DNA of 64,000 nt. It comes from Caballeronia turbans. GTDB taxonomy: Bacteria; Pseudomonadota; Gammaproteobacteria; Burkholderiales; Burkholderiaceae. Below the pieces are notes generated by a model, which saw only the letters and a list, made by a program, of their open reading frames with translations, did no database searches and had not been told where the DNA came from. Position 1 is the first letter of the stretch; each line of letters opens with the position of its first letter. Made by a program: the position numbers and the translations under genes. The DNA is taken from contig FCOD02000007.1 of the NCBI GenBank assembly GCA_001544655.2, forward strand, positions 186,001 to 250,000, in the 5' to 3' direction. This document shows, piece after piece, positions 1-64,000 of this stretch.

Positions 1-729
1 CTTCGCCATGAAGGTCGCATACATCTTGTGACGCAGCGCCGCCTCGCGCACCGTGCGCTTGAAGAGAAACACACGGTCCGCGAGATTGAGCGCATCGCCA
101 TGCATGAAGTTGATTTCCATCTGCGCCGCACCCACTTCGTGAATCAGCGTATCCACTTCGAGTTCCTGCACTTCGCAATACGCGTAGATGTCTTCGAAGA
201 GCGGATCGAACTCGTTGACCGCATCGATCGAGTACGCCTGACGTCCCGTTTCCGCGCGCCCGGTTCTGCCCACGGGCGGCTGCAAGGGCAGATCGGGATC
301 GCGGTTCATATCGACGAGAAAGAATTCCAGTTCCGGCCCGACGACAGGACGCCAGCCTTTCGCGGCGAATTTCCGCAGCACTTCACGCAACACGCGTCGC
401 GGCGAAATTGCGACGGGCGTGCCGTCGAAATGCACGCAATCGTGGATGACTTGCGCCGTGGGATCGACGGCCCACGGAATCAGGCGGATCGTCGCGGGAT
501 CGGGCACGCACACCATGTCGGGATCGGTGACGCCGGTGAAGCTGCCATCGACGGGATAGTCGCCCGTCACCGTCTGGATCATCACGGCTTGCGGCAGGCG
601 CATCGATTCGCCCGATTCGAACTTGCTGCGCGGAATGATCTTCCCGCGCGCGGTGCCCGCCATGTCGGGAATGATGGCTTCAACTTCAGTGATGTGATGC
701 TTTCGAAGAAATTCGTCGATGCGTTCCAT
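1..729 (-). CDS. puuA: Glutamine synthetase family protein, PuuA-like (N-terminal part, cut by window edge)
   Basis: The visible 243 residues begin MERIDEFLRKHHITEVEAII and include DMAGTARGKIIPR and a PELEFF motif, typical of the N-terminal and early catalytic region of glutamine-synthetase-fold ligases acting on putrescine or similar amines. Members are about 440-470 residues, so roughly the last 200 lie outside the window. By family, such enzymes join glutamate to a polyamine using ATP in the cytoplasm, the first step of polyamine use. The ATG at 729 is chosen because the family signature starts right after it. It is divergent from the ABC importer, with 549 bases between them. Ordinary glutamine synthetase or another gamma-glutamyl-amide ligase cannot be excluded from this fragment. 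Confidence 0.85.
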   Translation of the reverse strand, partial: MERIDEFLRKHHITEVEAIIPDMAGTARGKIIPRSKFESGESMRLPQAVMIQTVTGDYPVDGSFTGVTDPDMVCVPDPATIRLIPWAVDPTAQVIHDCVHFDGTPVAISPRRVLREVLRKFAAKGWRPVVGPELEFFLVDMNRDPDLPLQPPVGRTGRAETGRQAYSIDAVNEFDPLFEDIYAYCEVQELEVDTLIHEVGAAQMEINFMHGDALNLADRVFLFKRTVREAALRHKMYATFMAK

Positions 730-1278
730 TGTCGTTCTCGTGTTTTAAAGGCGCGCATGCTTCCACGGCCTTCGCGATGCATCGCAAAGGCGCAAAGAAG
801 GAAGGCGCGCGCATTCACGCGTGCAGACGCACGCGCGCGGACCCGTCAGTCAGGAAGGGAAGAACGGAAGAGGCGCTACGGCAGCAGCGAAGCGGCGCCG
901 ACGCAATGGACGGCGATGAACGCGCGAGCGGAAACGGCGTTGCGACGCCGCACGCAGCGGCGCGAGAGGACAGTCAGAACCGACAGGAAGCGGCGATCGG
1001 GAAGCTTGCCGCAGCGATCGGCGCAGGAGCCGCGGCTCCGACGTGCCAGAGGGCTTTGGACTTTCACGATAAGACTCGTTTGGCGAGTTGATTTGCAGAG
1101 CGATTGCAGATGCCGACAATTGCCCTTCAATGAGCATATACAAGACATAAACGCCGTCAATACGTTTTTTCCATTGGGCGCACATGTGGCGATTTTGCCG
1201 AGAAGGGAGCATGTTGCCCAATTCATCGATAATGTCGGCTCTTTCAGCCGATACGCCCACAGCGGCCCACAGAGCCCG
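730..1278. other. Divergent intergenic region, no convincing gene
   Basis: These 549 bases separate the PuuA-like gene (minus) from the ABC importer (plus). I find no convincing reading frame. A perfect 12-bp palindrome, GCGATGCATCGC, lies at 774-785, 45 bases upstream of the PuuA-like ATG. The part from about 1090 to 1260 is less GC-rich than its surroundings and probably holds the importer promoter; one weak pair is TTGCAG and GACAAT with a 16-base spacer. Nothing else is clear. Confidence 0.5.
774..785. promoter_or_regulatory. 12-bp palindrome upstream of PuuA-like gene, possible operator
   Basis: GCGATGCATCGC is a perfect palindrome. With flanking bases the dyad reads TTCGCGATGCATCGCAA, symmetric except for one position on each side. 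It is 45 bases upstream of the PuuA-like start, a place where a repressor could act. No regulator gene is adjacent, so the function is inference. Confidence 0.3.
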
Positions 1279-3159
1279 ATGCTCTCCAACCTGCTCGTCC
1301 AACTCGTCAACGGCCTCGCCGATGCCTGCGCGCTCTTTCTTGTCGCGTCGGGTCTCTCCCTGATCTTCGGGGTCACGCGCATCGTCAACTTCGCGCATGG
1401 CTCGCTCTACATGCTCGGCGTGTATGTCGCGTATAGCCTGACGAGCCGCTTCGGCGAAAGCGTCGCGGGCTTCTGGGCGTCGGTGCTGGGCGCTGCGCTT
1501 GTCGTCGGCGGGATCGGCGCGGCGATCGAAGTGAGCGTGCTCAGGCGCATCTATCGCGCGCCCGAACTGTTTCATCTGCTGGCCACATTCGCGCTGGTGC
1601 TGATCATTCGCGATGCGGCGCTCTATCTGTGGGGACCGGAAGATCTGTTCGGCCCGCGCGCGCCGCATCTGGAAGGGGCGGTGCAGATGCTCGATCATGC
1701 GCTGCCCGCTTACGATCTCGCGTTGATCGTCATCGGGCCGCTCGTGCTGCTCGCGCTGTGGTATGCGCTCACGCGCACGCGCTGGGGCACGCTCGTGCGC
1801 GCGGCCAGCGCGGATCGTGAAATGCTCGGGGCGCTCGGCGTCAATCAGGCGTGGCTCTTCACTGGCGTGTTTTTCGTGGGCGCGATGCTCGCTGGGCTCG
1901 GCGGCGCGCTGCAGGTGCCCCGCATGTCGGCGAATCTGTCGCTGGATATCGAAACCATCGGCAATGCGTTCGTCGTCGTCGTGGTCGGCGGCATGGGTTC
2001 GATTCCGGGCGCGTTCGTCGCGGCGCTATTGATCGCCGAGATCAAGGCGATGTGCATCGGCATCGGGCATGTGTCGATCGCGGGCATCGACTTTTCGTTG
2101 TCGAAGTTCACGCTCGTCGCGGAGTTCGTCGTGATGGCCGTCGTGCTCGTGCTGCGTCCGTGGGGACTTTTCGGCCGCGCACAGGCGATCGCACGAACTG
2201 CCGCGCCCGCGGACCGGCCTTTGCGTCCCGCCACGCGCAACATGAATATCGCCGCGGCTGTCGCTGTAACCGCGCTTGCGCTGGCGCCGCTCGCCGCCGA
2301 TGCTTTCCCGTACATGCCCGTGCTGTTCGTCGAGATCATGATCGCGGTGCTGTTCGCGGCGAGCCTGCACTTCATCATGGGGCCGGGCGGCATGCACTCG
2401 TTCGGTCACGCGGCGTACTTCGGTCTCGGTGCATACGGCGCGGCACTGTTTCTCAAAGTATTCGCGCTGCCGATGGAAGCCGCGCTCGTGCTCGGTCCGT
2501 TGATCGCGGGCATCGGCGCGATCGTGTTCGGCTGGTTCTGCGTGCGCCTCTCGGGTGTCTATCTCGCGATGCTCACGCTCGCGTTCGCGCAAATCGTCTG
2601 GTCCGTCGTCTATCAATGGGACGCCGTGACGGGCGGGAGCAACGGCATACTGGGCATCTGGCCGTCGCCGTGGCTTGCGTCGCCTGTCGCGTTCTATTAC
2701 CTCACGCTCGTGTTCGCGGTGATCGGCGTGTGGCTGCTGCGCCGCATGATCTTCTCGCCGCTCGGCCTCGCGATGCGCGCGGGTCGCGATTCGCCGTTGC
2801 GCGCCGAAGCGATCGGCATCGATGTCGCGCGCGTGCAATGGGCCGCGTTCGTCGTCGCCGCTCTCATCTGCGGACTCGCGGGCTCGCTTTACGCGTTCTC
2901 GAAAGGCAACATCTCGCCCGAAGCGATCAGCGTGGGCCGTTCCGTCGATGGCCTCGTGATGGTCCTGCTCGGCGGCATCCAGACGCTCACGGGCCCGATC
3001 GTCGGCGCGAGCGTGTTCACCTGGCTGCAGGATAGCGTCGCGCGTCAGACCGACTACTGGCAGGCGCTGCTCGGTGCCACGATCCTCGTGCTCGTCATCG
3101 CGTTTCCGCAGGGCATCGCAGGCTTCGTGCGCGAGCGCTTCTTCCCGGAGGCGCAATGA
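1279..3159 (+). CDS. livHM: Fused LivH-LivM-type ABC transporter permease
   Basis: A 626-residue membrane protein made of two branched-chain-amino-acid permease units. The LivH-like half (about 1-300) starts MLSNLLVQLVNGLADACALF and has the family stretch IVNFAHGSLYMLG. The LivM-like half (about 330-620) has GPGGMHSFGHAAYFGLGAYG. Each half has a cytoplasmic coupling segment (GALGVNQAW and EAIGIDVARVQW) that normally contacts the ATPases. In most bacteria the two permeases are separate genes; here they are one chain. The ATG at 1279 is chosen because the upstream in-frame extension has no family similarity and runs antisense to the PuuA-like gene. The stop overlaps the next start (ATGA). The substrate is unknown; amino acids, urea or short amides are possible. 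Confidence 0.93.
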   Translation: MLSNLLVQLVNGLADACALFLVASGLSLIFGVTRIVNFAHGSLYMLGVYVAYSLTSRFGESVAGFWASVLGAALVVGGIGAAIEVSVLRRIYRAPELFHLLATFALVLIIRDAALYLWGPEDLFGPRAPHLEGAVQMLDHALPAYDLALIVIGPLVLLALWYALTRTRWGTLVRAASADREMLGALGVNQAWLFTGVFFVGAMLAGLGGALQVPRMSANLSLDIETIGNAFVVVVVGGMGSIPGAFVAALLIAEIKAMCIGIGHVSIAGIDFSLSKFTLVAEFVVMAVVLVLRPWGLFGRAQAIARTAAPADRPLRPATRNMNIAAAVAVTALALAPLAADAFPYMPVLFVEIMIAVLFAASLHFIMGPGGMHSFGHAAYFGLGAYGAALFLKVFALPMEAALVLGPLIAGIGAIVFGWFCVRLSGVYLAMLTLAFAQIVWSVVYQWDAVTGGSNGILGIWPSPWLASPVAFYYLTLVFAVIGVWLLRRMIFSPLGLAMRAGRDSPLRAEAIGIDVARVQWAAFVVAALICGLAGSLYAFSKGNISPEAISVGRSVDGLVMVLLGGIQTLTGPIVGASVFTWLQDSVARQTDYWQALLGATILVLVIAFPQGIAGFVRERFFPEAQ

Positions 3160-3941
3160 CGCTGCTTTCGATCGCGCATCTGTCGAAGTCGTTCGACGGC
3201 GTGCAGGCCGTCGACGACGTATCGTTCGACCTTCAGGCAGGGCAGTTGCTCGCGCTGATCGGCCCGAACGGCGCGGGCAAGTCGACGTGCTTCAACATGA
3301 TCAACGGTCAGCTCAAGCCGGGCGCGGGCGCGATTCGTTTCGACGGCCGCGATATCGCGGGCATGCGTCCGCGCGATATCTGGCGTCTCGGCGTGGGCCG
3401 CACATTCCAGATCGCCGCGACCTTCAATTCCATGACCGTGCTCGAAAACGTGCAGATGGCGTTGCTGTCGCGCGAGCGGCGCATCTATCGTCTTTTCGGG
3501 CGCGTCGCGTCATTCAGCGAAACCGAAGCGATGGCCTTGCTCGATCTCGTCGGCATGACGGCGCACGCGCAGCGCAGTTGCGCGGTGCTTGCATACGGCG
3601 ACGTGAAGCGCGTCGAACTGGCGATCGCGCTTGCGAATCGTCCAAAGCTGCTTCTGATGGACGAACCGACCGCGGGCATGGCGCCGCAGGAACGCAATGA
3701 ACTGATGGCGCTCACCGCGCGCCTCGCGAAAGAGCGCGACATCGGCGTGCTGTTCACCGAGCACAGCATGGACGTGGTGTTTTCGCATGCGGACAAGCTC
3801 ATCGTGCTCGCGCGCGGCCGCCTCATCGCAGAAGGCGATGCCGAAGCCATCCGCAACGACGCGCGCGTGCGTGAGGTCTATCTCGGCACGGGTGCATCGT
3901 TCGCGCCGCGCACGGCGTTGAAGACGGGGGCAGCCACATGA
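3156..3941 (+). CDS. livG: ABC transporter ATP-binding protein, LivG family
   Basis: A 261-residue ATPase of the branched-chain-type importer. Walker A GPNGAGKST is at residues 36-44, Walker B is LLLMDEP, and the H-loop is in FTEHSMDVVF. The signature segment reads AYGDVKRVELA, the degenerate form usual in LivG rather than canonical LSGGQ. It starts inside the stop of the permease gene and ends inside the start of livF, so the genes are translationally coupled. It should pair with LivF on the cytoplasmic face of the fused permease. Confidence 0.94.
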   Translation: MTLLSIAHLSKSFDGVQAVDDVSFDLQAGQLLALIGPNGAGKSTCFNMINGQLKPGAGAIRFDGRDIAGMRPRDIWRLGVGRTFQIAATFNSMTVLENVQMALLSRERRIYRLFGRVASFSETEAMALLDLVGMTAHAQRSCAVLAYGDVKRVELAIALANRPKLLLMDEPTAGMAPQERNELMALTARLAKERDIGVLFTEHSMDVVFSHADKLIVLARGRLIAEGDAEAIRNDARVREVYLGTGASFAPRTALKTGAAT

Positions 3942-4645
3942 CGCTGCTGAAAGTCGACGCGCTCAACGCGTTCTATGGCCGCGCGCAGATCCTGTTCGAC
4001 GTCGGCTTCGAAGTCGGTCGCGGCGAAGTGGTCGCGTTGATGGGCCGAAACGGCGCGGGTAAATCCACGACGATGAAAGCGGTGATGGGACTCCTGCCGC
4101 GCGTATCGGGCACGGTGTCGTTCATGGGCGAGAGCATCGCGGGCATGGCGCCTTATCGCATCGCGCGACGGGGCTTGGGGTATGTGCCGGAAGACCGGCG
4201 CGTTTTCGGCGAGCTGACCGTGATGGAGAATCTCGACACAGGCCGCCAGCCGCCGCGCGACGATGCGCCCTTGTGGACGCCAGAAAAGCTCTTTCGCGTG
4301 TTCCCGAATCTCGGCGAAATGCGCGGCCGCCGCGCGAGCCGCATGAGCGGCGGTGAGCAGCAGATGCTTACGGTATCGCGCACGCTGATGGGCAATCCGC
4401 GCCTCGTGTTGCTCGACGAGCCCTCGGAGGGTGTCGCGCCCGTCATCGTGGAACAGATGGCCGATATGATTCTCGAACTGAAGCGCGAAGGGCTCGCGAT
4501 TCTTTTGTCGGAACAGAACCTGCACTTCGCGGAACTCGTCAGCGACCGCGTATATGTGCTGGAAAGAGGCCAGATACGCCATGAAGGCGCGATGAACGCA
4601 TTCGCCCGCGACGATGCCGCGCGCCGCGAATTCCTTGGCGTATGA
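3938..4645 (+). CDS. livF: ABC transporter ATP-binding protein, LivF family
   Basis: A 235-residue ATPase, the usual LivF length. Walker A GRNGAGKST is at 36-44, followed by a canonical signature SGGEQQ and Walker B LVLLDEPSEG. The typical LivF segment YVPEDRRVFGELTVMENL is present. The ATG overlaps the livG stop (ATGA). It supplies the second nucleotide-binding domain of the importer. The substrate cannot be deduced from the ATPases. Confidence 0.94.
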   Translation: MTLLKVDALNAFYGRAQILFDVGFEVGRGEVVALMGRNGAGKSTTMKAVMGLLPRVSGTVSFMGESIAGMAPYRIARRGLGYVPEDRRVFGELTVMENLDTGRQPPRDDAPLWTPEKLFRVFPNLGEMRGRRASRMSGGEQQMLTVSRTLMGNPRLVLLDEPSEGVAPVIVEQMADMILELKREGLAILLSEQNLHFAELVSDRVYVLERGQIRHEGAMNAFARDDAARREFLGV

Positions 4646-4679
4646 ACGAATCGAATCTAAACAGAGAGGACAGAACCCG

Positions 4680-5870
4680 ATGACGCCACTGCGCTTAACC
4701 CTCGCCGCCATTGCAGCGAGTCTCGCATTCGCCGCGCACGCCGACACCATCAAGATCGGCGAGATCAATAGCTACAAGGCACAGCCTGCATTTCTTCTGC
4801 CGTACAAGAACGGCTGGAATCTGGCGCTCGACGAGATCAACGCGGCGGGCGGCATCAATGGCAACAAGCTCGAAGTCGTCTCGCGCGATGACAACGGCAA
4901 TCCCGGCGATACGGTTCGGGTCGCGCAAGAACTCGTCGCGCGCGAGCAGGTGAAGTTGTTGTTCGGCGGTTATCTGTCGAATACGGGCCTCGCGCTTGCG
5001 GACTTTGCGAAGCAACGGCGCATCTTCTTCCTCGCGGCCGAGCCGCTCACCGACAAGATCGTCTGGCAGGACGGCAACAAGTACACGTATCGTCTGCGCC
5101 CGTCGACGTACATGCAGGTCGCGATGCTCGTGCCCGAAGCCGCGAAGCTCAGGAAGAAGCGCTGGGCGCTCGTCTATCCGAACTACGAGTACGGCCAGTC
5201 GGCTGTGGCCACGTTCAAGCGCCTGCTGAAGGCGGCGCAGCCGGATGTGGAATTCGTCGCGGAGCAGGCGACCCCGCTCGGCAACGTCGATGCGGGCGCG
5301 GTGACGCAAGCGCTCGCCGATGCAAAGCCCGACGCCATCTTCAACGTGCTGTTCAGCGCCGACCTCGGCAAGTTCGTCCGCGAGGGCAACACGCGCGGAC
5401 TCTTCAAGGATCGCGCGGTCGTGTCGCTGCTGACGGGCGAGCCGGATTATCTCGATCCGCTCGGCAAGGAAGCGCCGGTCGGCTGGATCGTCACGGGCTA
5501 TCCGTGGTATTCGATCGATACCCCGGAGAACAAGAAATTCGTCGCCGCCTACGAGGCGAAGTATCACGACTATCCGCGCCTGGGCTCGGTCGTGGGCTAT
5601 ACCGCGATGATGTCGATCGCCAACGGCCTGAAGAAAGCCGGCTCACCCGATGCCGACAAGCTCGCCGCCGCATTCAAGGGCTTGCCCGTCGATACGCCGT
5701 TCGGCCCGATCACGTACCGCAAGCAGGACAATCAATCGACGATGGGCGCGTATGTCGGTGTGACGGGCCTGAAGGACGGCAAGGGCGTGATGACGTCGTT
5801 CCGTTATGTCGATGGCGCGAGCGTGCAGCCATCGGATGAAGAAGTGAAGAAACTGCGTCCGGCGGACTGA
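4680..5870 (+). CDS. Periplasmic substrate-binding protein of the branched-chain-type ABC importer
   Basis: A 396-residue exported protein. Residues 1-21 form a signal peptide (MTPLRLTLAAIAASLAFAAHA, cleaved before DTIKIGE). The mature part is a type I periplasmic-binding fold: NGWNLALDEINAAGGINGNKL is the conserved LivJ-like opening, and GGYLSNTGLALADFAKQRRIFF forms the ligand-pocket region. The start is fixed by the Shine-Dalgarno AGAGAGGA about 9 bases upstream. It is last in the importer operon, 34 bases after livF. The family covers amino acids, amides, urea and aromatic acids; proximity to a polyamine-type ligase hints at nitrogen compounds, which is inference. Confidence 0.93.
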   Translation: MTPLRLTLAAIAASLAFAAHADTIKIGEINSYKAQPAFLLPYKNGWNLALDEINAAGGINGNKLEVVSRDDNGNPGDTVRVAQELVAREQVKLLFGGYLSNTGLALADFAKQRRIFFLAAEPLTDKIVWQDGNKYTYRLRPSTYMQVAMLVPEAAKLRKKRWALVYPNYEYGQSAVATFKRLLKAAQPDVEFVAEQATPLGNVDAGAVTQALADAKPDAIFNVLFSADLGKFVREGNTRGLFKDRAVVSLLTGEPDYLDPLGKEAPVGWIVTGYPWYSIDTPENKKFVAAYEAKYHDYPRLGSVVGYTAMMSIANGLKKAGSPDADKLAAAFKGLPVDTPFGPITYRKQDNQSTMGAYVGVTGLKDGKGVMTSFRYVDGASVQPSDEEVKKLRPAD

Positions 5871-5874
5871 CGCA

Positions 5875-6447
5875 TCACGCCTTGGGAAAGGGCTTGCTGA
5901 CGAACTTCGAACCGGCAAGCCCGAAACGCCAGGGTACGTCCATCGCCTTGGTGATGCCGATGCGCGGTCCGTGCACGATCGGGAAGTCTTCCTCGGGCGG
6001 CTCGATATGAAACGGCGCTTCGAGCAGCGACATGCCGTTGTTCCGGTGCGTGATGCCGAGCGCCTGCGCGGCGCGGCCCGGCCCCGAGCATAGAAGCTTG
6101 AGCGGCTCCAGTCCGCGCCGCGCACGCATTTCGTCGATGCCGACGAGCGGCTCGATCGCGCGAATCAGCACCCCGGCGCCGTGGCCGGCCTCGCGGCACA
6201 CGAAATTCAGGCACCAGTGAATGCCGTAGGAACGGTAGACATAGGCATGGGCGGGCGGCCCGAACATGACCGCGTTGCGCGGCGTCGGCCCGGAGAAGCT
6301 GTGCGAGGCGGGATCTTCCCGGTCATAGGCTTCCGTTTCGACGATGCGGCCGCCGACACCGTCGACGGTCACGATCGCGCCGATGAGGCGTTGCGCGACG
6401 ATCTCGGACGGCGCGTGAAAATCGACGGGTTTGGGCTTCTTGTTCAC
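5875..6447 (-). CDS. 3-methyladenine DNA glycosylase (AAG/MPG type)
   Basis: A 190-residue base-excision-repair enzyme of the alkyladenine glycosylase fold, which removes 3-methyladenine and other damaged purines. Recognisable segments are RIVETEAYDREDPASHSFSG, containing the catalytic Glu of the family ETEAY motif, then AHAYVYRSYGIHWCLN and GPGRAAQALGI. The length fits the usual 190-210 residues. The start is taken as GTG at 6447 (VNKKPKPVDFHAP), because upstream residues are unrelated and no in-frame ATG lies nearby; no strong ribosome site is visible. It converges on the importer operon with a 4-base gap. Confidence 0.9.
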   Translation of the reverse strand: MNKKPKPVDFHAPSEIVAQRLIGAIVTVDGVGGRIVETEAYDREDPASHSFSGPTPRNAVMFGPPAHAYVYRSYGIHWCLNFVCREAGHGAGVLIRAIEPLVGIDEMRARRGLEPLKLLCSGPGRAAQALGITHRNNGMSLLEAPFHIEPPEEDFPIVHGPRIGITKAMDVPWRFGLAGSKFVSKPFPKA

Positions 6448-6507
6448 AAGCGGTATTCTAGCCGCGGCCGTGCCACCGCATTCAACCCGACCATCAGGAG
6501 ACGCCGA

Positions 6508-6930
6508 ATGAAGACTTCTTGGTTCCTCAAGTTCTCGAATGGGCTCGCGCAAGTGGCGGGGCACGCATCGACCTTCGTGACCGCGGTGGTGCTCGTCATC
6601 GTCTGGGCCGCATCGGGGCCGCTCTTTCATTTCAGCGACACATGGCAGCTCGTCATCAATACGTCCACGACGATCGTCACGTTCCTCATGGTCTTCCTGA
6701 TTCAGAACACGCAGAACCGCGACACCGCCGCGATGCAGATCAAGCTCGATGAGCTCATTCGCGCGATCGACAAGGCGCATAACGCGCTGCTCGATCTCGA
6801 AGAGCTCGACGAAAAGGAACTCACCGTTTTTCGCAAGCGTTATGAAAAGCTCGCGCAGGAGGCGCGCGATGACTTGCGTTCGGCGAGCAAGGACATCGAG
6901 ATGCCTTCATTCGACGAAGCGAAGCGGTAG
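6508..6930 (+). CDS. Low-affinity iron permease family small membrane protein
   Basis: A 140-residue protein with two N-terminal membrane segments (about 14-38 and 46-64: STFVTAVVLVIVWAASGPLF and LVINTSTTIVTFLMVFLIQN), then QNRDTAAMQIKLDELIRA and a charged helical tail with coiled-coil character. The stretch FLIQNTQNRDTAAMQIKLDELI is diagnostic of the family named after fungal low-affinity iron permease; iron transport in bacteria is not established. The Shine-Dalgarno CAGGAG precedes ATG 6508. It converges on tadG with 3 bases between the stops, so there is no room for a dedicated terminator. Confidence 0.88.
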   Translation: MKTSWFLKFSNGLAQVAGHASTFVTAVVLVIVWAASGPLFHFSDTWQLVINTSTTIVTFLMVFLIQNTQNRDTAAMQIKLDELIRAIDKAHNALLDLEELDEKELTVFRKRYEKLAQEARDDLRSASKDIEMPSFDEAKR

Positions 6931-6933
6931 CTG

Positions 6934-8742
6934 TCATTTCGTGAGACGCAGCACGCCCAGATTGCCGGCGATCTGCTGAAAGATGTTGTCGAGCGTCGTA
7001 TTGTCCGGCGCGTGGTAATAGTTGCCCGGGCTCGCGCAGTTCTGCATCGTGACCTGTGCGCTCGAGCTGGATGCCGATGCGCCGAACGTAATCGAATAGA
7101 TCGTGATGCCGCGCGCCTTGATTGCCGTGCAGATCGCCTGCTGGTAGGAGTTGGCGTCGTCGGGATAACCCGCGTTGTTGCCGCTCGAAGCGTCGATGGG
7201 ACTGCCGCCGTGCAGCTCCGACGAGTCCGTGAGCGCGTTCGACATCGTGGTGCCGTCGGCCCGGATCACGGTCGGCGCCGACAGGCTGTTGGTGCCCACG
7301 CCCGAAAGGCCGTTGAAATACAGCGTGTTGGGAATCGAGCCCGCCGCGCCGATCTGGTTGAGGCCGTCGGTGAGGACGATCATCACGCGTTGAAGATTCT
7401 GCACGGAGCCGTCGGTGGGCTTCGGCAGACTCGGGTCGGACGAAATCCAGCCGTTCTTCGTGCCGGCTACGTTCTGCGACCACGACGGCTCCAGCATGCG
7501 CCAGCCCCACAGAAGGCCGACCGGAATGATCGTCGAGCCCGACGGCGTCATCTTGCTGACGGCCGTGGTGAGCGTGGTGGCGTTCTGCGTGAGGAAGGTC
7601 ATCGAGGTGGCGAGGCAGCCGGAGTTCTGCGTCAGGTTCTGCCCGGTCGTGTTGGTCTCGTCGAACTGGGTGCCGATGCCGGTGCCCGTGCCGCCGCTCG
7701 GGCTGTTGCACTTGTTCGCCGACCCCGACGAGCCGATGGTGAATGGCACGTTCGAGACGGTCGACGACGAACTGCCCGACGTATTGCACGCGCTGTACCG
7801 CGTCGACGAACTATAGGTGACCACCTTGAGCTTGCTCGTCGGCACGTTGTAGTAGTAACGCTGGAACTTGCGCGTGTCGAGCGGCGAGTACGCCTCGGGC
7901 GAGAGATTGCCGCTGGTGCGCGGCTCGATCGGGCAGCCGCTCCACGCGCCCGTCGTCACGCCGCTCGTGTTGTAGCTCGGCAGCGTCGCGCTGAGCCAGC
8001 TGCCGCCGGACGGCAGGGCGCCCGTGGTGTTGACGGTGCTCGCGAACGGCACCAGGCCGATGAAGTTCTTGCTGGTGGAAGTGCTTCCGCCCGGCAGCAG
8101 GTCGCCGATCAGCGAGTTGGCCGCAGCCTGCAGTCCGCTCATCTTGGTCGCGCCGGACTTGCCGTTCGCGGGGTCTCTCATGGAGCCGGTGTTGTCGAGC
8201 ACCATGACGAGTTCGAGCGTGCTCTGCGGCAGCCGCAGGGCTGTGTTGTTTGCCGATACCGTCGAAGTATCCGGCGGTGCCGTTCCGCCGCCGGAACCCG
8301 TGCCGGAGTCGCCACCGGATGTCTTGCTGAGAATCTTCGGCGCAAGCAAGGGCAGCGATCCCGACGCCGACAGCGCGATGGTCTGTCCGGTAGCGGGCGC
8401 GCCCGATACGGTCGCGGAAAACTGCCCGTCGGGCATGGTGAAGCCCATCATGCCGGAAGGACTGTTCGCGTCGTAGTACGCACGCGCGTCCTTCTGCCAG
8501 TTGGAGAGGCTCGTGCCGGTCGGCGTGTTGCCATAGCGCTGGAGATCGACGCCCGCCGACAACGTGGCGGCATCGAGCGCCATCTGCATGCGGCCCTGCG
8601 TCATCACGTAGTCGATCGCATCGAGCGCCACGCACATGGACCCGATCATGGTGCTCGCGCACATCGCGAACATCATCGCGACGCTGCCCCCTGCGCTTTG
8701 CGGCAGCCGGCTGCATGCGCGCAGCGTCGACGAAATCGTCAT
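6934..8742 (-). CDS. tadG: TadG-like pilus assembly protein with von Willebrand A domain
   Basis: About 602 residues, the last gene of the Tad operon. The N-terminus has the Tad-type hydrophobic helix (GGSVAMMFAMCASTMIGSMC), anchoring it in the inner membrane. A vWA domain starts at LELVMVLDNTGSMRD; DNTGS is the metal-site (MIDAS) motif in the TadG variant form. The chain between is Ser/Gly/Thr-rich and probably extracytoplasmic. Start choice is uncertain: ATG 8742 (MTISSTLRA) has CAGG upstream, while ATG 8772 (MEFKRKGF) would add 10 residues. TadG is needed for Flp pilus assembly in other bacteria, but its exact role is unclear. Confidence 0.88.
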   Translation of the reverse strand: MTISSTLRACSRLPQSAGGSVAMMFAMCASTMIGSMCVALDAIDYVMTQGRMQMALDAATLSAGVDLQRYGNTPTGTSLSNWQKDARAYYDANSPSGMMGFTMPDGQFSATVSGAPATGQTIALSASGSLPLLAPKILSKTSGGDSGTGSGGGTAPPDTSTVSANNTALRLPQSTLELVMVLDNTGSMRDPANGKSGATKMSGLQAAANSLIGDLLPGGSTSTSKNFIGLVPFASTVNTTGALPSGGSWLSATLPSYNTSGVTTGAWSGCPIEPRTSGNLSPEAYSPLDTRKFQRYYYNVPTSKLKVVTYSSSTRYSACNTSGSSSSTVSNVPFTIGSSGSANKCNSPSGGTGTGIGTQFDETNTTGQNLTQNSGCLATSMTFLTQNATTLTTAVSKMTPSGSTIIPVGLLWGWRMLEPSWSQNVAGTKNGWISSDPSLPKPTDGSVQNLQRVMIVLTDGLNQIGAAGSIPNTLYFNGLSGVGTNSLSAPTVIRADGTTMSNALTDSSELHGGSPIDASSGNNAGYPDDANSYQQAICTAIKARGITIYSITFGASASSSSAQVTMQNCASPGNYYHAPDNTTLDNIFQQIAGNLGVLRLTK

Positions 8743-8797
8743 GAGCCTGAACCCTTTGCGTTTGAATTCCATGTGGACGTCCGTGACCACGCGAACG

Positions 8798-9457
8798 TCA
8801 GAAGAACGCTCTCGGCGCACGCGGCCGCACATACACGCGGCGGTACACGGTCTGCTGGCCCGGCAGCCCCGAGATCAATTTGGAGCTCATGGTGAACGGG
8901 TTGTACGACATGAATACTTCCACGATGATCGCCGAATCTCCCGTGCGAAAAGGCCACGAAGCGGGCAACGGACTCGTGCCCGAAATCCTCGACGCCATGC
9001 CCGAGCTCTTGCTGTTGGTCCATGAAGGCGGAGATGCCGACCACTGGACCTTCGGCGTGACGGTCGTCATGGAGTTATCCATGTCCTTGCATTTGCCGCT
9101 GGAATCCGGATCGCACACGAAGGTCACGTAGACCATGCCGTTGTCCTTCAACTGATACGGTGCGGCGAGCAGCAACGCGTCCTGCCACAGCGAGGCGTAG
9201 CTGTTCGCATCGGCGGTATCGTTGTTGTCGGCGATGATCGAGGTCATCTGACCGATGGTATTGGCGAGCGTGAAGGCCGTACGATCGACCGCGCTGACCG
9301 CGCGCATGTACAAGTAGACCTCGGTGAAGCCGAGCATCACGAGCAGCATGAGCGGCACGATGATGACGAACTCGATGGACACGCTGCCGCGATCCGAGCG
9401 CAGCACGCGGGTGAGCTTCCGGCAGATCGATCGCACCGTTTCGCTGGTCGTTCTCAT
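8798..9457 (-). CDS. tadF: TadE/TadF-like pseudopilin
   Basis: A 219-residue protein with a prepilin-like N-terminus: RSDRG followed by SVSIEFVIIVPLMLLVMLGF, with Glu at +5 after the Gly, as expected for processing by the operon's prepilin peptidase. The mature part would be a single-helix membrane anchor plus a periplasmic domain. It overlaps the preceding pseudopilin gene by 4 bases. The second position among the pseudopilins suggests TadF, but TadE and TadF are hard to separate by sequence alone. Confidence 0.85.
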   Translation of the reverse strand: MRTTSETVRSICRKLTRVLRSDRGSVSIEFVIIVPLMLLVMLGFTEVYLYMRAVSAVDRTAFTLANTIGQMTSIIADNNDTADANSYASLWQDALLLAAPYQLKDNGMVYVTFVCDPDSSGKCKDMDNSMTTVTPKVQWSASPPSWTNSKSSGMASRISGTSPLPASWPFRTGDSAIIVEVFMSYNPFTMSSKLISGLPGQQTVYRRVYVRPRAPRAFF

Positions 9458-9963
9458 TTTTCGTTCTGCACGATGAAATTGCGCTCGAAGATCAGTTCGT
9501 TCACGCCGAACATCGCCGGTATGCCGGTGATGCCGGGCATCCTGAGCTGTATGTTGTAGGCGACCACGTCGCCGTATCCGCCCATGTCCTGCGTCGGCGT
9601 GTAGGTCGAGCTAGCGACATTGCCGTAGCCGTAGCTGCCGTAGTTCAGTTCGGTGACCGTGATGGTCGCGTTTGCGTTCCTCCATCCACCCAGGATCGTC
9701 TCGACGATCCTCTGCGCCTCCTGGGCGCGGCTACCCGTGCTCGGCGCGGTCGTTGTCAGGCCCACACGAGACGCCGCCTGCGCGGCCGCCTGCACCGATG
9801 CATCGACGATCATTTCCAGCGCGATCTCGATCGTGCCGATGATGAGGATGACCGCGATAACGGCGACGAACGCGAATTCGATCGACGCGATGCCGCGCTC
9901 GTCGCGCAGGATCCGCGTCGCGACGCCCGGCGGTCGTGGAAGGCGGCGCGCGGCGGCTTTCAT
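9454..9963 (-). CDS. tadE: TadE-like pseudopilin
   Basis: A 169-residue protein with a prepilin-type N-terminus: RDERG then IASIEFAFVAVIAVILIIG, Glu at +5 and a hydrophobic helix. Such minor pseudopilins are matured by the TadV peptidase and are required for Flp pilus biogenesis. The C-terminus ends MFGVNELIFERNFIVQNEK. The gene overlaps tadD by 4 bases upstream and the next pseudopilin by 4 bases downstream, so it is tightly coupled. Confidence 0.88.
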   Translation of the reverse strand: MKAAARRLPRPPGVATRILRDERGIASIEFAFVAVIAVILIIGTIEIALEMIVDASVQAAAQAASRVGLTTTAPSTGSRAQEAQRIVETILGGWRNANATITVTELNYGSYGYGNVASSTYTPTQDMGGYGDVVAYNIQLRMPGITGIPAMFGVNELIFERNFIVQNEK

Positions 9964-10838
9964 TTGAGGCGCGTCGTCTGCATCTGGGCCGTCGGAATCG
10001 CGGACGGCGCCGCGGGCTGCGCGGACGTGGGCCGGGACATCAGTTCGCGCTGAATGTCGTAGTAACGGAGATTGTCCTCGACCGATGCCTTCGGCAGATC
10101 GCGCGACAGGATTTCTGCGGCCGCTTCGCGGTTACCGAGCAGCCCGTAGGCGAGCGCGAGGTCCTGGCGCGCCTGCGGCGGCGCGGCGGGAAAGCGCGTC
10201 ACGTCGAGCAGCACGTTTGCGCCTTCGCGCGGATCGCCGGAGAGCGTCAGCGACAGGCCAAGATTCACGGAGAGCAGCGGATCCCCGACATTCTTCCTGA
10301 GCGCCTCGCGCAGCACGGCCTGCGCGCCCGTGTGATCGCCGCTCAGGTCGAGCGCGGCGCCGAGCCCGGCCGAGGCGAGCGGGTCGTCGGGCGTCAGCGC
10401 GAGCAGACGCCGGTAGGTCGAGATGGCGTCGTCGAAGCGGCGCTGACGCATGGCGACGCGCGCGAGTCCGATGAGCGGCGCGGTCGCGTTCGCGTCGGCC
10501 TTGCTGGCGCGATCGTAGTAGACGCCCGCGCGCGTGAAGTCGCCGACCGTGTAGAGCGTGTTGCCGAGACCCGTGAGGCCCGCGACCGAGTGCGGGTCCG
10601 CCTGCACGGCTTTTTCATAGAGCGAGGTGGCAAGTTCGACATTGCCCGAATCGAGCGCGGTGTCGGCGATGCGCAGCTCGCTCATCGTGCTGGGCGCGGA
10701 ATTGCGCATGACGGGACGGCTGTCGACGCTCTGGCGGGTGGTCGTCGTGCATGCGCCGAGGGCGATCACGAGCGTCGCACAGCACGCCGCGAGGCCGAGG
10801 CGGCGCATGCCGGGAAGTGACATCTGCGTTGTCTTCAT
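9960..10838 (-). CDS. tadD: TadD-like TPR lipoprotein
   Basis: A 292-residue protein. A lipoprotein signal (MRRLGLAACCATLVIALGAC) is followed by tetratricopeptide repeats, for example ATSLYEKAVQADPHSVAGLTG, and repeated ALRKN...LGLSL units up to about residue 250. TadD lipoproteins are thought to act like pilotins for the secretin or its assembly. The start at 10838 is chosen because its ATG overlaps the tadC stop (ATGA) and opens with the signal peptide; a longer in-frame extension lies inside tadC and is not real. Confidence 0.9.
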   Translation of the reverse strand: MKTTQMSLPGMRRLGLAACCATLVIALGACTTTTRQSVDSRPVMRNSAPSTMSELRIADTALDSGNVELATSLYEKAVQADPHSVAGLTGLGNTLYTVGDFTRAGVYYDRASKADANATAPLIGLARVAMRQRRFDDAISTYRRLLALTPDDPLASAGLGAALDLSGDHTGAQAVLREALRKNVGDPLLSVNLGLSLTLSGDPREGANVLLDVTRFPAAPPQARQDLALAYGLLGNREAAAEILSRDLPKASVEDNLRYYDIQRELMSRPTSAQPAAPSAIPTAQMQTTRLK

Positions 10839-11794
10839 TGCTTTGCAAAGACGCTCATGAGTTGTATGACGGCCGGGCCTGCGGCGATCAGCATCACCGC
10901 GGGAAGAATGAAGATCATCATCGGCACGGCCATCTTGGGTGCGAGCTTGGCCGCCTTTTCTTCGAGCGACACGATGTGCGCAAGCCGTTCGGTATGCGAC
11001 AGCGTGCGCAGCGCCTGCGTGATCGGCGTGCCGTAGCGCATCGATTGCGTGAGCGTGGAGATCAGTGCGCGGATCGACGGCAGATCGATGCGATCGGCGA
11101 GCGCCTGCAACGCGCGCGTGCTGTCGCCGGACAGCTTCAGTTCGTCGGCGGTCAGCGAAAACTCGCCGGAAAGCGGCGGGCAGATGGACTTCAACTCGTC
11201 GGCAACGCGCCGGATCGAGACGCCGAGGCTGTTGCCCGCGTTCGTGCAGATGACGAGCAGATCGAGCGCATCGGGCAGGCACGACGCCATGGCCTTGCGC
11301 CGCCGCGCTGCGAAGAAGGCGATCACGTATTCCGGCAGGATCATGCCGACCACGAACACCAGCAGCATCATGATGCCCCGCACCGCCGGATAGCCGCCGA
11401 CCACGGGAATGTGCGAGCCGAGCATCACCGCGAACGCGGCGCAGATGAGCCCGACGACGAACTTGATCGCAAGCAGCACGGACACCGCCGACTGGCTGCG
11501 ATAGCCGCTGCGGACCATCTGCGTGCGCAGCTTCGCGCGGTATTTGGCATCGAAGAGCGGCAGCCGGTCGCCCAGGCGCGCGAGGCGCTGCGTGAGGCGC
11601 GCCACGGTGCCTTCGTCGTCGTCTTCTTCGGCGAGCGCGCTTTCATTGCGCTGCACGACGGCGGCCTGCCGCGTGCGCTCGGCGATGCGGCCGCGCGTCC
11701 CGCCATGCTTGGTCGCCCACCACAGCACGATCGCGACGACGAGCGCGAGCAGCATCAGCAGGTTGATGAGTGTTTCGAGTCTGTCCTGACTCAT
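10835..11794 (-). CDS. tadC: TadC, inner-membrane platform protein of Flp pilus secretion
   Basis: A 319-residue type II secretion F-domain protein. The N-terminal membrane helix is LINLLMLLALVVAIVLWW, two helices flank residues 95-160, and the F domain contains CLPDALDLLVICTNAGNSLG followed by two C-terminal helices (VPMMIFILPAVMLIAAGP). TadB and TadC form the inner-membrane base turned by the TadA ATPase. The ATG at 11794 overlaps the tadB stop, which decides the start. Confidence 0.92.
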   Translation of the reverse strand: MSQDRLETLINLLMLLALVVAIVLWWATKHGGTRGRIAERTRQAAVVQRNESALAEEDDDEGTVARLTQRLARLGDRLPLFDAKYRAKLRTQMVRSGYRSQSAVSVLLAIKFVVGLICAAFAVMLGSHIPVVGGYPAVRGIMMLLVFVVGMILPEYVIAFFAARRRKAMASCLPDALDLLVICTNAGNSLGVSIRRVADELKSICPPLSGEFSLTADELKLSGDSTRALQALADRIDLPSIRALISTLTQSMRYGTPITQALRTLSHTERLAHIVSLEEKAAKLAPKMAVPMMIFILPAVMLIAAGPAVIQLMSVFAKQ

Positions 11795-12765
11795 CGCGCG
11801 GTATCCAGTTTCGACATCTTGTGAACGAGGCTCAGTCCCACCGTGAGCGAAATCGCGGCGCACGTCAGCACTTTCTGGCCCGGGGGCGTTTTGAACAGCA
11901 CCATCAGATACGGGCGGTTGAGCATGAACATGCTGCCCAGAATGAAGAAAGGCACCGCCGCGAGAATCTTGGTCGTGATGCGCGCCTCGCCCGTCAGCGC
12001 CTTGGTTTTCTGACGGATCTCGCGGCGCTTGCGCACGATGCCCGCGAGATTCTCGAGCGTTTCGCCGAGCTGCCCGCCGGTCTCGCGCTGCAGCAGCAGG
12101 CAGACGCAGAAGAAGGAGAAGTCCGCGATGCCGATGCGCGTGACCGCGGTGGCGAGCACCTCTTCCAGGTCGAGCCCCACCTTGATTCCGTCGCCCATCA
12201 ACCGGAATTCGCTCCTGAGCGGCTCCGGGCATTCGCTCGACGCGACGCCCATCACGTGTGTCACCGGGACGCCCGCGCGCACGGCGCGCACGATCAGGTC
12301 GATGAGATCGGGAAAACCGTCCAGAAAACGGCGCTTGAATCGTTCGACGAGAAACCGGTACGCCTGGATCGCGCCGAGCACGGGCAGGCCGATCAGGAGC
12401 ACCGGCGTTGCGAGCGCGGGCAGCGGCAGCAGCTTCGACATCACCAGCGCAAGGACCTCGGAAATGACCGCCGTGATGATCACCGCGCGCAGTCCGCTTG
12501 CGCCGGCCACCGTTTTGAGGCGCGCGATCTTCGGCGCGAACCAGCGGCTCACGACGTTGTCGTTGCGGCTGAAGGTGAAAAGGTCGGAGTGGTCATGACG
12601 GGTCTCGCGTCCGTTCGGGCCGGCCGCGGGGAAGGCGGCCTGCACCCGCGCCTGGATGCGCGCATCGGGGCGCTGTCTGCGCATGTCCTGCACCACGAGC
12701 AGCATGATGCCGAGCAGCAGGACGATGGCGAACGCGCAGAAGGTGATCAGATCGACGGAGCTCAT
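11791..12765 (-). CDS. tadB: TadB, inner-membrane platform protein of Flp pilus secretion
   Basis: A 324-residue type II secretion F-domain protein. It has an N-terminal helix (ITFCAFAIVLLLGIMLLVV), two central helices, then FLDGFPDLIDLIVRAVRAGVP, the F-domain hallmark, and C-terminal helices around PFFILGSMFMLNRPYL. It partners TadC. The ATG at 12765 overlaps the cpaF stop (ATGA); the stop overlaps the tadC start. Confidence 0.92.
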   Translation of the reverse strand: MSSVDLITFCAFAIVLLLGIMLLVVQDMRRQRPDARIQARVQAAFPAAGPNGRETRHDHSDLFTFSRNDNVVSRWFAPKIARLKTVAGASGLRAVIITAVISEVLALVMSKLLPLPALATPVLLIGLPVLGAIQAYRFLVERFKRRFLDGFPDLIDLIVRAVRAGVPVTHVMGVASSECPEPLRSEFRLMGDGIKVGLDLEEVLATAVTRIGIADFSFFCVCLLLQRETGGQLGETLENLAGIVRKRREIRQKTKALTGEARITTKILAAVPFFILGSMFMLNRPYLMVLFKTPPGQKVLTCAAISLTVGLSLVHKMSKLDTAR

Positions 12766-14159
12766 GGCCGCATCGCCTCCAGCAGCGCATCTTCGAGACC
12801 GTAATAAGCGGCGCGCGCGGCGAAGGCCGGCCGCACGGCGCCCGTTTCGAACACGCCTTTGACTTCCTCGCTGTACGCGCTCGCATCGTAGCGGAAGGTG
12901 AAGAGATCCTGAGTGATGATGACGTCGCCTTCCATGCCCACCAGCTCGGTGATGCGCGTGACGCGCCGCATGCCGTCGCGCATGCGCTCGATCTGCACGA
13001 TCATGTGCACCGCGCTCGCGATCTGCCGGCGGATCGACAGCAGCGGCAGGTTGCCGTTCGCCATCATCACCATCGATTCCAGACGCGTGATGCCGTCGCG
13101 CGGCGTGTTCGCGTGGATGGTGGTCATCGAGCCGTCGTGGCCCGTGTTCATCGCCTGCAGCACGTCGAAGGCTTCGGGGCCGCGCGTTTCGCCGAGAATG
13201 ATGCGGTCGGGGCGCATCCGCAACGCGTTGCGCACGAGATCGCGCTGCGTGACGGCGCCGAGCCCTTCGGCATTTTCGGGGCGCGTTTCCAGACTGACGA
13301 CGTGCGGCTGCACGAGCTGCAACTCGGCTGCATCCTCGATCGTCACGGTGCGCTCGCCGTGCCCGATGAAGTGCGACAGCGCATTGAGCAGCGTCGTCTT
13401 GCCCGAGCCCGTACCGCCCGAGACGATCACGTTCAGCCGGCACGTGCTCGCGAGCTTGAGCACGGTGGCCATCGCGGCCGACATGTTGCCCTGCTGCGAC
13501 ATGCGGTGCAGCGTGATGTTGCGCTTCGAGAATTTACGAATCGAGATCGACGCGCCGTTGATGGCGAGCGGCGGCAGCACGACGTTCACGCGGCTGCCGT
13601 CGGCGAGACGCGCATCGACCATCGGGCTGCTTTCGTCGACACGCCGCCCGACGCCCGCCGCGATGCGTTGCGCGACGTTGGTCACGTGCGTGTTGTCGCG
13701 GAACTTGCAGTTGGTGAGTTCGAGCCGCCCGTGCCGCTCGACATAGACCTGATCGGGACCGTTGACGAGCACGTCGGTGATGCTGTCGTCGGCGAGCAGC
13801 GGTTCGATCGGACCGAGGCCGAACATGTCGTTCAGCAACTCGCCGACGATCTGCCCCTGCTCCGCGATCGTGATGTTCAGCCGCTCGCGCTCCGCCACGT
13901 CCAGCACGAGCTGCTCGACGCCCGGCTTCATCTGCTCGCGTGTCTTGCCGACGGCGGCCGAGGGGTTCATCGCCGCGAACACGCCGTTGCGGATCACCTT
14001 GAAGAGGTCCGAGCGCACCAGCACTTCACCGCCCTCGGGCGCGTGCGCGCGCGGGGCCGGCGCGACCGGGGGCGGCGCCTCGGCTGCCGCCGCGGCTTCG
14101 GCGCCGGGCGCCGCGTCCGGATCGGGCGCGGGGCGGGGAACCTGCTTCTGTCCGAACAT
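12762..14159 (-). CDS. cpaF: CpaF/TadA secretion ATPase
   Basis: A 465-residue type II/IV secretion ATPase powering Flp pilus assembly. Residues 1-45 are Ala/Pro-rich. The N-terminal domain includes EPLLADDSITDVLVNGPDQVYVE. Walker A SGGTGSGKTT is at about 247-256, and the Asp box and Walker B region include RMRPDRIILGETRGPEA and the His box HDGSMTTIHANT. All catalytic motifs appear intact. Its ATG shares one base with the cpaE stop (TGATG). Confidence 0.94.
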   Translation of the reverse strand: MFGQKQVPRPAPDPDAAPGAEAAAAAEAPPPVAPAPRAHAPEGGEVLVRSDLFKVIRNGVFAAMNPSAAVGKTREQMKPGVEQLVLDVAERERLNITIAEQGQIVGELLNDMFGLGPIEPLLADDSITDVLVNGPDQVYVERHGRLELTNCKFRDNTHVTNVAQRIAAGVGRRVDESSPMVDARLADGSRVNVVLPPLAINGASISIRKFSKRNITLHRMSQQGNMSAAMATVLKLASTCRLNVIVSGGTGSGKTTLLNALSHFIGHGERTVTIEDAAELQLVQPHVVSLETRPENAEGLGAVTQRDLVRNALRMRPDRIILGETRGPEAFDVLQAMNTGHDGSMTTIHANTPRDGITRLESMVMMANGNLPLLSIRRQIASAVHMIVQIERMRDGMRRVTRITELVGMEGDVIITQDLFTFRYDASAYSEEVKGVFETGAVRPAFAARAAYYGLEDALLEAMRP

Positions 14160-15376
14160 CAGCCTCTCCTGAGCCTGAGCTTCTGGAAGAACGAGCGCTC
14201 GGCGTTCATCTGCTGACCGGTGAGGTCGCCGCCGATGCGCGTGATCATCTGATTGAAGCCGTTCACCGCTTTTTCTTTAGGCGCTTCGCCGAGGTTCTCG
14301 GCGGTCGCGAGCGCCTTTGCTTCGAACGGGATTTCGTACAGCACGTTGCGGCCGATTGCCGTCATGAAGTCGTTCGCCTGCACCTTGCCGCCCGTCACGG
14401 CGTTCGGGTTGTTGAGCAGCAGCGAGGTCGGCGGATTGTTGTCGCGGTCCTCGATGTGGCGCAGCAGGCGGATCGTCTCCCGTGTGGAATGCACCGAGCG
14501 GTCCGCGACCAGATAGACCCGCGCGGCGTGATCGAAGGCTTCCTGCGCGAGCGGGTCCGTCACCGTGCCGATGTCCAGAATCACGTAGTGGAAGCTGTCG
14601 CACAGCAGCTCGAGCACGCGCGGCAACGCGCCCGGGCCGAACGGACGCGCGGCGCCGTAATCGTGTTCCGCCGACAGCATGAAGAGCCGGCTGCCCTTGG
14701 CGACGAGCGTGCGCTCCACGTATTGCGGATCGAGGCGGTGCACGTTCTGCAGCACGTCGATGAGCCCGTTGTTGCTCTGCAGACCGAGCATCGAATTGGC
14801 TGCGCCGCCGTGCAGGTTCAGATCGACATAGGCGACGCGCCGATGCGTGTCTTCCGACAGATGGCGCGCGACGTTGAGCGCGAGCGTCGTCACCCCGACG
14901 CCGCCGCGCGAGCCCGTGAACGCAATCGTCTTGCCGGCGCGCGCGAGCATCACCGGGCTCACCTTGCCCTCGGAGACGTTGACCGTGCGCTTGAGCAGCT
15001 CGACCGTGATGGGCTTGACGAGGTAATCTCGCACGCCGATCTTGAGCAGGCTGCGAAACAGGCCGACGTCGTTGCGCTCGCCGAGCGCCACGACCTGCAC
15101 CGACGGCTCGCACACTTCGGCGAGGCGGCCGAGGTCTGACAGCGGCATCACGGAGTCCTGCAGGTCGACGAGCAGGAAGAGCGGCGAGCGGTCGACGCGG
15201 GCGAGATACGCGATCGCGTCGTCGACGCTGCCGACGACGATATGCGCGTGCGGCATCGCCTGCTCGAGCACGAAGCTCTTGACGATCTGCTCGGTCTTGC
15301 GATCGGACACGAAGGCGATGAAATCCGCGTTGCGCGTGCCGGACTTGCTCTTCGAGAAGGAGAACTCTGTGCTCAT
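14159..15376 (-). CDS. cpaE: CpaE/TadZ, ParA-like localisation ATPase of the Tad system
   Basis: A 405-residue protein. Residues about 20-130 resemble a receiver-like domain (FLLVDLQDSVMPLSD, VRDYLVKPI). The C-terminal MinD/ParA domain has the deviant P-loop TGSRGGVGVTTLALNVA and YVDLNLHGGAANSMLG. By homology TadZ marks the cell pole or another site and recruits the secretion machine. It is separated from the CpaD-like lipoprotein gene by 37 bases. Confidence 0.9.
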   Translation of the reverse strand: MSTEFSFSKSKSGTRNADFIAFVSDRKTEQIVKSFVLEQAMPHAHIVVGSVDDAIAYLARVDRSPLFLLVDLQDSVMPLSDLGRLAEVCEPSVQVVALGERNDVGLFRSLLKIGVRDYLVKPITVELLKRTVNVSEGKVSPVMLARAGKTIAFTGSRGGVGVTTLALNVARHLSEDTHRRVAYVDLNLHGGAANSMLGLQSNNGLIDVLQNVHRLDPQYVERTLVAKGSRLFMLSAEHDYGAARPFGPGALPRVLELLCDSFHYVILDIGTVTDPLAQEAFDHAARVYLVADRSVHSTRETIRLLRHIEDRDNNPPTSLLLNNPNAVTGGKVQANDFMTAIGRNVLYEIPFEAKALATAENLGEAPKEKAVNGFNQMITRIGGDLTGQQMNAERSFFQKLRLRRG

Positions 15377-15413
15377 GGCTGGCCTTATGTGCTTCTGGCT
15401 GTGTTGCGTCGCA

Positions 15414-15788
15414 TCACTTGCTGTCGCGCGAGGTCGATCTGTCGAGCGGAATCACGCGGCCGGTCTCGTAGCGCCGCACCGCGCTCGCCGCCACCGCCGC
15501 GTTCGCCGGGCCGAGCGTCTGCGGATGCACGGCGTCTTCGGGGTGGGCGAGTTGCGCGGCGAGATTCGTGTAGGTCGCGCAGCCCCATTGCATGCTCGGG
15601 CGGCGGATGCCGGCGTCAGTCAGCAGCGACGGGCGCGCGAGGCTGTCGCAATCGGGCGGCACGGCCGACGTGCCGTCGTAGCCGATCACCGTTTCGTTCG
15701 GCATGTTGCGCGGCGGCTTGAAGCAGCCGCCGGCGGCGACGGCGAACGAGCCGGCGAGAAGGAGCGAAAGCAGTCGTGTGTGTTTCAT
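15414..15788 (-). CDS. cpaD: Small CpaD-family pilus lipoprotein
   Basis: A 124-residue protein with a lipobox (LLLAGSFAVAAGGC, lipidated Cys about residue 22). The C-terminal half carries the CpaD hallmark QWGCATYTNLAAQLAHPEDAVHP, ending SAVRRYETGRVIPLD. CpaD proteins are usually near 200 residues, so this is a short version lacking much of the N-terminal domain. It lies 7 bases after the secretin gene. The outer-membrane lipoprotein probably helps the secretin. Confidence 0.85.
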   Translation of the reverse strand: MKHTRLLSLLLAGSFAVAAGGCFKPPRNMPNETVIGYDGTSAVPPDCDSLARPSLLTDAGIRRPSMQWGCATYTNLAAQLAHPEDAVHPQTLGPANAAVAASAVRRYETGRVIPLDRSTSRDSK

Positions 15789-15795
15789 CGCGGGC

Positions 15796-17319
15796 TCAAT
15801 AGACGTAGCCGGCCGCGCCGACGAGACGCGGCTGTCCGGCCTGAGCCGGCGCTCCGCCGTTCTGGCGCCGGAAGCTGTATTCGACATCGCTCGACGGCGA
15901 GATCAGCGAATCGAGCGGCGTGCGCAGTTTCGACGGATCGGTCGGCTCGACGAGATACGGCGTGACCATGATCACGAGCTCCGTCTTGTTGTTCTGGTAG
16001 TTCGTCGACGAGAACAGCTTGCCGAGGATCGGAATCGAGCCCAGGCCCGGCACCTGCGAAACGACGTCGCTCGTATTGCTCTGCAGGAGCCCCCCGATCG
16101 CGAAGCTCTGGCCGCTCGCGAGCTCCACGGTCGTGTCCGCGCGACGAACGGAGAGTCCCGGCACGGTGACGCCGCCGGTCGTCACGCTCGCGGTCGTGTC
16201 GATCTGGCTGACTTCCGGGCGCACCTTCAGGCTGATGCGCCGGTCCGAGAGCACGGTCGGCGTGAAATCGAGCTTGACGCCGAACTGCTTGAACTCGACG
16301 GTGATCGCGCCGTTGGTCTGCGAAACGGGAATCGGAAATTCGCCGCCCGCGAGAAAGCTCGCCGTCTGCCCCGACAGCGCGACGAGATTCGGCTCGGCGA
16401 GCACCGTCAGCAGGCCTTCCTGATTCAGCGCGTCGACGAGCGCGCGGATGTCCACGTTGTTCGTCCTGAAGGCGCCGAGGATCGAATAGGCGTTGTTGGT
16501 CGGCAGATTGACCGGATAGGTCACGGCGCCGTTGGCGCCGGTGAGCGGCTGGCTCAGGTTGTAGATCGGGCGGCCGCTGAAGATGCCGCCATAAAAGTTG
16601 CCGACCGCGTTGCCCATCGCCTGCCAGTTGATGCCGAGCTGCTGCGTGATGTTGCGATCCACTTCGGTGATGCGCACGCGCAACTGCACTTGCAGCGGGC
16701 GGTCGATCGTCATGCGGTTGACGAGCACTTCCTTGTCGGCGAGATAGGGCGTCACCGCCTGGACGACGGCGTCGGCATCCGCCGGCGTCGCCGCCTGGCC
16801 GCTCAGCATCAGCGAGCCTTGTCCCGTCGCGACCTGCACGTTCGTGTTCGGAAAGCGCGCGGCGAGCATGGCGCGCAAGGTGATCATGTCGCGCGACACG
16901 ACGATCGTGCGCTGCACGAGCGGACGGTTGTTGGCGCCGAGCACGTAGAGCGTCGTCGTGCCGGTTTTCTTGCCGAGCACGAAAACCGCCCTGGGCGAGG
17001 GCACGTGCACGTCCGCGACGGCGGGATCGGCGACGAAGACCGAGACGGCGTTTTCGTTCAGTGGCAACACCGTGCCCTTGCCCGCGTCGAGCACGAGCGC
17101 GCCTTGGGCACCGGCGGGCGCCATCGCGTCCGTCATGCCGCCGCGCGCGACGTTCGCGGCGCGCACGGCCGAGGGCGCGCCGGCGTAGGGCGGCATGTTC
17201 GCCGGCTCCGCGGCATGCGCGGCGGCGCACCCGACGAGCGACACGCACGCCAGAAGCACGGCGACTGGCGCGCTATCCGCGCGACCCGCGGTGCGAGTCG
17301 GACTGAACTGCGTCTTCAT
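15796..17319 (-). CDS. cpaC: CpaC/RcpA outer-membrane secretin of the Flp pilus
   Basis: A 507-residue secretin. A signal peptide (VAVLLACVSLVGCAAAHAAEP) is followed by a pilus-N/BON-like region (VFVADPAVADVHVPSPRAVFVLGKKTGTT) and the secretin domain with VRITEVDRNITQQLGINW and the terminal beta signature VPGLGSIPILGKLF...TELVIMVTPYLVEP. It forms the outer-membrane gate for the pilus. The ATG at 17319 is preferred because it opens directly into the signal sequence; upstream in-frame residues are not signal-like. A 46-base gap separates it from cpaB. Confidence 0.93.
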   Translation of the reverse strand: MKTQFSPTRTAGRADSAPVAVLLACVSLVGCAAAHAAEPANMPPYAGAPSAVRAANVARGGMTDAMAPAGAQGALVLDAGKGTVLPLNENAVSVFVADPAVADVHVPSPRAVFVLGKKTGTTTLYVLGANNRPLVQRTIVVSRDMITLRAMLAARFPNTNVQVATGQGSLMLSGQAATPADADAVVQAVTPYLADKEVLVNRMTIDRPLQVQLRVRITEVDRNITQQLGINWQAMGNAVGNFYGGIFSGRPIYNLSQPLTGANGAVTYPVNLPTNNAYSILGAFRTNNVDIRALVDALNQEGLLTVLAEPNLVALSGQTASFLAGGEFPIPVSQTNGAITVEFKQFGVKLDFTPTVLSDRRISLKVRPEVSQIDTTASVTTGGVTVPGLSVRRADTTVELASGQSFAIGGLLQSNTSDVVSQVPGLGSIPILGKLFSSTNYQNNKTELVIMVTPYLVEPTDPSKLRTPLDSLISPSSDVEYSFRRQNGGAPAQAGQPRLVGAAGYVY

Positions 17320-17365
17320 GAATGTGAATCCTGGCGATGGCACGCTTTCGAACGGGGGCACGGTG

Positions 17366-18316
17366 TCAACGCTCCGCGGGCACGGAGGGCAGCGGCGGGA
17401 CGCCCTGGCCCGAACCGCCCGCCTGGGCAACGCTCGACGTCTCCGACTTCTCGGAGCCGCGGTAGATGGTCACGGTGCGCGGCATGGCCGGCGCGGCGCT
17501 CGGCGCGCCCGACTGAGCGGGGCGCGTGCGCGGCAGCTCGCGCACGGCGCGGGAGATGTCGCCGGCCCAGAGAGGCTTGCGCTCGTCGGCGGAAGCGCCG
17601 GCGGCCGCCGCCGGTTCGCGGCTGACGGTCGCGAAGCTGCGCAGCGCGAGCGACAGGCTGCCGAGCCGCGCCGCGACCGCCACGACTTCGCCCATGCGCG
17701 GCGTGACTTCGAGCGTCACGGTGCGGGCGCGGACCACGGCGACGTCGGCGTCGCCGTCGTTTTTCGGCCGCTTGATTTCGGAACCGACGGCGAGCACGCG
17801 CACGTGCTCGACCACCGTCTCGCTCGATACCGCGAGATCCGGGGATTCGGTGCGCCGGTCCATTTGCTGCGTGAGGAGCAGGTCGACGTAATCGCCCGGC
17901 TGGATCAGCCCGGCGTTGCCGGACACGTCGTCGACGGCGACCGAGACCGCGCGCATGTCGGGCTTGAGCGTCGCGGCGAGGAAGCCGGGGGCGCTCGGCA
18001 GAAAGACGTCGTCGGATACGAGGACGGTGCCGCTCGCGACCGGATGGCGCAGCAGCGCGCCCTTCAGGTCGGGCGCACCCGCGACGCCCGCGACGATGGC
18101 GCTGGACGGAATGTCCGCCTTGGGAATGTCCTTCCAGGCGAGGTCCTCGTCGCGCAGCAACAGGCCTTGCGGCAGGTTCGCCGCGCTCACCAGCACTTTC
18201 TCGCTCGTCACGACGGGCTTTGCCGTGCGCGACGCGCTCGCAAGGACGACGCGCACGATCAGCGCGACCAGGAGTGCGCCGAGCAGCAGCACGGCAAACT
18301 TGATGATGTTGGACAT
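17366..18316 (-). CDS. cpaB: CpaB/RcpC Flp pilus assembly protein
   Basis: A 316-residue protein with one N-terminal membrane helix (FAVLLLGALLVALIVRVVLA), then a SAF-like domain (VLVSAANLPQGLLLRDEDLAWKDIP) and the RcpC domain with MRAVSVAVDDVSGNAGLIQPGDYVDLLL. It ends in a Pro/Ser-rich tail. RcpC/CpaB works in the periplasm beside the secretin. It lies 12 bases after the prepilin peptidase gene. Confidence 0.92.
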   Translation of the reverse strand: MSNIIKFAVLLLGALLVALIVRVVLASASRTAKPVVTSEKVLVSAANLPQGLLLRDEDLAWKDIPKADIPSSAIVAGVAGAPDLKGALLRHPVASGTVLVSDDVFLPSAPGFLAATLKPDMRAVSVAVDDVSGNAGLIQPGDYVDLLLTQQMDRRTESPDLAVSSETVVEHVRVLAVGSEIKRPKNDGDADVAVVRARTVTLEVTPRMGEVVAVAARLGSLSLALRSFATVSREPAAAAGASADERKPLWAGDISRAVRELPRTRPAQSGAPSAAPAMPRTVTIYRGSEKSETSSVAQAGGSGQGVPPLPSVPAER

Positions 18317-18328
18317 GAGGACGTCGTC

Positions 18329-18838
18329 CTATCGCGTCGAGATGAGGTGCAGCAGGGCAGGCAGCACGATGACGAGACCGCCGCCGAAGGCGAGCGCCAC
18401 GCCGTACGGAACGCCGCGCGCCGCGGAGAACATCGCGAGCGCGCGCAGCGGCACGAAGCGCTGAGACGGATTCATGTTGCGGGTGGCGAGACTCACGAGC
18501 GACACCACGGTCCCGATCACGGAGATGAGCGTCAGCGTGGCGAGCGAAAGACCGAATCCCACCCAGAGAAAGATGACGGAAGCGAGCTTGGCGTCGCCAC
18601 CGCCGAGCATCCGCGCGACGAACAGGACCGCGCAGGCCAGAAACACGACGACTGCAAGCAGCAGATGCGAGATCACATCGTCGAGCGACATGCCGGCGAT
18701 GAGCGCATCGACGAAAAAGAGTGCACCGATCGAGAGGACGATGCTCGTCGGCAGACGTCGGGTGCGTACGTCGATGACAGCGAGCCAGAGTAGGGCGCCC
18801 AGCACGACAAGACGAATGACGAGAGACGGTACGGTCAC
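18329..18838 (-). CDS. cpaA: CpaA/TadV prepilin peptidase
   Basis: A 169-residue polytopic A24 aspartic peptidase that trims the Flp prepilin and pseudopilins. The two catalytic Asp residues are visible: D23 in AVIDVRTRRLP and D82 in the GGGDAK motif. As usual for TadV, it lacks the N-methylation domain of long PilD peptidases. It follows flp after a 70-base gap that contains a strong hairpin. Confidence 0.92.
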   Translation of the reverse strand: MTVPSLVIRLVVLGALLWLAVIDVRTRRLPTSIVLSIGALFFVDALIAGMSLDDVISHLLLAVVVFLACAVLFVARMLGGGDAKLASVIFLWVGFGLSLATLTLISVIGTVVSLVSLATRNMNPSQRFVPLRALAMFSAARGVPYGVALAFGGGLVIVLPALLHLISTR

Positions 18839-18868
18839 GATGGACTCGATTCGGTTAGGCCATACAGG

Positions 18869-18894
18869 GGTCCGGGCGTTTGACGGCCCGGACC
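18869..18894 (-). terminator. Stem-loop between flp and cpaA (attenuator or mRNA-stabilising hairpin)
   Basis: On the minus strand GGTCCGGGC pairs perfectly with GCCCGGACC around an 8-base loop, starting 15 bases after the flp stop. No T-run follows, so partial read-through or 3'-end protection is more likely than full termination. It fits the need for far more pilin than assembly proteins. Confidence 0.7.
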
Positions 18895-18908
18895 TGATGC
18901 TCGACTGC

Positions 18909-19088
18909 TTAGGCGCCTGCCGCGCTCTTAACCTTGGTGGTCAGGTTGGTGAAAATGTCCGAGAGGTTGGTGCTGAAGGTCGAGCCGACCAAGGTCAGTG
19001 CGACCACGACGATGCCGGCGAGGATGGCGTATTCCATGGCGCTGACGCCACGTTCGTCGCGCACGAAGGCTTTCAGAAGTTTTTGCAT
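18909..19088 (-). CDS. flp: Flp/Fap-type pilin
   Basis: A 59-residue prepilin: MQKLLKAFVRDERG leader, then VSAMEYAILAGIVVVALTLV. Cleavage after G14 leaves the Flp signature with Glu-Tyr at +5/+6. The C-terminus ends NLTTKVKSAAGA. The start is supported by AAGGAAG six bases upstream. It is the first gene of the pilus operon and encodes the major subunit of the adhesive Tad pilus. The stop is TAA, at 18909-18911. Confidence 0.95.
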   Translation of the reverse strand: MQKLLKAFVRDERGVSAMEYAILAGIVVVALTLVGSTFSTNLSDIFTNLTTKVKSAAGA

Positions 19089-19462
19089 ATTGCTTCCTTG
19101 ATGAGTGAGAGTCGGGTTTGCAGTGCCAGGGGGAAGTGCTTACCGTTTGGATCATATCCATGGCCGCCCAGGCCAAACGCGAGAACAAAAGGCAGAACAG
19201 GCCTCAATTTGAAACGACCTGGGTGATATGGATAAGCGCGTTAACGGCAAGGGCTTGACGGGCTTTAATCGATTCGAACAAATGCGCCCCGAACCGGACG
19301 ATTTCGCGGAAAAAGCGCACTGTTTGTCCACCCGCAAGCGATTGCGCGGCATCCCAGACAGCGATGCGACCGGTGCACTCGCTGTTGCGCGCACAGGCCG
19401 CGATGTGGGCACGCACGTTGCTCGCGCGTCAAGGGCCAGTCCACTTCATATGGAGGTCCGAC
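19089..19462. other. Intergenic region carrying promoters for flp (minus) and the DUF6496-like gene (plus)
   Basis: This 374-base stretch has no convincing gene. It must contain the Tad operon promoter. One plausible plus-strand promoter for the downstream basic protein is TTGACG at 19255-19260 with ACAAAT 17 bases later. A near-dyad TGGATCATATCCA lies near 19147-19159. I looked for a sigma-54 pattern (TGGCAC, 5 bases, TTGCA) upstream of flp and did not find one. Confidence 0.45.
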
Positions 19463-19960
19463 ATGCCCGAAAAGAAAACCCTCGAGCGCGCAGCGAAGGC
19501 GAAGCGCGCAGGCAAGTCCCCGAGCACGCAGGCGGGTGCGTTCGTGAAGGAGCAGATCGATCACATTCGCGAAGGCAAGCACGGCGCGAAGTCGGCGAAG
19601 CAGGCCATCGCGATCGGGCTGTCCGAAGCGCGTCGCTCGGGCGTGAAGACGAAGGCGCCGAAGAAGGGCACGACGTCCGAGGCCACGCGCAAGAAGGCCG
19701 CGCAGGACACGAAGGCCGCGCATCGCACGAAGCGAAGCCCGAGCACCGAGTCGAAGGCGAAGCGTTCAGCCGTGTCCACGCGCGTGCTCAAACGCGAAAG
19801 CACCAAGGCCGCTTCGCACAAGTCCCTGTCGCGTCAATCGCACGCGGCTGCGAGCCGGCGCTCGGCGGCGGATCGGTCAGCGGCGGCGAAGAAAGGCTGG
19901 GCGACGCGACGCGCCCGTGCCGCCGGTGCATCGAAGGGCACGCGTCACGCGTCGCGTTGA
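19463..19960 (+). CDS. DUF6496-type basic Ala/Lys-rich protein
   Basis: A 165-residue very basic protein. Residues 1-60 (MPEKKTLERAAKAKRAGK onward, then EQIDHIREGKHGAKSAKQAIAIGLSEARRSGV) match a family found in many proteobacteria. The rest is a low-complexity Lys/Ala/Ser/Arg tail resembling histone H1-type or nucleoid-associated tails. Function is unknown; DNA binding is inference from composition. The start is set by GGAGG six bases upstream of ATG 19463. Its 3' end overlaps the convergent LysR gene by 16 bases. Confidence 0.82.
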   Translation: MPEKKTLERAAKAKRAGKSPSTQAGAFVKEQIDHIREGKHGAKSAKQAIAIGLSEARRSGVKTKAPKKGTTSEATRKKAAQDTKAAHRTKRSPSTESKAKRSAVSTRVLKRESTKAASHKSLSRQSHAAASRRSAADRSAAAKKGWATRRARAAGASKGTRHASR

Positions 19961-20862
19961 GCGGGAAGCATCCGCGCGAACGAAACGGCCATCGTTGCCA
20001 GTTCTTGCGCCGCGGGCGTGAGAGGGACGCCCGCGCGCCGCAGCAGACATACCGGCGTTTTCGCGGCGCGCTCGGCGATAGGCACGATCTCGACGTGCTC
20101 CCGGAAGAACGGATGCCCGGCGAGGCTCGCGGGTTCCAGACCGATATAGTCGCTCGACGCAATGCAGTGCAGGGTGTCGAACACGGCTTCGGTCGTCGCG
20201 GCGATGCGCGGCGGCGCGAGCTTCGCGTGCTCGAAGAGCGCCGACAGCTTGTTGCCCAGCGCACCGCCGCCGCGTTGCCGCGTGCTGACCCATTCCGCGT
20301 CCTGGAGGGCGCGCAGCGAGCGCGCACGCCCGAGCGGATGCCCGCGCCGCGCGATCACCGCGACTTCGGTGTCGAAGAGCGGGGTGGCGTCCATGTCGTG
20401 GATGTCGGCATCGGGGGAGATCAGGGCGAGCGCGAAGTCGAGGCTGCCGTCGCGAACCCATGAAGTCAGCATCCGCGACGTCGCGCTCGTCAGATGCACG
20501 TCGATGCGCGGACAGCGCTCGCGATAGCTCGCGAGCAGCGCGGGAAAGAGGCGCATCGTCGCTTCCGCGGCGAGGCCGAGCGCAACGCGGCCCGTCAGTT
20601 CGCCGCGCAACTGGCGCATTTCTTCTTCGGTCTTTCTGCACTCGCCGAGAATCAGGTCGGCGCGCAGACGCAATCGCTCACCGACCGGCGTCAGGCGCGC
20701 GCCGCGCACGTCCCGCTCGAACAGCGGCCCGCCCGCGAGCGTCTCGAGCTTCTGCAATTGCTGGGTGATGCCGCTTTGCGCGACATCGAGCCGCCGCGCG
20801 GCCGCACGCACGCTGCCCGCCTCGGCAACGGCGACGAACATGCGCAATTGCGTCAGAGTCAT
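19945..20862 (-). CDS. LysR-family transcriptional regulator
   Basis: A 305-residue regulator. The winged-helix domain covers residues 1-60 (MTLTQLRMFVAVAEAGSVRAAARRLDVAQSGITQQLQKLE) and the periplasmic-binding-like effector domain covers about 90-295. It is divergent from a solute-binding protein and an M14 deacylase, which it most likely controls. ATG 20862 is chosen for the canonical LysR opening; an ATG at 20907 would add 15 atypical residues. The effector may be the transported ligand. Confidence 0.9.
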   Translation of the reverse strand: MTLTQLRMFVAVAEAGSVRAAARRLDVAQSGITQQLQKLETLAGGPLFERDVRGARLTPVGERLRLRADLILGECRKTEEEMRQLRGELTGRVALGLAAEATMRLFPALLASYRERCPRIDVHLTSATSRMLTSWVRDGSLDFALALISPDADIHDMDATPLFDTEVAVIARRGHPLGRARSLRALQDAEWVSTRQRGGGALGNKLSALFEHAKLAPPRIAATTEAVFDTLHCIASSDYIGLEPASLAGHPFFREHVEIVPIAERAAKTPVCLLRRAGVPLTPAAQELATMAVSFARMLPAQRDA

Positions 20863-20983
20863 ATCCACGCTCGGCGTCTCCGTCGGGTGATCTCGAAAAG
20901 TGATCATGATAAGCAAAATGCGTCTTTTTGAGAGCGTCTTGCGCTCGTACCATCGGTGGCACCAAAACGGAGACGCCGCCTTC

Positions 20984-21754
20984 ATGTACAGACTCAGCTC
21001 ACTCTTCCTGGCCGCCGCGCTCGTCGCGGCCGCGCCGCTTCAGGCGAAAGATGCCGACGCCCTGCGCCTTGGCATCGATCCCGGCTATCCCCCGATGGAC
21101 GTGAAGACGCCCGACGGCCACGTCGCGGGTTTCGACGTCGATCTCGGCGATGAAATCTGCCGCCGCATCGCGATGCGCTGCCAGTGGGTGGAACTCGAAT
21201 TCTCGGGGATGATTCCCGCGCTGCAGGCACGCAAGATCGACGGAATCATGTCGTCGATGGCGATCACCGACAAGCGCATGAAGCAGATCGCGTTTTCCAC
21301 CAAGCTCTTTCAGTTCCGCTCGCGCCTGATCGCGAAGCAGGGCACGCCGCTCACGGCGAGCGCGCAGGGCTTGCGGGGCAAGCGCATCGGCGTGCAGAGC
21401 GGCAGCCAGTTCGAAACCTACGCGCTGAAAAACTGGCAGCCGGGCGGCGTCGAGGTGGTGTCGTATCAGAGCATGGAAGGCGTGCTGAACGACCTGAGCG
21501 CGGGACGCATCGACGCCGCGCTGCTCGGTTCGGTGGAAGCGGAGCACGGGTTCCTGAAGACGCCGCGCGGCGCGGGCTTCTCGTTCGTCGGCGAGCCGCT
21601 TTCGATGGGCGATCACGGCGTCGGCATGGGCCTGCGCCAGGACGATACGGCGCTCAAGGCGAAAGTCGACAAGGCCGTGAACGACATGCGCGCCGACGGC
21701 ACGTATCAGAAGATCGCGCGCAAGTACTTCGACTTCGACGTGTACGGCGACTGA
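20984..21754 (+). CDS. Amino-acid-type ABC transporter solute-binding protein
   Basis: A 256-residue periplasmic protein of the HisJ/ArgT type (SBP family 3). The signal peptide MYRLSSLFLAAALVAAAPLQA is cleaved before KDADALRLG. The mature part has GIDPGYPPMDVKTPDGHVAGFDVDLGDEICRR and the ligand-binding segment DGIMSSMAITDKRMKQIAFS. ACGGAG lies upstream of ATG 20984. No permease or ATPase is adjacent, so it either uses a distant transporter or works as a sensor. Divergent from a LysR regulator and 10 bases before the M14 gene. Confidence 0.92.
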   Translation: MYRLSSLFLAAALVAAAPLQAKDADALRLGIDPGYPPMDVKTPDGHVAGFDVDLGDEICRRIAMRCQWVELEFSGMIPALQARKIDGIMSSMAITDKRMKQIAFSTKLFQFRSRLIAKQGTPLTASAQGLRGKRIGVQSGSQFETYALKNWQPGGVEVVSYQSMEGVLNDLSAGRIDAALLGSVEAEHGFLKTPRGAGFSFVGEPLSMGDHGVGMGLRQDDTALKAKVDKAVNDMRADGTYQKIARKYFDFDVYGD

Positions 21755-21764
21755 GGATTTCTCG

Positions 21765-22892
21765 ATGCAAACCAGACGCCATTCACTCGTTTCCACGACG
21801 CTCGGCACCTCGCGCGAGCTCGTCAGCTTTCATTTCGGCGACGCGAAGCGCGACGGCGAGAAGGTCTACATTCAGGCGTCGTTGCACGCCGACGAAACGC
21901 CCGCGATGCTCACCGCATGGACGTTGAAGAAGCGGCTCGCCGCGCTCGACGCCGAAGGCCGCGTGCGCGGTGAAATCGTGCTCGTGCCGGTGGCGAATCC
22001 GATCGGTCTGTCGCAGCATGTGCTCGGGCAATTTCTCGGGCGCTTCGAGGCGAACAGCGGCCACAACTTCAACCGCAGCTTTCCGATGCCGCCCGCCGCG
22101 GCGTTGATCGAGCGCGTGGGCGCGCATTTATCGTCCGCGGATGCCGCGCACAACGCGCGCCTTGTGCGCGGCGCGCTCGTCGAGATGCTCGGCGAAATGA
22201 CCGCGAAGAACGAATTCGAATCGCTGCGGCTCGCGCTGCTGACGCTGGCGTCACGAGCCGATATCGTGCTCGATCTGCATTGCTCGCTCGAAGCGACGAT
22301 GCACGTTTATACGAGCCCCGCGAGCTGGCCCGCGATCGAGCCGCTCGCGCGCCATCTCGGCGCGAACGGCGTGCTGCTCGCCACCGATTCCGGCGGGCAG
22401 TCTTTCGACGAAGTTCACGCGCTGCTGTGGAACGAACTGCGCGAGCGCCTCGGCGAGAGGACGCCGCTCGGCGCGCCGAATATCGCGGCGACGATCGAAC
22501 ATCGCGGGCAGCGTGATGTCGATTACGACACCGCCGCGCATGATGCCGATGCCATCGTCGATTATCTGATCGCGCGTGGCGTGATCGAGGGCGATGTGAA
22601 GGACGCGCCGCCGCTTGCGCAACCCGCGACGCCGCTTGCGGGCAGCCAGCAGTTGATCGCGCCGGTGAGCGGGATCGTCGTGTATCGGGCGACGGTGGGC
22701 GCACTGCTCAGAGCGGGCGATCCGGTGTTCGATATCGTCGATCCGGTCACCGATGCGGTGACCACCATCGCCACGGATAACGACGGCGTCTTCTACATGC
22801 GCCGCGCGATCCGCTTCGTGTATGCGGGCGCGCCGATGGGGCGCGTGACGGGGAAGAAGGCGATCAGGAGCGGGGTGCTGATCGGGGCGTGA
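21765..22892 (+). CDS. Succinylglutamate desuccinylase/aspartoacylase family (M14) deacylase
   Basis: A 375-residue zinc carboxypeptidase-fold enzyme. The zinc ligands fit H41 and E44 (SLHADETPAML) and H172 (DLHCSLEA), with HNFNRSFP as the substrate-binding Arg region. The C-terminal about 75 residues (LIAPVSGIVVYRATVGALLRAGDPVF) form the beta-barrel domain common to this subgroup. Family members remove acyl groups from N-acylated amino acids. In an operon with an amino-acid-binding protein, it may process an imported N-acyl amino acid. RBS GAGGA overlaps the previous stop. Confidence 0.88.
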   Translation: MQTRRHSLVSTTLGTSRELVSFHFGDAKRDGEKVYIQASLHADETPAMLTAWTLKKRLAALDAEGRVRGEIVLVPVANPIGLSQHVLGQFLGRFEANSGHNFNRSFPMPPAAALIERVGAHLSSADAAHNARLVRGALVEMLGEMTAKNEFESLRLALLTLASRADIVLDLHCSLEATMHVYTSPASWPAIEPLARHLGANGVLLATDSGGQSFDEVHALLWNELRERLGERTPLGAPNIAATIEHRGQRDVDYDTAAHDADAIVDYLIARGVIEGDVKDAPPLAQPATPLAGSQQLIAPVSGIVVYRATVGALLRAGDPVFDIVDPVTDAVTTIATDNDGVFYMRRAIRFVYAGAPMGRVTGKKAIRSGVLIGA

Positions 22893-22990
22893 GGGTCCGG
22901 CGAGCCGCATCGCCAGCGTGTCGAGCGCGCGCTTGCCTTGCTCGCTAGAATGACTGCTCCCTTCCGCGTTCCCCTTCGAGGAGTCTCGCC

Positions 22991-23881
22991 ATGCTGGACT
23001 TCGAACGCCACGCCCGCACGCCGACGCTCGATATCGCCTACGCCGATTCCGGTCCCGCCGATGGCCCCGTCGTCCTCCTGATTCACGGCTGGCCCGACGC
23101 GGCCCGCGCCTGGAACGCGGTCGCCGCACGGCTCAACGAAGGCGGCTATCGCACCATCGTTCCGGAACTGCGCGGCGCGGGCGGCACGCGTTTTCTATCC
23201 GCCGACACCGTGCGCGACGGCTCGGGGGTCGCGCTCGCGCAAGATGCCATCGATCTCGCCGATGCGCTCGGCATCGCGCAATTCGATGTCGTCGGCCACG
23301 ACTGGGGCGCGCGCGCCGCGTACACCCTCTCCGCGCTGTTTCCCGAGCGCGTGCGCCGCATGGCCGCGCTCGCGCTCGCGTATCAGCCGCGCGGCGTCTT
23401 CAAACTGCCGGATTTCTCTCAGGCGCGGCGCTTCTGGTACCAATGGTTCATGTCGCTCGATGGCGGCCCGGACGCCGTCGCCGCCGATCCCAAAGGCTTC
23501 GCGCGCATCCAGTGGGACACGTGGTCGCCGCCCGGCTGGTTCGACGAAGCAGAATTCGCGGCGACGGCGCGCGCCTTCGAGAACCCGGATTGGGTGCCGA
23601 TCACGCTGAACGCGTACCGGCGTCGCTGGCGCAGCGACCAGCCGTCCGATCCGGCGCTCGCGAAACTGTATGCGCGGCTCGCGACGATCGAGCGCATCGG
23701 CGTACCCGCGCTGATGATCCAAGGCGGCGCCGATTCCTGCGATGAACCGGCGAGCTCGGAAGGACAGGACGTGTATTTTCCGGCGGGATACCGGCGCGTG
23801 ATCGTCGATGGCGCGGGGCATTTTCCGCTGCGTGAAGCGTCGGACGCCGTTGCGGATGCCGTCATCGCGCATCTGACGTGA
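22991..23881 (+). CDS. Alpha/beta hydrolase, epoxide-hydrolase/haloalkane-dehalogenase-like
   Basis: A 296-residue hydrolase. The oxyanion region is HGWPD (32-36), the nucleophile elbow is GHDWGA with Asp104, and the catalytic His is H277 in GAGHFPLRE. An Asp nucleophile points to the epoxide hydrolase or dehalogenase branch rather than to Ser esterases. Tyr residues in the cap (e.g. FWYQWFM) fit epoxide hydrolases. RBS GAGGAG precedes ATG 22991. It stands alone, with a LexA-controlled promoter downstream. Confidence 0.88.
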   Translation: MLDFERHARTPTLDIAYADSGPADGPVVLLIHGWPDAARAWNAVAARLNEGGYRTIVPELRGAGGTRFLSADTVRDGSGVALAQDAIDLADALGIAQFDVVGHDWGARAAYTLSALFPERVRRMAALALAYQPRGVFKLPDFSQARRFWYQWFMSLDGGPDAVAADPKGFARIQWDTWSPPGWFDEAEFAATARAFENPDWVPITLNAYRRRWRSDQPSDPALAKLYARLATIERIGVPALMIQGGADSCDEPASSEGQDVYFPAGYRRVIVDGAGHFPLREASDAVADAVIAHLT

Positions 23882-23932
23882 CGGCGGATCAGGCGAGCGT
23901 CTTGCGCACGGATGCGGACACTCGTAGCACGT

Positions 23933-23962
23933 TTGGCGACAACTACTGTATGCGTGTACAGT
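23933..23962 (+). promoter_or_regulatory. Candidate uvrA promoter overlapping the LexA box
   Basis: TTGGCG (23933-23938) and TACAGT (23957-23962) are separated by 18 bases, each matching four of six consensus positions. The LexA box lies in the spacer and overlaps the -10, ideal for repression. Confidence 0.55.
23946..23961. promoter_or_regulatory. LexA (SOS) box upstream of uvrA
   Basis: CTGTATGCGTGTACAG fits the CTGT-N8-ACAG consensus of LexA in beta- and gamma-proteobacteria. It is 97 bases upstream of the uvrA start codon and within the candidate promoter, so uvrA is probably damage-inducible. Confidence 0.85.
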
Positions 23963-24057
23963 ACTGTTCGCTATGGCGGGCGCGCACATCCGAACACTCG
24001 TGCGACCTCGCCCACGGCTTTCAGCGAGCCGCCTAACCTATTGAACCGGTTGAAAAA

Positions 24058-27000
24058 TTGGCATCGAACAACGCAATCCGCATTCGCGGCGCACGTCAGC
24101 ATAACCTCAAGAATCTCGATCTCGACCTGCACACCGGCCAGATGACGGTCGTGACCGGGCCTTCCGGCTCGGGCAAGTCGAGCCTCGTATTCGATACGCT
24201 CTACGCGGAAGGCCAGCGCCGCTACGTCGAGACTTTCAGCGCGTACGCGCGCCAGTTTCTCGACCGGATGGACCGTCCGCAGGTCGATCGCGTGGACGGC
24301 GTGCCGCCCGCGATCGCCATCGACCAGACGAATCCGGTGCGCAGTTCGCGCTCGACCGTCGGCACGATGACCGAGCTCAACGATCACCTGAAGCTGTTCT
24401 ACGCTCGGGCCGCCGAACTGTTCGACAGGAAGACGTCGCAGCGCGTGCGCCACGACACGCCCGAAACGATCTACGCCGAGCTGCTCGAACGCACGCGCGC
24501 CGACGATCCGCGTCTCGCGATCACGTTTCCGGTCGAATTGCCGGATACCGCGAGCGATGAAGAAGTCGAGCAATGGCTGTCCGCGAGCGGCTACACGCGC
24601 GTGCAGGCGAAGCGCCACGTACAGACGGAATCCGGCGCACGGCAGATGCTCGATGTCGTCGCGGATCGCTTTCGCCTGCAGAACACGGAGCGCTCGCGTG
24701 CGCTCGAGGCGATCGAAAGCGCGTTGCTGCGCGGCACCGGCCGCGTCGACATTTACGTGCTGAAGGACGAAGGCGAGCCGGAAATCTGGCGCTTCTCCAC
24801 CGGCTTGCACAGCCCGGAAAGCGATCTGCGCTACGCGGACCCGCAGCCCGCGCTGTTCTCGTTCAATTCGGCGTACGGCGCGTGCGAAACGTGCCGCGGC
24901 TTTGGCCGCGTGATCGGCGTCGATTACGGGCTCGTCATTCCGGACGACAAGAAGACGCTGCGCGAAGGCGCCGTCAAGACGCTGCAAACGCCCGCGTGGA
25001 AAGAGAACCAGGACGATCTCGTGAAGTACGGCGCGAAGGCGGGCATCCGTCTCGGCGTGCCGTGGAAGGATCTCACGCAGGAAGAGCGCGACTGGGTCAT
25101 CAAGGGTTCGCCCGACTGGACCGGCAAGTGGCAGAACCAGTGGTACGGCGTGCAGCGCTTCTTCGACTATCTGGAGTCGAAGGCGTACAAGATGCACATC
25201 CGCGTGCTGCTGTCGAAATATCGCAGCTATACGACGTGCCCGGTGTGCGCCGGCGCGCGCCTGAAAACCGAATCGCTGCTGTGGCGTCTGGGCACGAAGG
25301 AACAGGCCGATGCGGTGCTGTCGCCGTCGGATCGCTTCATGCCGGAAGGCGTCGACTGGACGCGCGCGCAACTCGAGGCGCTGCCGGGCCTCACGGTTCA
25401 CGATCTGATGCTGATGCCGATCGAACGCATCCGCCGCTTCTTCGATTCGCTGACGCTGCCTTCGACGCTGCTCGACGAAGCGCTCAAGCTGCTGCACGCG
25501 GAAGTGCGCACGCGCCTCAAATATCTCTGCGATGTCGGGCTCGGCTATCTGACGCTCGATCGCCAGAGCCGCACGCTCTCGGGCGGCGAAGTGCAGCGCA
25601 TCAACCTGACGACCGCGCTCGGCACGTCGCTCGTGAATACGCTCTTCGTGCTCGATGAGCCGAGCATCGGCCTGCATCCGCGCGATCTGAACCGCATTGT
25701 CGAGGCGATGCACCGGCTGCGCGACGCGGGCAATACGCTCGTCGTCGTGGAGCACGATCCGTCGGTGATGCTCGCGGCGGATCGTCTCATCGACATGGGA
25801 CCGGGACCGGGCGAGCGCGGCGGTCAGATCGTCTACGACGGCGCCCCCGACGACATTCAAACCACCGACACCCTGACGGGCGCGTATCTCGGCGGCCGCA
25901 AGCATGTCGCGCATGCGTCGAACTGGAACCGGCGCGCCGTCGATGCGAACACGCCGCATCTCACGCTCGAAGGCGCGAGCGACCACAACCTGCGGGACGT
26001 GACGGTCGATATTCCGCTGCAACGTCTCGTCTGCGTGACGGGCGTATCCGGCTCGGGCAAATCGACGCTGATTCAGGACGTGCTCGCGCCCGCGCTGATG
26101 CGTCATTTCGGCAAGGCTACGGAAACGCCCGGCGCGTTTCGCGCATTGAAGGGCGCGGAGCATCTGAGCGATGTCGTTTTCGTCGATCAGTCGCCGATCG
26201 GGCGCACGGCGCGCTCGAATCCGGCGAGCTACGTCGGCGCGTTCGATGAAATCCGCAAGCTCTATGCGAAGGCGCCGCTCGCGTTGCAACGCGGCTACAG
26301 CGCGAGCATGTTCAGCTTCAATTCGGGGGACGGACGCTGCCCGACATGCGGCGGCTCGGGCTTCGAGCACGTCGAGATGCAGTTCCTGAGCGATGTCTAT
26401 CTGCGTTGCCCGGATTGCGATGGACGGCGTTATCGCGCTGAAATTCTCGAAGTGAAGATCGAGCGCGGCGGCCGTCAATTAAGCGTCGCCGACGTGCTCG
26501 AACTGACCGTGAGCGAAGCCGTCGATCTCTTCGCCGGCGACAAGGAAGTGCTGCGCGTGCTGCAGCCGATCGTCGATGTGGGTCTCGAATACGTGAAGCT
26601 CGGTCAGCCGGTACCGACGCTGTCGGGCGGCGAGGCGCAGCGACTCAAGCTCGCGGGTTATCTCGCGGAAACGTCGCAAAGCAAAGGCAGCGAACGCCGC
26701 CTCTTCATGTTCGACGAGCCGACCACCGGTCTGCATTTCGACGACATCGCCAAGCTGATGCAGGCGCTGCGGCGATTGCTCGAGCGCGGGCATTCGCTGA
26801 TCGTCATCGAACATAACCTCGATGTGATTCGCGCGGCCGACTGGATCATCGATCTCGGTCCCGAAGGCGGCGATGGCGGCGGTCAGGTCGTGTGCATCGG
26901 CACGCCCGACGACGTGGCCGCGTGCGAGCAGTCGCATACGGGCCGCGCCTTGCTCGATTACGAAGACGCGATGGCGCCCGGCGCGGCGCAAAAGCGCGCG

Positions 27001-29880
27001 GGCGTGCCGCTGCAACTCGCGGCGGAAGTCGCGAGCGCGCGCCGCGCGTTGCAGGGCGAGGACGTCGTGCGCATCGTCAACGCGCGCGAGCACAACCTGA
27101 AGTCGCTCGACGTCGATATCCCGCACAACAAGTTCAACGTCGTGACGGGCGTGTCCGGCTCGGGCAAGTCGACGCTCGCGTTCGACATCCTCTTTCACGA
27201 AGGCCAGCGACGTTATCTCGAATCGCTCAATGCGTATGCGCGTTCCATCGTGCAGCCCGCGGGACGTCCCGAAGTCGATGCCGTGTACGGCATTCCGCCG
27301 ACCGTCGCAATCGAACAGCGTCTGTCGCGCGGCGGGCGCAAGTCGACCGTCGCGACGACGTCGGAAGTCTGGCACTTCCTGCGTCTTTTGTACGTGAAGC
27401 TCGGCATCCAGCATTGCATCCACGACGGCACGCCGGTGCAGTCGCAAAGCTCGGAATCGATCGCCGCGCAGATCATGCGCGATTTCAAGGGACAACATGT
27501 CGGCCTGCTCGCGCCGCTCGTCGTGAACCGCAAGGGTGTGTACACCGATCTCGCGAAATGGGCGAAGGCGCGCGGCAACACGCATCTGCGCGTGGACGGC
27601 GAATTTCTGCCGGTGAGCCCGTGGCCCAAGCTCGACCGGTTCCGCGAGCATACGATCGAATTGCCGGTCGCGGATCTCGTCGTCTCGGCGGATAACGAAG
27701 CCGATCTGCGCCGTCTGCTCGACGAAACGCTGGAGATCGGCAAGGGCGTGATGCACCTGTGCGCGCCGCTCGACGATCTGCATGGCTCGTGGCAGGACGG
27801 CGCGCGCCGGGGCAAGGAAGAAACCCGCGTGTTTTCGACGAAGCGCGCATGTCCTGTCTGCGGCACGAGCTATCCCGAGCTCGATCCGCGCATGTTCTCG
27901 TACAACAGCAAGCACGGCTGGTGCAATACCTGCGTCGGCACGGGCGTGAAGCTCACGCGCGAGCAGCGCGCCGCGTTCGATGACACATTGTTCGCGCAGG
28001 ACGATCGCGGGCGCGAGCAGAGCATCGGCTCGGTGGAGCAGGAACCGGACGATATCGTCGATCAGCCGTGTCCGGACTGCGAAGGCACGCGTCTGAACGA
28101 GGTCGCCCGTGCCGTGACCTTCGGCAACTACCCGATCACGGAAGTCGGGCGCTGGACCGTGAGCGATACGCGTGAGTGGATCTCCACGCTCAGGCTGAAG
28201 GGCCGCGATGCGGATATCGCGCGCGACGTGATCAGCGAAATCGAAGGCCGTCTGCAGTTTCTCGAAGAAGTCGGGCTCGGCTATCTGAGCCTCGACCGCG
28301 CCGCGCCGACGCTTTCCGGCGGCGAAGCGCAACGCATTCGTCTCGCCGCGCAACTCGGCAGCAATCTGCAAGGCGTGTGCTACGTGCTCGATGAACCGAC
28401 CATCGGTTTGCATCCGCGCGACAACCTCATCCTGCTTGCAGCGCTGAAGAAGCTGAACGACAAGGGCAATACGCTCGTCGTCGTCGAGCATGACGAGGAC
28501 ACGATTCGCCGCGCGGATCACATCATCGATATCGGGCCGGGCGCGGGCAAGCGCGGCGGCACGGTGGTCGCGCAGGGCAACGTGACGGACCTCGCGGCGC
28601 ACAAGGCGTCGCTGACGGGGCAGTTCCTCGCGAACCCGATCTTGCATCCGTTGCAGCCGCGCCGCGAAGTGCGTGCCGGGACCGCGAAACGTCCGGCGAC
28701 GCCCGGGCAATGGCTCACGGTCGAAGGCGCGACGCTGCACAACCTGCGCAACGTGACGGCGAGCGTGCCATTGAATCGCCTCGTCGCGATCACGGGCGTG
28801 TCCGGCTCGGGCAAGTCGACCCTGGCGCGCGACGTGCTGATGACCAACCTGCTCGATGCCGTCGGCCGCTCGGTGCTGTCGTCGCCCGCGGTGCGGCGCG
28901 CGCGCAAGGCGGCGCAGGCCTCGGACACCGGCAAGCCCGCCGCGAGATCGCGCGCCAGCGTGCTCGCGCGCGAAGCGCCGCGCCCGACGTTCGACGTCAC
29001 GCACGCGTGGCAGGGCTGCAGCGGCCTGACCGGTTTCGAGACCATCGACCGCGTGCTCGAAGTCGATCAGACGCCGATCGGCAAGACGCCGCGCTCGTGT
29101 CCGGCGACGTACATCGGCATGTGGGACACCATCCGCAAGCTGTTCGCCGATACGCTCGAAGCCCGCGCGCGCGGCTATACGCCGTCGCGCTTTTCGTTCA
29201 ACACGGGCGAAGGACGTTGCCCGGCGTGCGAAGGCCAGGGCGTGCGCACCATCGCGATGAGCTTTTTGCCCGACGTGAAAGTACCGTGCGACGTATGCCA
29301 TGGACAGCGCTTCAATCCGGAGACGCTCGCGGTGACGTGGCGCGGCAAGAACATCGGCGAAGTACTGACGATGGAGATCGACGAGGCCGTCGAATTTTTT
29401 GCTTCGATGCAGAGCATCGCGCATCCGTTGCAGTTGCTGTGCGATGTCGGTCTCGGCTATCTGACCCTCGGCCAGCCTTCGCCGACGCTGTCGGGCGGCG
29501 AGGCGCAGCGCATCAAGCTCGTGACCGAGTTGTCCAAAGTGCGCGACGACATCACGCGGCGCGGCCAGAAGCCGCCGCATACGCTCTACGTGCTGGATGA
29601 ACCGACCGTCGGCCTTCACATGGCGGATGTCGCGAAGCTGATCCGCGTGCTGCATCGGCTGGTGGACGGCGGGCATAGCGTGATCGTCATCGAACACGAT
29701 CTCGACGTGATCGCCGAAGCCGACTGGGTGCTCGATCTCGGACCGGAAGGCGGCGTGAACGGCGGCACGATCGTCGCGGCGACGGACCCGGACACGCTCG
29801 CGACGCATCCGCGCAGCCATACGGGCGCGGCGCTGCGGCCGGTTCTGGGACGCTCGCGGGAGGCCGAGAATGCTGCGTGA
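24058..29880 (+). CDS. uvrA: Double-length UvrA (tandem fused excinuclease ABC subunit A)
   Basis: A 1940-residue protein with four ABC ATPase modules, i.e. two UvrA units in one chain. Walker A motifs are near residues 34, 662, 1031 and 1580. LSGGE(V/A)QR signatures are near 507, 855, 1419 and 1811. UvrA recognises bulky DNA damage as a dimer and loads UvrB, so this chain could act as a pseudo-dimer. The second unit keeps an intact first zinc module (C1265, C1268, C1289, C1292). In the first unit only C276 and C279 remain. The start is TTG at 24058; no in-frame ATG exists before the first Walker A motif, and an in-frame TAA sits at 24034. A LexA box lies upstream. Standard 950-residue UvrA is presumably encoded elsewhere. 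Confidence 0.93.
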   Translation: MASNNAIRIRGARQHNLKNLDLDLHTGQMTVVTGPSGSGKSSLVFDTLYAEGQRRYVETFSAYARQFLDRMDRPQVDRVDGVPPAIAIDQTNPVRSSRSTVGTMTELNDHLKLFYARAAELFDRKTSQRVRHDTPETIYAELLERTRADDPRLAITFPVELPDTASDEEVEQWLSASGYTRVQAKRHVQTESGARQMLDVVADRFRLQNTERSRALEAIESALLRGTGRVDIYVLKDEGEPEIWRFSTGLHSPESDLRYADPQPALFSFNSAYGACETCRGFGRVIGVDYGLVIPDDKKTLREGAVKTLQTPAWKENQDDLVKYGAKAGIRLGVPWKDLTQEERDWVIKGSPDWTGKWQNQWYGVQRFFDYLESKAYKMHIRVLLSKYRSYTTCPVCAGARLKTESLLWRLGTKEQADAVLSPSDRFMPEGVDWTRAQLEALPGLTVHDLMLMPIERIRRFFDSLTLPSTLLDEALKLLHAEVRTRLKYLCDVGLGYLTLDRQSRTLSGGEVQRINLTTALGTSLVNTLFVLDEPSIGLHPRDLNRIVEAMHRLRDAGNTLVVVEHDPSVMLAADRLIDMGPGPGERGGQIVYDGAPDDIQTTDTLTGAYLGGRKHVAHASNWNRRAVDANTPHLTLEGASDHNLRDVTVDIPLQRLVCVTGVSGSGKSTLIQDVLAPALMRHFGKATETPGAFRALKGAEHLSDVVFVDQSPIGRTARSNPASYVGAFDEIRKLYAKAPLALQRGYSASMFSFNSGDGRCPTCGGSGFEHVEMQFLSDVYLRCPDCDGRRYRAEILEVKIERGGRQLSVADVLELTVSEAVDLFAGDKEVLRVLQPIVDVGLEYVKLGQPVPTLSGGEAQRLKLAGYLAETSQSKGSERRLFMFDEPTTGLHFDDIAKLMQALRRLLERGHSLIVIEHNLDVIRAADWIIDLGPEGGDGGGQVVCIGTPDDVAACEQSHTGRALLDYEDAMAPGAAQKRAGVPLQLAAEVASARRALQGEDVVRIVNAREHNLKSLDVDIPHNKFNVVTGVSGSGKSTLAFDILFHEGQRRYLESLNAYARSIVQPAGRPEVDAVYGIPPTVAIEQRLSRGGRKSTVATTSEVWHFLRLLYVKLGIQHCIHDGTPVQSQSSESIAAQIMRDFKGQHVGLLAPLVVNRKGVYTDLAKWAKARGNTHLRVDGEFLPVSPWPKLDRFREHTIELPVADLVVSADNEADLRRLLDETLEIGKGVMHLCAPLDDLHGSWQDGARRGKEETRVFSTKRACPVCGTSYPELDPRMFSYNSKHGWCNTCVGTGVKLTREQRAAFDDTLFAQDDRGREQSIGSVEQEPDDIVDQPCPDCEGTRLNEVARAVTFGNYPITEVGRWTVSDTREWISTLRLKGRDADIARDVISEIEGRLQFLEEVGLGYLSLDRAAPTLSGGEAQRIRLAAQLGSNLQGVCYVLDEPTIGLHPRDNLILLAALKKLNDKGNTLVVVEHDEDTIRRADHIIDIGPGAGKRGGTVVAQGNVTDLAAHKASLTGQFLANPILHPLQPRREVRAGTAKRPATPGQWLTVEGATLHNLRNVTASVPLNRLVAITGVSGSGKSTLARDVLMTNLLDAVGRSVLSSPAVRRARKAAQASDTGKPAARSRASVLAREAPRPTFDVTHAWQGCSGLTGFETIDRVLEVDQTPIGKTPRSCPATYIGMWDTIRKLFADTLEARARGYTPSRFSFNTGEGRCPACEGQGVRTIAMSFLPDVKVPCDVCHGQRFNPETLAVTWRGKNIGEVLTMEIDEAVEFFASMQSIAHPLQLLCDVGLGYLTLGQPSPTLSGGEAQRIKLVTELSKVRDDITRRGQKPPHTLYVLDEPTVGLHMADVAKLIRVLHRLVDGGHSVIVIEHDLDVIAEADWVLDLGPEGGVNGGTIVAATDPDTLATHPRSHTGAALRPVLGRSREAENAA

Positions 29881-30289
29881 TCTCGATACGCTGATTGCGT
29901 CGATGCAGCCCGAGTTGCAGTCGGGCGTCTACGTGTTCGCTTCGCTGCCGCACGATGCGCTGACGAGCGGCGCGGGCATCGTCGCGACGTTTCGCGAGCG
30001 CGAAGGACTGACGGTCGTGATGGAGGAAAGCGCGGCGCAGGCGGCAGGCATCGCGCCGCTGTTTCGCGCGGCGTGGATCACCCTGACCGTCCATTCGGAC
30101 CTGAACGCGGTCGGTCTGACGGCGGCGTTCGCGCGTGCGCTCGGCGAGGCGGGCATCAGTTGCAATGTGATCGCGGCGGCCTGGCACGATCACATCTTCG
30201 TGCCGGTGGACGATGCGGCGCGCGCCATGGATGCGTTATCCGCGCTGCAACGCACTGCTGGTAAGCTTTCGGCCTCTCCAAAACCATGA
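29870..30289 (+). CDS. ACT-domain protein
   Basis: A 139-residue protein. Residues 10-70 and 70-130 look like two ACT-type modules, the second with TLTVHSDLNAVGLTAAFARALGEAGISCNVIAAAWHDHIFVP. ACT domains bind amino acids and usually regulate enzymes; free-standing ones like this have no set function. The ATG overlaps the end of uvrA by 11 bases, so it is probably co-expressed and could be SOS-induced by read-through. Confidence 0.8.
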   Translation: MLRDLDTLIASMQPELQSGVYVFASLPHDALTSGAGIVATFREREGLTVVMEESAAQAAGIAPLFRAAWITLTVHSDLNAVGLTAAFARALGEAGISCNVIAAAWHDHIFVPVDDAARAMDALSALQRTAGKLSASPKP

Positions 30290-30300
30290 TCACAACATAG

Positions 30301-31593
30301 ATGGAAACGCAGGAAAAAGCGCAGGACAAAGCCGTTGCGCTCAGAAGAATGAAATGGTTCGCCGCTGCGTTGCTCGTCGCGGCGGGTTGCCTTTTTGCGC
30401 TCGCGAAGAGCCAGCACGACGCGGGTGTGTGGGCATGGGTATCGTCGTTCGCGGAAGCCGCGATGGTCGGCGCGCTCGCGGACTGGTTCGCGGTCGTCGC
30501 GCTGTTTCGCCATCCGCTCGGCGTGCCGATTCCGCACACGGCGATCCTGCCGGCGAACAAGGCGCGCGTCGCGGACAATCTCGCCGTGTTCGTGCGCGAC
30601 CGGTTTCTCGGCACCGATGCGCTCGTCGCGCGCGTGAATGCGTTCGATCCGGCGAGCCGCCTGTCGATGTGGCTCGCGGAACCGAAGAACTCGGAGCTGC
30701 TCGGCCGGAAGGCGGTGACGGCGGTCGGCCAGTTGCTGTCTTTCGTCGACGATGAACGCGTCAAGACCATGCTCTACGACACGCTGCGCCGCCGCGCGGA
30801 CGCATTCGATCTCGCGAGCGCGGCGGGCAGCGTGCTGTCGACGCTGACGTCCGACCGTCGTCATCAGTTGCTGCTCGATGAAGGCCTGAAGCAGATGGCT
30901 GCATGGCTCGACAAGCCCGAGGTTCAGGAGATGCTGGCGACGCGCATCGTCGCGGTGGCGGGCGAGGAGTATCCGAAGCTCATCGGCATGCTGGGTTTCG
31001 TCGGGCTGAACGCCGAGGATCTCGGCAACAAGTTCGCGGCTGGTCTGGTGCGCGGTGCGAATCAATGGCTGCACGACGTGAGCAGCGATCCGGAGCACGA
31101 GCGCCGCAAGGCCTTCGATGCGGCCGTGGAGCGATTCGTCGGGCGGCTGAAGACGGATGCTTCGTTCAAGGCGCGCATCGACGAACACAAGCGCGAATGG
31201 CTCGAGCGGCCCGAATTGCGCGGCTATGTGAACGGGCTGTGGGACGAGTTCATCGCATGGCTCGATGCGGACATCAGGCGGCCGGATTCATCGCTGCACG
31301 CGAAGGTCGTGGCGATGGCGGGCGGTTTTGCCGAAGCGCTCGGGAGCGATCCGGCGTTGCGCGATTCGATCAACGAGCATATGCGCGATGCGTTGAAGGC
31401 GCTTGCGCCGGAGTTGCGTGACGGGATCGCGAAGCATATCGCCGCAACCGTCAAGCAATGGGACGATGCGACGCTCGTCAGGGACGTCGAGCTCAATATC
31501 GGGCGGGATTTGCAGTTCATTCGCGTGAATGGGACGTTGGTGGGTGGGGCGGTTGGAGTGCTTATTCATGCTGTGATGGTTTGGGTGGGGTGA
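30301..31593 (+). CDS. DUF445 family membrane protein (YjiN-like)
   Basis: A 430-residue protein. N-terminal membrane segments (MKWFAAALLVAAGCLFALAK and SSFAEAAMVGALADWFAVVALF) are followed by the DUF445 hallmark ADWFAVVALFRHPLGVPIPHTAILPANKARV, a long helical middle part and a C-terminal hydrophobic helix (VGGAVGVLIHAVMVWVG). Function is unknown. The start at 30301 lacks a clear Shine-Dalgarno; an internal ATG at 30349 (MKWFAAALL) is an alternative. It follows the ACT gene by 11 bases. Confidence 0.87.
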   Translation: METQEKAQDKAVALRRMKWFAAALLVAAGCLFALAKSQHDAGVWAWVSSFAEAAMVGALADWFAVVALFRHPLGVPIPHTAILPANKARVADNLAVFVRDRFLGTDALVARVNAFDPASRLSMWLAEPKNSELLGRKAVTAVGQLLSFVDDERVKTMLYDTLRRRADAFDLASAAGSVLSTLTSDRRHQLLLDEGLKQMAAWLDKPEVQEMLATRIVAVAGEEYPKLIGMLGFVGLNAEDLGNKFAAGLVRGANQWLHDVSSDPEHERRKAFDAAVERFVGRLKTDASFKARIDEHKREWLERPELRGYVNGLWDEFIAWLDADIRRPDSSLHAKVVAMAGGFAEALGSDPALRDSINEHMRDALKALAPELRDGIAKHIAATVKQWDDATLVRDVELNIGRDLQFIRVNGTLVGGAVGVLIHAVMVWVG

Positions 31594-31620
31594 GGTTTTT
31601 TCTCTCGCCGGATCCCGTGT

Positions 31621-32252
31621 TCGTGTCGGTTTATTAGCACTGCCCCTGTGCGGGGCGGCAGTCACTTTCTTTGCTGCTGCAAAGAAAGTGACCAAAGAAA
31701 GCAGCTCGTTAAGCCCGCGGTCACACGCAGTTTGGCCACGCGTGCCATGTGATCGTGGGCTGCCTAAGTGTCGCCCTCACAAGACTAATCGGCTTGGCTC
31801 GCGCACGGTCTGTCGCCTCGCGCCGCATAGCGAATTGGTTCAGCACCAAAAGGCTCCGGCCCGCTTCGCGGCCGACGGGTCCATCGGGGCGGCGCACGGA
31901 GATTGAAACGTTTCTCGCGGTGGTAGAGGATCGCGAAGACGATTAGCCGCCTATCTCACTGCATTTGCCGCACGTCTGTTTCCCTCGCATGCCGGGCGGC
32001 AGCGCGTAGCGCTGTGCCGGATGTATGATTGCTGAGCCCACGTGGCAAAGTACTAGCTCGACAGACCGGGCGCGGTTCAAGCCCGGTTGGGCCTCTGAGG
32101 GCACTCGCTACCCAGCCCGCGATGGGCTGGCAAGCATGGCCGCTGCGTGTGGCCGCGCGCGTATCAAGCTGCTTTCTCCGGTTACTTTCTTTGCTGATCA
32201 AAGAAAGTAACTGCCGCCCCGCACAGGGGCAGTGCCGATAGACCGACACGAA
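31621..32252. repeat. MITE-like element with about 73-bp inverted ends
   Basis: The left arm (31621-31693) and right arm (32180-32252) are imperfect inverted copies; each contains CACTGCCCCTGTGCGGGGCG and an internal hairpin. The left hairpin (31661-31692) is a 14-bp perfect stem GTCACTTTCTTTGC with loop TGCT. The right hairpin (32181-32211) is a 13-bp stem GTTACTTTCTTTG with loop CTGAT. The C-to-T change in one strand is matched by G-to-A in the other, so pairing is kept. The middle (about 490 bases) has no recognisable gene. I recall this hairpin as frequent in Burkholderia and relatives. No target duplication is evident. Confidence 0.8.
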
Positions 32253-32304
32253 TCAGAATTCCACGACGCCAGGCACAAGAGGCCCGACAAGCAAAAAAAA
32301 GCAC

Positions 32305-32784
32305 ATGCCCAACGCCAACACCGACCTGATCGAACGCTTCTACAAAGCGTTCCAGAACCGCGACGCCGAATCGATGTCCGCCTGCTACGCCCCCGACATC
32401 CAGTTCCAGGATCCGGCCTTCGGCGTGCTTCGCGGCAAGGAAGCCGCCGACATGTGGCGCATGCTCCTCGGCCGCGCCGCCGATTTCACGCTCACCTACG
32501 ACAACATCGCTTCGGTCGGCCAGACGGCAAGCGCGAAAGCCGTCGCGCGTTATACCTATTCGGCGACCGGTCGCCGCGTCGTCAACGAAATCGAGTCGCG
32601 CTTCGCGATCCGCGACGGCTTCATCGTCGAGCATACGGACGTCTTCGATCTCTGGCGCTGGAGCCGTCAGGCGCTCGGCGTGAGCGGCTGGCTGTTCGGC
32701 TGGACGCCGCCGATGCAGCGCGCGATCCAGCGCAAGGCGCGCAAGGCACTCAGGGACTATCGCCTGAAGGGGTCGACGGCATGA
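32305..32784 (+). CDS. NTF2-like / SnoaL-like protein
   Basis: A 159-residue protein of the nuclear-transport-factor-2 fold: ANTDLIERFYKAFQNRDAESMSACYAPDIQFQDPAFG opens the cone-shaped pocket, followed by ESRFAIRDGFIVEHTDVFDLWRWSRQALG. Such proteins are small-molecule-binding or isomerase-like enzymes; the ligand here is unknown. The stop overlaps the start of the debranching-enzyme gene (ATGA), so the two are coupled. Confidence 0.85.
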   Translation: MPNANTDLIERFYKAFQNRDAESMSACYAPDIQFQDPAFGVLRGKEAADMWRMLLGRAADFTLTYDNIASVGQTASAKAVARYTYSATGRRVVNEIESRFAIRDGFIVEHTDVFDLWRWSRQALGVSGWLFGWTPPMQRAIQRKARKALRDYRLKGSTA

Positions 32785-34697
32785 CCCGAATCGATCGCCC
32801 CGACCAAAGCAATCTCGAAGACGAATGGCTCGAAGCCGATGCATACGGCGGCTTCGCCTCGGGCACCGTCGGCACCATGCGCACGCGGCGCTATCAGGCG
32901 CTGCTGCTCACCGCGACGCAGCCGCCCGCGGGACGCGTCGTGCTCGTCAACGGCATCGAAGCATGGCTCGACCTGGACGGCAGGCGCTTCCCTCTGACGA
33001 TGCAGCGCTACGCACCCGATGTGCTCTACCCGGACGCATCCGCGAGCCTGCTGTCCTTCGACACCCAACCGTGGCCCACCTGGCGATATCGCATCGACGC
33101 GGACTCGGTCGTCGTGGCGGAAGTGTTCGTCGCGAAGGAGAGCCGCGAAACCGTGCTGCGCTGGCGTCTCGAGGGGGCATCGAGCGCGGCGAAGCTCGAA
33201 GTGCGTCCGCTTCTTTCCGGCCGCGATTATCACGCGCTGCATCACGAGAATCCGAATTTTTCATTCGATGCAACGCTCGAAGGCGAGCGCGTGCAATGGT
33301 TGCCGTACGGCGATCTGCCCACGATCTGCGCGACATCCAACGGCGCGTATAAGCACGCGCCCGACTGGTATCGCGATTTCTGCTATGCGCGCGAACGCGA
33401 GCGCGGGCTCGATTTCACCGAAGACCTCGCGACGCCCGGCGTGTTCACTTTCGACTTCACGCGCGGCGACGCCGTGATGATCCTGCACGCGCACGCGGGC
33501 CGCGAGAAGCCGTTCGAAGACAGCGCGATCGCGCATGCATCGCGTCTGGCGTCGCGGGAAGCGCAGCGCCGCGCGGCGTCCGGCTCGCGGCTCGCGCGCT
33601 CCGCGGACGCGTATGTCGTGAATCGCAACGTCGGGCGCACGATCATCGCGGGCTTTCCGTGGTTCACCGACTGGGGCCGCGATACCTTCATCTCGATGCG
33701 CGGCCTCCTGCTCGCGTGCGGCCGTCACCAGGAAGCGGAATCGATCCTGCTCGAATGGGCCGACACGATCTCCGAAGGCATGGTGCCGAACCGCTTTCCG
33801 GACAGCGGCGGTCTGCCGGAGTACAACGCCGTCGATGCATCGCTGTGGTTCATCGTCGCCGTGCACGACTTTCTCGCGACTGGTTTCGCCCACGCCGCCA
33901 CGACGAGCCGCCTGCAGCGCGCCGCCGACGCAATCCTGCAGGGCTATTCGTCCGGCACGCGCTTCAACATCGCCGCCGATACGGACGGCCTGCTGCGCGC
34001 GGGCACGCCCGGCGTGCAACTCACGTGGATGGACGCGAAGGCGGGCGACTGGGTCGTGACGCCGCGCATCGGCAAGCCGGTCGAGGTGCAGGCGCTATGG
34101 ATCAACGCGCTTCGGATCGCAAGCGCGTGGAATCCGCGCTGGCAGGCGTTGCGCGATCAGGCGCTGTCGTCGTTCGCCGCACGTTTCGTCGATCCGGACA
34201 CACACACGCTCTTCGATGTCGTCGACGCCGATCACGAGCCCGGCAAGCTCGATCGCTCGATTCGCCCGAATCAGATCTTCGCGGTCGGCGGGCTGCCGTT
34301 TCAACTCGTCGATGGCGATATCGCACGCGCCGTCGTCGCGCAGGCCGAAACTGAGCTTCTCACGCCGCTCGGCCTGCGCACGCTCGCGCCGTCCGACCCC
34401 GCATACAAGCCGCACTATGCGGGCGATGTGCTGGGGCGCGACGGTGCGTATCACCAGGGCACCGTGTGGCCGTGGCTGATCGGTCCGTTCGTGGACGCGT
34501 GGGTGCGCGTGCACGGCGCGGCGGGCGCGCGCGAGCGCTTTCTGTCGCCGCTCTACGCGCATCTGGACCGCTTTGGCCTCGATCACATCAGCGAGGTCGC
34601 CGACGGCGACGCGCCTCACGCGCCCGGCGGCACGCCTTTCCAGGCGTGGTCGCTCGCGGAGCTTCTGCGCATCGAAAAACTGCTCGGCGCGCAGTAG
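32781..34697 (+). CDS. Amylo-alpha-1,6-glucosidase / glycogen-debranching-type enzyme
   Basis: A 638-residue cytoplasmic enzyme. The N-terminal beta-sandwich domain (about 1-240) begins EDEWLEADAYGGFASGTVGTM; the (alpha/alpha)6 glucosidase domain (about 270-630) has GFPWFTDWGRDTFISMRGLL, the family's acid-containing helix, and PHYAGDVLGRDGAYHQGTVWPWLIGPF. It should hydrolyse alpha-1,6 branch points or related glucosides. ATG 32781 is chosen because it overlaps the NTF2 stop and starts the domain; an earlier in-frame extension is unrelated sequence. Confidence 0.9.
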   Translation: MTRIDRPDQSNLEDEWLEADAYGGFASGTVGTMRTRRYQALLLTATQPPAGRVVLVNGIEAWLDLDGRRFPLTMQRYAPDVLYPDASASLLSFDTQPWPTWRYRIDADSVVVAEVFVAKESRETVLRWRLEGASSAAKLEVRPLLSGRDYHALHHENPNFSFDATLEGERVQWLPYGDLPTICATSNGAYKHAPDWYRDFCYARERERGLDFTEDLATPGVFTFDFTRGDAVMILHAHAGREKPFEDSAIAHASRLASREAQRRAASGSRLARSADAYVVNRNVGRTIIAGFPWFTDWGRDTFISMRGLLLACGRHQEAESILLEWADTISEGMVPNRFPDSGGLPEYNAVDASLWFIVAVHDFLATGFAHAATTSRLQRAADAILQGYSSGTRFNIAADTDGLLRAGTPGVQLTWMDAKAGDWVVTPRIGKPVEVQALWINALRIASAWNPRWQALRDQALSSFAARFVDPDTHTLFDVVDADHEPGKLDRSIRPNQIFAVGGLPFQLVDGDIARAVVAQAETELLTPLGLRTLAPSDPAYKPHYAGDVLGRDGAYHQGTVWPWLIGPFVDAWVRVHGAAGARERFLSPLYAHLDRFGLDHISEVADGDAPHAPGGTPFQAWSLAELLRIEKLLGAQ

Positions 34698-34782
34698 GCG
34701 CGCCGCGCGCGGGCCGCCGCCAAAACGCGCTAAATTACGAGTCTTGCCCGCGGCTTCGCACGCCGCCAACGAGGAGAGGCCC

Positions 34783-37521
34783 ATGCCGAAATCGCGCCCC
34801 GTCAATCAGATCGATACCGTCGAGGGTTCGAGGCTCCATTCGCAGGAATGCCCGCGCTGGCAGCGCTGGGGGCCGTATCTGAGCGAGCGCCAGTGGGGCA
34901 CGGTGCGCGAGGACTACAGCGAGTTCGGCACCGCGTGGGAATACTTTCCGCACGATCATGCGCGCAGCCGCACGTATCGCTGGGGCGAGGACGGTCTCGC
35001 CGGCTTCGGCGACGACAAGCTCAACTGGTGTATTTCGCTCGCGCTCTGGAACGGCTGCGATCCGATCATCAAGGAGCGGCTCTTCGGTCTGACGAACCAG
35101 GAGGGCAATCACGGCGAGGACGTGAAGGAGCTGTACTTCTACATCGACGGCACGCCGACGCATTCCTACATGCGCATGCTCTACAAGTATCCGCATGCGG
35201 CGTTTCCATACGCCGATCTCGTCGATGAAAACGCGCGGCGCGGCGCCGACATGCCCGAGTACGAAGTGCTCGACACCGGCGTATTCGACGACGGGCGTTA
35301 CTTCGACGTGCAGGTCGAATACGCCAAACACACGACCGACGACATCCTGATGCGCGTGACGATCGAGAATCGCGGCGACGTCTCCGCTGCGCTCGACGTG
35401 CTGCCGCAGATCTGGGCGCGCAATACGTGGTCGTGGAAGCCGACGCCGGTCAGGCCGTCGCTGAAAGTGGAAACGGTGCCGGGCGAGGGCACGTACGTGC
35501 TCGCGCAACAGGGCAATCACGAGCCGATGGTCGTCACCGCATGGTCGCCGGATGCCGCGGACATCGAATGGCTCTTCTGCGAAAACGAGACCAACGTCAG
35601 GCGTCTTTTTCACATGGCAGGCGAGGGGCCGTTCAAGGACGGCTTCAACGATTACATCGTGCAAGGCGACGAAGGCGCGATTCGCCGCGACACCGGCACG
35701 CGCGCCGCCGCGCATGCTCATCTCGAACTGGAGCCGCACGGCACCGCCGTGGTGTATATGCGCTGGCGCCCCGAGTCGGCTCCGGACGCCGTGCCGCTCG
35801 ACGTCGAAGGACTCTTCGCGCGCCGCCTCGCGGAAGCGGACGAATTCTACGGCGCGCTGCAACACGATATCGCCGATGCCGATCAGCGGCTCGTGCAGCG
35901 CCAGGCGCTCGCGGGCATGCTGTGGTCGAAGCAGTACTATCAATTCGACGTGACGCGCTGGCTCGACGGCGATCCGCTCCAGCCGAAGCCGCCGAAGCAG
36001 CGCCGCTCGGGACGCAATGCGGACTGGCGGCATCTGTGCAACGCGGACATCGTGTCGATGCCGGACAAATGGGAATACCCCTGGTACGCGTCGTGGGACC
36101 TTGCGTTTCATGCCGCCGCGTTCGCGCTGATCGATCCGGAGTTCGCGAAACGCCAGTTGCTCCTGCTCGTGAAGGACCGCTATCAGCATCCGAACGGCCA
36201 GTTGCCCGCCTACGAATGGGCTTTCAGCGACGCGAACCCGCCCGTGCATGCCTGGGCGACGTGGCGCGTCTACGAGATCGACCGCGCGATCACCGGCCGT
36301 GGCGACCGCGATTTTCTGGAACTCGTGTTCCACAAGCTGCTGCTGAACTTCTCGTGGTGGGTCAACCGCAAGGACGCCGAGGGCAAGAACGTCTTTCAAG
36401 GCGGCTTTCTCGGGCTGGACAACGTGGGCATCTTCGATCGCTCGTCGCCGCTGCCGACGGGCGGCCACATCGATCAGGCCGACGGCACCGCTTGGATGGC
36501 CGCGTATGCGCTCGACCTCATGCGCATCGCGCTGGAACTCGCGTATGCAAACAAGGTGTTCGTCGATATCGCGGTGAAGTTCTTCGAGCACTTCCTGTAT
36601 ATCGCGGAGGCGGTGAGCTGCGAGGACAACTGCGATACCGGTCTCTGGGACAGCGAAGACGAGTTCTTCTACGACAAGCTGCGTCTGCCGGACGGGTCCG
36701 CCGTGCCGATGCGCATCCGCTCGATCGTCGGGCTGATTCCGCTCTTCGCCGTGCACGTGCTGGAGCCGAAGGTGTATCGCTCGCTGCCCGAGTTGCGCGA
36801 GCGGCTGCACTGGTTCCTCGAACATCGCACCGACCTCGCGCGGCTCGTGTCGCGCTGGAACGTCGCCGGGCAGGGCAACAGTGTGCTGCTCTCGCTGTTG
36901 CGCGGGCATCGCATGAAGGCGTTGCTCCGACGTATGCTCGACGAAACCGAGTTTCTCTCCGATCACGGTGTGCGCGCGCTGTCGCGCGTGCATCTCGACA
37001 ACCCGTTCGTCTTCTATCACAACAGCGAGAGCTTCAGCATCCGCTATCTGCCGGCGGAATCGGACTCGCGGGTGTTCGGCGGCAATTCGAACTGGCGCGG
37101 TCCGGTGTGGATGCCGGTGAACTATCTGCTGATCGAATCGATCCACGAGTTCCATCGCTATTACGGCGACGATTTCCGCGTCGAGTATCCGACGGGCTCG
37201 GGTCAGAAGTTCTCCCTCGCGCAGATCGCCGATGAACTCGCGCGCCGCGTGACCACGCTCTTTTTGCTCGACAGGAACAGCGAACGTCCCGTGATGGCCG
37301 CGTATCCGTTGCTTCAGGCCGATCCGCGCTCACGCGATCTCGTGCTCTTTCACGAATATTTTCACGGTGACAACGGGCGCGGCGTGGGCGCATCGCATCA
37401 GACAGGCTGGAGCGGACTGGTCGCGCTGCTGTTGCAGCCGCATGCGACGGGGCCGTCCGGCGTCGTGCCGCTCGCGGGCGAAGCCGATGCCGACATTCAG
37501 GAGTTCGCCGGGGCGAAGTAG
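34783..37521 (+). CDS. GH63-type glucosidase (mannosyl-oligosaccharide-glucosidase-like)
   Basis: A 912-residue protein. Typical segments are [30 protein letters not shown] near the start and, in the (alpha/alpha)6 domain, [29 protein letters not shown], where the Asp and Trp form the active site, then [21 protein letters not shown] and [20 protein letters not shown]. The family acts on alpha-glucosidic linkages in oligosaccharides or glucosylglycerate-like compounds. GAGGAGAGG precedes ATG 34783. It is 85 bases downstream of the debranching enzyme, so the pair likely works on one storage or stress glucan. Confidence 0.9.
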
Positions 37522-37663
37522 CGCGCCGCCGCGTTTTCCGCGTTTTCACGAAAGTCAATCACGTGGAACGCTGCAACAGAGGTTCGGAGTAATCTGGTGT
37601 TGTAGATCTCTCCGACTGCGTAGATTGGTGCAAACACTAATCGACGACAGTTCGGACATCGGA

Positions 37664-38152
37664 ATGAATCACTCCATCGGCGCGTATTCCTTGAGCGGCT
37701 ACCAGTTAGGCATGGGAGCCTGCAACAGCTCCCATATCGAACACGAGCATTGTCCGCCGCTCATGCTGGTCATGCTGGTCTTCGCCGCCGCCATGCTGGG
37801 CGGCGCATGGTTCAGCCACCAGTTCGAGAGTTTCGCCGCCGGATGGATTGCGTGGGTCGCGATCCTTGCCATGCTGGGCGCATTCGTCGATCGCCGGTTC
37901 AGCGGCGCGGCCGCGCTCGAACGTCGCATCCGTCATCGTCAGAAGGCGCGTCTTCACGCGCTCTGCAACATGTCGCCCGCGAGCAGTTTCAGGCAGCAAT
38001 GGCCCGACTGGCGGACGTCAGCAACACGGGAATGGACTTCGACGTCGGCGTACCGGCGCCATCCGCGACCGATGACAACGGCACGAGCGGGTTGGTCTCC
38101 GGATAGTACGCACCGAGGCAACCGCGCGGAATGTCGTATTCCACGAGTGTGA
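37664..38152 (+). CDS. Small hypothetical membrane protein
   Basis: A 162-residue frame beginning MNHSIGAYSLSGYQLGMG with two hydrophobic segments (about 31-45 and 54-70: LMLVMLVFAAAMLGGAWF and WIAWVAILAMLGAFV), then a basic region. No family is recognised. The last 164 bases are antisense to the end of the molybdopterin oxidoreductase gene, and that part of the protein (Trp/Arg/Thr-rich) looks less natural. The real product may be mainly the first 110 residues. The ribosome site is weak. Confidence 0.45.
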   Translation: MNHSIGAYSLSGYQLGMGACNSSHIEHEHCPPLMLVMLVFAAAMLGGAWFSHQFESFAAGWIAWVAILAMLGAFVDRRFSGAAALERRIRHRQKARLHALCNMSPASSFRQQWPDWRTSATREWTSTSAYRRHPRPMTTARAGWSPDSTHRGNRAECRIPRV

Positions 38153-40301
38153 AGCCGTTTACGCGGCGCTCGACGCCGTCGTCCCAGACGCTCGTGATAT
38201 CCACGAGTTCGCCCGGCTCGAAGCCGAGCATGTCGATGTCGTCGCGGTTGGCAAACAGCACGTGCCGCTGTCCGTACACGCCGCGATACCGGTCGTCGAG
38301 GCCGTAGATCGTCGTGTTGTATTGATCGTGGGAGCGCGTCGTCATGAGTGTCATCAGGCGCTCGCCGTACAGCGCACGGGCACGGTGGATCGGCGTGTCG
38401 AATGCAATCTCGTGCACGATGAACTGGGCCTTGCCGCTCGGCGTGTTCCAGACGCGGTCCCGCGAGGCCACGCCCAGATGGAAGCCGCCGGGCTGCTTCA
38501 GACGTTCGTTGTAACGCTCGAAGCCATCGAGCACTTTCTCGATGCCGTCGCGGATCAACGCATAGTCGGCTGCATGCGCGCGCCAGTCGACCTTCTCCGA
38601 GCCGAGCGCCGCATGCGCCATGCGCGCGACGATCGCCACTTCGGAAAGCAGATTCTGCGAGGCCGGCTTGTTCATGCCGTATGAGATGTGCACCATGCTC
38701 ATCGAATCCTCGACGCTCACGCCTTGCGGCACGCCGTTCTGAAGATCGATTTCCGTCCGGCCGAGCGTCGGCAGAATGAGCGCGTCGCGGCCGTGCACGA
38801 GATGGCTGCGGTTGAGCTTCGTCGTGATGTGCACGGTGAGATCGCACGAGCGCATCGCTTCCCAGGTGCGCGGCGTGTCGGGCGTCGCGATGGAGAAATT
38901 CCCGCCCAGTCCGATGAACACCTTCACCTTGCCTTCGAGCATCGCGTGAATAGTTTCGACGACGTCGTAGCCGTGCTCGCGCGGCGGTTCGAAATCGTAG
39001 GCGGCGCCGAGCCGGTCGAGAAACGCCTGCGTCGGCTTTTCCTCGATGCCCACGGTGCGGTCGCCCTGCACGTTCGAATGGCCGCGCACCGGGCATAGCC
39101 CCGCGCCGCGCCGGCCGATGTTCCCGCGCATCATCATGAGGTTCGAGAGCAGTTGAATCGTCGGCACGGAGTTCTTGTGCTGCGTGAGGCCCATGCCCCA
39201 CGTCGCGATGACGGCGCGGCCTTTCCCGTAGATATCGGCGAGCTTGAGCAGATCGTCCATTTGCACGCCGGATTCTTCGAGGATTGCGTCCCAGCGCTCG
39301 GCGCGCAGGTCGTCGGCGAACGCGTCGAAGCCGACCGTGTGCTGCGCGATGAAATCGACATCGAGCACGCGTTCGCCGCCGCTCGCGCGGGCCTCGTCGT
39401 CCAGTTCGATCACGCGCTTCGCGACGCCCTTGATGAGCGCGAAGTCGCCGCCGACTTTCGGTCGGATGAACACCGAGCTGATCTTCACGCCCTTCGGCGA
39501 GAGCATGTCGAGCGTGTGCTGCGGACTCGCGAAGCGTTCGAGGCCGCGCTCCTTCAGCGGGTTGATCGACACGATGGTCGCGCCGCGTTTCGCGCAGTCG
39601 CGCAACTCGCCGAGCATGCGCGGATGATTCGTCGCCGGGTTCTGGCCGAAGAGCAGGAGCGTGTCGGCGTGCTCGAAGTCGTCGAGCGTGACGGTGCCCT
39701 TGCCGATGCCCACGGTATGCGGCAAGCCGCGGCTCGTCGCTTCGTGGCACATGTTCGAGCAATCGGGGAAGTTGTTGGTGCCGTACATGCGCACGAACAA
39801 TTGATACAGAAACGCGGCTTCATTGCTCGCGCGGCCCGACGTGTAGAACGCGGCGCGGTCCGGATCGTCGAGCTTTTTCAGGTGCGAGGCGATCAGTTCG
39901 AACGCGTCGTCCCATTCGATCGGCACGTAGCGATCGCGCTTTGCGTCATAGACGAGCGGGTCCGTGAGCCGGCCGTGCTGCTCCAGCTCGTAATCGGATT
40001 GCGCCATCAGCGCGGAGACGGTGTGCGCCTCAAAAAAGGCCGGCGTCACGCGCTTGCTCGTCGCTTCGGCTGCGACGGCCTTGACGCCGTTCTCGCAGAA
40101 TTCGAAGGTCGAGCCGTGCTCGCGGTCCGGCCACGCGCAGCCGGGGCAATCGAAACCGTCGGGCTGATTCTGCTTGAAGAGCGTCCGATAGTTTCCGCCC
40201 GCCACCTTCTCCTTGACGAGGTTAATGGCGACCTGCTTCAACGCGCCCCAGCCTGCGGCGGGATGCGTGTACGGTTCAATGCGTGGTTCCGGCTTCTTCA
40301 T
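37989..40301 (-). CDS. FdhF/YdeP-family molybdopterin oxidoreductase
   Basis: A 770-residue cytoplasmic oxidoreductase. The N-terminus has CPGCAW and a further Cys (FEFCENG), like the reduced Fe-S region of YdeP proteins. The MGD-binding core includes FYTSGRASNEAAFLYQLFVR, MCHEATSRGLPHTVGIG and LLFGQNPATNHPRMLGELR. The C-terminal dinucleotide-binding domain has TTRSHDQYNTTIYGLDDRYRGVYG. YdeP-type proteins lack the Sec/Cys of true formate dehydrogenases at the usual position; YdeP is linked to acid resistance in E. coli, but the substrate is unknown. It is divergent from a MocR regulator. Confidence 0.9.
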   Translation of the reverse strand: MKKPEPRIEPYTHPAAGWGALKQVAINLVKEKVAGGNYRTLFKQNQPDGFDCPGCAWPDREHGSTFEFCENGVKAVAAEATSKRVTPAFFEAHTVSALMAQSDYELEQHGRLTDPLVYDAKRDRYVPIEWDDAFELIASHLKKLDDPDRAAFYTSGRASNEAAFLYQLFVRMYGTNNFPDCSNMCHEATSRGLPHTVGIGKGTVTLDDFEHADTLLLFGQNPATNHPRMLGELRDCAKRGATIVSINPLKERGLERFASPQHTLDMLSPKGVKISSVFIRPKVGGDFALIKGVAKRVIELDDEARASGGERVLDVDFIAQHTVGFDAFADDLRAERWDAILEESGVQMDDLLKLADIYGKGRAVIATWGMGLTQHKNSVPTIQLLSNLMMMRGNIGRRGAGLCPVRGHSNVQGDRTVGIEEKPTQAFLDRLGAAYDFEPPREHGYDVVETIHAMLEGKVKVFIGLGGNFSIATPDTPRTWEAMRSCDLTVHITTKLNRSHLVHGRDALILPTLGRTEIDLQNGVPQGVSVEDSMSMVHISYGMNKPASQNLLSEVAIVARMAHAALGSEKVDWRAHAADYALIRDGIEKVLDGFERYNERLKQPGGFHLGVASRDRVWNTPSGKAQFIVHEIAFDTPIHRARALYGERLMTLMTTRSHDQYNTTIYGLDDRYRGVYGQRHVLFANRDDIDMLGFEPGELVDITSVWDDGVERRVNGFTLVEYDIPRGCLGAYYPETNPLVPLSSVADGAGTPTSKSIPVLLTSASRAIAA

Positions 40302-40459
40302 GGCGTTCGTTTTCGATCAGGCAAGCGACGACACCAAGATTACTGTGGCCCGAACCGCGCGCGGCGCACAGAAAATATGAAATACGAGGAGTACAGTTGC
40401 GGCGTTTTGACCTAGACTGCACGTCACATCCGAAATAAAACGAAAAGGGAGCGCGCGCG

Positions 40460-41911
40460 TTGAAGCTCTACGAGAAGCTCGCCGATGAAATCGAGGAAGC
40501 CGTTCGCCGCGGCGTATTCACGCCGGGCGAGAAGATCGCGTCCGTACGGCAGGCGAGCCAGCAGCACGGCGTGAGCATCAAGACGGTGCTGCACGCCTAC
40601 GCCATTCTCGAAAGCCGCGGCATTCTGGAGACGCGCCCGCAGTCAGGCTACTTCGTGCGCGCGAAGCCGCAGGCGGGCGCGGCGCACAGCCAGCCGAAGC
40701 GCGTGATCGCAACGGCATCCGAAGTCGATGTCAGCCGGCTCGTGCTCTCGACACTGCGCAGCATCGGCGCCCACGACGCCGTGCCGTTCGGCTCGCCGTA
40801 TCCCGATCCCGCGCCGTTTCCGTGGCGACGCATCAACCAGTACGCGAACGCGATCGCGCGTCGGCATTCGAGCTGGAATCTCATCGACGATCTGCCGCCG
40901 GGCAATCCGGAACTGATCCGCCAGATCGCGCGGCGTTACGCGGAAAATGGCGTGCCGGTCGATCCGGACGAAATCGTCATTACCGTCGGCGCGACGGAGG
41001 CGATCAACCTGAGCCTGCAGGCCGTCGCGAAGCCGGGCGACACGGTGGCGGTGGAGTCCCCGACTTATTACGCGATGCTGCACGCGATCGAGCGTCTCGG
41101 CATGCGCGCGATTGAAGTGCCCACGCATCCGGCCGATGGCATCGACATCGAAGCACTCTCGCAGATCATCGGGCGCGGCAAGATCGCCGCGTGCATGGTG
41201 ATGCCCAACTTCCAGAATCCGCTCGGCTTCCAGATGCCCGACGAACGCAAACGTCAACTGGTCGATCTGCTGTCGGCGCACGAGATTCCAGTTATCGAAA
41301 ACGACGTGTATCACGAGCTGTATTACGGCGATGCACGCCCGTCGACGCTGAAGAATTTCGATACCAAAGGCCTCGTGCTGCATTGCGCATCGTTTTCGAA
41401 GAGCCTGACGGCGTCGTACCGCATCGGCTGGGCGATGCCGGGCCGGTATCGGGCGCAGGTCGAAAAGCTCAAGTTCCTCAACACGCTGACGACGCCCTCC
41501 GTGCCGCAGGTCGCGATCGCGGATTATTTGCGGCAGGACGGCTACGACCGGCATCTGCGACGCGTGCGCAGGCTGTATCGGCAGCAGTCGCGCATCATGA
41601 GCGCGATGGTCGAGCGCTTCTTTCCGCCGGGCACGCGGACGTCCGCGCCGCAGGGCGGCTACGTGCTGTGGGTCGAATTGCCGGAACGCGTCGATTCGAT
41701 GGTGCTGTATCGCGCGGCGCTCGACTGCGGCATCACGGTCGGGCCGGGTTATATGTTCTCGACGCGCAACGCCTTCAGTCACTTCATCCGGCTCAACTAC
41801 AGTTATCCGTGGACCGCGCAGAGCGAGGCCGCCTTGCAGCGGCTCGGCGAGCTCGTCGGCGAGATCGGCGCGCGCGCGGGCAGGCATAGGAACATGGGAG
41901 AACGCGCATGA
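40460..41911 (+). CDS. MocR-type regulator (GntR HTH fused to PLP aminotransferase domain)
   Basis: A 483-residue protein. The GntR-type winged helix is at about 1-70 (KLYEKLADEIEEAVRRGVFTPGEKIASVRQASQQHGVS); a class I aminotransferase-like domain follows, with the PLP lysine in HCASFSKSLTASYRIGW. MocR proteins use PLP or its aldimines as effectors. The start is TTG at 40460, set by AAGGGAG eight bases upstream. It is divergent from the molybdopterin oxidoreductase gene, a usual arrangement for a regulator and its target. Confidence 0.9.
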   Translation: MKLYEKLADEIEEAVRRGVFTPGEKIASVRQASQQHGVSIKTVLHAYAILESRGILETRPQSGYFVRAKPQAGAAHSQPKRVIATASEVDVSRLVLSTLRSIGAHDAVPFGSPYPDPAPFPWRRINQYANAIARRHSSWNLIDDLPPGNPELIRQIARRYAENGVPVDPDEIVITVGATEAINLSLQAVAKPGDTVAVESPTYYAMLHAIERLGMRAIEVPTHPADGIDIEALSQIIGRGKIAACMVMPNFQNPLGFQMPDERKRQLVDLLSAHEIPVIENDVYHELYYGDARPSTLKNFDTKGLVLHCASFSKSLTASYRIGWAMPGRYRAQVEKLKFLNTLTTPSVPQVAIADYLRQDGYDRHLRRVRRLYRQQSRIMSAMVERFFPPGTRTSAPQGGYVLWVELPERVDSMVLYRAALDCGITVGPGYMFSTRNAFSHFIRLNYSYPWTAQSEAALQRLGELVGEIGARAGRHRNMGERA

Positions 41912-42165
41912 GCGATGACATCGATCCGGCGCTCGTCGCCGTGCTGGCGCAGTTGTGGCGTGCGCGCACGGAAACGCCCGGGCGCGCGTGGTCGTTCGCC
42001 AAGCTCGCGAAACAGGCGGGCTTGCCGATGAGCACGTTGCGGCGGCAGTTGACGGGGCTCGCGGAAAGCGGCCTCGTCGATATGCAGGTAAGCGAGGAAG
42101 GGACGGGAAGCGCCTCGCTGAGCGCGGAGGGCGAGTCTTTGTGTCAGACGGTATTCGGAAGCTAG
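41908..42165 (+). CDS. Small winged-helix DNA-binding protein
   Basis: An 85-residue protein overlapping the MocR stop (ATGA). WSFAKLAKQAGLPMSTLRRQLTGLAESGLVDMQVSEEGTGSASL is a single winged-helix unit like those in MarR or IclR, with no effector domain. It could help the MocR regulator or control another gene; no target is visible. Confidence 0.75.
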   Translation: MSDDIDPALVAVLAQLWRARTETPGRAWSFAKLAKQAGLPMSTLRRQLTGLAESGLVDMQVSEEGTGSASLSAEGESLCQTVFGS

Positions 42166-42262
42166 GCGAACTGTCAAAAGGCGCTACGCTTAAGCACTTC
42201 CCGCCCGATGATCCGGGCGTACGGGTGCCAATCAACTGTAGTCATGTCGGTCGCTGCTGCCC

Positions 42263-43714
42263 TTGGACATTCACATCACCCTGCACGGCCGTCGCGATCT
42301 CACCGGCCAGATCTACGGCCAACTGCGCGCGGGCATCGTCGAAGGCCGGCTGGCCGCGAACACGCGGTTGCCGTCCACGCGCGATCTCGCCGTGCAGCTC
42401 GGCGTTTCGCGCAAGACCACGCTCGACGTCTTCGAGCGGCTCATCGCCGAAGGTTATCTGCGCACGCGCGCGGGCGACGGCACGTTTGTCGCCGATGGTC
42501 TCACGCGCCTGCCCTCCGCGCAGGCCGAACCGGTCTCGGCCCGCGCCCGTGCGACCGGCATCTGGCGCAAGATGCCCGAACGCATGGCGATGCCGATGCC
42601 GCCCGCCCACGAAACGCTCGACTGCGATTTCAAGGGCGGCGTGACCGACAAATCGCTCTTTCCCTACGAGGCGTGGCGGCGCTGCCTCTATCAGGCTTTG
42701 CGCACGCAGGCGCGCGCGGACGGCGGCGTGGCGGGCTATCGCGACCCGGGCGGTGAACAGGAACTGCGGCTCGGCATCGCGCGTTATCTCGGGTTCAGCC
42801 GCGCGGTCGCGTGCAACTGGCAGGACGTGATCGTCACGCAGGGCGCGCAGCAGGCGCTCGATCTGCTCGCGCGCGTCACGATCCAGCCGGGCGATGTCGT
42901 CGCGCTCGAGGAACCCGGCTATCCGCCGGCGCGTGCGCTGTTCGCGGCGCTCGGCGCACGGATCGCGCATGTGCCGGTCGATGGCGAGGGCATCGTCGTG
43001 AAAAAGCTGCCGCGCAATACCCGGCTCGTCTACGTGACACCGTCGCACCAGTTTCCGCTCGGCATGCCGATGAGTCTCGACCGGCGCGTCGAATTGCTCG
43101 AGTGGGCCGCGAAGCGCGGCGCGGTGATCGTCGAGGACGACTACGACGGCGAGTTCCGCTTCGAGGGCAGGCCGGTGGAATCGCTGAAAAGTCTGGATCG
43201 GGCGGGACTGGTCGCGTATGTGGGCACGTTTTCGAAGACGCTCTTTCCCGATTTGCGGCTCGGCTACGTCGTGCCGCCCGCGACGCTGTCCGAACCGATC
43301 TGGAACGCGAAGCAAACCTGCGACTGGCACAGCTGCATGCTGACGCAAACGGCGCTCGGCGCGTTCATGCTCGACGGCGAATACGCGAAGCACCTGCGCC
43401 GCATGCACAAGGCGTACGCACAACGCCGCGCGATCCTGATCGACAGCCTGAGCGACGAGCTTGCGCCCTGGTTCGAGCCGCTGCCGTCGACGGCGGGCAT
43501 CCATCTCGTCGCGCGGCTTGCCGGATCGCTGCGAGAGGACGATGTGGTCGCGGCGGCGCGCGCGGTGTCGGTCGGGCTGTATGGAATCCGCGCGTTCTAC
43601 GCGGGCGAGCCGGCGCAACAAGGCGTGCTGCTCGGCTATGGCGGAACGGACGCCGCGGCGATCGAACGCGGCATGAAGCGCCTCGCCGCGCTCATGCCGA
43701 CGCTCGCCCGCTAG
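42263..43714 (+). CDS. MocR-type regulator, PdxR-like
   Basis: A 483-residue protein. The GntR winged helix is at about 15-80 (LTGQIYGQLRAGIVEGRLAANTRLPSTRDLAVQLGVSRKTT) and an aminotransferase domain has the PLP lysine in YVGTFSKTLFPDLRLGY and the Asp pair EDDYDGEFRF. It resembles PdxR, which controls vitamin B6 synthesis, but the target is not adjacent. The start is a TTG at 42263 with no clear ribosome site; no in-frame ATG is near. It converges on the TAXI gene with a 10-base gap. Confidence 0.88.
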   Translation: MDIHITLHGRRDLTGQIYGQLRAGIVEGRLAANTRLPSTRDLAVQLGVSRKTTLDVFERLIAEGYLRTRAGDGTFVADGLTRLPSAQAEPVSARARATGIWRKMPERMAMPMPPAHETLDCDFKGGVTDKSLFPYEAWRRCLYQALRTQARADGGVAGYRDPGGEQELRLGIARYLGFSRAVACNWQDVIVTQGAQQALDLLARVTIQPGDVVALEEPGYPPARALFAALGARIAHVPVDGEGIVVKKLPRNTRLVYVTPSHQFPLGMPMSLDRRVELLEWAAKRGAVIVEDDYDGEFRFEGRPVESLKSLDRAGLVAYVGTFSKTLFPDLRLGYVVPPATLSEPIWNAKQTCDWHSCMLTQTALGAFMLDGEYAKHLRRMHKAYAQRRAILIDSLSDELAPWFEPLPSTAGIHLVARLAGSLREDDVVAAARAVSVGLYGIRAFYAGEPAQQGVLLGYGGTDAAAIERGMKRLAALMPTLAR

Positions 43715-43724
43715 CTTCGCGGCA

Positions 43725-44861
43725 TCACTGATCGCACAGCAGCAAGAGCTTTTCCTGTGCGCTGCAACTCGCCTTCTTGGGCTTCTGCGCGGCCGCTTCC
43801 GCGTCGCGCGCGGCGACCCTGCGCGCCGGCGCCTGCGATTGCTCCGCCGCCGTGCGCTGCGCGATGCACGCGCGCAGGTGCTTCTCCATCGGCGGATAGT
43901 ACTTCCAGCCGCGCGTGAGCGGCGGCAGTTCGAGGTGCACCTGTTTCCACTTCGGATGGCCGTTGGCCTGCAGCGTGTCGAAGTTCGTGCACAGCGAATC
44001 CGCGAATTTCGACAGCGCGCCGACCGTGCCGCGCAAGCCATAGTCGTAGGTCACGAGGAAGGCCTTCACGGTGAGCGTCGGCGTGTCTTCCTGAATCCAG
44101 TTCGGATAGCTCGACGTGCGGATCGTCGCGGGGAAATAGGTCTGCTTCGCGCGCGCGGTTTCGGGCGCGCTGGAATCGAGGCGCAGCAGCTTGATCTGTT
44201 TCAGCAGTTCGGGATTCATGTCCTGAAAGAGCTTCGCCGGCTGGCCCGCGACGATCACCGCCACGTCGATCTTGCCGACGATCAGCCGCGCGAGCGAATC
44301 CTCGTTGTTGAGATGCTGCTCGTTCGCATCGGCGATCGGCTCGCCGAACATCAGCCGATACAGCGTCTCGGCCGATTGCGCCGTGCCGCTGCCGATCGGC
44401 CCGACGCTGATGTTCTTGCCCTTGATCTCGTGGATGAACTTCATCGGCGAGTCCGCGCGCGTCACGAAGTAAATCTCCTCGTCATAGAGCGGCATGATGA
44501 GCCGCAACGGCTTGATGATCTTGCCCGCGTCTGCATTGCCGGAGGTCGCCATGTCCATGTACGCCTGATACACGTCCGACTGCACGAGCGCGAACTTCAC
44601 GCCGGGCTCGTAGCGCATGCGCTGCACGTTTTCAGCCGATCCCTTCGACGGCAGCACTTCCAGCTCGATGCCCGCCGGTTCGGCCACATACTTCGACAAG
44701 TCCTGGCCGATCTGGATATACGTGCCGCGTTCCTGACCCGTCGTGATCTTGTAGGGGATCGGATCGGCGGCGAAGCTCGACCCCGCGCCGATCAGCCCGG
44801 CGATGGCAAGGAGCGCGAGCGCACCCCGTGCGGCGTTGCGCATGCTTTTTGTGGTGAACAT
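43725..44861 (-). CDS. TAXI-family TRAP transporter solute-binding protein
   Basis: A 378-residue exported protein. A signal peptide ends near FAADP; the mature part has ITTGQERGTYIQIGQDLSKYV, ENVQRMRYEPGVKFALVQSDV and GKNISVGPIGSGTAQSAETLYR, hallmarks of the TAXI group. The C-terminus carries an unusual charged Gln/Ala-rich tail ending QKPKKASCSAQEKLLLLCDQ. No TRAP membrane subunit is adjacent, so it is orphan here. The start at 44861 is set by AAGGG upstream. Confidence 0.9.
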   Translation of the reverse strand: MFTTKSMRNAARGALALLAIAGLIGAGSSFAADPIPYKITTGQERGTYIQIGQDLSKYVAEPAGIELEVLPSKGSAENVQRMRYEPGVKFALVQSDVYQAYMDMATSGNADAGKIIKPLRLIMPLYDEEIYFVTRADSPMKFIHEIKGKNISVGPIGSGTAQSAETLYRLMFGEPIADANEQHLNNEDSLARLIVGKIDVAVIVAGQPAKLFQDMNPELLKQIKLLRLDSSAPETARAKQTYFPATIRTSSYPNWIQEDTPTLTVKAFLVTYDYGLRGTVGALSKFADSLCTNFDTLQANGHPKWKQVHLELPPLTRGWKYYPPMEKHLRACIAQRTAAEQSQAPARRVAARDAEAAAQKPKKASCSAQEKLLLLCDQ

Positions 44862-45053
44862 GATTGACCCTTGATCGTAGTTGGACGGGTGCTTTTGAAA
44901 CTCGCGCGACGCGGATCTCGTCAGCGAAGCGCGCAATTCGCTCATGCCCGGTCACTCACATGCGGCTCGGCGCAAAGGTGCGGGTCCGCGTGCTTGCCGT
45001 GCGTGGTTGTTGTCTCTGCGTGTTCTTGTACTTGGGTCGTTCTTTCGGTTTTT

Positions 45054-47021
45054 TCAGCGCGACGGCTTCGAAGCCGGGTCGCCGCCGCTCCAGCCGTATT
45101 GCTTGATGGCGCGCTCGAGCTCCTCGGACTTGTCGGAGTCCAGACGCGAACCCGCCGGCGCGGTGGCGAACTGGGGCGACGCGCTGGCGCTCGCCTGCGT
45201 GCCGCGCGGCGACGCGTTCGTCTGCGCGACGGGCTGGCCCACGGCCGGCAGGACGCGCTGCACCGCCGGAGTCTGCGTGACGGGTTGCGCTGCTGCGGCC
45301 GCGGGCGGGCGCGGCACGGCGGCTTGCATCGTTGCCGCGGAAGGCGGCAGCGCGCTGCTCTGGTTGCCGGATTGCGGCGGCCGCGGCACGGCGGCCCGCG
45401 CGGCCGGCGCCGAAGGTTGCGGCGGATCTTCACCGAGGTAATACGCGCCACGCGGATTGGCCGGGCGAGCGGCCTGCGCGGGCGGCTCATCGCCGAGATA
45501 GTAGGGCGCGCGCGGATTTGCGGAACGCGGGCTCGCCGCGGCGGACGGCTGCGCGTCTTCGTCGCCGAGATAGTAGGGCGTGCGCGCCGCCTGCGTGACG
45601 GGAGCCGGAGCGGTTCTCGCCGCCGGCTGCGATGGCGCGGGCGCAGCGGCCTGCGTCGTCGCCTGCGCCGAGGGCGCGGGCGCGGCTGCCTGCGTGGGCG
45701 CTTGCGCGGCGGGCGCGGGCTTTGTCATCGTCGTGGCGACGGTAGGCGCGGCGGGCGGTGCGATCGTCATCGCGGTGATCGCGGCGGTGGCCGCCTGAGC
45801 ACGCGCGATCTTCTCGGCACGGGATTCGTAGGCGGCTTCGTCGTCGGTCTGGCGCGCGGCGGCGCTGCGTTGACCCGCACGCCGCTCCACGGGGGGGCGC
45901 TGCGCGAAGATGTTCGGCTTCGTCGTTGGCGCGCCCGCTGCAACGTTTGCCTGTGCGGGAAGCGGCGCGGGCGGGGCGGCGGCCGCTGCCGTGTTCGTCG
46001 CGTCGGGCGTATTCGCGGCGGCCGGCGGTGGCGTCGTGCCCGGCACCTTTTTGGCGAGCGCCGCCGCTGCCGTCGGCGCGAGCCATCCCGCGTGGGAGAC
46101 CACGCGTTCGAGCATGGTCTGGGATTCCATGTTGCTGCCGTCGAGCGCGAGTGCCTCGCCCGCGTTCTGCTGCACGCAGGCCCACGCCGAGGTCCGCTCG
46201 CAGGCGCGTGCGAGCTGCAACGCGGCGTCACGCTGCGCTTCACGCTTGACCAGTTCGTCTTTCAGGCTTTCGTAGTCCGCACGCGCCTGTTGCTGCGCCG
46301 GAAGAACTCTGAGGCGCGCGCGGGCGGTAGCGAGATCGTGTTGATCCAGCGCGGCGCGTACGCCTTGCAGCGTATCGCCGGAGGTGAGTGCGCGCGCATC
46401 GGCCAGGACGCGATGTTCGGCGGCAGCCGGCGCGTCCGTCGCGCCGCGCATGAGCGAACCGACCTTGGAGTCGATCGCGCCCGAGACGCTGTGATCGGCT
46501 GACGGCGTGCCGCCGCCGTCGGAATCGCCGAGCTGGTAATAGAACATGGCGCCGAGCAGCAGTACGAGCCCGCATGCGCTCGCAATGACCGTCTTCTTCG
46601 TGTTCCAGCGCTCGGAGCCGGGCAGGGCATCGGGATCGTTGCCGGAGTCGGCATAGGCGTTGCGTGCCGACTCCTCGGCGCGGCGCGCGCGATATTCCGC
46701 CGCCTTCTGAGCGATGCGCTCGCTCGCGCGCTCGGTCCAGCGAGGGCGCAGGCCCGGCTCGACACGCTCGGTGCCATCGGAGCCGATCGCAGAAGACGCC
46801 GATGCCGATGCCGATGCCGATGCCGATGCGAGCGGCGCGGCCGCTTCTTCGAAAACATTCTTGCGCGGCTTGCCCGAGGCGGTCTCGCGCTGCTGGCCGA
46901 ACGCGGCGTTGCGGTCGGCGCCGCAATTGGGGCAACTGTCGGCGTTTTTGCGCACCGTGCTGCCGCACCGCTGGCAGACGACGGAGAACATGGATGCGGG
47001 GAACGTCAGACGCGTGGTCAT
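45054..47021 (-). CDS. Zinc-ribbon, single-pass membrane protein with Pro/Ala-rich domain and three YYLGDE units
   Basis: A 655-residue protein of unrecognised function. A zinc ribbon (C16xxC19...C30xxC33) is followed by an (Ala-Ser)n tract near 65-76, a charged region, one membrane helix at about 144-164 (TVIASACGLVLLLGAMFYY), a helical part around 230-300, and a long Pro/Ala-rich low-complexity tail. Near 480-530 the unit PYYLGDE or AYYLGED occurs three times. ATG 47021 (MTTRLTF) is chosen because GAGGG precedes it; an in-frame ATG at 47042 and others upstream have no ribosome site. No neighbour suggests a pathway. A zinc ribbon with one helix and a Pro-rich tail suggests a cell-envelope scaffold. 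Confidence 0.75.
   Translation of the reverse strand: MTTRLTFPASMFSVVCQRCGSTVRKNADSCPNCGADRNAAFGQQRETASGKPRKNVFEEAAAPLASASASASASASSAIGSDGTERVEPGLRPRWTERASERIAQKAAEYRARRAEESARNAYADSGNDPDALPGSERWNTKKTVIASACGLVLLLGAMFYYQLGDSDGGGTPSADHSVSGAIDSKVGSLMRGATDAPAAAEHRVLADARALTSGDTLQGVRAALDQHDLATARARLRVLPAQQQARADYESLKDELVKREAQRDAALQLARACERTSAWACVQQNAGEALALDGSNMESQTMLERVVSHAGWLAPTAAAALAKKVPGTTPPPAAANTPDATNTAAAAAPPAPLPAQANVAAGAPTTKPNIFAQRPPVERRAGQRSAAARQTDDEAAYESRAEKIARAQAATAAITAMTIAPPAAPTVATTMTKPAPAAQAPTQAAAPAPSAQATTQAAAPAPSQPAARTAPAPVTQAARTPYYLGDEDAQPSAAASPRSANPRAPYYLGDEPPAQAARPANPRGAYYLGEDPPQPSAPAARAAVPRPPQSGNQSSALPPSAATMQAAVPRPPAAAAAQPVTQTPAVQRVLPAVGQPVAQTNASPRGTQASASASPQFATAPAGSRLDSDKSEELERAIKQYGWSGGDPASKPSR
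46795..46830. repeat. Hexanucleotide repeat (GATGCC)n inside the zinc-ribbon gene
   Basis: Four perfect GATGCC units with a one-base-variant unit on each side, encoding alternating Ala-Ser on the minus strand. Unit gain or loss keeps the frame, so length variation would change only the linker. Confidence 0.85.
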
Positions 47022-47642
47022 GCTGGAGCCCTCGAAGGACATGTGCGTGAGGTTGCCAAAATCGCGTGGCCGCCAATGCGCGCCGGGTCGTCGCGCCTGT
47101 ACGCAGGAACGCAGTCCCGCAACAGCAATCCTTCGTATTCTCTCACCGCGCGCCATGCGCGCCGGCGGGAACGAATTCCGACTATGGTTCAAGCGCTATC
47201 GGACGTCAATTGCCTTTCGCACCTATTTCCGGCCCCCACGACTTAAGCGACTACACCATTGTGTCGTGCCTCGTAGGCCGTCTGGCGCATGCGACGCCTG
47301 ACCGGGCCGCGCAAAGCGTCTCGCTTCTCTCGCTCACGATATTTCTGACATTTTGGGATCGCGCCGGCGGTTTTGAACCGCCAATCCTTAGCCGTTAGCC
47401 GACAAGGCCGCGCGATGGCCGGATAACCCACTGATGCCAAAGCGTTTCCCGCGCTCGCCGAAGCGTTGTTCCGCGCCCACGCCGGGCGTTTAAACACGAT
47501 TTGATCGAATTGACGGATGCCGATAAGCCATTGATAAGCGATCCGAAGTATTGCGAAAAAATCCGCAGAGTCCGCAAACGACGAAGGCCGCGACGCGAAT
47601 GTCGCGCCGCGGCCCTCGTCAGGCTGACCGGAAGCCGAAGCC
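47022..47642. other. Intergenic region with no recognisable gene
   Basis: This stretch of 621 bases lies upstream of the zinc-ribbon gene and downstream of the aldehyde dehydrogenase gene. It contains GGCGGTTTTGAACCGCC (about 47365-47385), an inverted repeat resembling a tRNA arm, but no full tRNA can be folded. The dehydrogenase terminator lies at 47586-47614. Short frames here have no family similarity. Confidence 0.5.
47586..47614 (-). terminator. Hairpin terminator of the aldehyde dehydrogenase gene
   Basis: GGCCGCG pairs with CGCGGCC, extended by an inner GCGCGA/TCGCGT-type stem, giving about 13 bp with a 3-base loop. On the minus strand it follows the gene's stop by about 28 bases; the T-run after it is short, so strength is moderate. 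Confidence 0.6.
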
Positions 47643-49226
47643 TTACTCGGCCAGTTGCAGCTTGCCGTCGATGCGGCGGTTCAGGCCGAGCGGATTGTCC
47701 GTCTTCAATGCGTCGGGCAGGAGCGCGTCAGGCAGATCCTGATAGCTCACCGGACGCAGGAAGCGGTTGATCGCGAGGCTGCCGACGGAGGTCGAGCGGC
47801 CATCGGCCGTGGACGGGAACGGGCCGCCGTGAACCATCGCGTGGCCGACTTCCACGCCGGTGCCGAAGCCGTTCACCAGCAGACGGCCGGTGCGGCGTTC
47901 GAGCGCGGGCAGGACGCGCTTTGCATCGGCGTAGTCCGCCTCGTCGATGTGCAGCGCCGAGGTCAACTGGCCTTCCAGCGATTCGACCAGATCCAGCATG
48001 GTTGCGAGATCCGGGCAACGCACGACGAGGGACGACGCGCCGAAGATCTCTTCCTGCAGTTCGTGGCTTGCGCGGAACGCGTCGGCGGTGGTGACGAACA
48101 GCGCCGACTGGCCCTGATTCTCGCCTTTCGCCTCGACGCCGCGCGCGGCGGTCGTCACGCCCGCATGTTCGGCGGCGCGCTCGACGGCGCCCTGATAGGT
48201 CTTGCAGATGCCCGGCGTGAGCATCGTCTGCGCGGCGGTTTCCGAAAGCGCTGCTGACGCCGCCGCGATGAACTTGTCGAGATCCGGACCGTCGACGGCA
48301 AGCACCAGGCCTGGATTCGTGCAGAACTGGCCCGCGCCGAGCACGAGCGAACCCACGAACGCCTTGGCAATGGCTTCGCCGCGGTTCTTGAGCGCCGCCG
48401 GGAACAGCAGAACCGGGTTGATGCTGCTCATTTCCGCGTAGACGGGAATCGGCTCGGTGCGGGCTGCCGCGAGTTTCATCAGCGCCGTGCCGCCGCCGCG
48501 CGAGCCGGTGAAGCCGGCCGCCTTGATGCGGTTGTCCTTGACGAGGCCCTGGCCGACGTCACGGCCGCTGTCGAACAGGAGCGAGAACGTGCCTTCGGGC
48601 ATGCCGCAATCTTTCACCGCTTTTTGCACCGCGCGGCCGACCAGCTCCGCCGTGCCAGGATGCGCCGAGTGCGCCTTGACGATGACGGGGCAGCCGGCTG
48701 CGAGTGCCGAAGCCGTATCGCCGCCCGCGACCGAGAATGCGAGCGGGAAGTTGCTCGCGCCGAACACGGCGACCGGGCCGACGCCGATGTGGCGCAGGCG
48801 CAGATCGACGCGCGGCAGCGGCTTGCGCTCGGGCTGCGCGGGATCGATGCGCACGCCGAGGAAGTCGCCGTTGCGGACCACGTCCGCGAACATGCGCAAC
48901 TGGCCGACCGTGCGGCCGCGCTCGCCTTCGAGGCGCGCACGCGGCAGGCCGCTTTCGATCATGCAGCGCTCGATCAGGTCGTCGCCGATCTCGAGGATGT
49001 TCTGCGCGATCGTTTCAAGAAACTTCGCGCGCGCCTCGGGCGCGGTTTCGCGATAAACGTCGAACGCGGCCCATGCGAGGGCGCACGCGCGGTCGAGATC
49101 GGCGAGCGTCGCGCCGCCGAAAGCCGGTTCGATGGCCGCGCCGGTCGACGCGTTGACGGCCTTGATCGAGCCGTTCGAGCCGAAAACCGATTGCTGACCG
49201 ATGAGCAGGTTGCCAGTGAGTTGCAT
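47643..49226 (-). CDS. Alpha-ketoglutaric semialdehyde (2,5-dioxovalerate) dehydrogenase family
   Basis: A 527-residue NAD(P)-dependent aldehyde dehydrogenase. The catalytic Cys is about C302 in [14 protein letters not shown], and the activating Glu is in [26 protein letters not shown] matches the KGSADH subgroup, which makes 2-oxoglutarate at the end of pentose, glucarate or hydroxyproline breakdown. It is divergent from a LysR regulator across a 156-base region with a dyad, suggesting substrate-induced control. The next step outward (dehydratases) is not adjacent. Confidence 0.9.
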
Positions 49227-49291
49227 GTTGTCTCGTCCTTCCTTTGAATGATCGTGGCGGCCAGTTGTACGATGACTGCCTCATGCCCGAC

Positions 49292-49318
49292 TATACGGCG
49301 TTGCGCGTGGCCCGTATA
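49292..49318. promoter_or_regulatory. Inverted repeat, probable LysR operator
   Basis: TATACGG (49292-49298) and CCGTATA (49312-49318) are perfect inverted arms 13 bases apart, between the divergent dehydrogenase and LysR genes. The right arm includes TATACT at 49315-49320, a good -10 for the LysR gene, fitting autoregulation. Confidence 0.7.
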
Positions 49319-49382
49319 CTGAAACCTTTCCATCGCTTGATCGCTTTTAGGAATCACCTCGCGCGCTCCCGCAGGCCGACGA

Positions 49383-50318
49383 ATGAAGAACACGCTCGAT
49401 GTATTGATGTCGCGGCTGCGCATGAAGCAGTTGCAGTTGCTGATCGCGCTGGACGACCACAAATCGCTGCACAAGGCGTCGAGCGCAATGGCGATGACGC
49501 AATCCGCCGCGAGCAAGGCGCTCGCCGAACTCGAATCGATGCTGGAGGCGCCGCTCTTCGAGCGCGCGAAGAGCGGACTGATTCCGAATCCGTTCGGCCG
49601 CTGCGTGGTGCGCTACGCGCGCGTGCTGGCCGCCGATCTGAACGCGCTGTGCCAGGAAGTCGCGCAAATCCGCGCGGGCACGGGCGGGCGCCTGACGGTC
49701 GGCACGATCATGGGCGCGGTGCCGGGCGTCGTCGCGCCGATCGTCAATGAGATGCACGCGAGGCACCCCGATCTCGCCATCGAGATCGTCGAGGATACAA
49801 GTGCGCGCATGCTGCCGATGCTCGACGACGGCCGCGTCGATCTCGTGATCGGCAGGTCGAGCGTGTCGGATCAGCCGTCGAAATATCACTATCAGCCGCT
49901 CGCGGACGAGCCGCTTTGCATCGTCGTCGGCCACGCTCACGAGCGCACGGGCGAAGAGGACGTCCGTTTCGCGGATCTCGCCCGTTACCGCTGGGTCACC
50001 TATCCGAGCTACATGCCGATGAGCGCGCTGCTCGAGCGCGAGCTCGATCTCGCCGGCCTGCCGATGCCGTCAAACCCGATTTCTACCGCCTCGCCGCTCA
50101 TGACCGTGACGCTGCTGCAGGAGAGCCCGGAACTCGTGTCGATCCTGCCGGCAAGCGTCGCGAAGGTTTTCGAGCGTCACGGCATGCTGCGCATCCTCCC
50201 GGTGCGCATGAAATCGAAGTCGCAGACCTACGGCATCGTCACGCGCAAGGGCGGGGAACTCTCGCCGGCCGCGCGCCAGTTCGTGCAGATGCTGCGCGAG
50301 CAGAGCCGGCCGCATTGA
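49383..50318 (+). CDS. LysR-family regulator divergent from the dehydrogenase
   Basis: A 311-residue regulator. The winged helix at about 10-70 (RLRMKQLQLLIALDDHKSLHKASSAMAMTQSAASKALAELE) resembles the GbpR/Cbl-like branch of LysR; the effector domain follows with GTIMGAVPGVVAPIVNEM. It likely controls the adjacent ketoglutarate-semialdehyde-type dehydrogenase in response to a sugar-acid intermediate. It converges on the methyltransferase gene with a 3-base gap. Confidence 0.9.
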   Translation: MKNTLDVLMSRLRMKQLQLLIALDDHKSLHKASSAMAMTQSAASKALAELESMLEAPLFERAKSGLIPNPFGRCVVRYARVLAADLNALCQEVAQIRAGTGGRLTVGTIMGAVPGVVAPIVNEMHARHPDLAIEIVEDTSARMLPMLDDGRVDLVIGRSSVSDQPSKYHYQPLADEPLCIVVGHAHERTGEEDVRFADLARYRWVTYPSYMPMSALLERELDLAGLPMPSNPISTASPLMTVTLLQESPELVSILPASVAKVFERHGMLRILPVRMKSKSQTYGIVTRKGGELSPAARQFVQMLREQSRPH

Positions 50319-50321
50319 GAT

Positions 50322-51101
50322 TCAGCGCGTCGCGACGATGAAGATGCGCGGGAAGGGCAGCAGCACCGTGCCGTCGTCGAGCACCGCGTAGGCCGCTTCC
50401 AGCCCGGCGCGATAGCGCTCGAGGAACGCGGTCGTTTCCTGTGCATCGAGCTTTGCGAGGAACGGCCGCAGCCCGCTGCCCTTGAACCATTCGATGACAG
50501 CATCGACGCCGCCCGCGAGCGGGTGATGGTACGTGGTGCGCCACACGTCGACGCCCGCGCAATGCGGTTTGAGCAGCGAGTAATACGCATCCGCCCGATA
50601 GCGCGCGGTGCGTTCCACGCCTTTCAGCTTGTCGCGCCACGGACCGTCGGCGGCGGTTTCGCGCATCAGCCGATGCGCGGGCTCGTCGAGGTTGTCCGGC
50701 ATCTGCACGGCCAACTGGCCGCCCTTCGACAATTTGCCGACGAGCGATGGAAACACCGTCTCGTGATCGGGCACCCACTGCAGCGACGCGTTCGCGAGGA
50801 TCAGATCGAACGGGCCTTCGCCCTGCCACGCGGAAATATCGGCGAGTTCGAATTCGACGTCCCGGAGGCGCTTTCTCGCCGACTCGATCATGTCGCTGGA
50901 ATTATCGACGCCGACGACGCGCGCGTGCGGCGCGTAGTCGACAAGCGTTTCGGTCGAGTTGCCGGGGCCGCAGCCGAGATCCACCGCCGTGCGCGCCGCC
51001 TTTGCCTGCGTCGCGTTCAGGAGGTCCCGCACGGGGCGCGTGCGCTCCGCTTCGAAGAGCGTGTACTGGCGGGCCTGCCAGTCGGCCGAGGATGTCGTCA
51101 T
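50322..51101 (-). CDS. tam: Trans-aconitate 2-methyltransferase
   Basis: A 259-residue class I SAM-dependent methyltransferase. The SAM motif VDLGCGPGNST is at about 40-50. LILANASLQWVPDHETVFPSL and QLAVQMPDNLDEPAHRLMRE are strongly characteristic of Tam, which methylates trans-aconitate, an inhibitor of the TCA cycle. ATG 51101 is chosen because the domain starts immediately; a much longer in-frame extension upstream is antisense to the histidine kinase and not real. Confidence 0.92.
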   Translation of the reverse strand: MTTSSADWQARQYTLFEAERTRPVRDLLNATQAKAARTAVDLGCGPGNSTETLVDYAPHARVVGVDNSSDMIESARKRLRDVEFELADISAWQGEGPFDLILANASLQWVPDHETVFPSLVGKLSKGGQLAVQMPDNLDEPAHRLMRETAADGPWRDKLKGVERTARYRADAYYSLLKPHCAGVDVWRTTYHHPLAGGVDAVIEWFKGSGLRPFLAKLDAQETTAFLERYRAGLEAAYAVLDDGTVLLPFPRIFIVATR

Positions 51102-51416
51102 ATCGGGCTCCGGTCGATTGTGTGAAGGGAACAGGCGCAATTCTGCACGTTCCAGCCGATCTGTCGATCGTATGCGTGCCGAAACCTCGTGGCGGAATTT
51201 GAAAGGAACACTGAATCCAGTGCCCGATCGAGGCTTCAGGGAAAGTCTCGGAAAGTTCAAGGGAAGACTGGGATATGCACCATCGGCGCGGGCATCGCGC
51301 CTATACTGGCGAAGCATTCGCGTGCGGCCGCGGGCGACACCGGGACGTGCTTTCGACTGCATATCACGATCACCGCGCGCCGTCCTCCGGCGCCTTAAGC
51401 AATCGGGGGCTCGCAG
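51102..51416. other. Divergent intergenic region between tam and the histidine kinase
   Basis: 315 bases without a gene. TATACT near 51302 is a possible -10 for the kinase but lacks a good -35. A stem GGCGC...GCGCC lies just before it. No other signal is clear. Confidence 0.4.
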
Positions 51417-52643
51417 ATGAACGACACGTCGGTCGGCTTGAAGGGTCTCGTTGCCGCGCTGCGCGAGCAACAACACGCACTCACCGAGCGATGGATGAAG
51501 CTCGTGTTCGGCGATCAGGAAGTCGAACATTCCGATCAACTCACCTACCGGCAGCTCGCGGATCATCTGCCGAGCATCTTCGAGGAAATCTGCGTCGTGC
51601 TGGAATCGCGCAATCTGCGCGACCAGGAAGGCGCGATCGAGCGCGACGCGCGCCAGCACGGGCAATGGCGCTGGCAGCAGGGCTATCGTGTGGACGAACT
51701 CGTGCGCGAGCTCGATCTGTTCCGTCAGGCGCTGCTGCTCGCGATCGGCGAGTACGCCAGCACGCACGAGGATTTGTCCCGCGCCGACGAGGAGCACGCG
51801 CGCCTCATGACCGACGAGGTGGTGAGCTTCGTCACGCTCGCGTCGATACGCGAGGCGATTGGCGAGCGCGATCGCAAGATCGACGAATACACCGGCATGC
51901 TGGAGCGCGCGAACTACGAACTGACGCTGCGGCAGAAACTCATCGGCGATCTCTATGAGACGCGCATGCAGATCGCGCGGCGCGTCGCGCACGATCTGCG
52001 CAACTTCCTGAACGTGTTTTCGACGGCGCTGCAGCTCGCCGGGCGCTCGCCCGCGAAGCGCGATACGGCGCTCGGTCTCGCGAACCGGCAGGTCGCCGAC
52101 ATGGCGACGCTCGTCGACGAAATGGTCGAATATTCGAAAGTGCTCGGCGACGATTCGCTGTTCACGGTCGAGCCGTTCGATCTCGTCGGCCTGTTCGACG
52201 AACTGATGCAGGCGTGCCGCGTCTCGACCGAGGCGAAGGGGCTCAAGCTCATCGGCCAGTTCGATCCGGCGCTCGGCGCGGTGACGTCGAACCGGCTGAA
52301 GGTCAAGCAGGTCGCGCTGAATCTGCTGACGAACGCGATCAAGTACACGTCGTCGGGCGAGATCGTCCTGGCGATCGCGGCGGCGCCCGATGAGCAATGG
52401 AAGCTGCGCGTCGCCGACACGGGCGTGGGCATCGGCGCGGCGGATCAGGAGCGCGTGTTCCAGGAATTCGAGCGCGCCGCCGATGACGACATTCCCGGCG
52501 CGGGACTCGGGCTTGCGATCGTCAAGGAATTGTCGCGCACACTGGAAGGCGAGTTGCGGTTCCAGTCGGCGAAAGGCCACGGCAGCGTGTTCGAGGTGAC
52601 GTTCCCGATGGTGCTGAAGCCGAAGCCCGCGCAAACCAGATAA
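51417..52643 (+). CDS. Soluble histidine kinase with RsbRD-like N-terminal sensor
   Basis: A 408-residue kinase without membrane segments. Residues 1-165 (VAALREQQHALTERWMKLVFG, then QWRWQQGYRVDELVRELDLFRQALL) resemble the globin-like RsbRD N-terminal domain. The H-box is RRVAHDLRNFLNVF with phospho-acceptor His192. The ATPase has LNLLTNAIKY, DTGVGIG and GAGLGLAIVKEL. No response regulator is adjacent, so it is an orphan kinase. The sensed signal is unknown; RsbR-type domains act in general-stress sensing in other bacteria. Confidence 0.88.
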   Translation: MNDTSVGLKGLVAALREQQHALTERWMKLVFGDQEVEHSDQLTYRQLADHLPSIFEEICVVLESRNLRDQEGAIERDARQHGQWRWQQGYRVDELVRELDLFRQALLLAIGEYASTHEDLSRADEEHARLMTDEVVSFVTLASIREAIGERDRKIDEYTGMLERANYELTLRQKLIGDLYETRMQIARRVAHDLRNFLNVFSTALQLAGRSPAKRDTALGLANRQVADMATLVDEMVEYSKVLGDDSLFTVEPFDLVGLFDELMQACRVSTEAKGLKLIGQFDPALGAVTSNRLKVKQVALNLLTNAIKYTSSGEIVLAIAAAPDEQWKLRVADTGVGIGAADQERVFQEFERAADDDIPGAGLGLAIVKELSRTLEGELRFQSAKGHGSVFEVTFPMVLKPKPAQTR

Positions 52644-52645
52644 AA

Positions 52646-52673
52646 AAGGCGAACGGGTTGCCCCGTCCGCCTT
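52646..52673 (-). terminator. Rho-independent terminator of ahpF
   Basis: On the minus strand AAGGCGGACGGGG pairs with CCCGTTCGCCTT (one mismatch) around a short loop, followed by TTTTTT. It is 25 bases after the ahpF stop. On the plus strand the stem is present but no T-run follows, so it mainly serves ahpF. Confidence 0.85.
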
Positions 52674-52698
52674 CCGGTCACTACGACGCCCGCTACGC

Positions 52699-54285
52699 TC
52701 AGGCCGCCGCTTCTTCTTCGACCACTGCCTCGTCTTCCACCGACGCGCGGATCAGATGATCGAACGCCGACAGCGATGCCTTCGCGCCGTCGCCGGCCGC
52801 GATCACGATTTGCTTGTACGGCACCGTCGTCACGTCGCCGGCGGCGAACACGCCCGGCAGCGAGGTCGCGCCCTTCGCGTCGACGACGATCTCGCCGTGC
52901 TTCGACAGTTCCACCGTGCCCTTCAGCCATTCGGTGTTCGGCACGAGGCCGATCTGCACGAACACGCCTTCCAGCTCGACATGCTGGCTCACACCTGTCG
53001 CGCGCTCCGTGTACGTGATGCCGTTCACTTTCTTGCCGTCGCCGGTGATTTCGGTCGTCTGCGCCTGCGTGACGATGGTCACGTTCGACAGGCTGCGCAG
53101 CTTCTTCTGCAGCACTGCATCGGCGCGCAGCTCGTTGCCGAACTCGATCAGCGTGACCGCCGAGACGATGCCCGCGAGATCGATCGCCGCTTCCACGCCG
53201 GAATTCCCGCCGCCCACCACCGCGACGCGCTTGCCCTTGAAGAGCGGGCCGTCGCAGTGCGGGCAGTACGCCACGCCGCGGCCGCGATACTCGCGCTCGC
53301 CCGGCACGTTGATCTCACGCCAGCGCGCACCGGTCGACAGAATCACCGTCTTCGCCTTCAGCACCGCGCCGCTCGCCAGATGGATCTCGTTGATGCGGCC
53401 CGGCACGAGCTTTTCGGCGCGCTGCACGTCCATCACGTCGACTTCATAGCTTTTCACGTGCTCTTCGAGCGCGGTCGCGAACTTCGGTCCTTCGGTCTCT
53501 TTCACGGAGACGAAGTTTTCGATCGCCATCGTGTCGAGCACCTGGCCGCCGAAGCGCTCCGCGACGACGCCCGTCGCGATGCCCTTGCGCGCCGAATAAA
53601 TCGCCGCCGCCGCGCCTGCGGGACCGCCGCCGACGATCAGCGTGTCGAAAACCGGCTTGTTTTCCAGTTCCTTCGCCGCGCGCGCCGATGCACCCGTGTC
53701 CAGTTTCGCCAGGATTTCCTTTACGCCCATGCGGCCTGAACCGAAGCTGTCGCCGTTGACGAACATCATCGGCACGGACATGACCTGGCGGTCTTCCACT
53801 TCCTTCTGGAACAGCGCGCCGTCGATCGCGACGTGCTTGATGCGCGGGTTGATGATCGCCATCACGTTCAGCGCCTGCACCACTTCCGGGCAGTTCTGGC
53901 ACGACAGCGAGAAATACGTCTCGAACGCGTAGTCGCCGTCGAGATTGCGAATCTGCTCGATGGTGGCGTCGTCGAGCTTGATCGGGTGGCCGCCGGCTTG
54001 CAGAAGCGCAAGCACGAGCGACGTGAATTCATGGCCCATCGGAATGCCGGCGAACCGGATGCCCGCGGGCTTGCCCGCCTCGCCGATGGTGAAGGACGGA
54101 CGACGCACGCTGGCGTCCTCTTTCTCGACGACGCTGATCTGGTGCGACAGCGAGGCGATTTCGCCGAGCAGGCTTTTCAGCTCGCGCGATTTGTCGCCGT
54201 CGTCGAGGAAGGCGACGAGTTCGATCGGCCGGGTGACTTTTTCCAGATACGCTTTTAATTGATTCTTGAGATTGGCGTCGAGCAT
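52699..54285 (-). CDS. ahpF: Alkyl hydroperoxide reductase subunit F
   Basis: A 528-residue flavoprotein that reduces AhpC with NAD(P)H. The N-terminal double-thioredoxin domain has [12 protein letters not shown]; the FAD site is [17 protein letters not shown], the NAD site [17 protein letters not shown], and the active disulfide CPHC is in [14 protein letters not shown]. It follows ahpC by 147 bases containing two hairpins and is ended by a strong terminator. The C-terminus has a short acidic Glu-rich tail ([12 protein letters not shown]). Confidence 0.95.
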
Positions 54286-54336
54286 GGCGATGTCCGTTCC
54301 TTGACTTTGGGTGGTGCAGACGCACCTCGCCGCGAC

Positions 54337-54402
54337 GCTGCGTTTATCGCAGCGCCGGACGAAGGCGTCTTTAGGGGTGAACCTGCCGCTGAACCGCGGC
54401 AG
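54337..54402 (-). other. Two hairpins between ahpC and ahpF
   Basis: CTGCCGC/GCGGCAG (54383-54402, 7 bp, 6-base loop) and GCTGCG/CGCAGC (54337-54353, 6 bp, 5-base loop) lie after the ahpC stop. Another short stem with a T-rich loop (CTCGT/ACGAG) lies directly at the ahpC end. They may slow or partly stop transcription so that AhpC exceeds AhpF. Confidence 0.6.
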
Positions 54403-54432
54403 ATCCGATGCAGCGCTCGTAAAAAACGAGAC

Positions 54433-54996
54433 TTAGATCTTGCCGATCAGGTCCAGCGACGGGGTCAGCGTTTCAGCGCCCGGCGTCCACTTGGCGGGGC
54501 ACACCTGGCCCGGGTTCTTCGCGATGTACTGAGCAGCCTGAACCTTGCGGAGCAGTTCGCCGGCGTCACGGCCGATGCCGTTGTCGTGCACTTCGCACAG
54601 CTTGATCTCGCCTTCCGGATTGATCACGAACGTGCCGCGCAGCGCCAGGCCTTCTTCCTCGATCAGCACGTCGAAGTTGCGCGAGATCGCGAGCGTCGGG
54701 TCGGCCACCATCGGGTACTTGATCTTCTGGATCGTGTCCGACGTGTCGTGCCATGCCTTGTGCGTGAAGTGCGTGTCGGTCGAGACCGAGTAGATTTCCA
54801 CGCCCAGCTTCTTGAATTCTTCGTAGCGGTCAGCTAGGTCGCCCAGTTCCGTCGGGCACACGAACGTGAAGTCGGCCGGGTAGAACACGAACACCGACCA
54901 CTTGCCCTTCAGGCTCTCATCGGTGACGGTCACGAATTCGCCATTGTGATAGGCGGTTGCTTTGAACGGCTTGACTTGGCTGTTGATGATAGGCAT
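54433..54996 (-). CDS. ahpC: Alkyl hydroperoxide reductase subunit C (typical 2-Cys peroxiredoxin)
   Basis: A 187-residue peroxiredoxin, full family length. Peroxidatic Cys47 is in [12 protein letters not shown] and resolving Cys166 in [11 protein letters not shown]. It reduces H2O2 and organic peroxides in the cytoplasm, recycled by AhpF. Start ATG 54996 is preceded by AAAAGGAACC. It is the first gene of the ahpCF unit, with an OxyR-like site upstream. Confidence 0.96.
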
Positions 54997-55036
54997 TACC
55001 AGGTTCCTTTTGGAGTGGTGTTGAAGAAGTAGGTGA

Positions 55037-55066
55037 ACTATACAGGAAAACTATCGCTCCTGCGAA
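55037..55066 (-). promoter_or_regulatory. Candidate ahpC promoter
   Basis: On the minus strand TATAGT (55037-55042) has the extended-10 TG before it, and TTCGCA (55061-55066) is 18 bases upstream. A good -10 with a poor -35 fits activator dependence. Confidence 0.6.
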
Positions 55067-55088
55067 GTGGATTGATTTTATTGTCGGG

Positions 55089-55125
55089 ATAGCTCGGAGC
55101 TATCGGCGCCATATTTGTCGTTTTC
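55089..55125. promoter_or_regulatory. Probable OxyR binding site upstream of ahpC
   Basis: ATAG-N7-CTAT-N7-ATAT-N7-TTTC: the first two tetramers are exact and the last two match 3 and 2 of 4 positions of the OxyR consensus (ATAG, CTAT repeated at 7-base spacing). The first half is a perfect 8-bp dyad, GATAGCTC-G-GAGCTATC, at 55088-55104. It sits 22 bases upstream of the -35, where an activator would act. Confidence 0.7.
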
Positions 55126-55208
55126 CCGCATGAGGCATTCTGATTGCGCGCGTCCCTTGCAGGTTCCTCGAGGGCACTTCGTCGCTTCACTTTTATCCAG
55201 GAGGCAGT

Positions 55209-55904
55209 ATGAAAATCGGAATTATCGGCGCCGGGAATATCGGTTCCGTGCTCGCGCTGCGGTTCAGCGAGAACGGCCACGACGTGCGCATCGCCAATTC
55301 GCGCGGACCGGCGTCGCTCGCGGACATCGAACGCGAGACCGGTGCGACGGCCGTGCAAGCGCGCGACGCGGTGAAGGATGCGGACGTCGTCGTCGTGACG
55401 ATTCCGCAGGCAAAAGTGCCGAATCTGCCGAAAGACCTGTTTGCGGGCGTGCCGGCGAGCGTCGTCGTCATCGACACGGGCAACTATTATCCGCAGCAGC
55501 GCGACGGTCGTATCGATGGCATCGAGAAGGGCACACCGGAAAGCCGCTGGGTCGAGCAGCAGATCGGGCGGCCGGTCGTGAAGGCCTTCAACAATATCTA
55601 CGCGGATCATCTGCGCAATCGCGGCAAGCCTCCGGGTACGCCCGGGCGCATCGCGCTGCCGGTCGCGGGCGACGACGCGAAGGCGAAAGCCGTCGTGATG
55701 AAGCTCGTCGATGAAATCGGCTTCGATCCCGTCGATGCAGGCGAAATCGACGATTCATGGCGACAGCAGCCCGCAACGCCCGTCTATACCGGCGATTTCG
55801 ACGCAGCCGGCGTGCGCGCTGCGCTGCAAAAGGCCGACCCGGTGCGCAAGCCCGAATGGCGCGCGACGGATAGAAGTCCCGGCAATTTCGAGAATCCGGC
55901 GTGA
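55209..55904 (+). CDS. F420H2:NADP oxidoreductase-like protein
   Basis: A 231-residue Rossmann-fold protein: KIGIIGAGNIGSVLALRFSENGHDVRIANSRG binds NADP, and VVVTIPQAKVP and VKAFNNIYADHL are typical of the family. In most proteobacteria F420 is absent, so the true substrate is unknown. Divergent from ahpC across a 212-base region that contains the OxyR-like site, so it may share the peroxide response. The ribosome site CAGGAGG lies at 55198-55204. Confidence 0.85.
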   Translation: MKIGIIGAGNIGSVLALRFSENGHDVRIANSRGPASLADIERETGATAVQARDAVKDADVVVVTIPQAKVPNLPKDLFAGVPASVVVIDTGNYYPQQRDGRIDGIEKGTPESRWVEQQIGRPVVKAFNNIYADHLRNRGKPPGTPGRIALPVAGDDAKAKAVVMKLVDEIGFDPVDAGEIDDSWRQQPATPVYTGDFDAAGVRAALQKADPVRKPEWRATDRSPGNFENPA

Positions 55905-56099
55905 CAGAGGGCGTGAGAGCGGGAGTGAGAGAACGCGTTCGATAAGCGGAACGCCCGTACGGGAAAGCGGGGGAAGCGGCGCGTGCCGTGAGACAATCTG
56001 CAAACTTTCCCGATGGGCTTTAACATGACCAGCCGGGCTGGCGCGATGAGCACGATCCATCGGGCCCGCGTCCGGCGTCGTGGACTCGCAGATTGACCT

Positions 56100-56768
56100 A
56101 TGAAAACCGCTTCTCCCCCGCAGGACGTGCAGGACCCGCAACACCGCTTCGGCGAGTGCGACGAGTGCGCGGATGTCGAACTCGTGGCGACCGCCACCAT
56201 TCCGACGCGCTACGGCACCTTCGATTCCTACGTCTATCGCGTGAAGCACACGGATGTCGAACACATCGCGTTCGTGATGGGCGACGTGAGCAACGGCGAA
56301 TCGGTGCTGACGCGCCTGCATTCCGAATGCGTGACCGGCGATGTGTTCGGCTCGTACCGCTGCGATTGCGGGGAGCAACTCGATCTGGCGCTGCGTTATA
56401 TCGCCGCCGAGGATCGCGGCATCCTGCTGTATCTGCGCGGCCATGAAGGGCGCGGCATCGGCCTCGCAAACAAGATCCGCGCGTATGCGCTGCAGGAGCA
56501 GGGGCTCGATACCGTCGATGCGAACCTGCATCTCGGCCTGCCCGACGACGCCCGCGAATACGATTCCGCCGCCGCGATCCTGCGCTCGATGAACGTGAAG
56601 TCGGTGCGCCTCATGAGCAACAATCCGTCGAAGTTCGACACGCTGCTCAAGCACGATATTCCCGTGTCCGAACGCGTCGCGCTCGCCATCCCGATGCGCG
56701 AGGAAAACGAGCGCTACATCAAGACGAAGCAGGCGCGCTTCGGGCATTACTTCGACGAAAACGAATAA
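56100..56768 (+). CDS. ribA: GTP cyclohydrolase II
   Basis: A 222-residue enzyme opening GTP in riboflavin synthesis. Zinc Cys residues are C77, C88 and C90 in [20 protein letters not shown]. The GTP-binding and catalytic part has [20 protein letters not shown] and [11 protein letters not shown]. It is the stand-alone form, not fused to RibB. The 195-base upstream region shows no FMN-riboswitch signature. Confidence 0.93.
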
Positions 56769-56777
56769 CGCCTGCGC

Positions 56778-57512
56778 TCACTGCGCGTCGTGAAAGATCA
56801 CGCCGAGCATATGCCGCCGCCCCGATCTCAGGCGGCTCACGCCGTGCTTCATGTTCACCCGGTACGGCCCGCGCGTGCCCTGCACCGGCCGATGATGCAC
56901 CGCGAAAAACACCGCATCGCCTTGTGAAAGAGGCACGGCTTCTACACGTGACTGCATTCTCGGACGCTGCTCCGTCATCACGAACTCGCCGCCGGTGAAA
57001 TCCCGGCCGGGCGCGGAAAGCAGGACCGCCATCTGAATTGGAAAGACGTGCTCGCCGTAGAGATCCTGATGCAGGCAGTTGAAATCGCCGGGCACGTAAC
57101 GTAGCAGGAGCGGCGTCGGCCGTGTCTGCCCCGCGCGGTGACAGCGCTCGATGAACGCGGCGTGCTCGCGCGGATAGCGCGTTTCGACGCCCATCACCTC
57201 ATTCCAGCGATTGGCGATCGGCGCAAGATGCGGATAGACCGCGCGGCGCGCGCGCTCCAGCGTTTCGGGCAGCGGATAGGCGAAGTACTTGTATTCGCCG
57301 CGCCCGAAGCCGTGGCGTTCCATCACGACGCGGCTGCGAAAGATGCCGTCGCGATCGTATAGCGCGGCGAGCGCCTCGCATTCGTCGCGCGAAAAGAGCG
57401 CGGGCGCGGTGGCGCAGCCGAAGCTATCGAGTTGCGCTTCGAGATCGGCCCAGTCGAGCGCGTCGATGCGTTCGCCGATATCGTCTGCCGTCGCGCGTTC
57501 GAGCACCTTCAT
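56778..57512 (-). CDS. 2-oxoglutarate/Fe(II)-dependent oxygenase family protein
   Basis: A 244-residue jelly-roll oxygenase. Iron ligands fit H148 and D150 (CLHQD) and H223 (MKHGVSRL), with R227 as the 2-oxoglutarate anchor. GGEFVMTEQRPRMQSRVEAVPLSQGDAVFF is typical of the prolyl-hydroxylase-like branch. GGAGA precedes ATG 57512. Converges on ribA with a 9-base gap. The substrate is unknown. Confidence 0.85.
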   Translation of the reverse strand: MKVLERATADDIGERIDALDWADLEAQLDSFGCATAPALFSRDECEALAALYDRDGIFRSRVVMERHGFGRGEYKYFAYPLPETLERARRAVYPHLAPIANRWNEVMGVETRYPREHAAFIERCHRAGQTRPTPLLLRYVPGDFNCLHQDLYGEHVFPIQMAVLLSAPGRDFTGGEFVMTEQRPRMQSRVEAVPLSQGDAVFFAVHHRPVQGTRGPYRVNMKHGVSRLRSGRRHMLGVIFHDAQ

Positions 57513-57609
57513 GTCGTTTCTCCGGATGGGCGTTAATTGCCTGCAGTGTGCGCCACGCGCGCTGCGCACGCACTCCGGGTCTTGCTGCGCAATTCGGAAC
57601 GACGCGCCT

Positions 57610-58104
57610 TCAATGCGCCGTCGCGGTCTCCGCGATGCGCTCCTTCAACGCGGCCTTGCGCGCCGCCATCCTCGCGCCGAGCGCGACGAGATCCATTTGC
57701 GTCCTGCGCACTTCGGGGAACAGCGTCGTTTCCTCTTCCTCGATGTGATGCGTCGCGTTCTCCTTGAGTACCTTGAAAGTCGCATCGAAACCGTCGTCGC
57801 CCGCCTTCAGGCTCGCGAACCGTTCGATCAGCGTCTTGACCAGAAAATGCTCGACGTAGGCTTCGTCCACATCGATGCGCTGATCTGCGCCGAGCGCCTC
57901 CTGGGCGGCGGGATACAGCATTTCTTCTTCGACGATCGCGTGGATCGTGAGCAATTCGCACGCGCGCTGGGCGAGCGTGTTCTTGCGTTCGAAATCGTTG
58001 CGTTCCGCGCGCTCGAACGCATCGAACAGTTGTTCGATGGCGCGGTGATCGGCTTCGAGCACGTCGAGCGCATCGATGGGTCGCGGGGTATGAGCGGCAG
58101 ACAT
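57610..58104 (-). CDS. Hemerythrin-like HHE domain protein
   Basis: A 164-residue four-helix protein. Iron-binding residues fit H20 (LEADHRAIEQLF), H56 with E60 (TIHAIVEEEMLYP), H85 (YVEHFLV) and the HHxxxE motif (ATHHIEEEE). Such proteins bind O2 or NO or sense oxygen and iron. RBS AAAGGAG precedes ATG 58104. The leader carries a marked stem-loop. Confidence 0.9.
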   Translation of the reverse strand: MSAAHTPRPIDALDVLEADHRAIEQLFDAFERAERNDFERKNTLAQRACELLTIHAIVEEEMLYPAAQEALGADQRIDVDEAYVEHFLVKTLIERFASLKAGDDGFDATFKVLKENATHHIEEEETTLFPEVRRTQMDLVALGARMAARKAALKERIAETATAH

Positions 58105-58123
58105 GTGGGTTCTCCTTTAATGG

Positions 58124-58174
58124 GCTCTCTCGACCCTGCCGGGACATCTTCGTGTCCCTGAGGCGCCTGAGAGC
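58124..58174 (-). other. Structured 5' leader of the hemerythrin gene
   Basis: On the minus strand GCTCTC pairs with GAGAGC at the base, and GGGACA pairs with TGTCCC around loop CGAAGA at the tip, ending about 20 bases upstream of the start codon. CTCTCAGGC within it recalls a short conserved piece of glycine riboswitches, but the rest of that aptamer is absent. Confidence 0.5.
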
Positions 58175-58224
58175 AGCAAGACGAATGCCCGCGATAGACC
58201 CGTTAACGGCGGCACCGTGCGCGT

Positions 58225-60546
58225 CTAGATAGTCGGATTTCCCGATACGCCCAGGTCACGTTGCCGCAGCACTTTCACCTGCCACCACGCGGGTAGCAGG
58301 CGCCGGACTTCCGCGCGCGCGAAGCGGTCGTCGATCAGATAGAGCACGCCGCGATCGAGCGGCCCGCGGATCACACGCCCGGCCGCCTGCACGACTTTCT
58401 GCAAGCCGGGAAAAAGATACGTGTATGCGTAGCCCTCGCCGAACGCCTCGTGCATGCGCGCTTTCATTTGCTGATTGACAGGATTGAGCTGCGGCAGACC
58501 GAGCGTCGCAACGAACGCGCCGATGAGCCGCGTGCCGGGCAGATCGATCGCTTCGCCGAACGCGCCGCCGAGCACCGCGAAACCGACGCCGCGCCCGCCG
58601 GCCACGAAACGCGCGAGAAACTCGCGTTGCGCCGCTTCGCTCATCGCGCGGGATTGCTGCCAGCATGGAATCGACGGATGACGGAGCGCGAGCGCCGCCG
58701 CGACTTGCGTCAGATACTCGAAGCTGCTGAAGAAGCTCAGGTAGTTGCCCTCGGCGCTTTCGAGCTGCGCGGCGATGAGGTCGGCGATACGGTCCACCGA
58801 GCGCGCGCGGTCGCGATAGCGCGTGGACAGGTCGGCGATTGCGCGCACGTCGAGTTGTTCGGCGCAGAAGGGCGATTCGACGTCGATGCGTACGCTCGAC
58901 TCCGGCAGGCCGAGCGTATCCGCGTAGAAGTGCGCGGGCGTGAGCGTCGCGGAAAAAAGCGCGACGCTGTGGGCGCGCGCCAGACGCGGCGTGAGATGCG
59001 GCGCGGGAATCACGTTGCGCAGGCACAGCACGGCATTGCGTTTTTTGGCGTTTGCACCCACCCGGCCAAGCGTGATGTCGAAGATCGAATGCGAACCGAA
59101 GCGTTCCGCGATGCGCGTGAAATGCATGGCATCGAAATAGAAGCGCAAGATTTCGGGCGTGAAGACGTCGGGCTGCTCGCCGAGCGTTTCCGTCATCAGC
59201 GAGACGGCTTGCCCCAGCGCCGTGAGCAGGCGCGCGGGCGGTTCCGCATGTGCCGCGTATTCGATGTTCGCCGCGTCCTGTTCACGCGTCACTTCGCTCC
59301 AGCTTCGCGCGACGCGGCCGAGCGCCTGCTTCAGCAAAACGGGCGCGCCGCGACGCATCGCATTGAAGGCGGCCTGATCGAGCGTCGCGGAATACATGCC
59401 GCGCGCCCGTTCGACGAGGTTATGCGCTTCGTCGACGAGCACCGACACGCGCCAGCGATTCGCCTCCGCGAGCGCGAAGAGCATGGCGCTCGTATCGAAG
59501 TAATAGTTGTAGTCGCCGACGATCACGTCGCCCCAGCGCGACAGTTCCTGGCTCAGATAGTACGGACAGACTTCGTGCTCTCGTGCGACCTCGGCAACCG
59601 ACGCGCGGTCGAGCTGCGCGCAGTCGAGGGCGGCGGCACGCGCCCCGGGCAGGCGATCGTAGAAGCCCCGCGCGAGCGGACACGACTCGCCGTGGCACGC
59701 GCGATCGGGGTATTCGCAAGCCTTGTCGCGCGCAACGAGTTCGACGACGCGTAACGGCCTGGCGGCGAGCGTCGTCAGCGCATCGAGCGCGAGCTGCCGT
59801 CCCGCGCTCTTCGCCGTGAGAAAGAAGATCTTGTCGAGCCGCTGGCCCGGCCACGCCTTCAGCAGCGGAAAGAGCGTGCCGACCGTTTTGCCGATGCCGG
59901 TCGGCGCCTGCGCCGCGAGACAGCGGCCGGACACCGCCGAGCGATACACCGCTTCCGCGAGTGCGCGCTGGCCGGGCCGAAAATCCGCGTGAGGAAACAC
60001 GAGTGCTCTGAGCGCGTCATCGCGCGCCGCGCCGTGCGCCAGCTCCTGTTCTGCCCACGCGATGAAGCGCTCGCACTGCGCCGCGAAATGCGTCGCGAGC
60101 GCTTCGGCGGTCTGCGTTTCGACGAGCACGCTCTCGGTCTGATCGACGATATCGAAATACACGAGCGCGACCTCGATGGCGTCGAGCCCGAGCTTGCGGC
60201 ACATCAGATGCGCATAGACACGCGCCTGCGCCCAATGCAGATGACGATGATTCTGCGGCATCGATTCGAGCTTGCCGCGATGCGTCTTGATCTCTTCGAG
60301 ACGGTTGAGCGCGGGATCGTACCCGTCGGCGCGGCCGCGCACGAAGAGCGGCCCGTAGGTTTCCGAAAGCGATATTTCCTTCTGATATCCGGCCGGCCGG
60401 CGGCTCGTCACCGCGACGTGGCCCGCGACGCCTTCCTGCGCGCTTGGCGTGGGCGTGAAGCGCAGATCGAGGTCGCCCTGTTTCGCGGTGAACTCGCAGA
60501 GCGCGCGCACGGCGACGGTGTAGGCGGGCTCGGATACTGTATGCAT
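58225..60546 (-). CDS. PD-(D/E)XK nuclease - XPD/DinG-type Fe-S helicase fusion
   Basis: A 773-residue protein. Residues about 60-170 look like a Cas4/RecB-type nuclease domain: D74 in GRADGYDP and E85-x-K87 in LEEIKTHRG. The helicase follows: Walker A APTGIGKT (214-221), Fe-S cysteines C277, C284, C289 and C327, the DEAH box at 372-375 (VDEAHNLVERA), and motif VI QAAGRVIRGPLDRGVLYL. XPD/DinG helicases unwind 5'-to-3' and process repair intermediates. Start ATG 60546 lies inside a LexA box; no ribosome site precedes it. The long in-frame extension upstream is antisense to nothing recognisable and runs through the MocR gene. Confidence 0.9.
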   Translation of the reverse strand: MHTVSEPAYTVAVRALCEFTAKQGDLDLRFTPTPSAQEGVAGHVAVTSRRPAGYQKEISLSETYGPLFVRGRADGYDPALNRLEEIKTHRGKLESMPQNHRHLHWAQARVYAHLMCRKLGLDAIEVALVYFDIVDQTESVLVETQTAEALATHFAAQCERFIAWAEQELAHGAARDDALRALVFPHADFRPGQRALAEAVYRSAVSGRCLAAQAPTGIGKTVGTLFPLLKAWPGQRLDKIFFLTAKSAGRQLALDALTTLAARPLRVVELVARDKACEYPDRACHGESCPLARGFYDRLPGARAAALDCAQLDRASVAEVAREHEVCPYYLSQELSRWGDVIVGDYNYYFDTSAMLFALAEANRWRVSVLVDEAHNLVERARGMYSATLDQAAFNAMRRGAPVLLKQALGRVARSWSEVTREQDAANIEYAAHAEPPARLLTALGQAVSLMTETLGEQPDVFTPEILRFYFDAMHFTRIAERFGSHSIFDITLGRVGANAKKRNAVLCLRNVIPAPHLTPRLARAHSVALFSATLTPAHFYADTLGLPESSVRIDVESPFCAEQLDVRAIADLSTRYRDRARSVDRIADLIAAQLESAEGNYLSFFSSFEYLTQVAAALALRHPSIPCWQQSRAMSEAAQREFLARFVAGGRGVGFAVLGGAFGEAIDLPGTRLIGAFVATLGLPQLNPVNQQMKARMHEAFGEGYAYTYLFPGLQKVVQAAGRVIRGPLDRGVLYLIDDRFARAEVRRLLPAWWQVKVLRQRDLGVSGNPTI

Positions 60547-60552
60547 GTACAG
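60537..60552. promoter_or_regulatory. LexA (SOS) box at the nuclease-helicase start
   Basis: CTGTATGCATGTACAG matches CTGT-N8-ACAG and differs from the uvrA box at one base. The helicase ATG is inside it. On the minus strand a -10-like TAGACT sits at 60554-60559, putting the predicted transcript start at or next to the ATG. Confidence 0.85.
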
Positions 60553-60587
60553 CAGTCTAGCATGGGCGAATCGGCCGCAAAGGCCTT

Positions 60588-61997
60588 CTACGACGCGGCG
60601 CGCAGAAGTTCTCCGAGCGTTTTCACGGCGCCCTCGACCTGCGGCGACCACGGATGGCCGAAGTTGATGCGCACGTAATTCCCGAACGCGTGACGCGCGG
60701 AGAAGATCGGTCCGGGTGTCACGTTGATGCCATGTTCGAGTCCGCGCTTGTGCAACTGCATCGCGTCGACATGCTCGGCCAGTCGCAGCCAGAGGAAATA
60801 GCCGCCCTCCGGCTGCTGATGCGCGACCTCCGGCGGCAGCCAGCGCGCGATGGCGTGTTCCATCGCACCGCGCTGCGTGAGAAGCGCGCCGCGCAGCTTG
60901 CGCAGGTGTTTGTCGAAGCCGCCGTGCTGAAGATAGTCGGCGATGCCCGCCTGAACCGGGATGCTGGTCGAGATGCTCGTCATCAGCTTGAGCCGGCGGA
61001 TCGCGTCGGCGAAGCGGCCCGCCGCGACCCAGCCGAGCCGGTAACCCGGCGCGAGCGTCTTCGACAGCGACGCGCAATGCATCACGAGACCTGTCGTATC
61101 GAAGGCTTTCGCGGGCGGCGGACGATCCGGCGCGAAATGCAGCTCGCCGTAGACATCGTCCTCGATGAGCGGAACGTCATGCTTCGTGAGCAAGCCGACC
61201 AGCGCGCGCTTTTTCTCGACGGAGAGCGTCACGCCCGTCGGATTCTGAAAGTTGGTCATGAACCAGCAGGCGCGCACCGGATGCTTGACGAGCGCTTCGG
61301 CGAGCACGTCGAGATCGAGCCCTTCTCGCGGATCGACGGGAATCTCGACCGCGCGCAGGCCCAGATGCTCGACCGCCTGCAACGCCGCGTAGAAGCAGGG
61401 CGATTCGATGGCGACGACATCGCCCGGCTTGGTGACGGCCATGAGGCTGAGCGTGAGCGCTTCCATCGCGCCGTTCGTGACGATGAGTTCCTCGACCGGC
61501 TGCGCGATGCCCATGCCGATGTAACGCAGTGCGATCTGCCGCCGCAGTTGCTCGTTGCCCGGTGGCATGTCGACGACCGTGCTCCACGGATCGAGCATGC
61601 GCGCCGCGTGGCCGAGCGACTTCGCAAGACGTGCCAGCGGAAAGAGTTTCGGCGACGGAAACGCGGAGCCGAGCGGCGCGACGTCCGGACGCTTGACCGC
61701 ATCGAGCACGGAGAAGACGAGGCTGCTCACGTCGATGGCCGCGGGCTCCGCGAGCGGCGTGGGCGAAGTAGCTTGCGTCGCTACCTTCGCGCCCGGTGCG
61801 ACGTAATAGCCGGAACGTTCGCGCGCGCGAATCAAGCCCCATTCTTCGAGCAGGTAATACGCGCGAAAGACCGTCGACTGGCCGACGCCGTATTGCGTCG
61901 TCAGATGCCGCACCGACGGCAGGCGCGTGCCGACGGGCAGCCGGCCCGCGCGAATCTCGGCGGCCATCGTGTCGGCAAGGGCTTGGTAGCGCTTCAT
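60588..61997 (-). CDS. MocR-type regulator / PLP aminotransferase fusion
   Basis: A 469-residue protein. The GntR winged helix is at about 1-70 (KRYQALADTMAAEIRAGRLPVGTRLPSVRHLTTQYGVGQSTVFRAYY), then an aminotransferase domain with the PLP Lys in HCASLSKTLAPGYRLGW and EDDVYGELHF. It is the third MocR protein in this window. ATG 61997 is chosen because the HTH domain starts there. It ends 41 bases before the helicase start, so its 3' flank contains the helicase promoter. The target gene is not identified. Confidence 0.9.
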   Translation of the reverse strand: MKRYQALADTMAAEIRAGRLPVGTRLPSVRHLTTQYGVGQSTVFRAYYLLEEWGLIRARERSGYYVAPGAKVATQATSPTPLAEPAAIDVSSLVFSVLDAVKRPDVAPLGSAFPSPKLFPLARLAKSLGHAARMLDPWSTVVDMPPGNEQLRRQIALRYIGMGIAQPVEELIVTNGAMEALTLSLMAVTKPGDVVAIESPCFYAALQAVEHLGLRAVEIPVDPREGLDLDVLAEALVKHPVRACWFMTNFQNPTGVTLSVEKKRALVGLLTKHDVPLIEDDVYGELHFAPDRPPPAKAFDTTGLVMHCASLSKTLAPGYRLGWVAAGRFADAIRRLKLMTSISTSIPVQAGIADYLQHGGFDKHLRKLRGALLTQRGAMEHAIARWLPPEVAHQQPEGGYFLWLRLAEHVDAMQLHKRGLEHGINVTPGPIFSARHAFGNYVRINFGHPWSPQVEGAVKTLGELLRAAS

Positions 61998-62151
61998 CGC
62001 GTGACGTGGGTGAAAGTGCGCGCGAGGGCTTTGCGCGGCGCGAAATTGTCTCATACGGCCTCGCGAAGGAATATCGGCACACCGCCGCGCGTTTAATGGA
62101 CAAGCGGCTTAATCGCCGTGTCCGCTTTTCAAACCTTTCGGAGGTGCTTCC

Positions 62152-62280
62152 ATGAAGCTCGCCAGAATCGCAACAGTCGTGCTCGCTCTGCTCGCCGGTT
62201 TGCTCGCGGGATGTCAGACCGATGGCAGTTCGACATCATCCGGCACGACGTCCGGCAGCGGCAGCAGCGGCGGATATTGA
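62152..62280 (+). CDS. Small lipoprotein
   Basis: A 42-residue protein: signal peptide MKLARIATVVLALLAGLLAG, lipidated C21, then a Ser/Gly/Thr-rich tail ending SGSGSSGGY. GGAGG lies 7 bases before ATG 62152. Its TGA overlaps the TTG start of the flavoprotein (TTGA), implying coupling. Such short lipoproteins often act as anchors or spacers; the function is unknown. Confidence 0.8.
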   Translation: MKLARIATVVLALLAGLLAGCQTDGSSTSSGTTSGSGSSGGY

Positions 62281-63854
62281 GCGCGACGCCGCTGCCGCCG
62301 GGCTTGTCGGCGGCGCAGTTCCGGGCGGCGCTCGCGGCCTTCGCGGCGGCGCTCGGCAGCGACGCGGTGTCGTACGATCCGGCTTCGTATCTTGATCCAT
62401 TCGCACCCGGCGATGCACTCGCGCACGCGCCGTCCGCTGTCGTGCTGCCGAAGGATGTCGAAGGCGTGCGCGCGGCGCTGGCTGTGGCGAACCGGTATCA
62501 GGTGCCGCTCTGGACCGTATCGACCGGACGCAACTTCGCCTACGGCGGCGCCGCGCCGCGCATGCGCGGCTGTGTCGTGCTCGATTTGCGCCGGATGAAC
62601 CGCATCATCGAGATCGACGAAACGCTGGGTTATGCGCTGGTCGAGCCGGGCGTGACGTATTACGAGCTGCATCGTGCGCTCGGGACACCACGGCGGTTCT
62701 GGCTCGATCCGCCTGCGGCCGGCTGGGGCAGCGTGATCGGCAACACGCTCGAACGCGGCTATGGCACGACGCCGTACGGGGACCACGCGGCGCATCAGTG
62801 CGGCATGGAGGTCGTGCTTGCAAACGGCGATGTCGTGCGCACCGGCATGGGCGCGATGACGTCGAGCCGTGACTGGCAGGTTTTCAGGAGCGGCTTCGGG
62901 CCGTCTTACGACGACATGTTCAAGCAGTCGAACTTCGGCGTCGTCACGAAGCTCGGCATCCGGCTCATGCCCGCGCCCGAGGGCTACATGATCTGCCGCT
63001 ACGCGTTCGCGCGCGAAGACGATCTCGAACGCGTCGTCGATACGCTGCGTCCGCTCAGAATGGACGGCACGATTCAAAGCAACGCGGTCATCGAAAGCGC
63101 GGTGCGCTGGGCCGCGGGCGTATCGACGCGGAAAACCTGGTACGACGGCGAAGGCGCGATGCCCGACGACGCCATCGACGCCATGACGCGCAAGATCGGC
63201 ATCGGGCGCTGGAATCTGCGCTTCTGTTTATATGGACCGCCGTCGCTCGTGAAGGCGCGGCGCGATATCGTGCGGGCGCGTTTTCAGCCGATCGCGGGCG
63301 CGACGCTCTTCGAGATGCCGTATCGCGATGCATCCCTCGAACCCGAGGGCGGCGGCGATCGTGCGCAAGTCGGCATTCCCGGACTCGAAGCGTTCAATCT
63401 GCTGAACTGGCGCGGCGGCACAGGCGCGCATATCGATTTTTCGCCGATCTGCCCGCCGATCGGACGCGATGCCGTCAAGCAGGTCCGCATGGTTCGCGAG
63501 CGCGCCGCGCAATTCGGCTTCGATTACTACGGCGGTTTCACGGCGGGCGAGCGCGCGATGCATCACATCTTCGCGGCGATTTTCGATCGCGACGATCCGA
63601 AGCAATCGCACGCTGCCGGCGCGCTGATCGAAACGCTGATCCGCGAGGCGGGCGCGGCCGGCTACGGGCAATATCGGACGCATCTCTCGTATATGGATCT
63701 GGCCGCCGCGCAATACGACTTCAACGATCACGCGCTGATGCGACTGTCCGGCACGATCAAGACGGCGCTCGATCCGAACGGGATTCTGTCGCCGGGCAAA
63801 CAGGGCATCTGGCCCGCGAAGCGTTCGGACGTCGCAAAAGGAGAAGGGCGATGA
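62277..63854 (+). CDS. VAO/PCMH-type FAD-binding oxidoreductase
   Basis: A 525-residue flavoprotein. The FAD-binding P-loop region is STGRNFAYGGAAPRMRGCVVLDLRRMNRI, and TPYGDHAAHQCGMEVVLANGDVVRTGMGAM closely follows 4-cresol dehydrogenase and vanillyl-alcohol oxidase. The C-terminal substrate domain has GGTGAHIDFSPICPP and ends DPNGILSPGKQGIW. Such enzymes oxidise para-substituted phenols; PCMH flavoproteins hand electrons to a cytochrome. The start is taken as TTG 62277, which overlaps the lipoprotein stop and gives the family's usual length. Overlaps the next gene by 4 bases (ATGA). Confidence 0.88.
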   Translation: MSATPLPPGLSAAQFRAALAAFAAALGSDAVSYDPASYLDPFAPGDALAHAPSAVVLPKDVEGVRAALAVANRYQVPLWTVSTGRNFAYGGAAPRMRGCVVLDLRRMNRIIEIDETLGYALVEPGVTYYELHRALGTPRRFWLDPPAAGWGSVIGNTLERGYGTTPYGDHAAHQCGMEVVLANGDVVRTGMGAMTSSRDWQVFRSGFGPSYDDMFKQSNFGVVTKLGIRLMPAPEGYMICRYAFAREDDLERVVDTLRPLRMDGTIQSNAVIESAVRWAAGVSTRKTWYDGEGAMPDDAIDAMTRKIGIGRWNLRFCLYGPPSLVKARRDIVRARFQPIAGATLFEMPYRDASLEPEGGGDRAQVGIPGLEAFNLLNWRGGTGAHIDFSPICPPIGRDAVKQVRMVRERAAQFGFDYYGGFTAGERAMHHIFAAIFDRDDPKQSHAAGALIETLIREAGAAGYGQYRTHLSYMDLAAAQYDFNDHALMRLSGTIKTALDPNGILSPGKQGIWPAKRSDVAKGEGR

Positions 63855-64000
63855 CCACGACGCGGCGCGCGTTTCTCATCGCGGCGGGCACATCGGGATT
63901 GCCGTGGATTGCTTTTGGCGGCGCGACGCGGACATCGGCGCGCATCTGGGTCGTCGATGAAGCGTTGCCGCAAAGCCGCGTCCTCGTGCGGCGGGCGCGT
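63851..64000 (+). CDS. Tat-exported protein (N-terminal 50 residues, cut by window edge)
   Basis: The frame begins MTTTRRAFLIAAGTSGLPWIAFGG, a twin-arginine signal peptide (RRAFL followed by a weakly hydrophobic stretch), then RTSARIWVVDEALPQS. The ATG overlaps the flavoprotein stop, so it belongs to the same operon. The export route suggests a folded cofactor protein. The rest is outside the window and the family is not identified. Confidence 0.75.
   Translation, partial: MTTTRRAFLIAAGTSGLPWIAFGGATRTSARIWVVDEALPQSRVLVRRAR

Follow-up and report, generated by a model that had tools for sequence, protein, structure and literature searches.

A LexA-type operator enclosing the start codon of a probably leaderless helicase gene in Caballeronia

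In the window (the whole 64,000-nucleotide stretch of Caballeronia turbans DNA that was analysed), the start codon of a helicase gene lies inside a palindromic LexA-type box, just behind an extended -10 element. The arrangement of these elements and their conservation among relatives make it likely, in our judgement, that the site is a LexA-repressed SOS promoter whose operator coincides with the starts of both transcription and translation, and that the helicase mRNA is leaderless or carries a leader of one or two nucleotides.

Results

The start codon of the helicase gene is enclosed by a palindromic box

The minus strand from 60562 to 60537 reads TGCTAGACT-G-CTGTACATGCATACAG, and the ATG is enclosed by the box (Table 1). 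The preliminary description of this DNA had placed the ATG within the box and a -10-like TAGACT close by, which proved correct in sequence and coordinates. It had missed the TGC directly 5′ of the hexamer TAGACT (60559-60554, minus strand), which makes the element an extended -10. Counting from the hexamer, the eighth base is the A of the ATG, and a C precedes it. No -35 element is recognisable at the helicase promoter, and a sigma-70 promoter scan, which requires a -35, found nothing at the site. For the upstream neighbour, the Pfam domains GntR and Aminotran_1_2 were both above cut-off (60588-62006).

Table 1. Elements of the helicase promoter region, in window coordinates
Feature	Position	Strand	Remarks
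Extended -10 element TGCTAGACT	60562-60554	minus	TGCTA(G/A)A(C/A)T in 34/34 clade I genomes
Free base between -10 and box	60553	minus	G, A or C among relatives; major base 0.50
LexA-type operator CTGTACATGCATACAG	60552-60537	minus	palindromic arms flank the start codon; LexA binding predicted
ATG start codon within the operator	60546-60544	minus	transcription start predicted at its A or at most 2 nt away
773-aa helicase gene	58225..60546	minus	XPD/DinG-related
GntR-aminotransferase (MocR-type) regulator ORF	60588..62054	minus	upstream neighbour; end 41 nt from the ATG

The product had been called a nuclease-helicase, and its helicase identity was borne out by Helicase_C_2 and DEAD_2 domains above the Pfam cut-offs and by a match, across residues 11-755, to a solved 748-residue 'DNA 5′-3′ helicase' (9kqh). 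Its scores fall far under the NCBIfam equivalog cut-offs (80.8 bits versus 680 for YoaA, 69.1 versus 598 for DinG); thus the helicase is a relative of these proteins and a member of neither equivalog. Among named loci, those most identical to the protein belong to Caballeronia. Seven residues of interest are invariant in an alignment of 24 sequences, namely C277, C284, C289 and C327, and D74, E85 and K87 in the N-terminal region. The cysteines, which we take to be the set that holds an XPD-type iron-sulphur cluster, fit such a cluster. The D74/E85/K87 pattern, presumably a PD-(D/E)XK-like nuclease motif, fits a putative nuclease part of that kind in the N-terminal region; a Pfam search of residues 1-182 gave no family.

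The promoter, box and start codon are kept together in Caballeronia clade I

The helicase gene is present in 49 of the 58 genus genomes. Start positions were compared at 48 loci in 46 genomes, leaving out G003, G005 and G056, in which the N-terminus was unmatched. In 35 of the 48 loci (34 of the 46 genomes), or 37 if the broken genes L060 and L062 are counted, the ATG stands at box offset 6; the spacing of box and ATG in these relatives equals that in the window. We call this group clade I; it is delimited by the start position itself, and the invariance of the ATG in its 34 genomes (34/34) has to be read with this definition in mind. In all 35 clade I loci the -10 element ends 1 nt ahead of the box, with 7 nt between hexamer and ATG. 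Over the block from -16 to +9 the mean pairwise identity within clade I is 0.953, far above that of the flanks: the 54 bases upstream (0.336) are unalignable and the 80 bases downstream reach 0.701. At the synonymous third position, codon 3 (ACA) shows no variation (34/34), while codon 4, which lies outside the box, varies (0.74). Residue 2 is His or Arg, depending on the A or G at box position 11; in the window and most of its relatives, the right half of the operator is read as Met-His-Thr (or Met-Arg-Thr)-Val.

A search with the full-architecture pattern TANNNTNCTGTNNATGNNNACAG returned 36 places in 35 of the 58 genus genomes, all of them at the helicase; the control returned 0. Across the class, the same pattern was found in 2 of 369 genomes (G000, the window's own genome, and G505), and the reversed control once each in two others. 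This is chance level, and the exact architecture was rejected as a feature beyond the genus.

The in-box ATG is the best candidate for the protein start. The window does leave room for a different reading, in which the box is real, the protein starts elsewhere (at an upstream GTG or TTG, or at the GTG of codon 13) and the overlap is incidental. Its frame is open upstream, in an ORF extending to 61077 with two further candidates, a GTG at -99 and a TTG at -525 relative to the box start, and the choice of start codon consequently rests on the comparison with relatives. In that comparison, however, the in-box ATG is the sole ATG, GTG or TTG from the in-frame stop to the conserved core in 27 of the 34 clade I genomes, which rejects an upstream start as a general rule; the extra in-frame candidates of the seven others, the window's genome included, are all upstream. 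Between the in-box ATG and the core no start candidate occurs in any of the 34 genomes, and V13 itself lies within the conserved core. A start candidate lies two codons ahead of Y9 in many orthologues from other genera, for which reason residues 1-8 look dispensable across species, but the ATG is invariant in clade I, even if that clade is delimited by it. A protein start outside the box is thus quite improbable, and we keep to the in-box ATG. Nor do the clade I sequences contain what would have spoken against the proposal of the preliminary description: the box is kept, a true start downstream is absent, and no ribosome site is conserved upstream.

The box resembles the LexA sites of the same genome

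The bare pattern CTGT-N8-ACAG is weak evidence, because its two matches in the window (0.28 expected) are equalled by at least two in 4 of 100 shuffles. Genome-wide it has 42 matches against 26 for the reversed control, and many of them are therefore chance, which lends some weight to the view that the palindrome is no LexA site, or a non-functional relic of one. A weight matrix was built from 11 other boxes of the same genome, AT-rich ones picked by eye from the CTGT-N8-ACAG list, with the second box of the window included in the training and the helicase box left out. The helicase box scored 22.5, the highest value in the window and within the range of the training boxes (19.7-29.1), those of lexA and dinB among them. 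None of 60 Markov sequences of window length reached 19.4 (maximum 12.7), scoring being limited to 16-mers with CT at the start or AG at the end. Furthermore, CTGT-N8-ACAG is retained in 45 of the 48 Caballeronia loci despite the unalignable flanks seen in clade I. Against the matrix score and this retention, a palindrome without LexA function is very improbable, the least probable of the readings that we weighed. A chance palindrome was ruled out by the matrix score, the conservation in relatives and the genus-wide pattern count.

The genes behind the training boxes were identified by Pfam as lexA (two boxes), dinB, a DUF2471 gene, a UvrA-like gene, two radical-SAM proteins and one DUF4130/UDG protein; recA and imuA were recognised by eye, imuA having no Pfam match, and a 74-aa ORF lies behind one box. 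The starts chosen for ten training-box genes are 25 to 126 nt away from where the box begins, a choice that is not forced everywhere (L070, for example, also has in-frame candidates ahead of its box). The helicase start, 6 nt from the box start, is the only chosen start that lies inside its box. Two features of a LexA regulon are found at the helicase: its box is like those of the genome's own lexA, recA and dinB, and it sits on the core promoter and start, where it is kept in relatives.

Several loci depart from the common picture. Within clade I, the box is weaker in L045 and L046 (CTGTGC, score 16.7). The decayed gene L060 has lost one box base; the broken gene L062 keeps its box intact, and box retention alone is therefore no proof of a working gene. 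No box was found at L063 or at L061, a second copy in G030. One genome carries two helicase loci with identical 5′ sequence in opposite orientation (L047 and L048; G052, contig C19).

Two of the training boxes were recorded separately. The second box of the window, CTGTATGCGTGTACAG (23946-23961, plus strand), starts 112 nt from the TTG of the UvrA-like ORF, which spans 24058-29880 and encodes 1940 aa. A good LexA-type box at G000:C50:197393-197408 (L067) is followed by no clear gene in the frames that were examined.

A sister clade keeps the box and starts outside it

Nine loci, C. sordidicola among them, form clade II, in which the box is kept and the start lies outside it. They have ATC (8) or ATT (1) in place of the in-box ATG, and their own ATG stands 21 nt from the box start, with TGnTAnnnT upstream. 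The predicted leader is about 17 nt in eight of the nine loci and 15 nt in L053, for which a different hexamer was taken. A tree of 47 proteins places the 33 clade I rows to one side of a modestly supported branch (86/72). Support is 100/100 for clade II (4 rows) and 100/99 for the split between the two clades together and 10 outgroup rows. This grouping into clade I, clade II and outgroup indicates that the in-operator start probably goes back to a single event, either a gain or a loss. Clade I probably descends from one ancestor, so that its 34 genomes are not independent inventions.

The predicted leader is zero to two nucleotides long

We fixed a single rule for the transcription start, +1 being the eighth base after the -10 hexamer. 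Under this rule the leader is 0 nt in all 35 clade I loci; placing +1 at the seventh or sixth base instead gives 1 or 2 nt. The earlier remark that no Shine-Dalgarno is visible holds across the clade with little change: between -20 and -4, the longest match is 0 in 19, 3 nt in 14 and 4 nt in 1 of the 34 genomes. Clade I combines the marks of leaderless genes, with an AUG start (34/34), a fixed short spacing from the -10 element and a Shine-Dalgarno that is absent or minimal.

A leadered mRNA could still arise from an upstream promoter or by read-through from the neighbour, with LexA control kept and the in-box ATG used without a Shine-Dalgarno. The same-strand neighbour comes to within 41 nt of the ATG, and the clade II starts, eight of nine of which show no Shine-Dalgarno run, are likewise used without one. 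However, nothing is conserved upstream of TGCTAGACT, where pairwise identity is 0.34, and it is the block that stays constant while its flanks vary. This makes a leadered mRNA unlikely, though it is the most serious of the alternatives, and the merged promoter is our preferred reading.

According to the merged arrangement, RNA polymerase would recognise the extended -10 element TGCTAGACT and initiate at the A of the ATG or at most two bases away. With LexA on the box, which spans roughly -6 to +10, the polymerase would be kept off both the extended -10 and the start site, and RecA-driven cleavage of LexA after damage would free the promoter. Initiation at the CA step would then give an mRNA that begins with AUG (or 1-2 nt earlier), without a good Shine-Dalgarno. 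LexA binding, the transcription start, leaderless translation and damage induction are all steps that we infer from the DNA sequence.

In other genera a similar module mostly stands at a FAN1-like gene

In many loci outside Caballeronia the helicase start overlaps the upstream reading frame. A strong box was found in 11 of 40 non-Caballeronia family loci for which 551 bases were fetched, comprising all ten of genus g3 (Cupriavidus) and L112; the other 29 had box scores of at most 4.2. Within 400 nt upstream of 63 named non-Caballeronia loci there were two strong boxes (L176 and L186, Cupriavidus) and two weak ones (8.3 and 9.0), and 59 loci had none above 8.

VRR-NUC genes were surveyed at 60 loci, 7 in Caballeronia and 53 in other genera. 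A strong box together with the expected frame was present in 53 of the 60, and 48 of these 53 have TGnTAnnnT 1-6 nt ahead of the box (46 of the 47 with the frame in other genera and 2 of the 6 in Caballeronia). The misses are L233, L234, L237, L250, L256, L266 and L273; L234 and L256 do have the box, with the frame unrecognised. All ten VRR-NUC genes that were tested are FAN1-like by the domains FAN1_HTH, FANC_SAP and VRR_NUC, the remaining ones being assigned via an N-terminal motif only. FAN1-like genes with a LexA-type box are those of L216, L222, L225, L227, L228, L235, L243, L246, L253 and L254, and for nine of these ten (not L216) the stretch was taken directly 5′ of the helicase. An SOS-controlled FAN1-helicase operon is possible in those loci. 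In the other sampled Burkholderiaceae, a like promoter and box module mostly precedes a FAN1-like VRR-NUC gene just 5′ of the helicase.

Within Caballeronia, the VRR_NUC domain is above cut-off in 12 of the 58 genomes, and the window's genome has none. Strong matches (best E 1e-34 or better) come from eight genomes, all of clade II (8/9). A weaker one is found in G005 (E 1.2e-13), and marginal ones in G010 and G039, both of clade I, and in G056. This distribution suggests that the promoter of an ancestral FAN1-helicase operon, or one like it, may have come to stand directly before the helicase in Caballeronia and to drive that gene by itself, one lineage using the in-operator ATG.

Three clade II VRR-NUC loci (L216, L219 and L238) have a box, CTGTATATGCATACAG, that holds an in-frame ATG at offset 6, followed by a second ATG at 21; on this ground the in-box ATG may have been available in more than one instance. 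In G030 (contig C116), the boxless second helicase copy L061, 60% identical, adjoins a VRR-NUC gene with a box (L217). In G106 (L112 and L234), a box follows TGCTATGAT in the 551 bases around the helicase start, with the VRR-NUC frame unrecognised.

Discussion

The separate ingredients of this site, namely LexA control of such a helicase, a leaderless SOS mRNA and operators at starts, are already known. The lambda cI mRNA transcribed from PRM is repressor-controlled, leaderless and begins with AUG; it differs from the present case in that cI is a phage gene and its operators lie upstream of the start.

For the helicase itself, LexA sites were predicted in 2012 at betaproteobacterial 'Helicase c2' genes (PMC3323433). 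In P. aeruginosa, PA1045 has been described as directly LexA-regulated, and PA1044/PA1045 were unchanged after UV-C (PMC12796719). These helicases are presumably of the same kind, and in both accounts a LexA site is predicted or reported. The available text of the two sources is silent on a start codon within the box, as seen at the site described here, and on a leaderless mRNA, as predicted for it.

Leaderless transcripts are documented in a relative. In B. cenocepacia, 72 genes are reported to begin exactly at the annotated start and 42 more within 10 nt of it, 24 of those transcripts being tRNAs (PMC4603805). The lexA mRNA of M. tuberculosis is leaderless, and, as is predicted for the helicase here, it belongs to an SOS gene whose translation start is its transcription start; the organism, however, is of another phylum, and an operator over the start codon goes unmentioned in the text available to us (PMC2897130).

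Operators at transcription starts have been described as well. In Deinococcus, damage operators (RDRM, bound by DdrO) lie close to or over transcription starts, as is predicted here, and leaderless mRNAs are reported. Repressor, operator and induction all differ, and the accessible portions of these papers do not describe a start codon of an induced gene within the operator (PMC8072749, PMC5552922). At the class 1 integron intI1 promoter, a LexA box likewise covers core promoter elements, but there it overlaps the -10, and a start codon in the box is not mentioned in the portion of the account at hand (PMC3375312). In the literature searched, which covered few subscription journals, no account of a leaderless gene with its start codon enclosed by a LexA box came to light; as far as that literature shows, the operator-embedded and probably leaderless start is new.

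A bolder reading, which we offer tentatively and would not bet on, is that the operator itself is the translation initiation region, one set of 16 bases encoding repression, the start of transcription and leaderless initiation alike. Such an arrangement would have had a single origin in Caballeronia, from an ancestor that was leadered or part of an operon, and translation of the mRNA could differ from that of leadered SOS mRNAs under stress.

If true, the finding would place the constraint on an operator and the constraint on a start codon on the same bases, with the leadered sister clade as a natural control. It would allow one to ask whether a proteobacterial leaderless SOS mRNA is translated differently during DNA damage, and would show how a gene can switch between a leadered and a leaderless start with its regulation kept.
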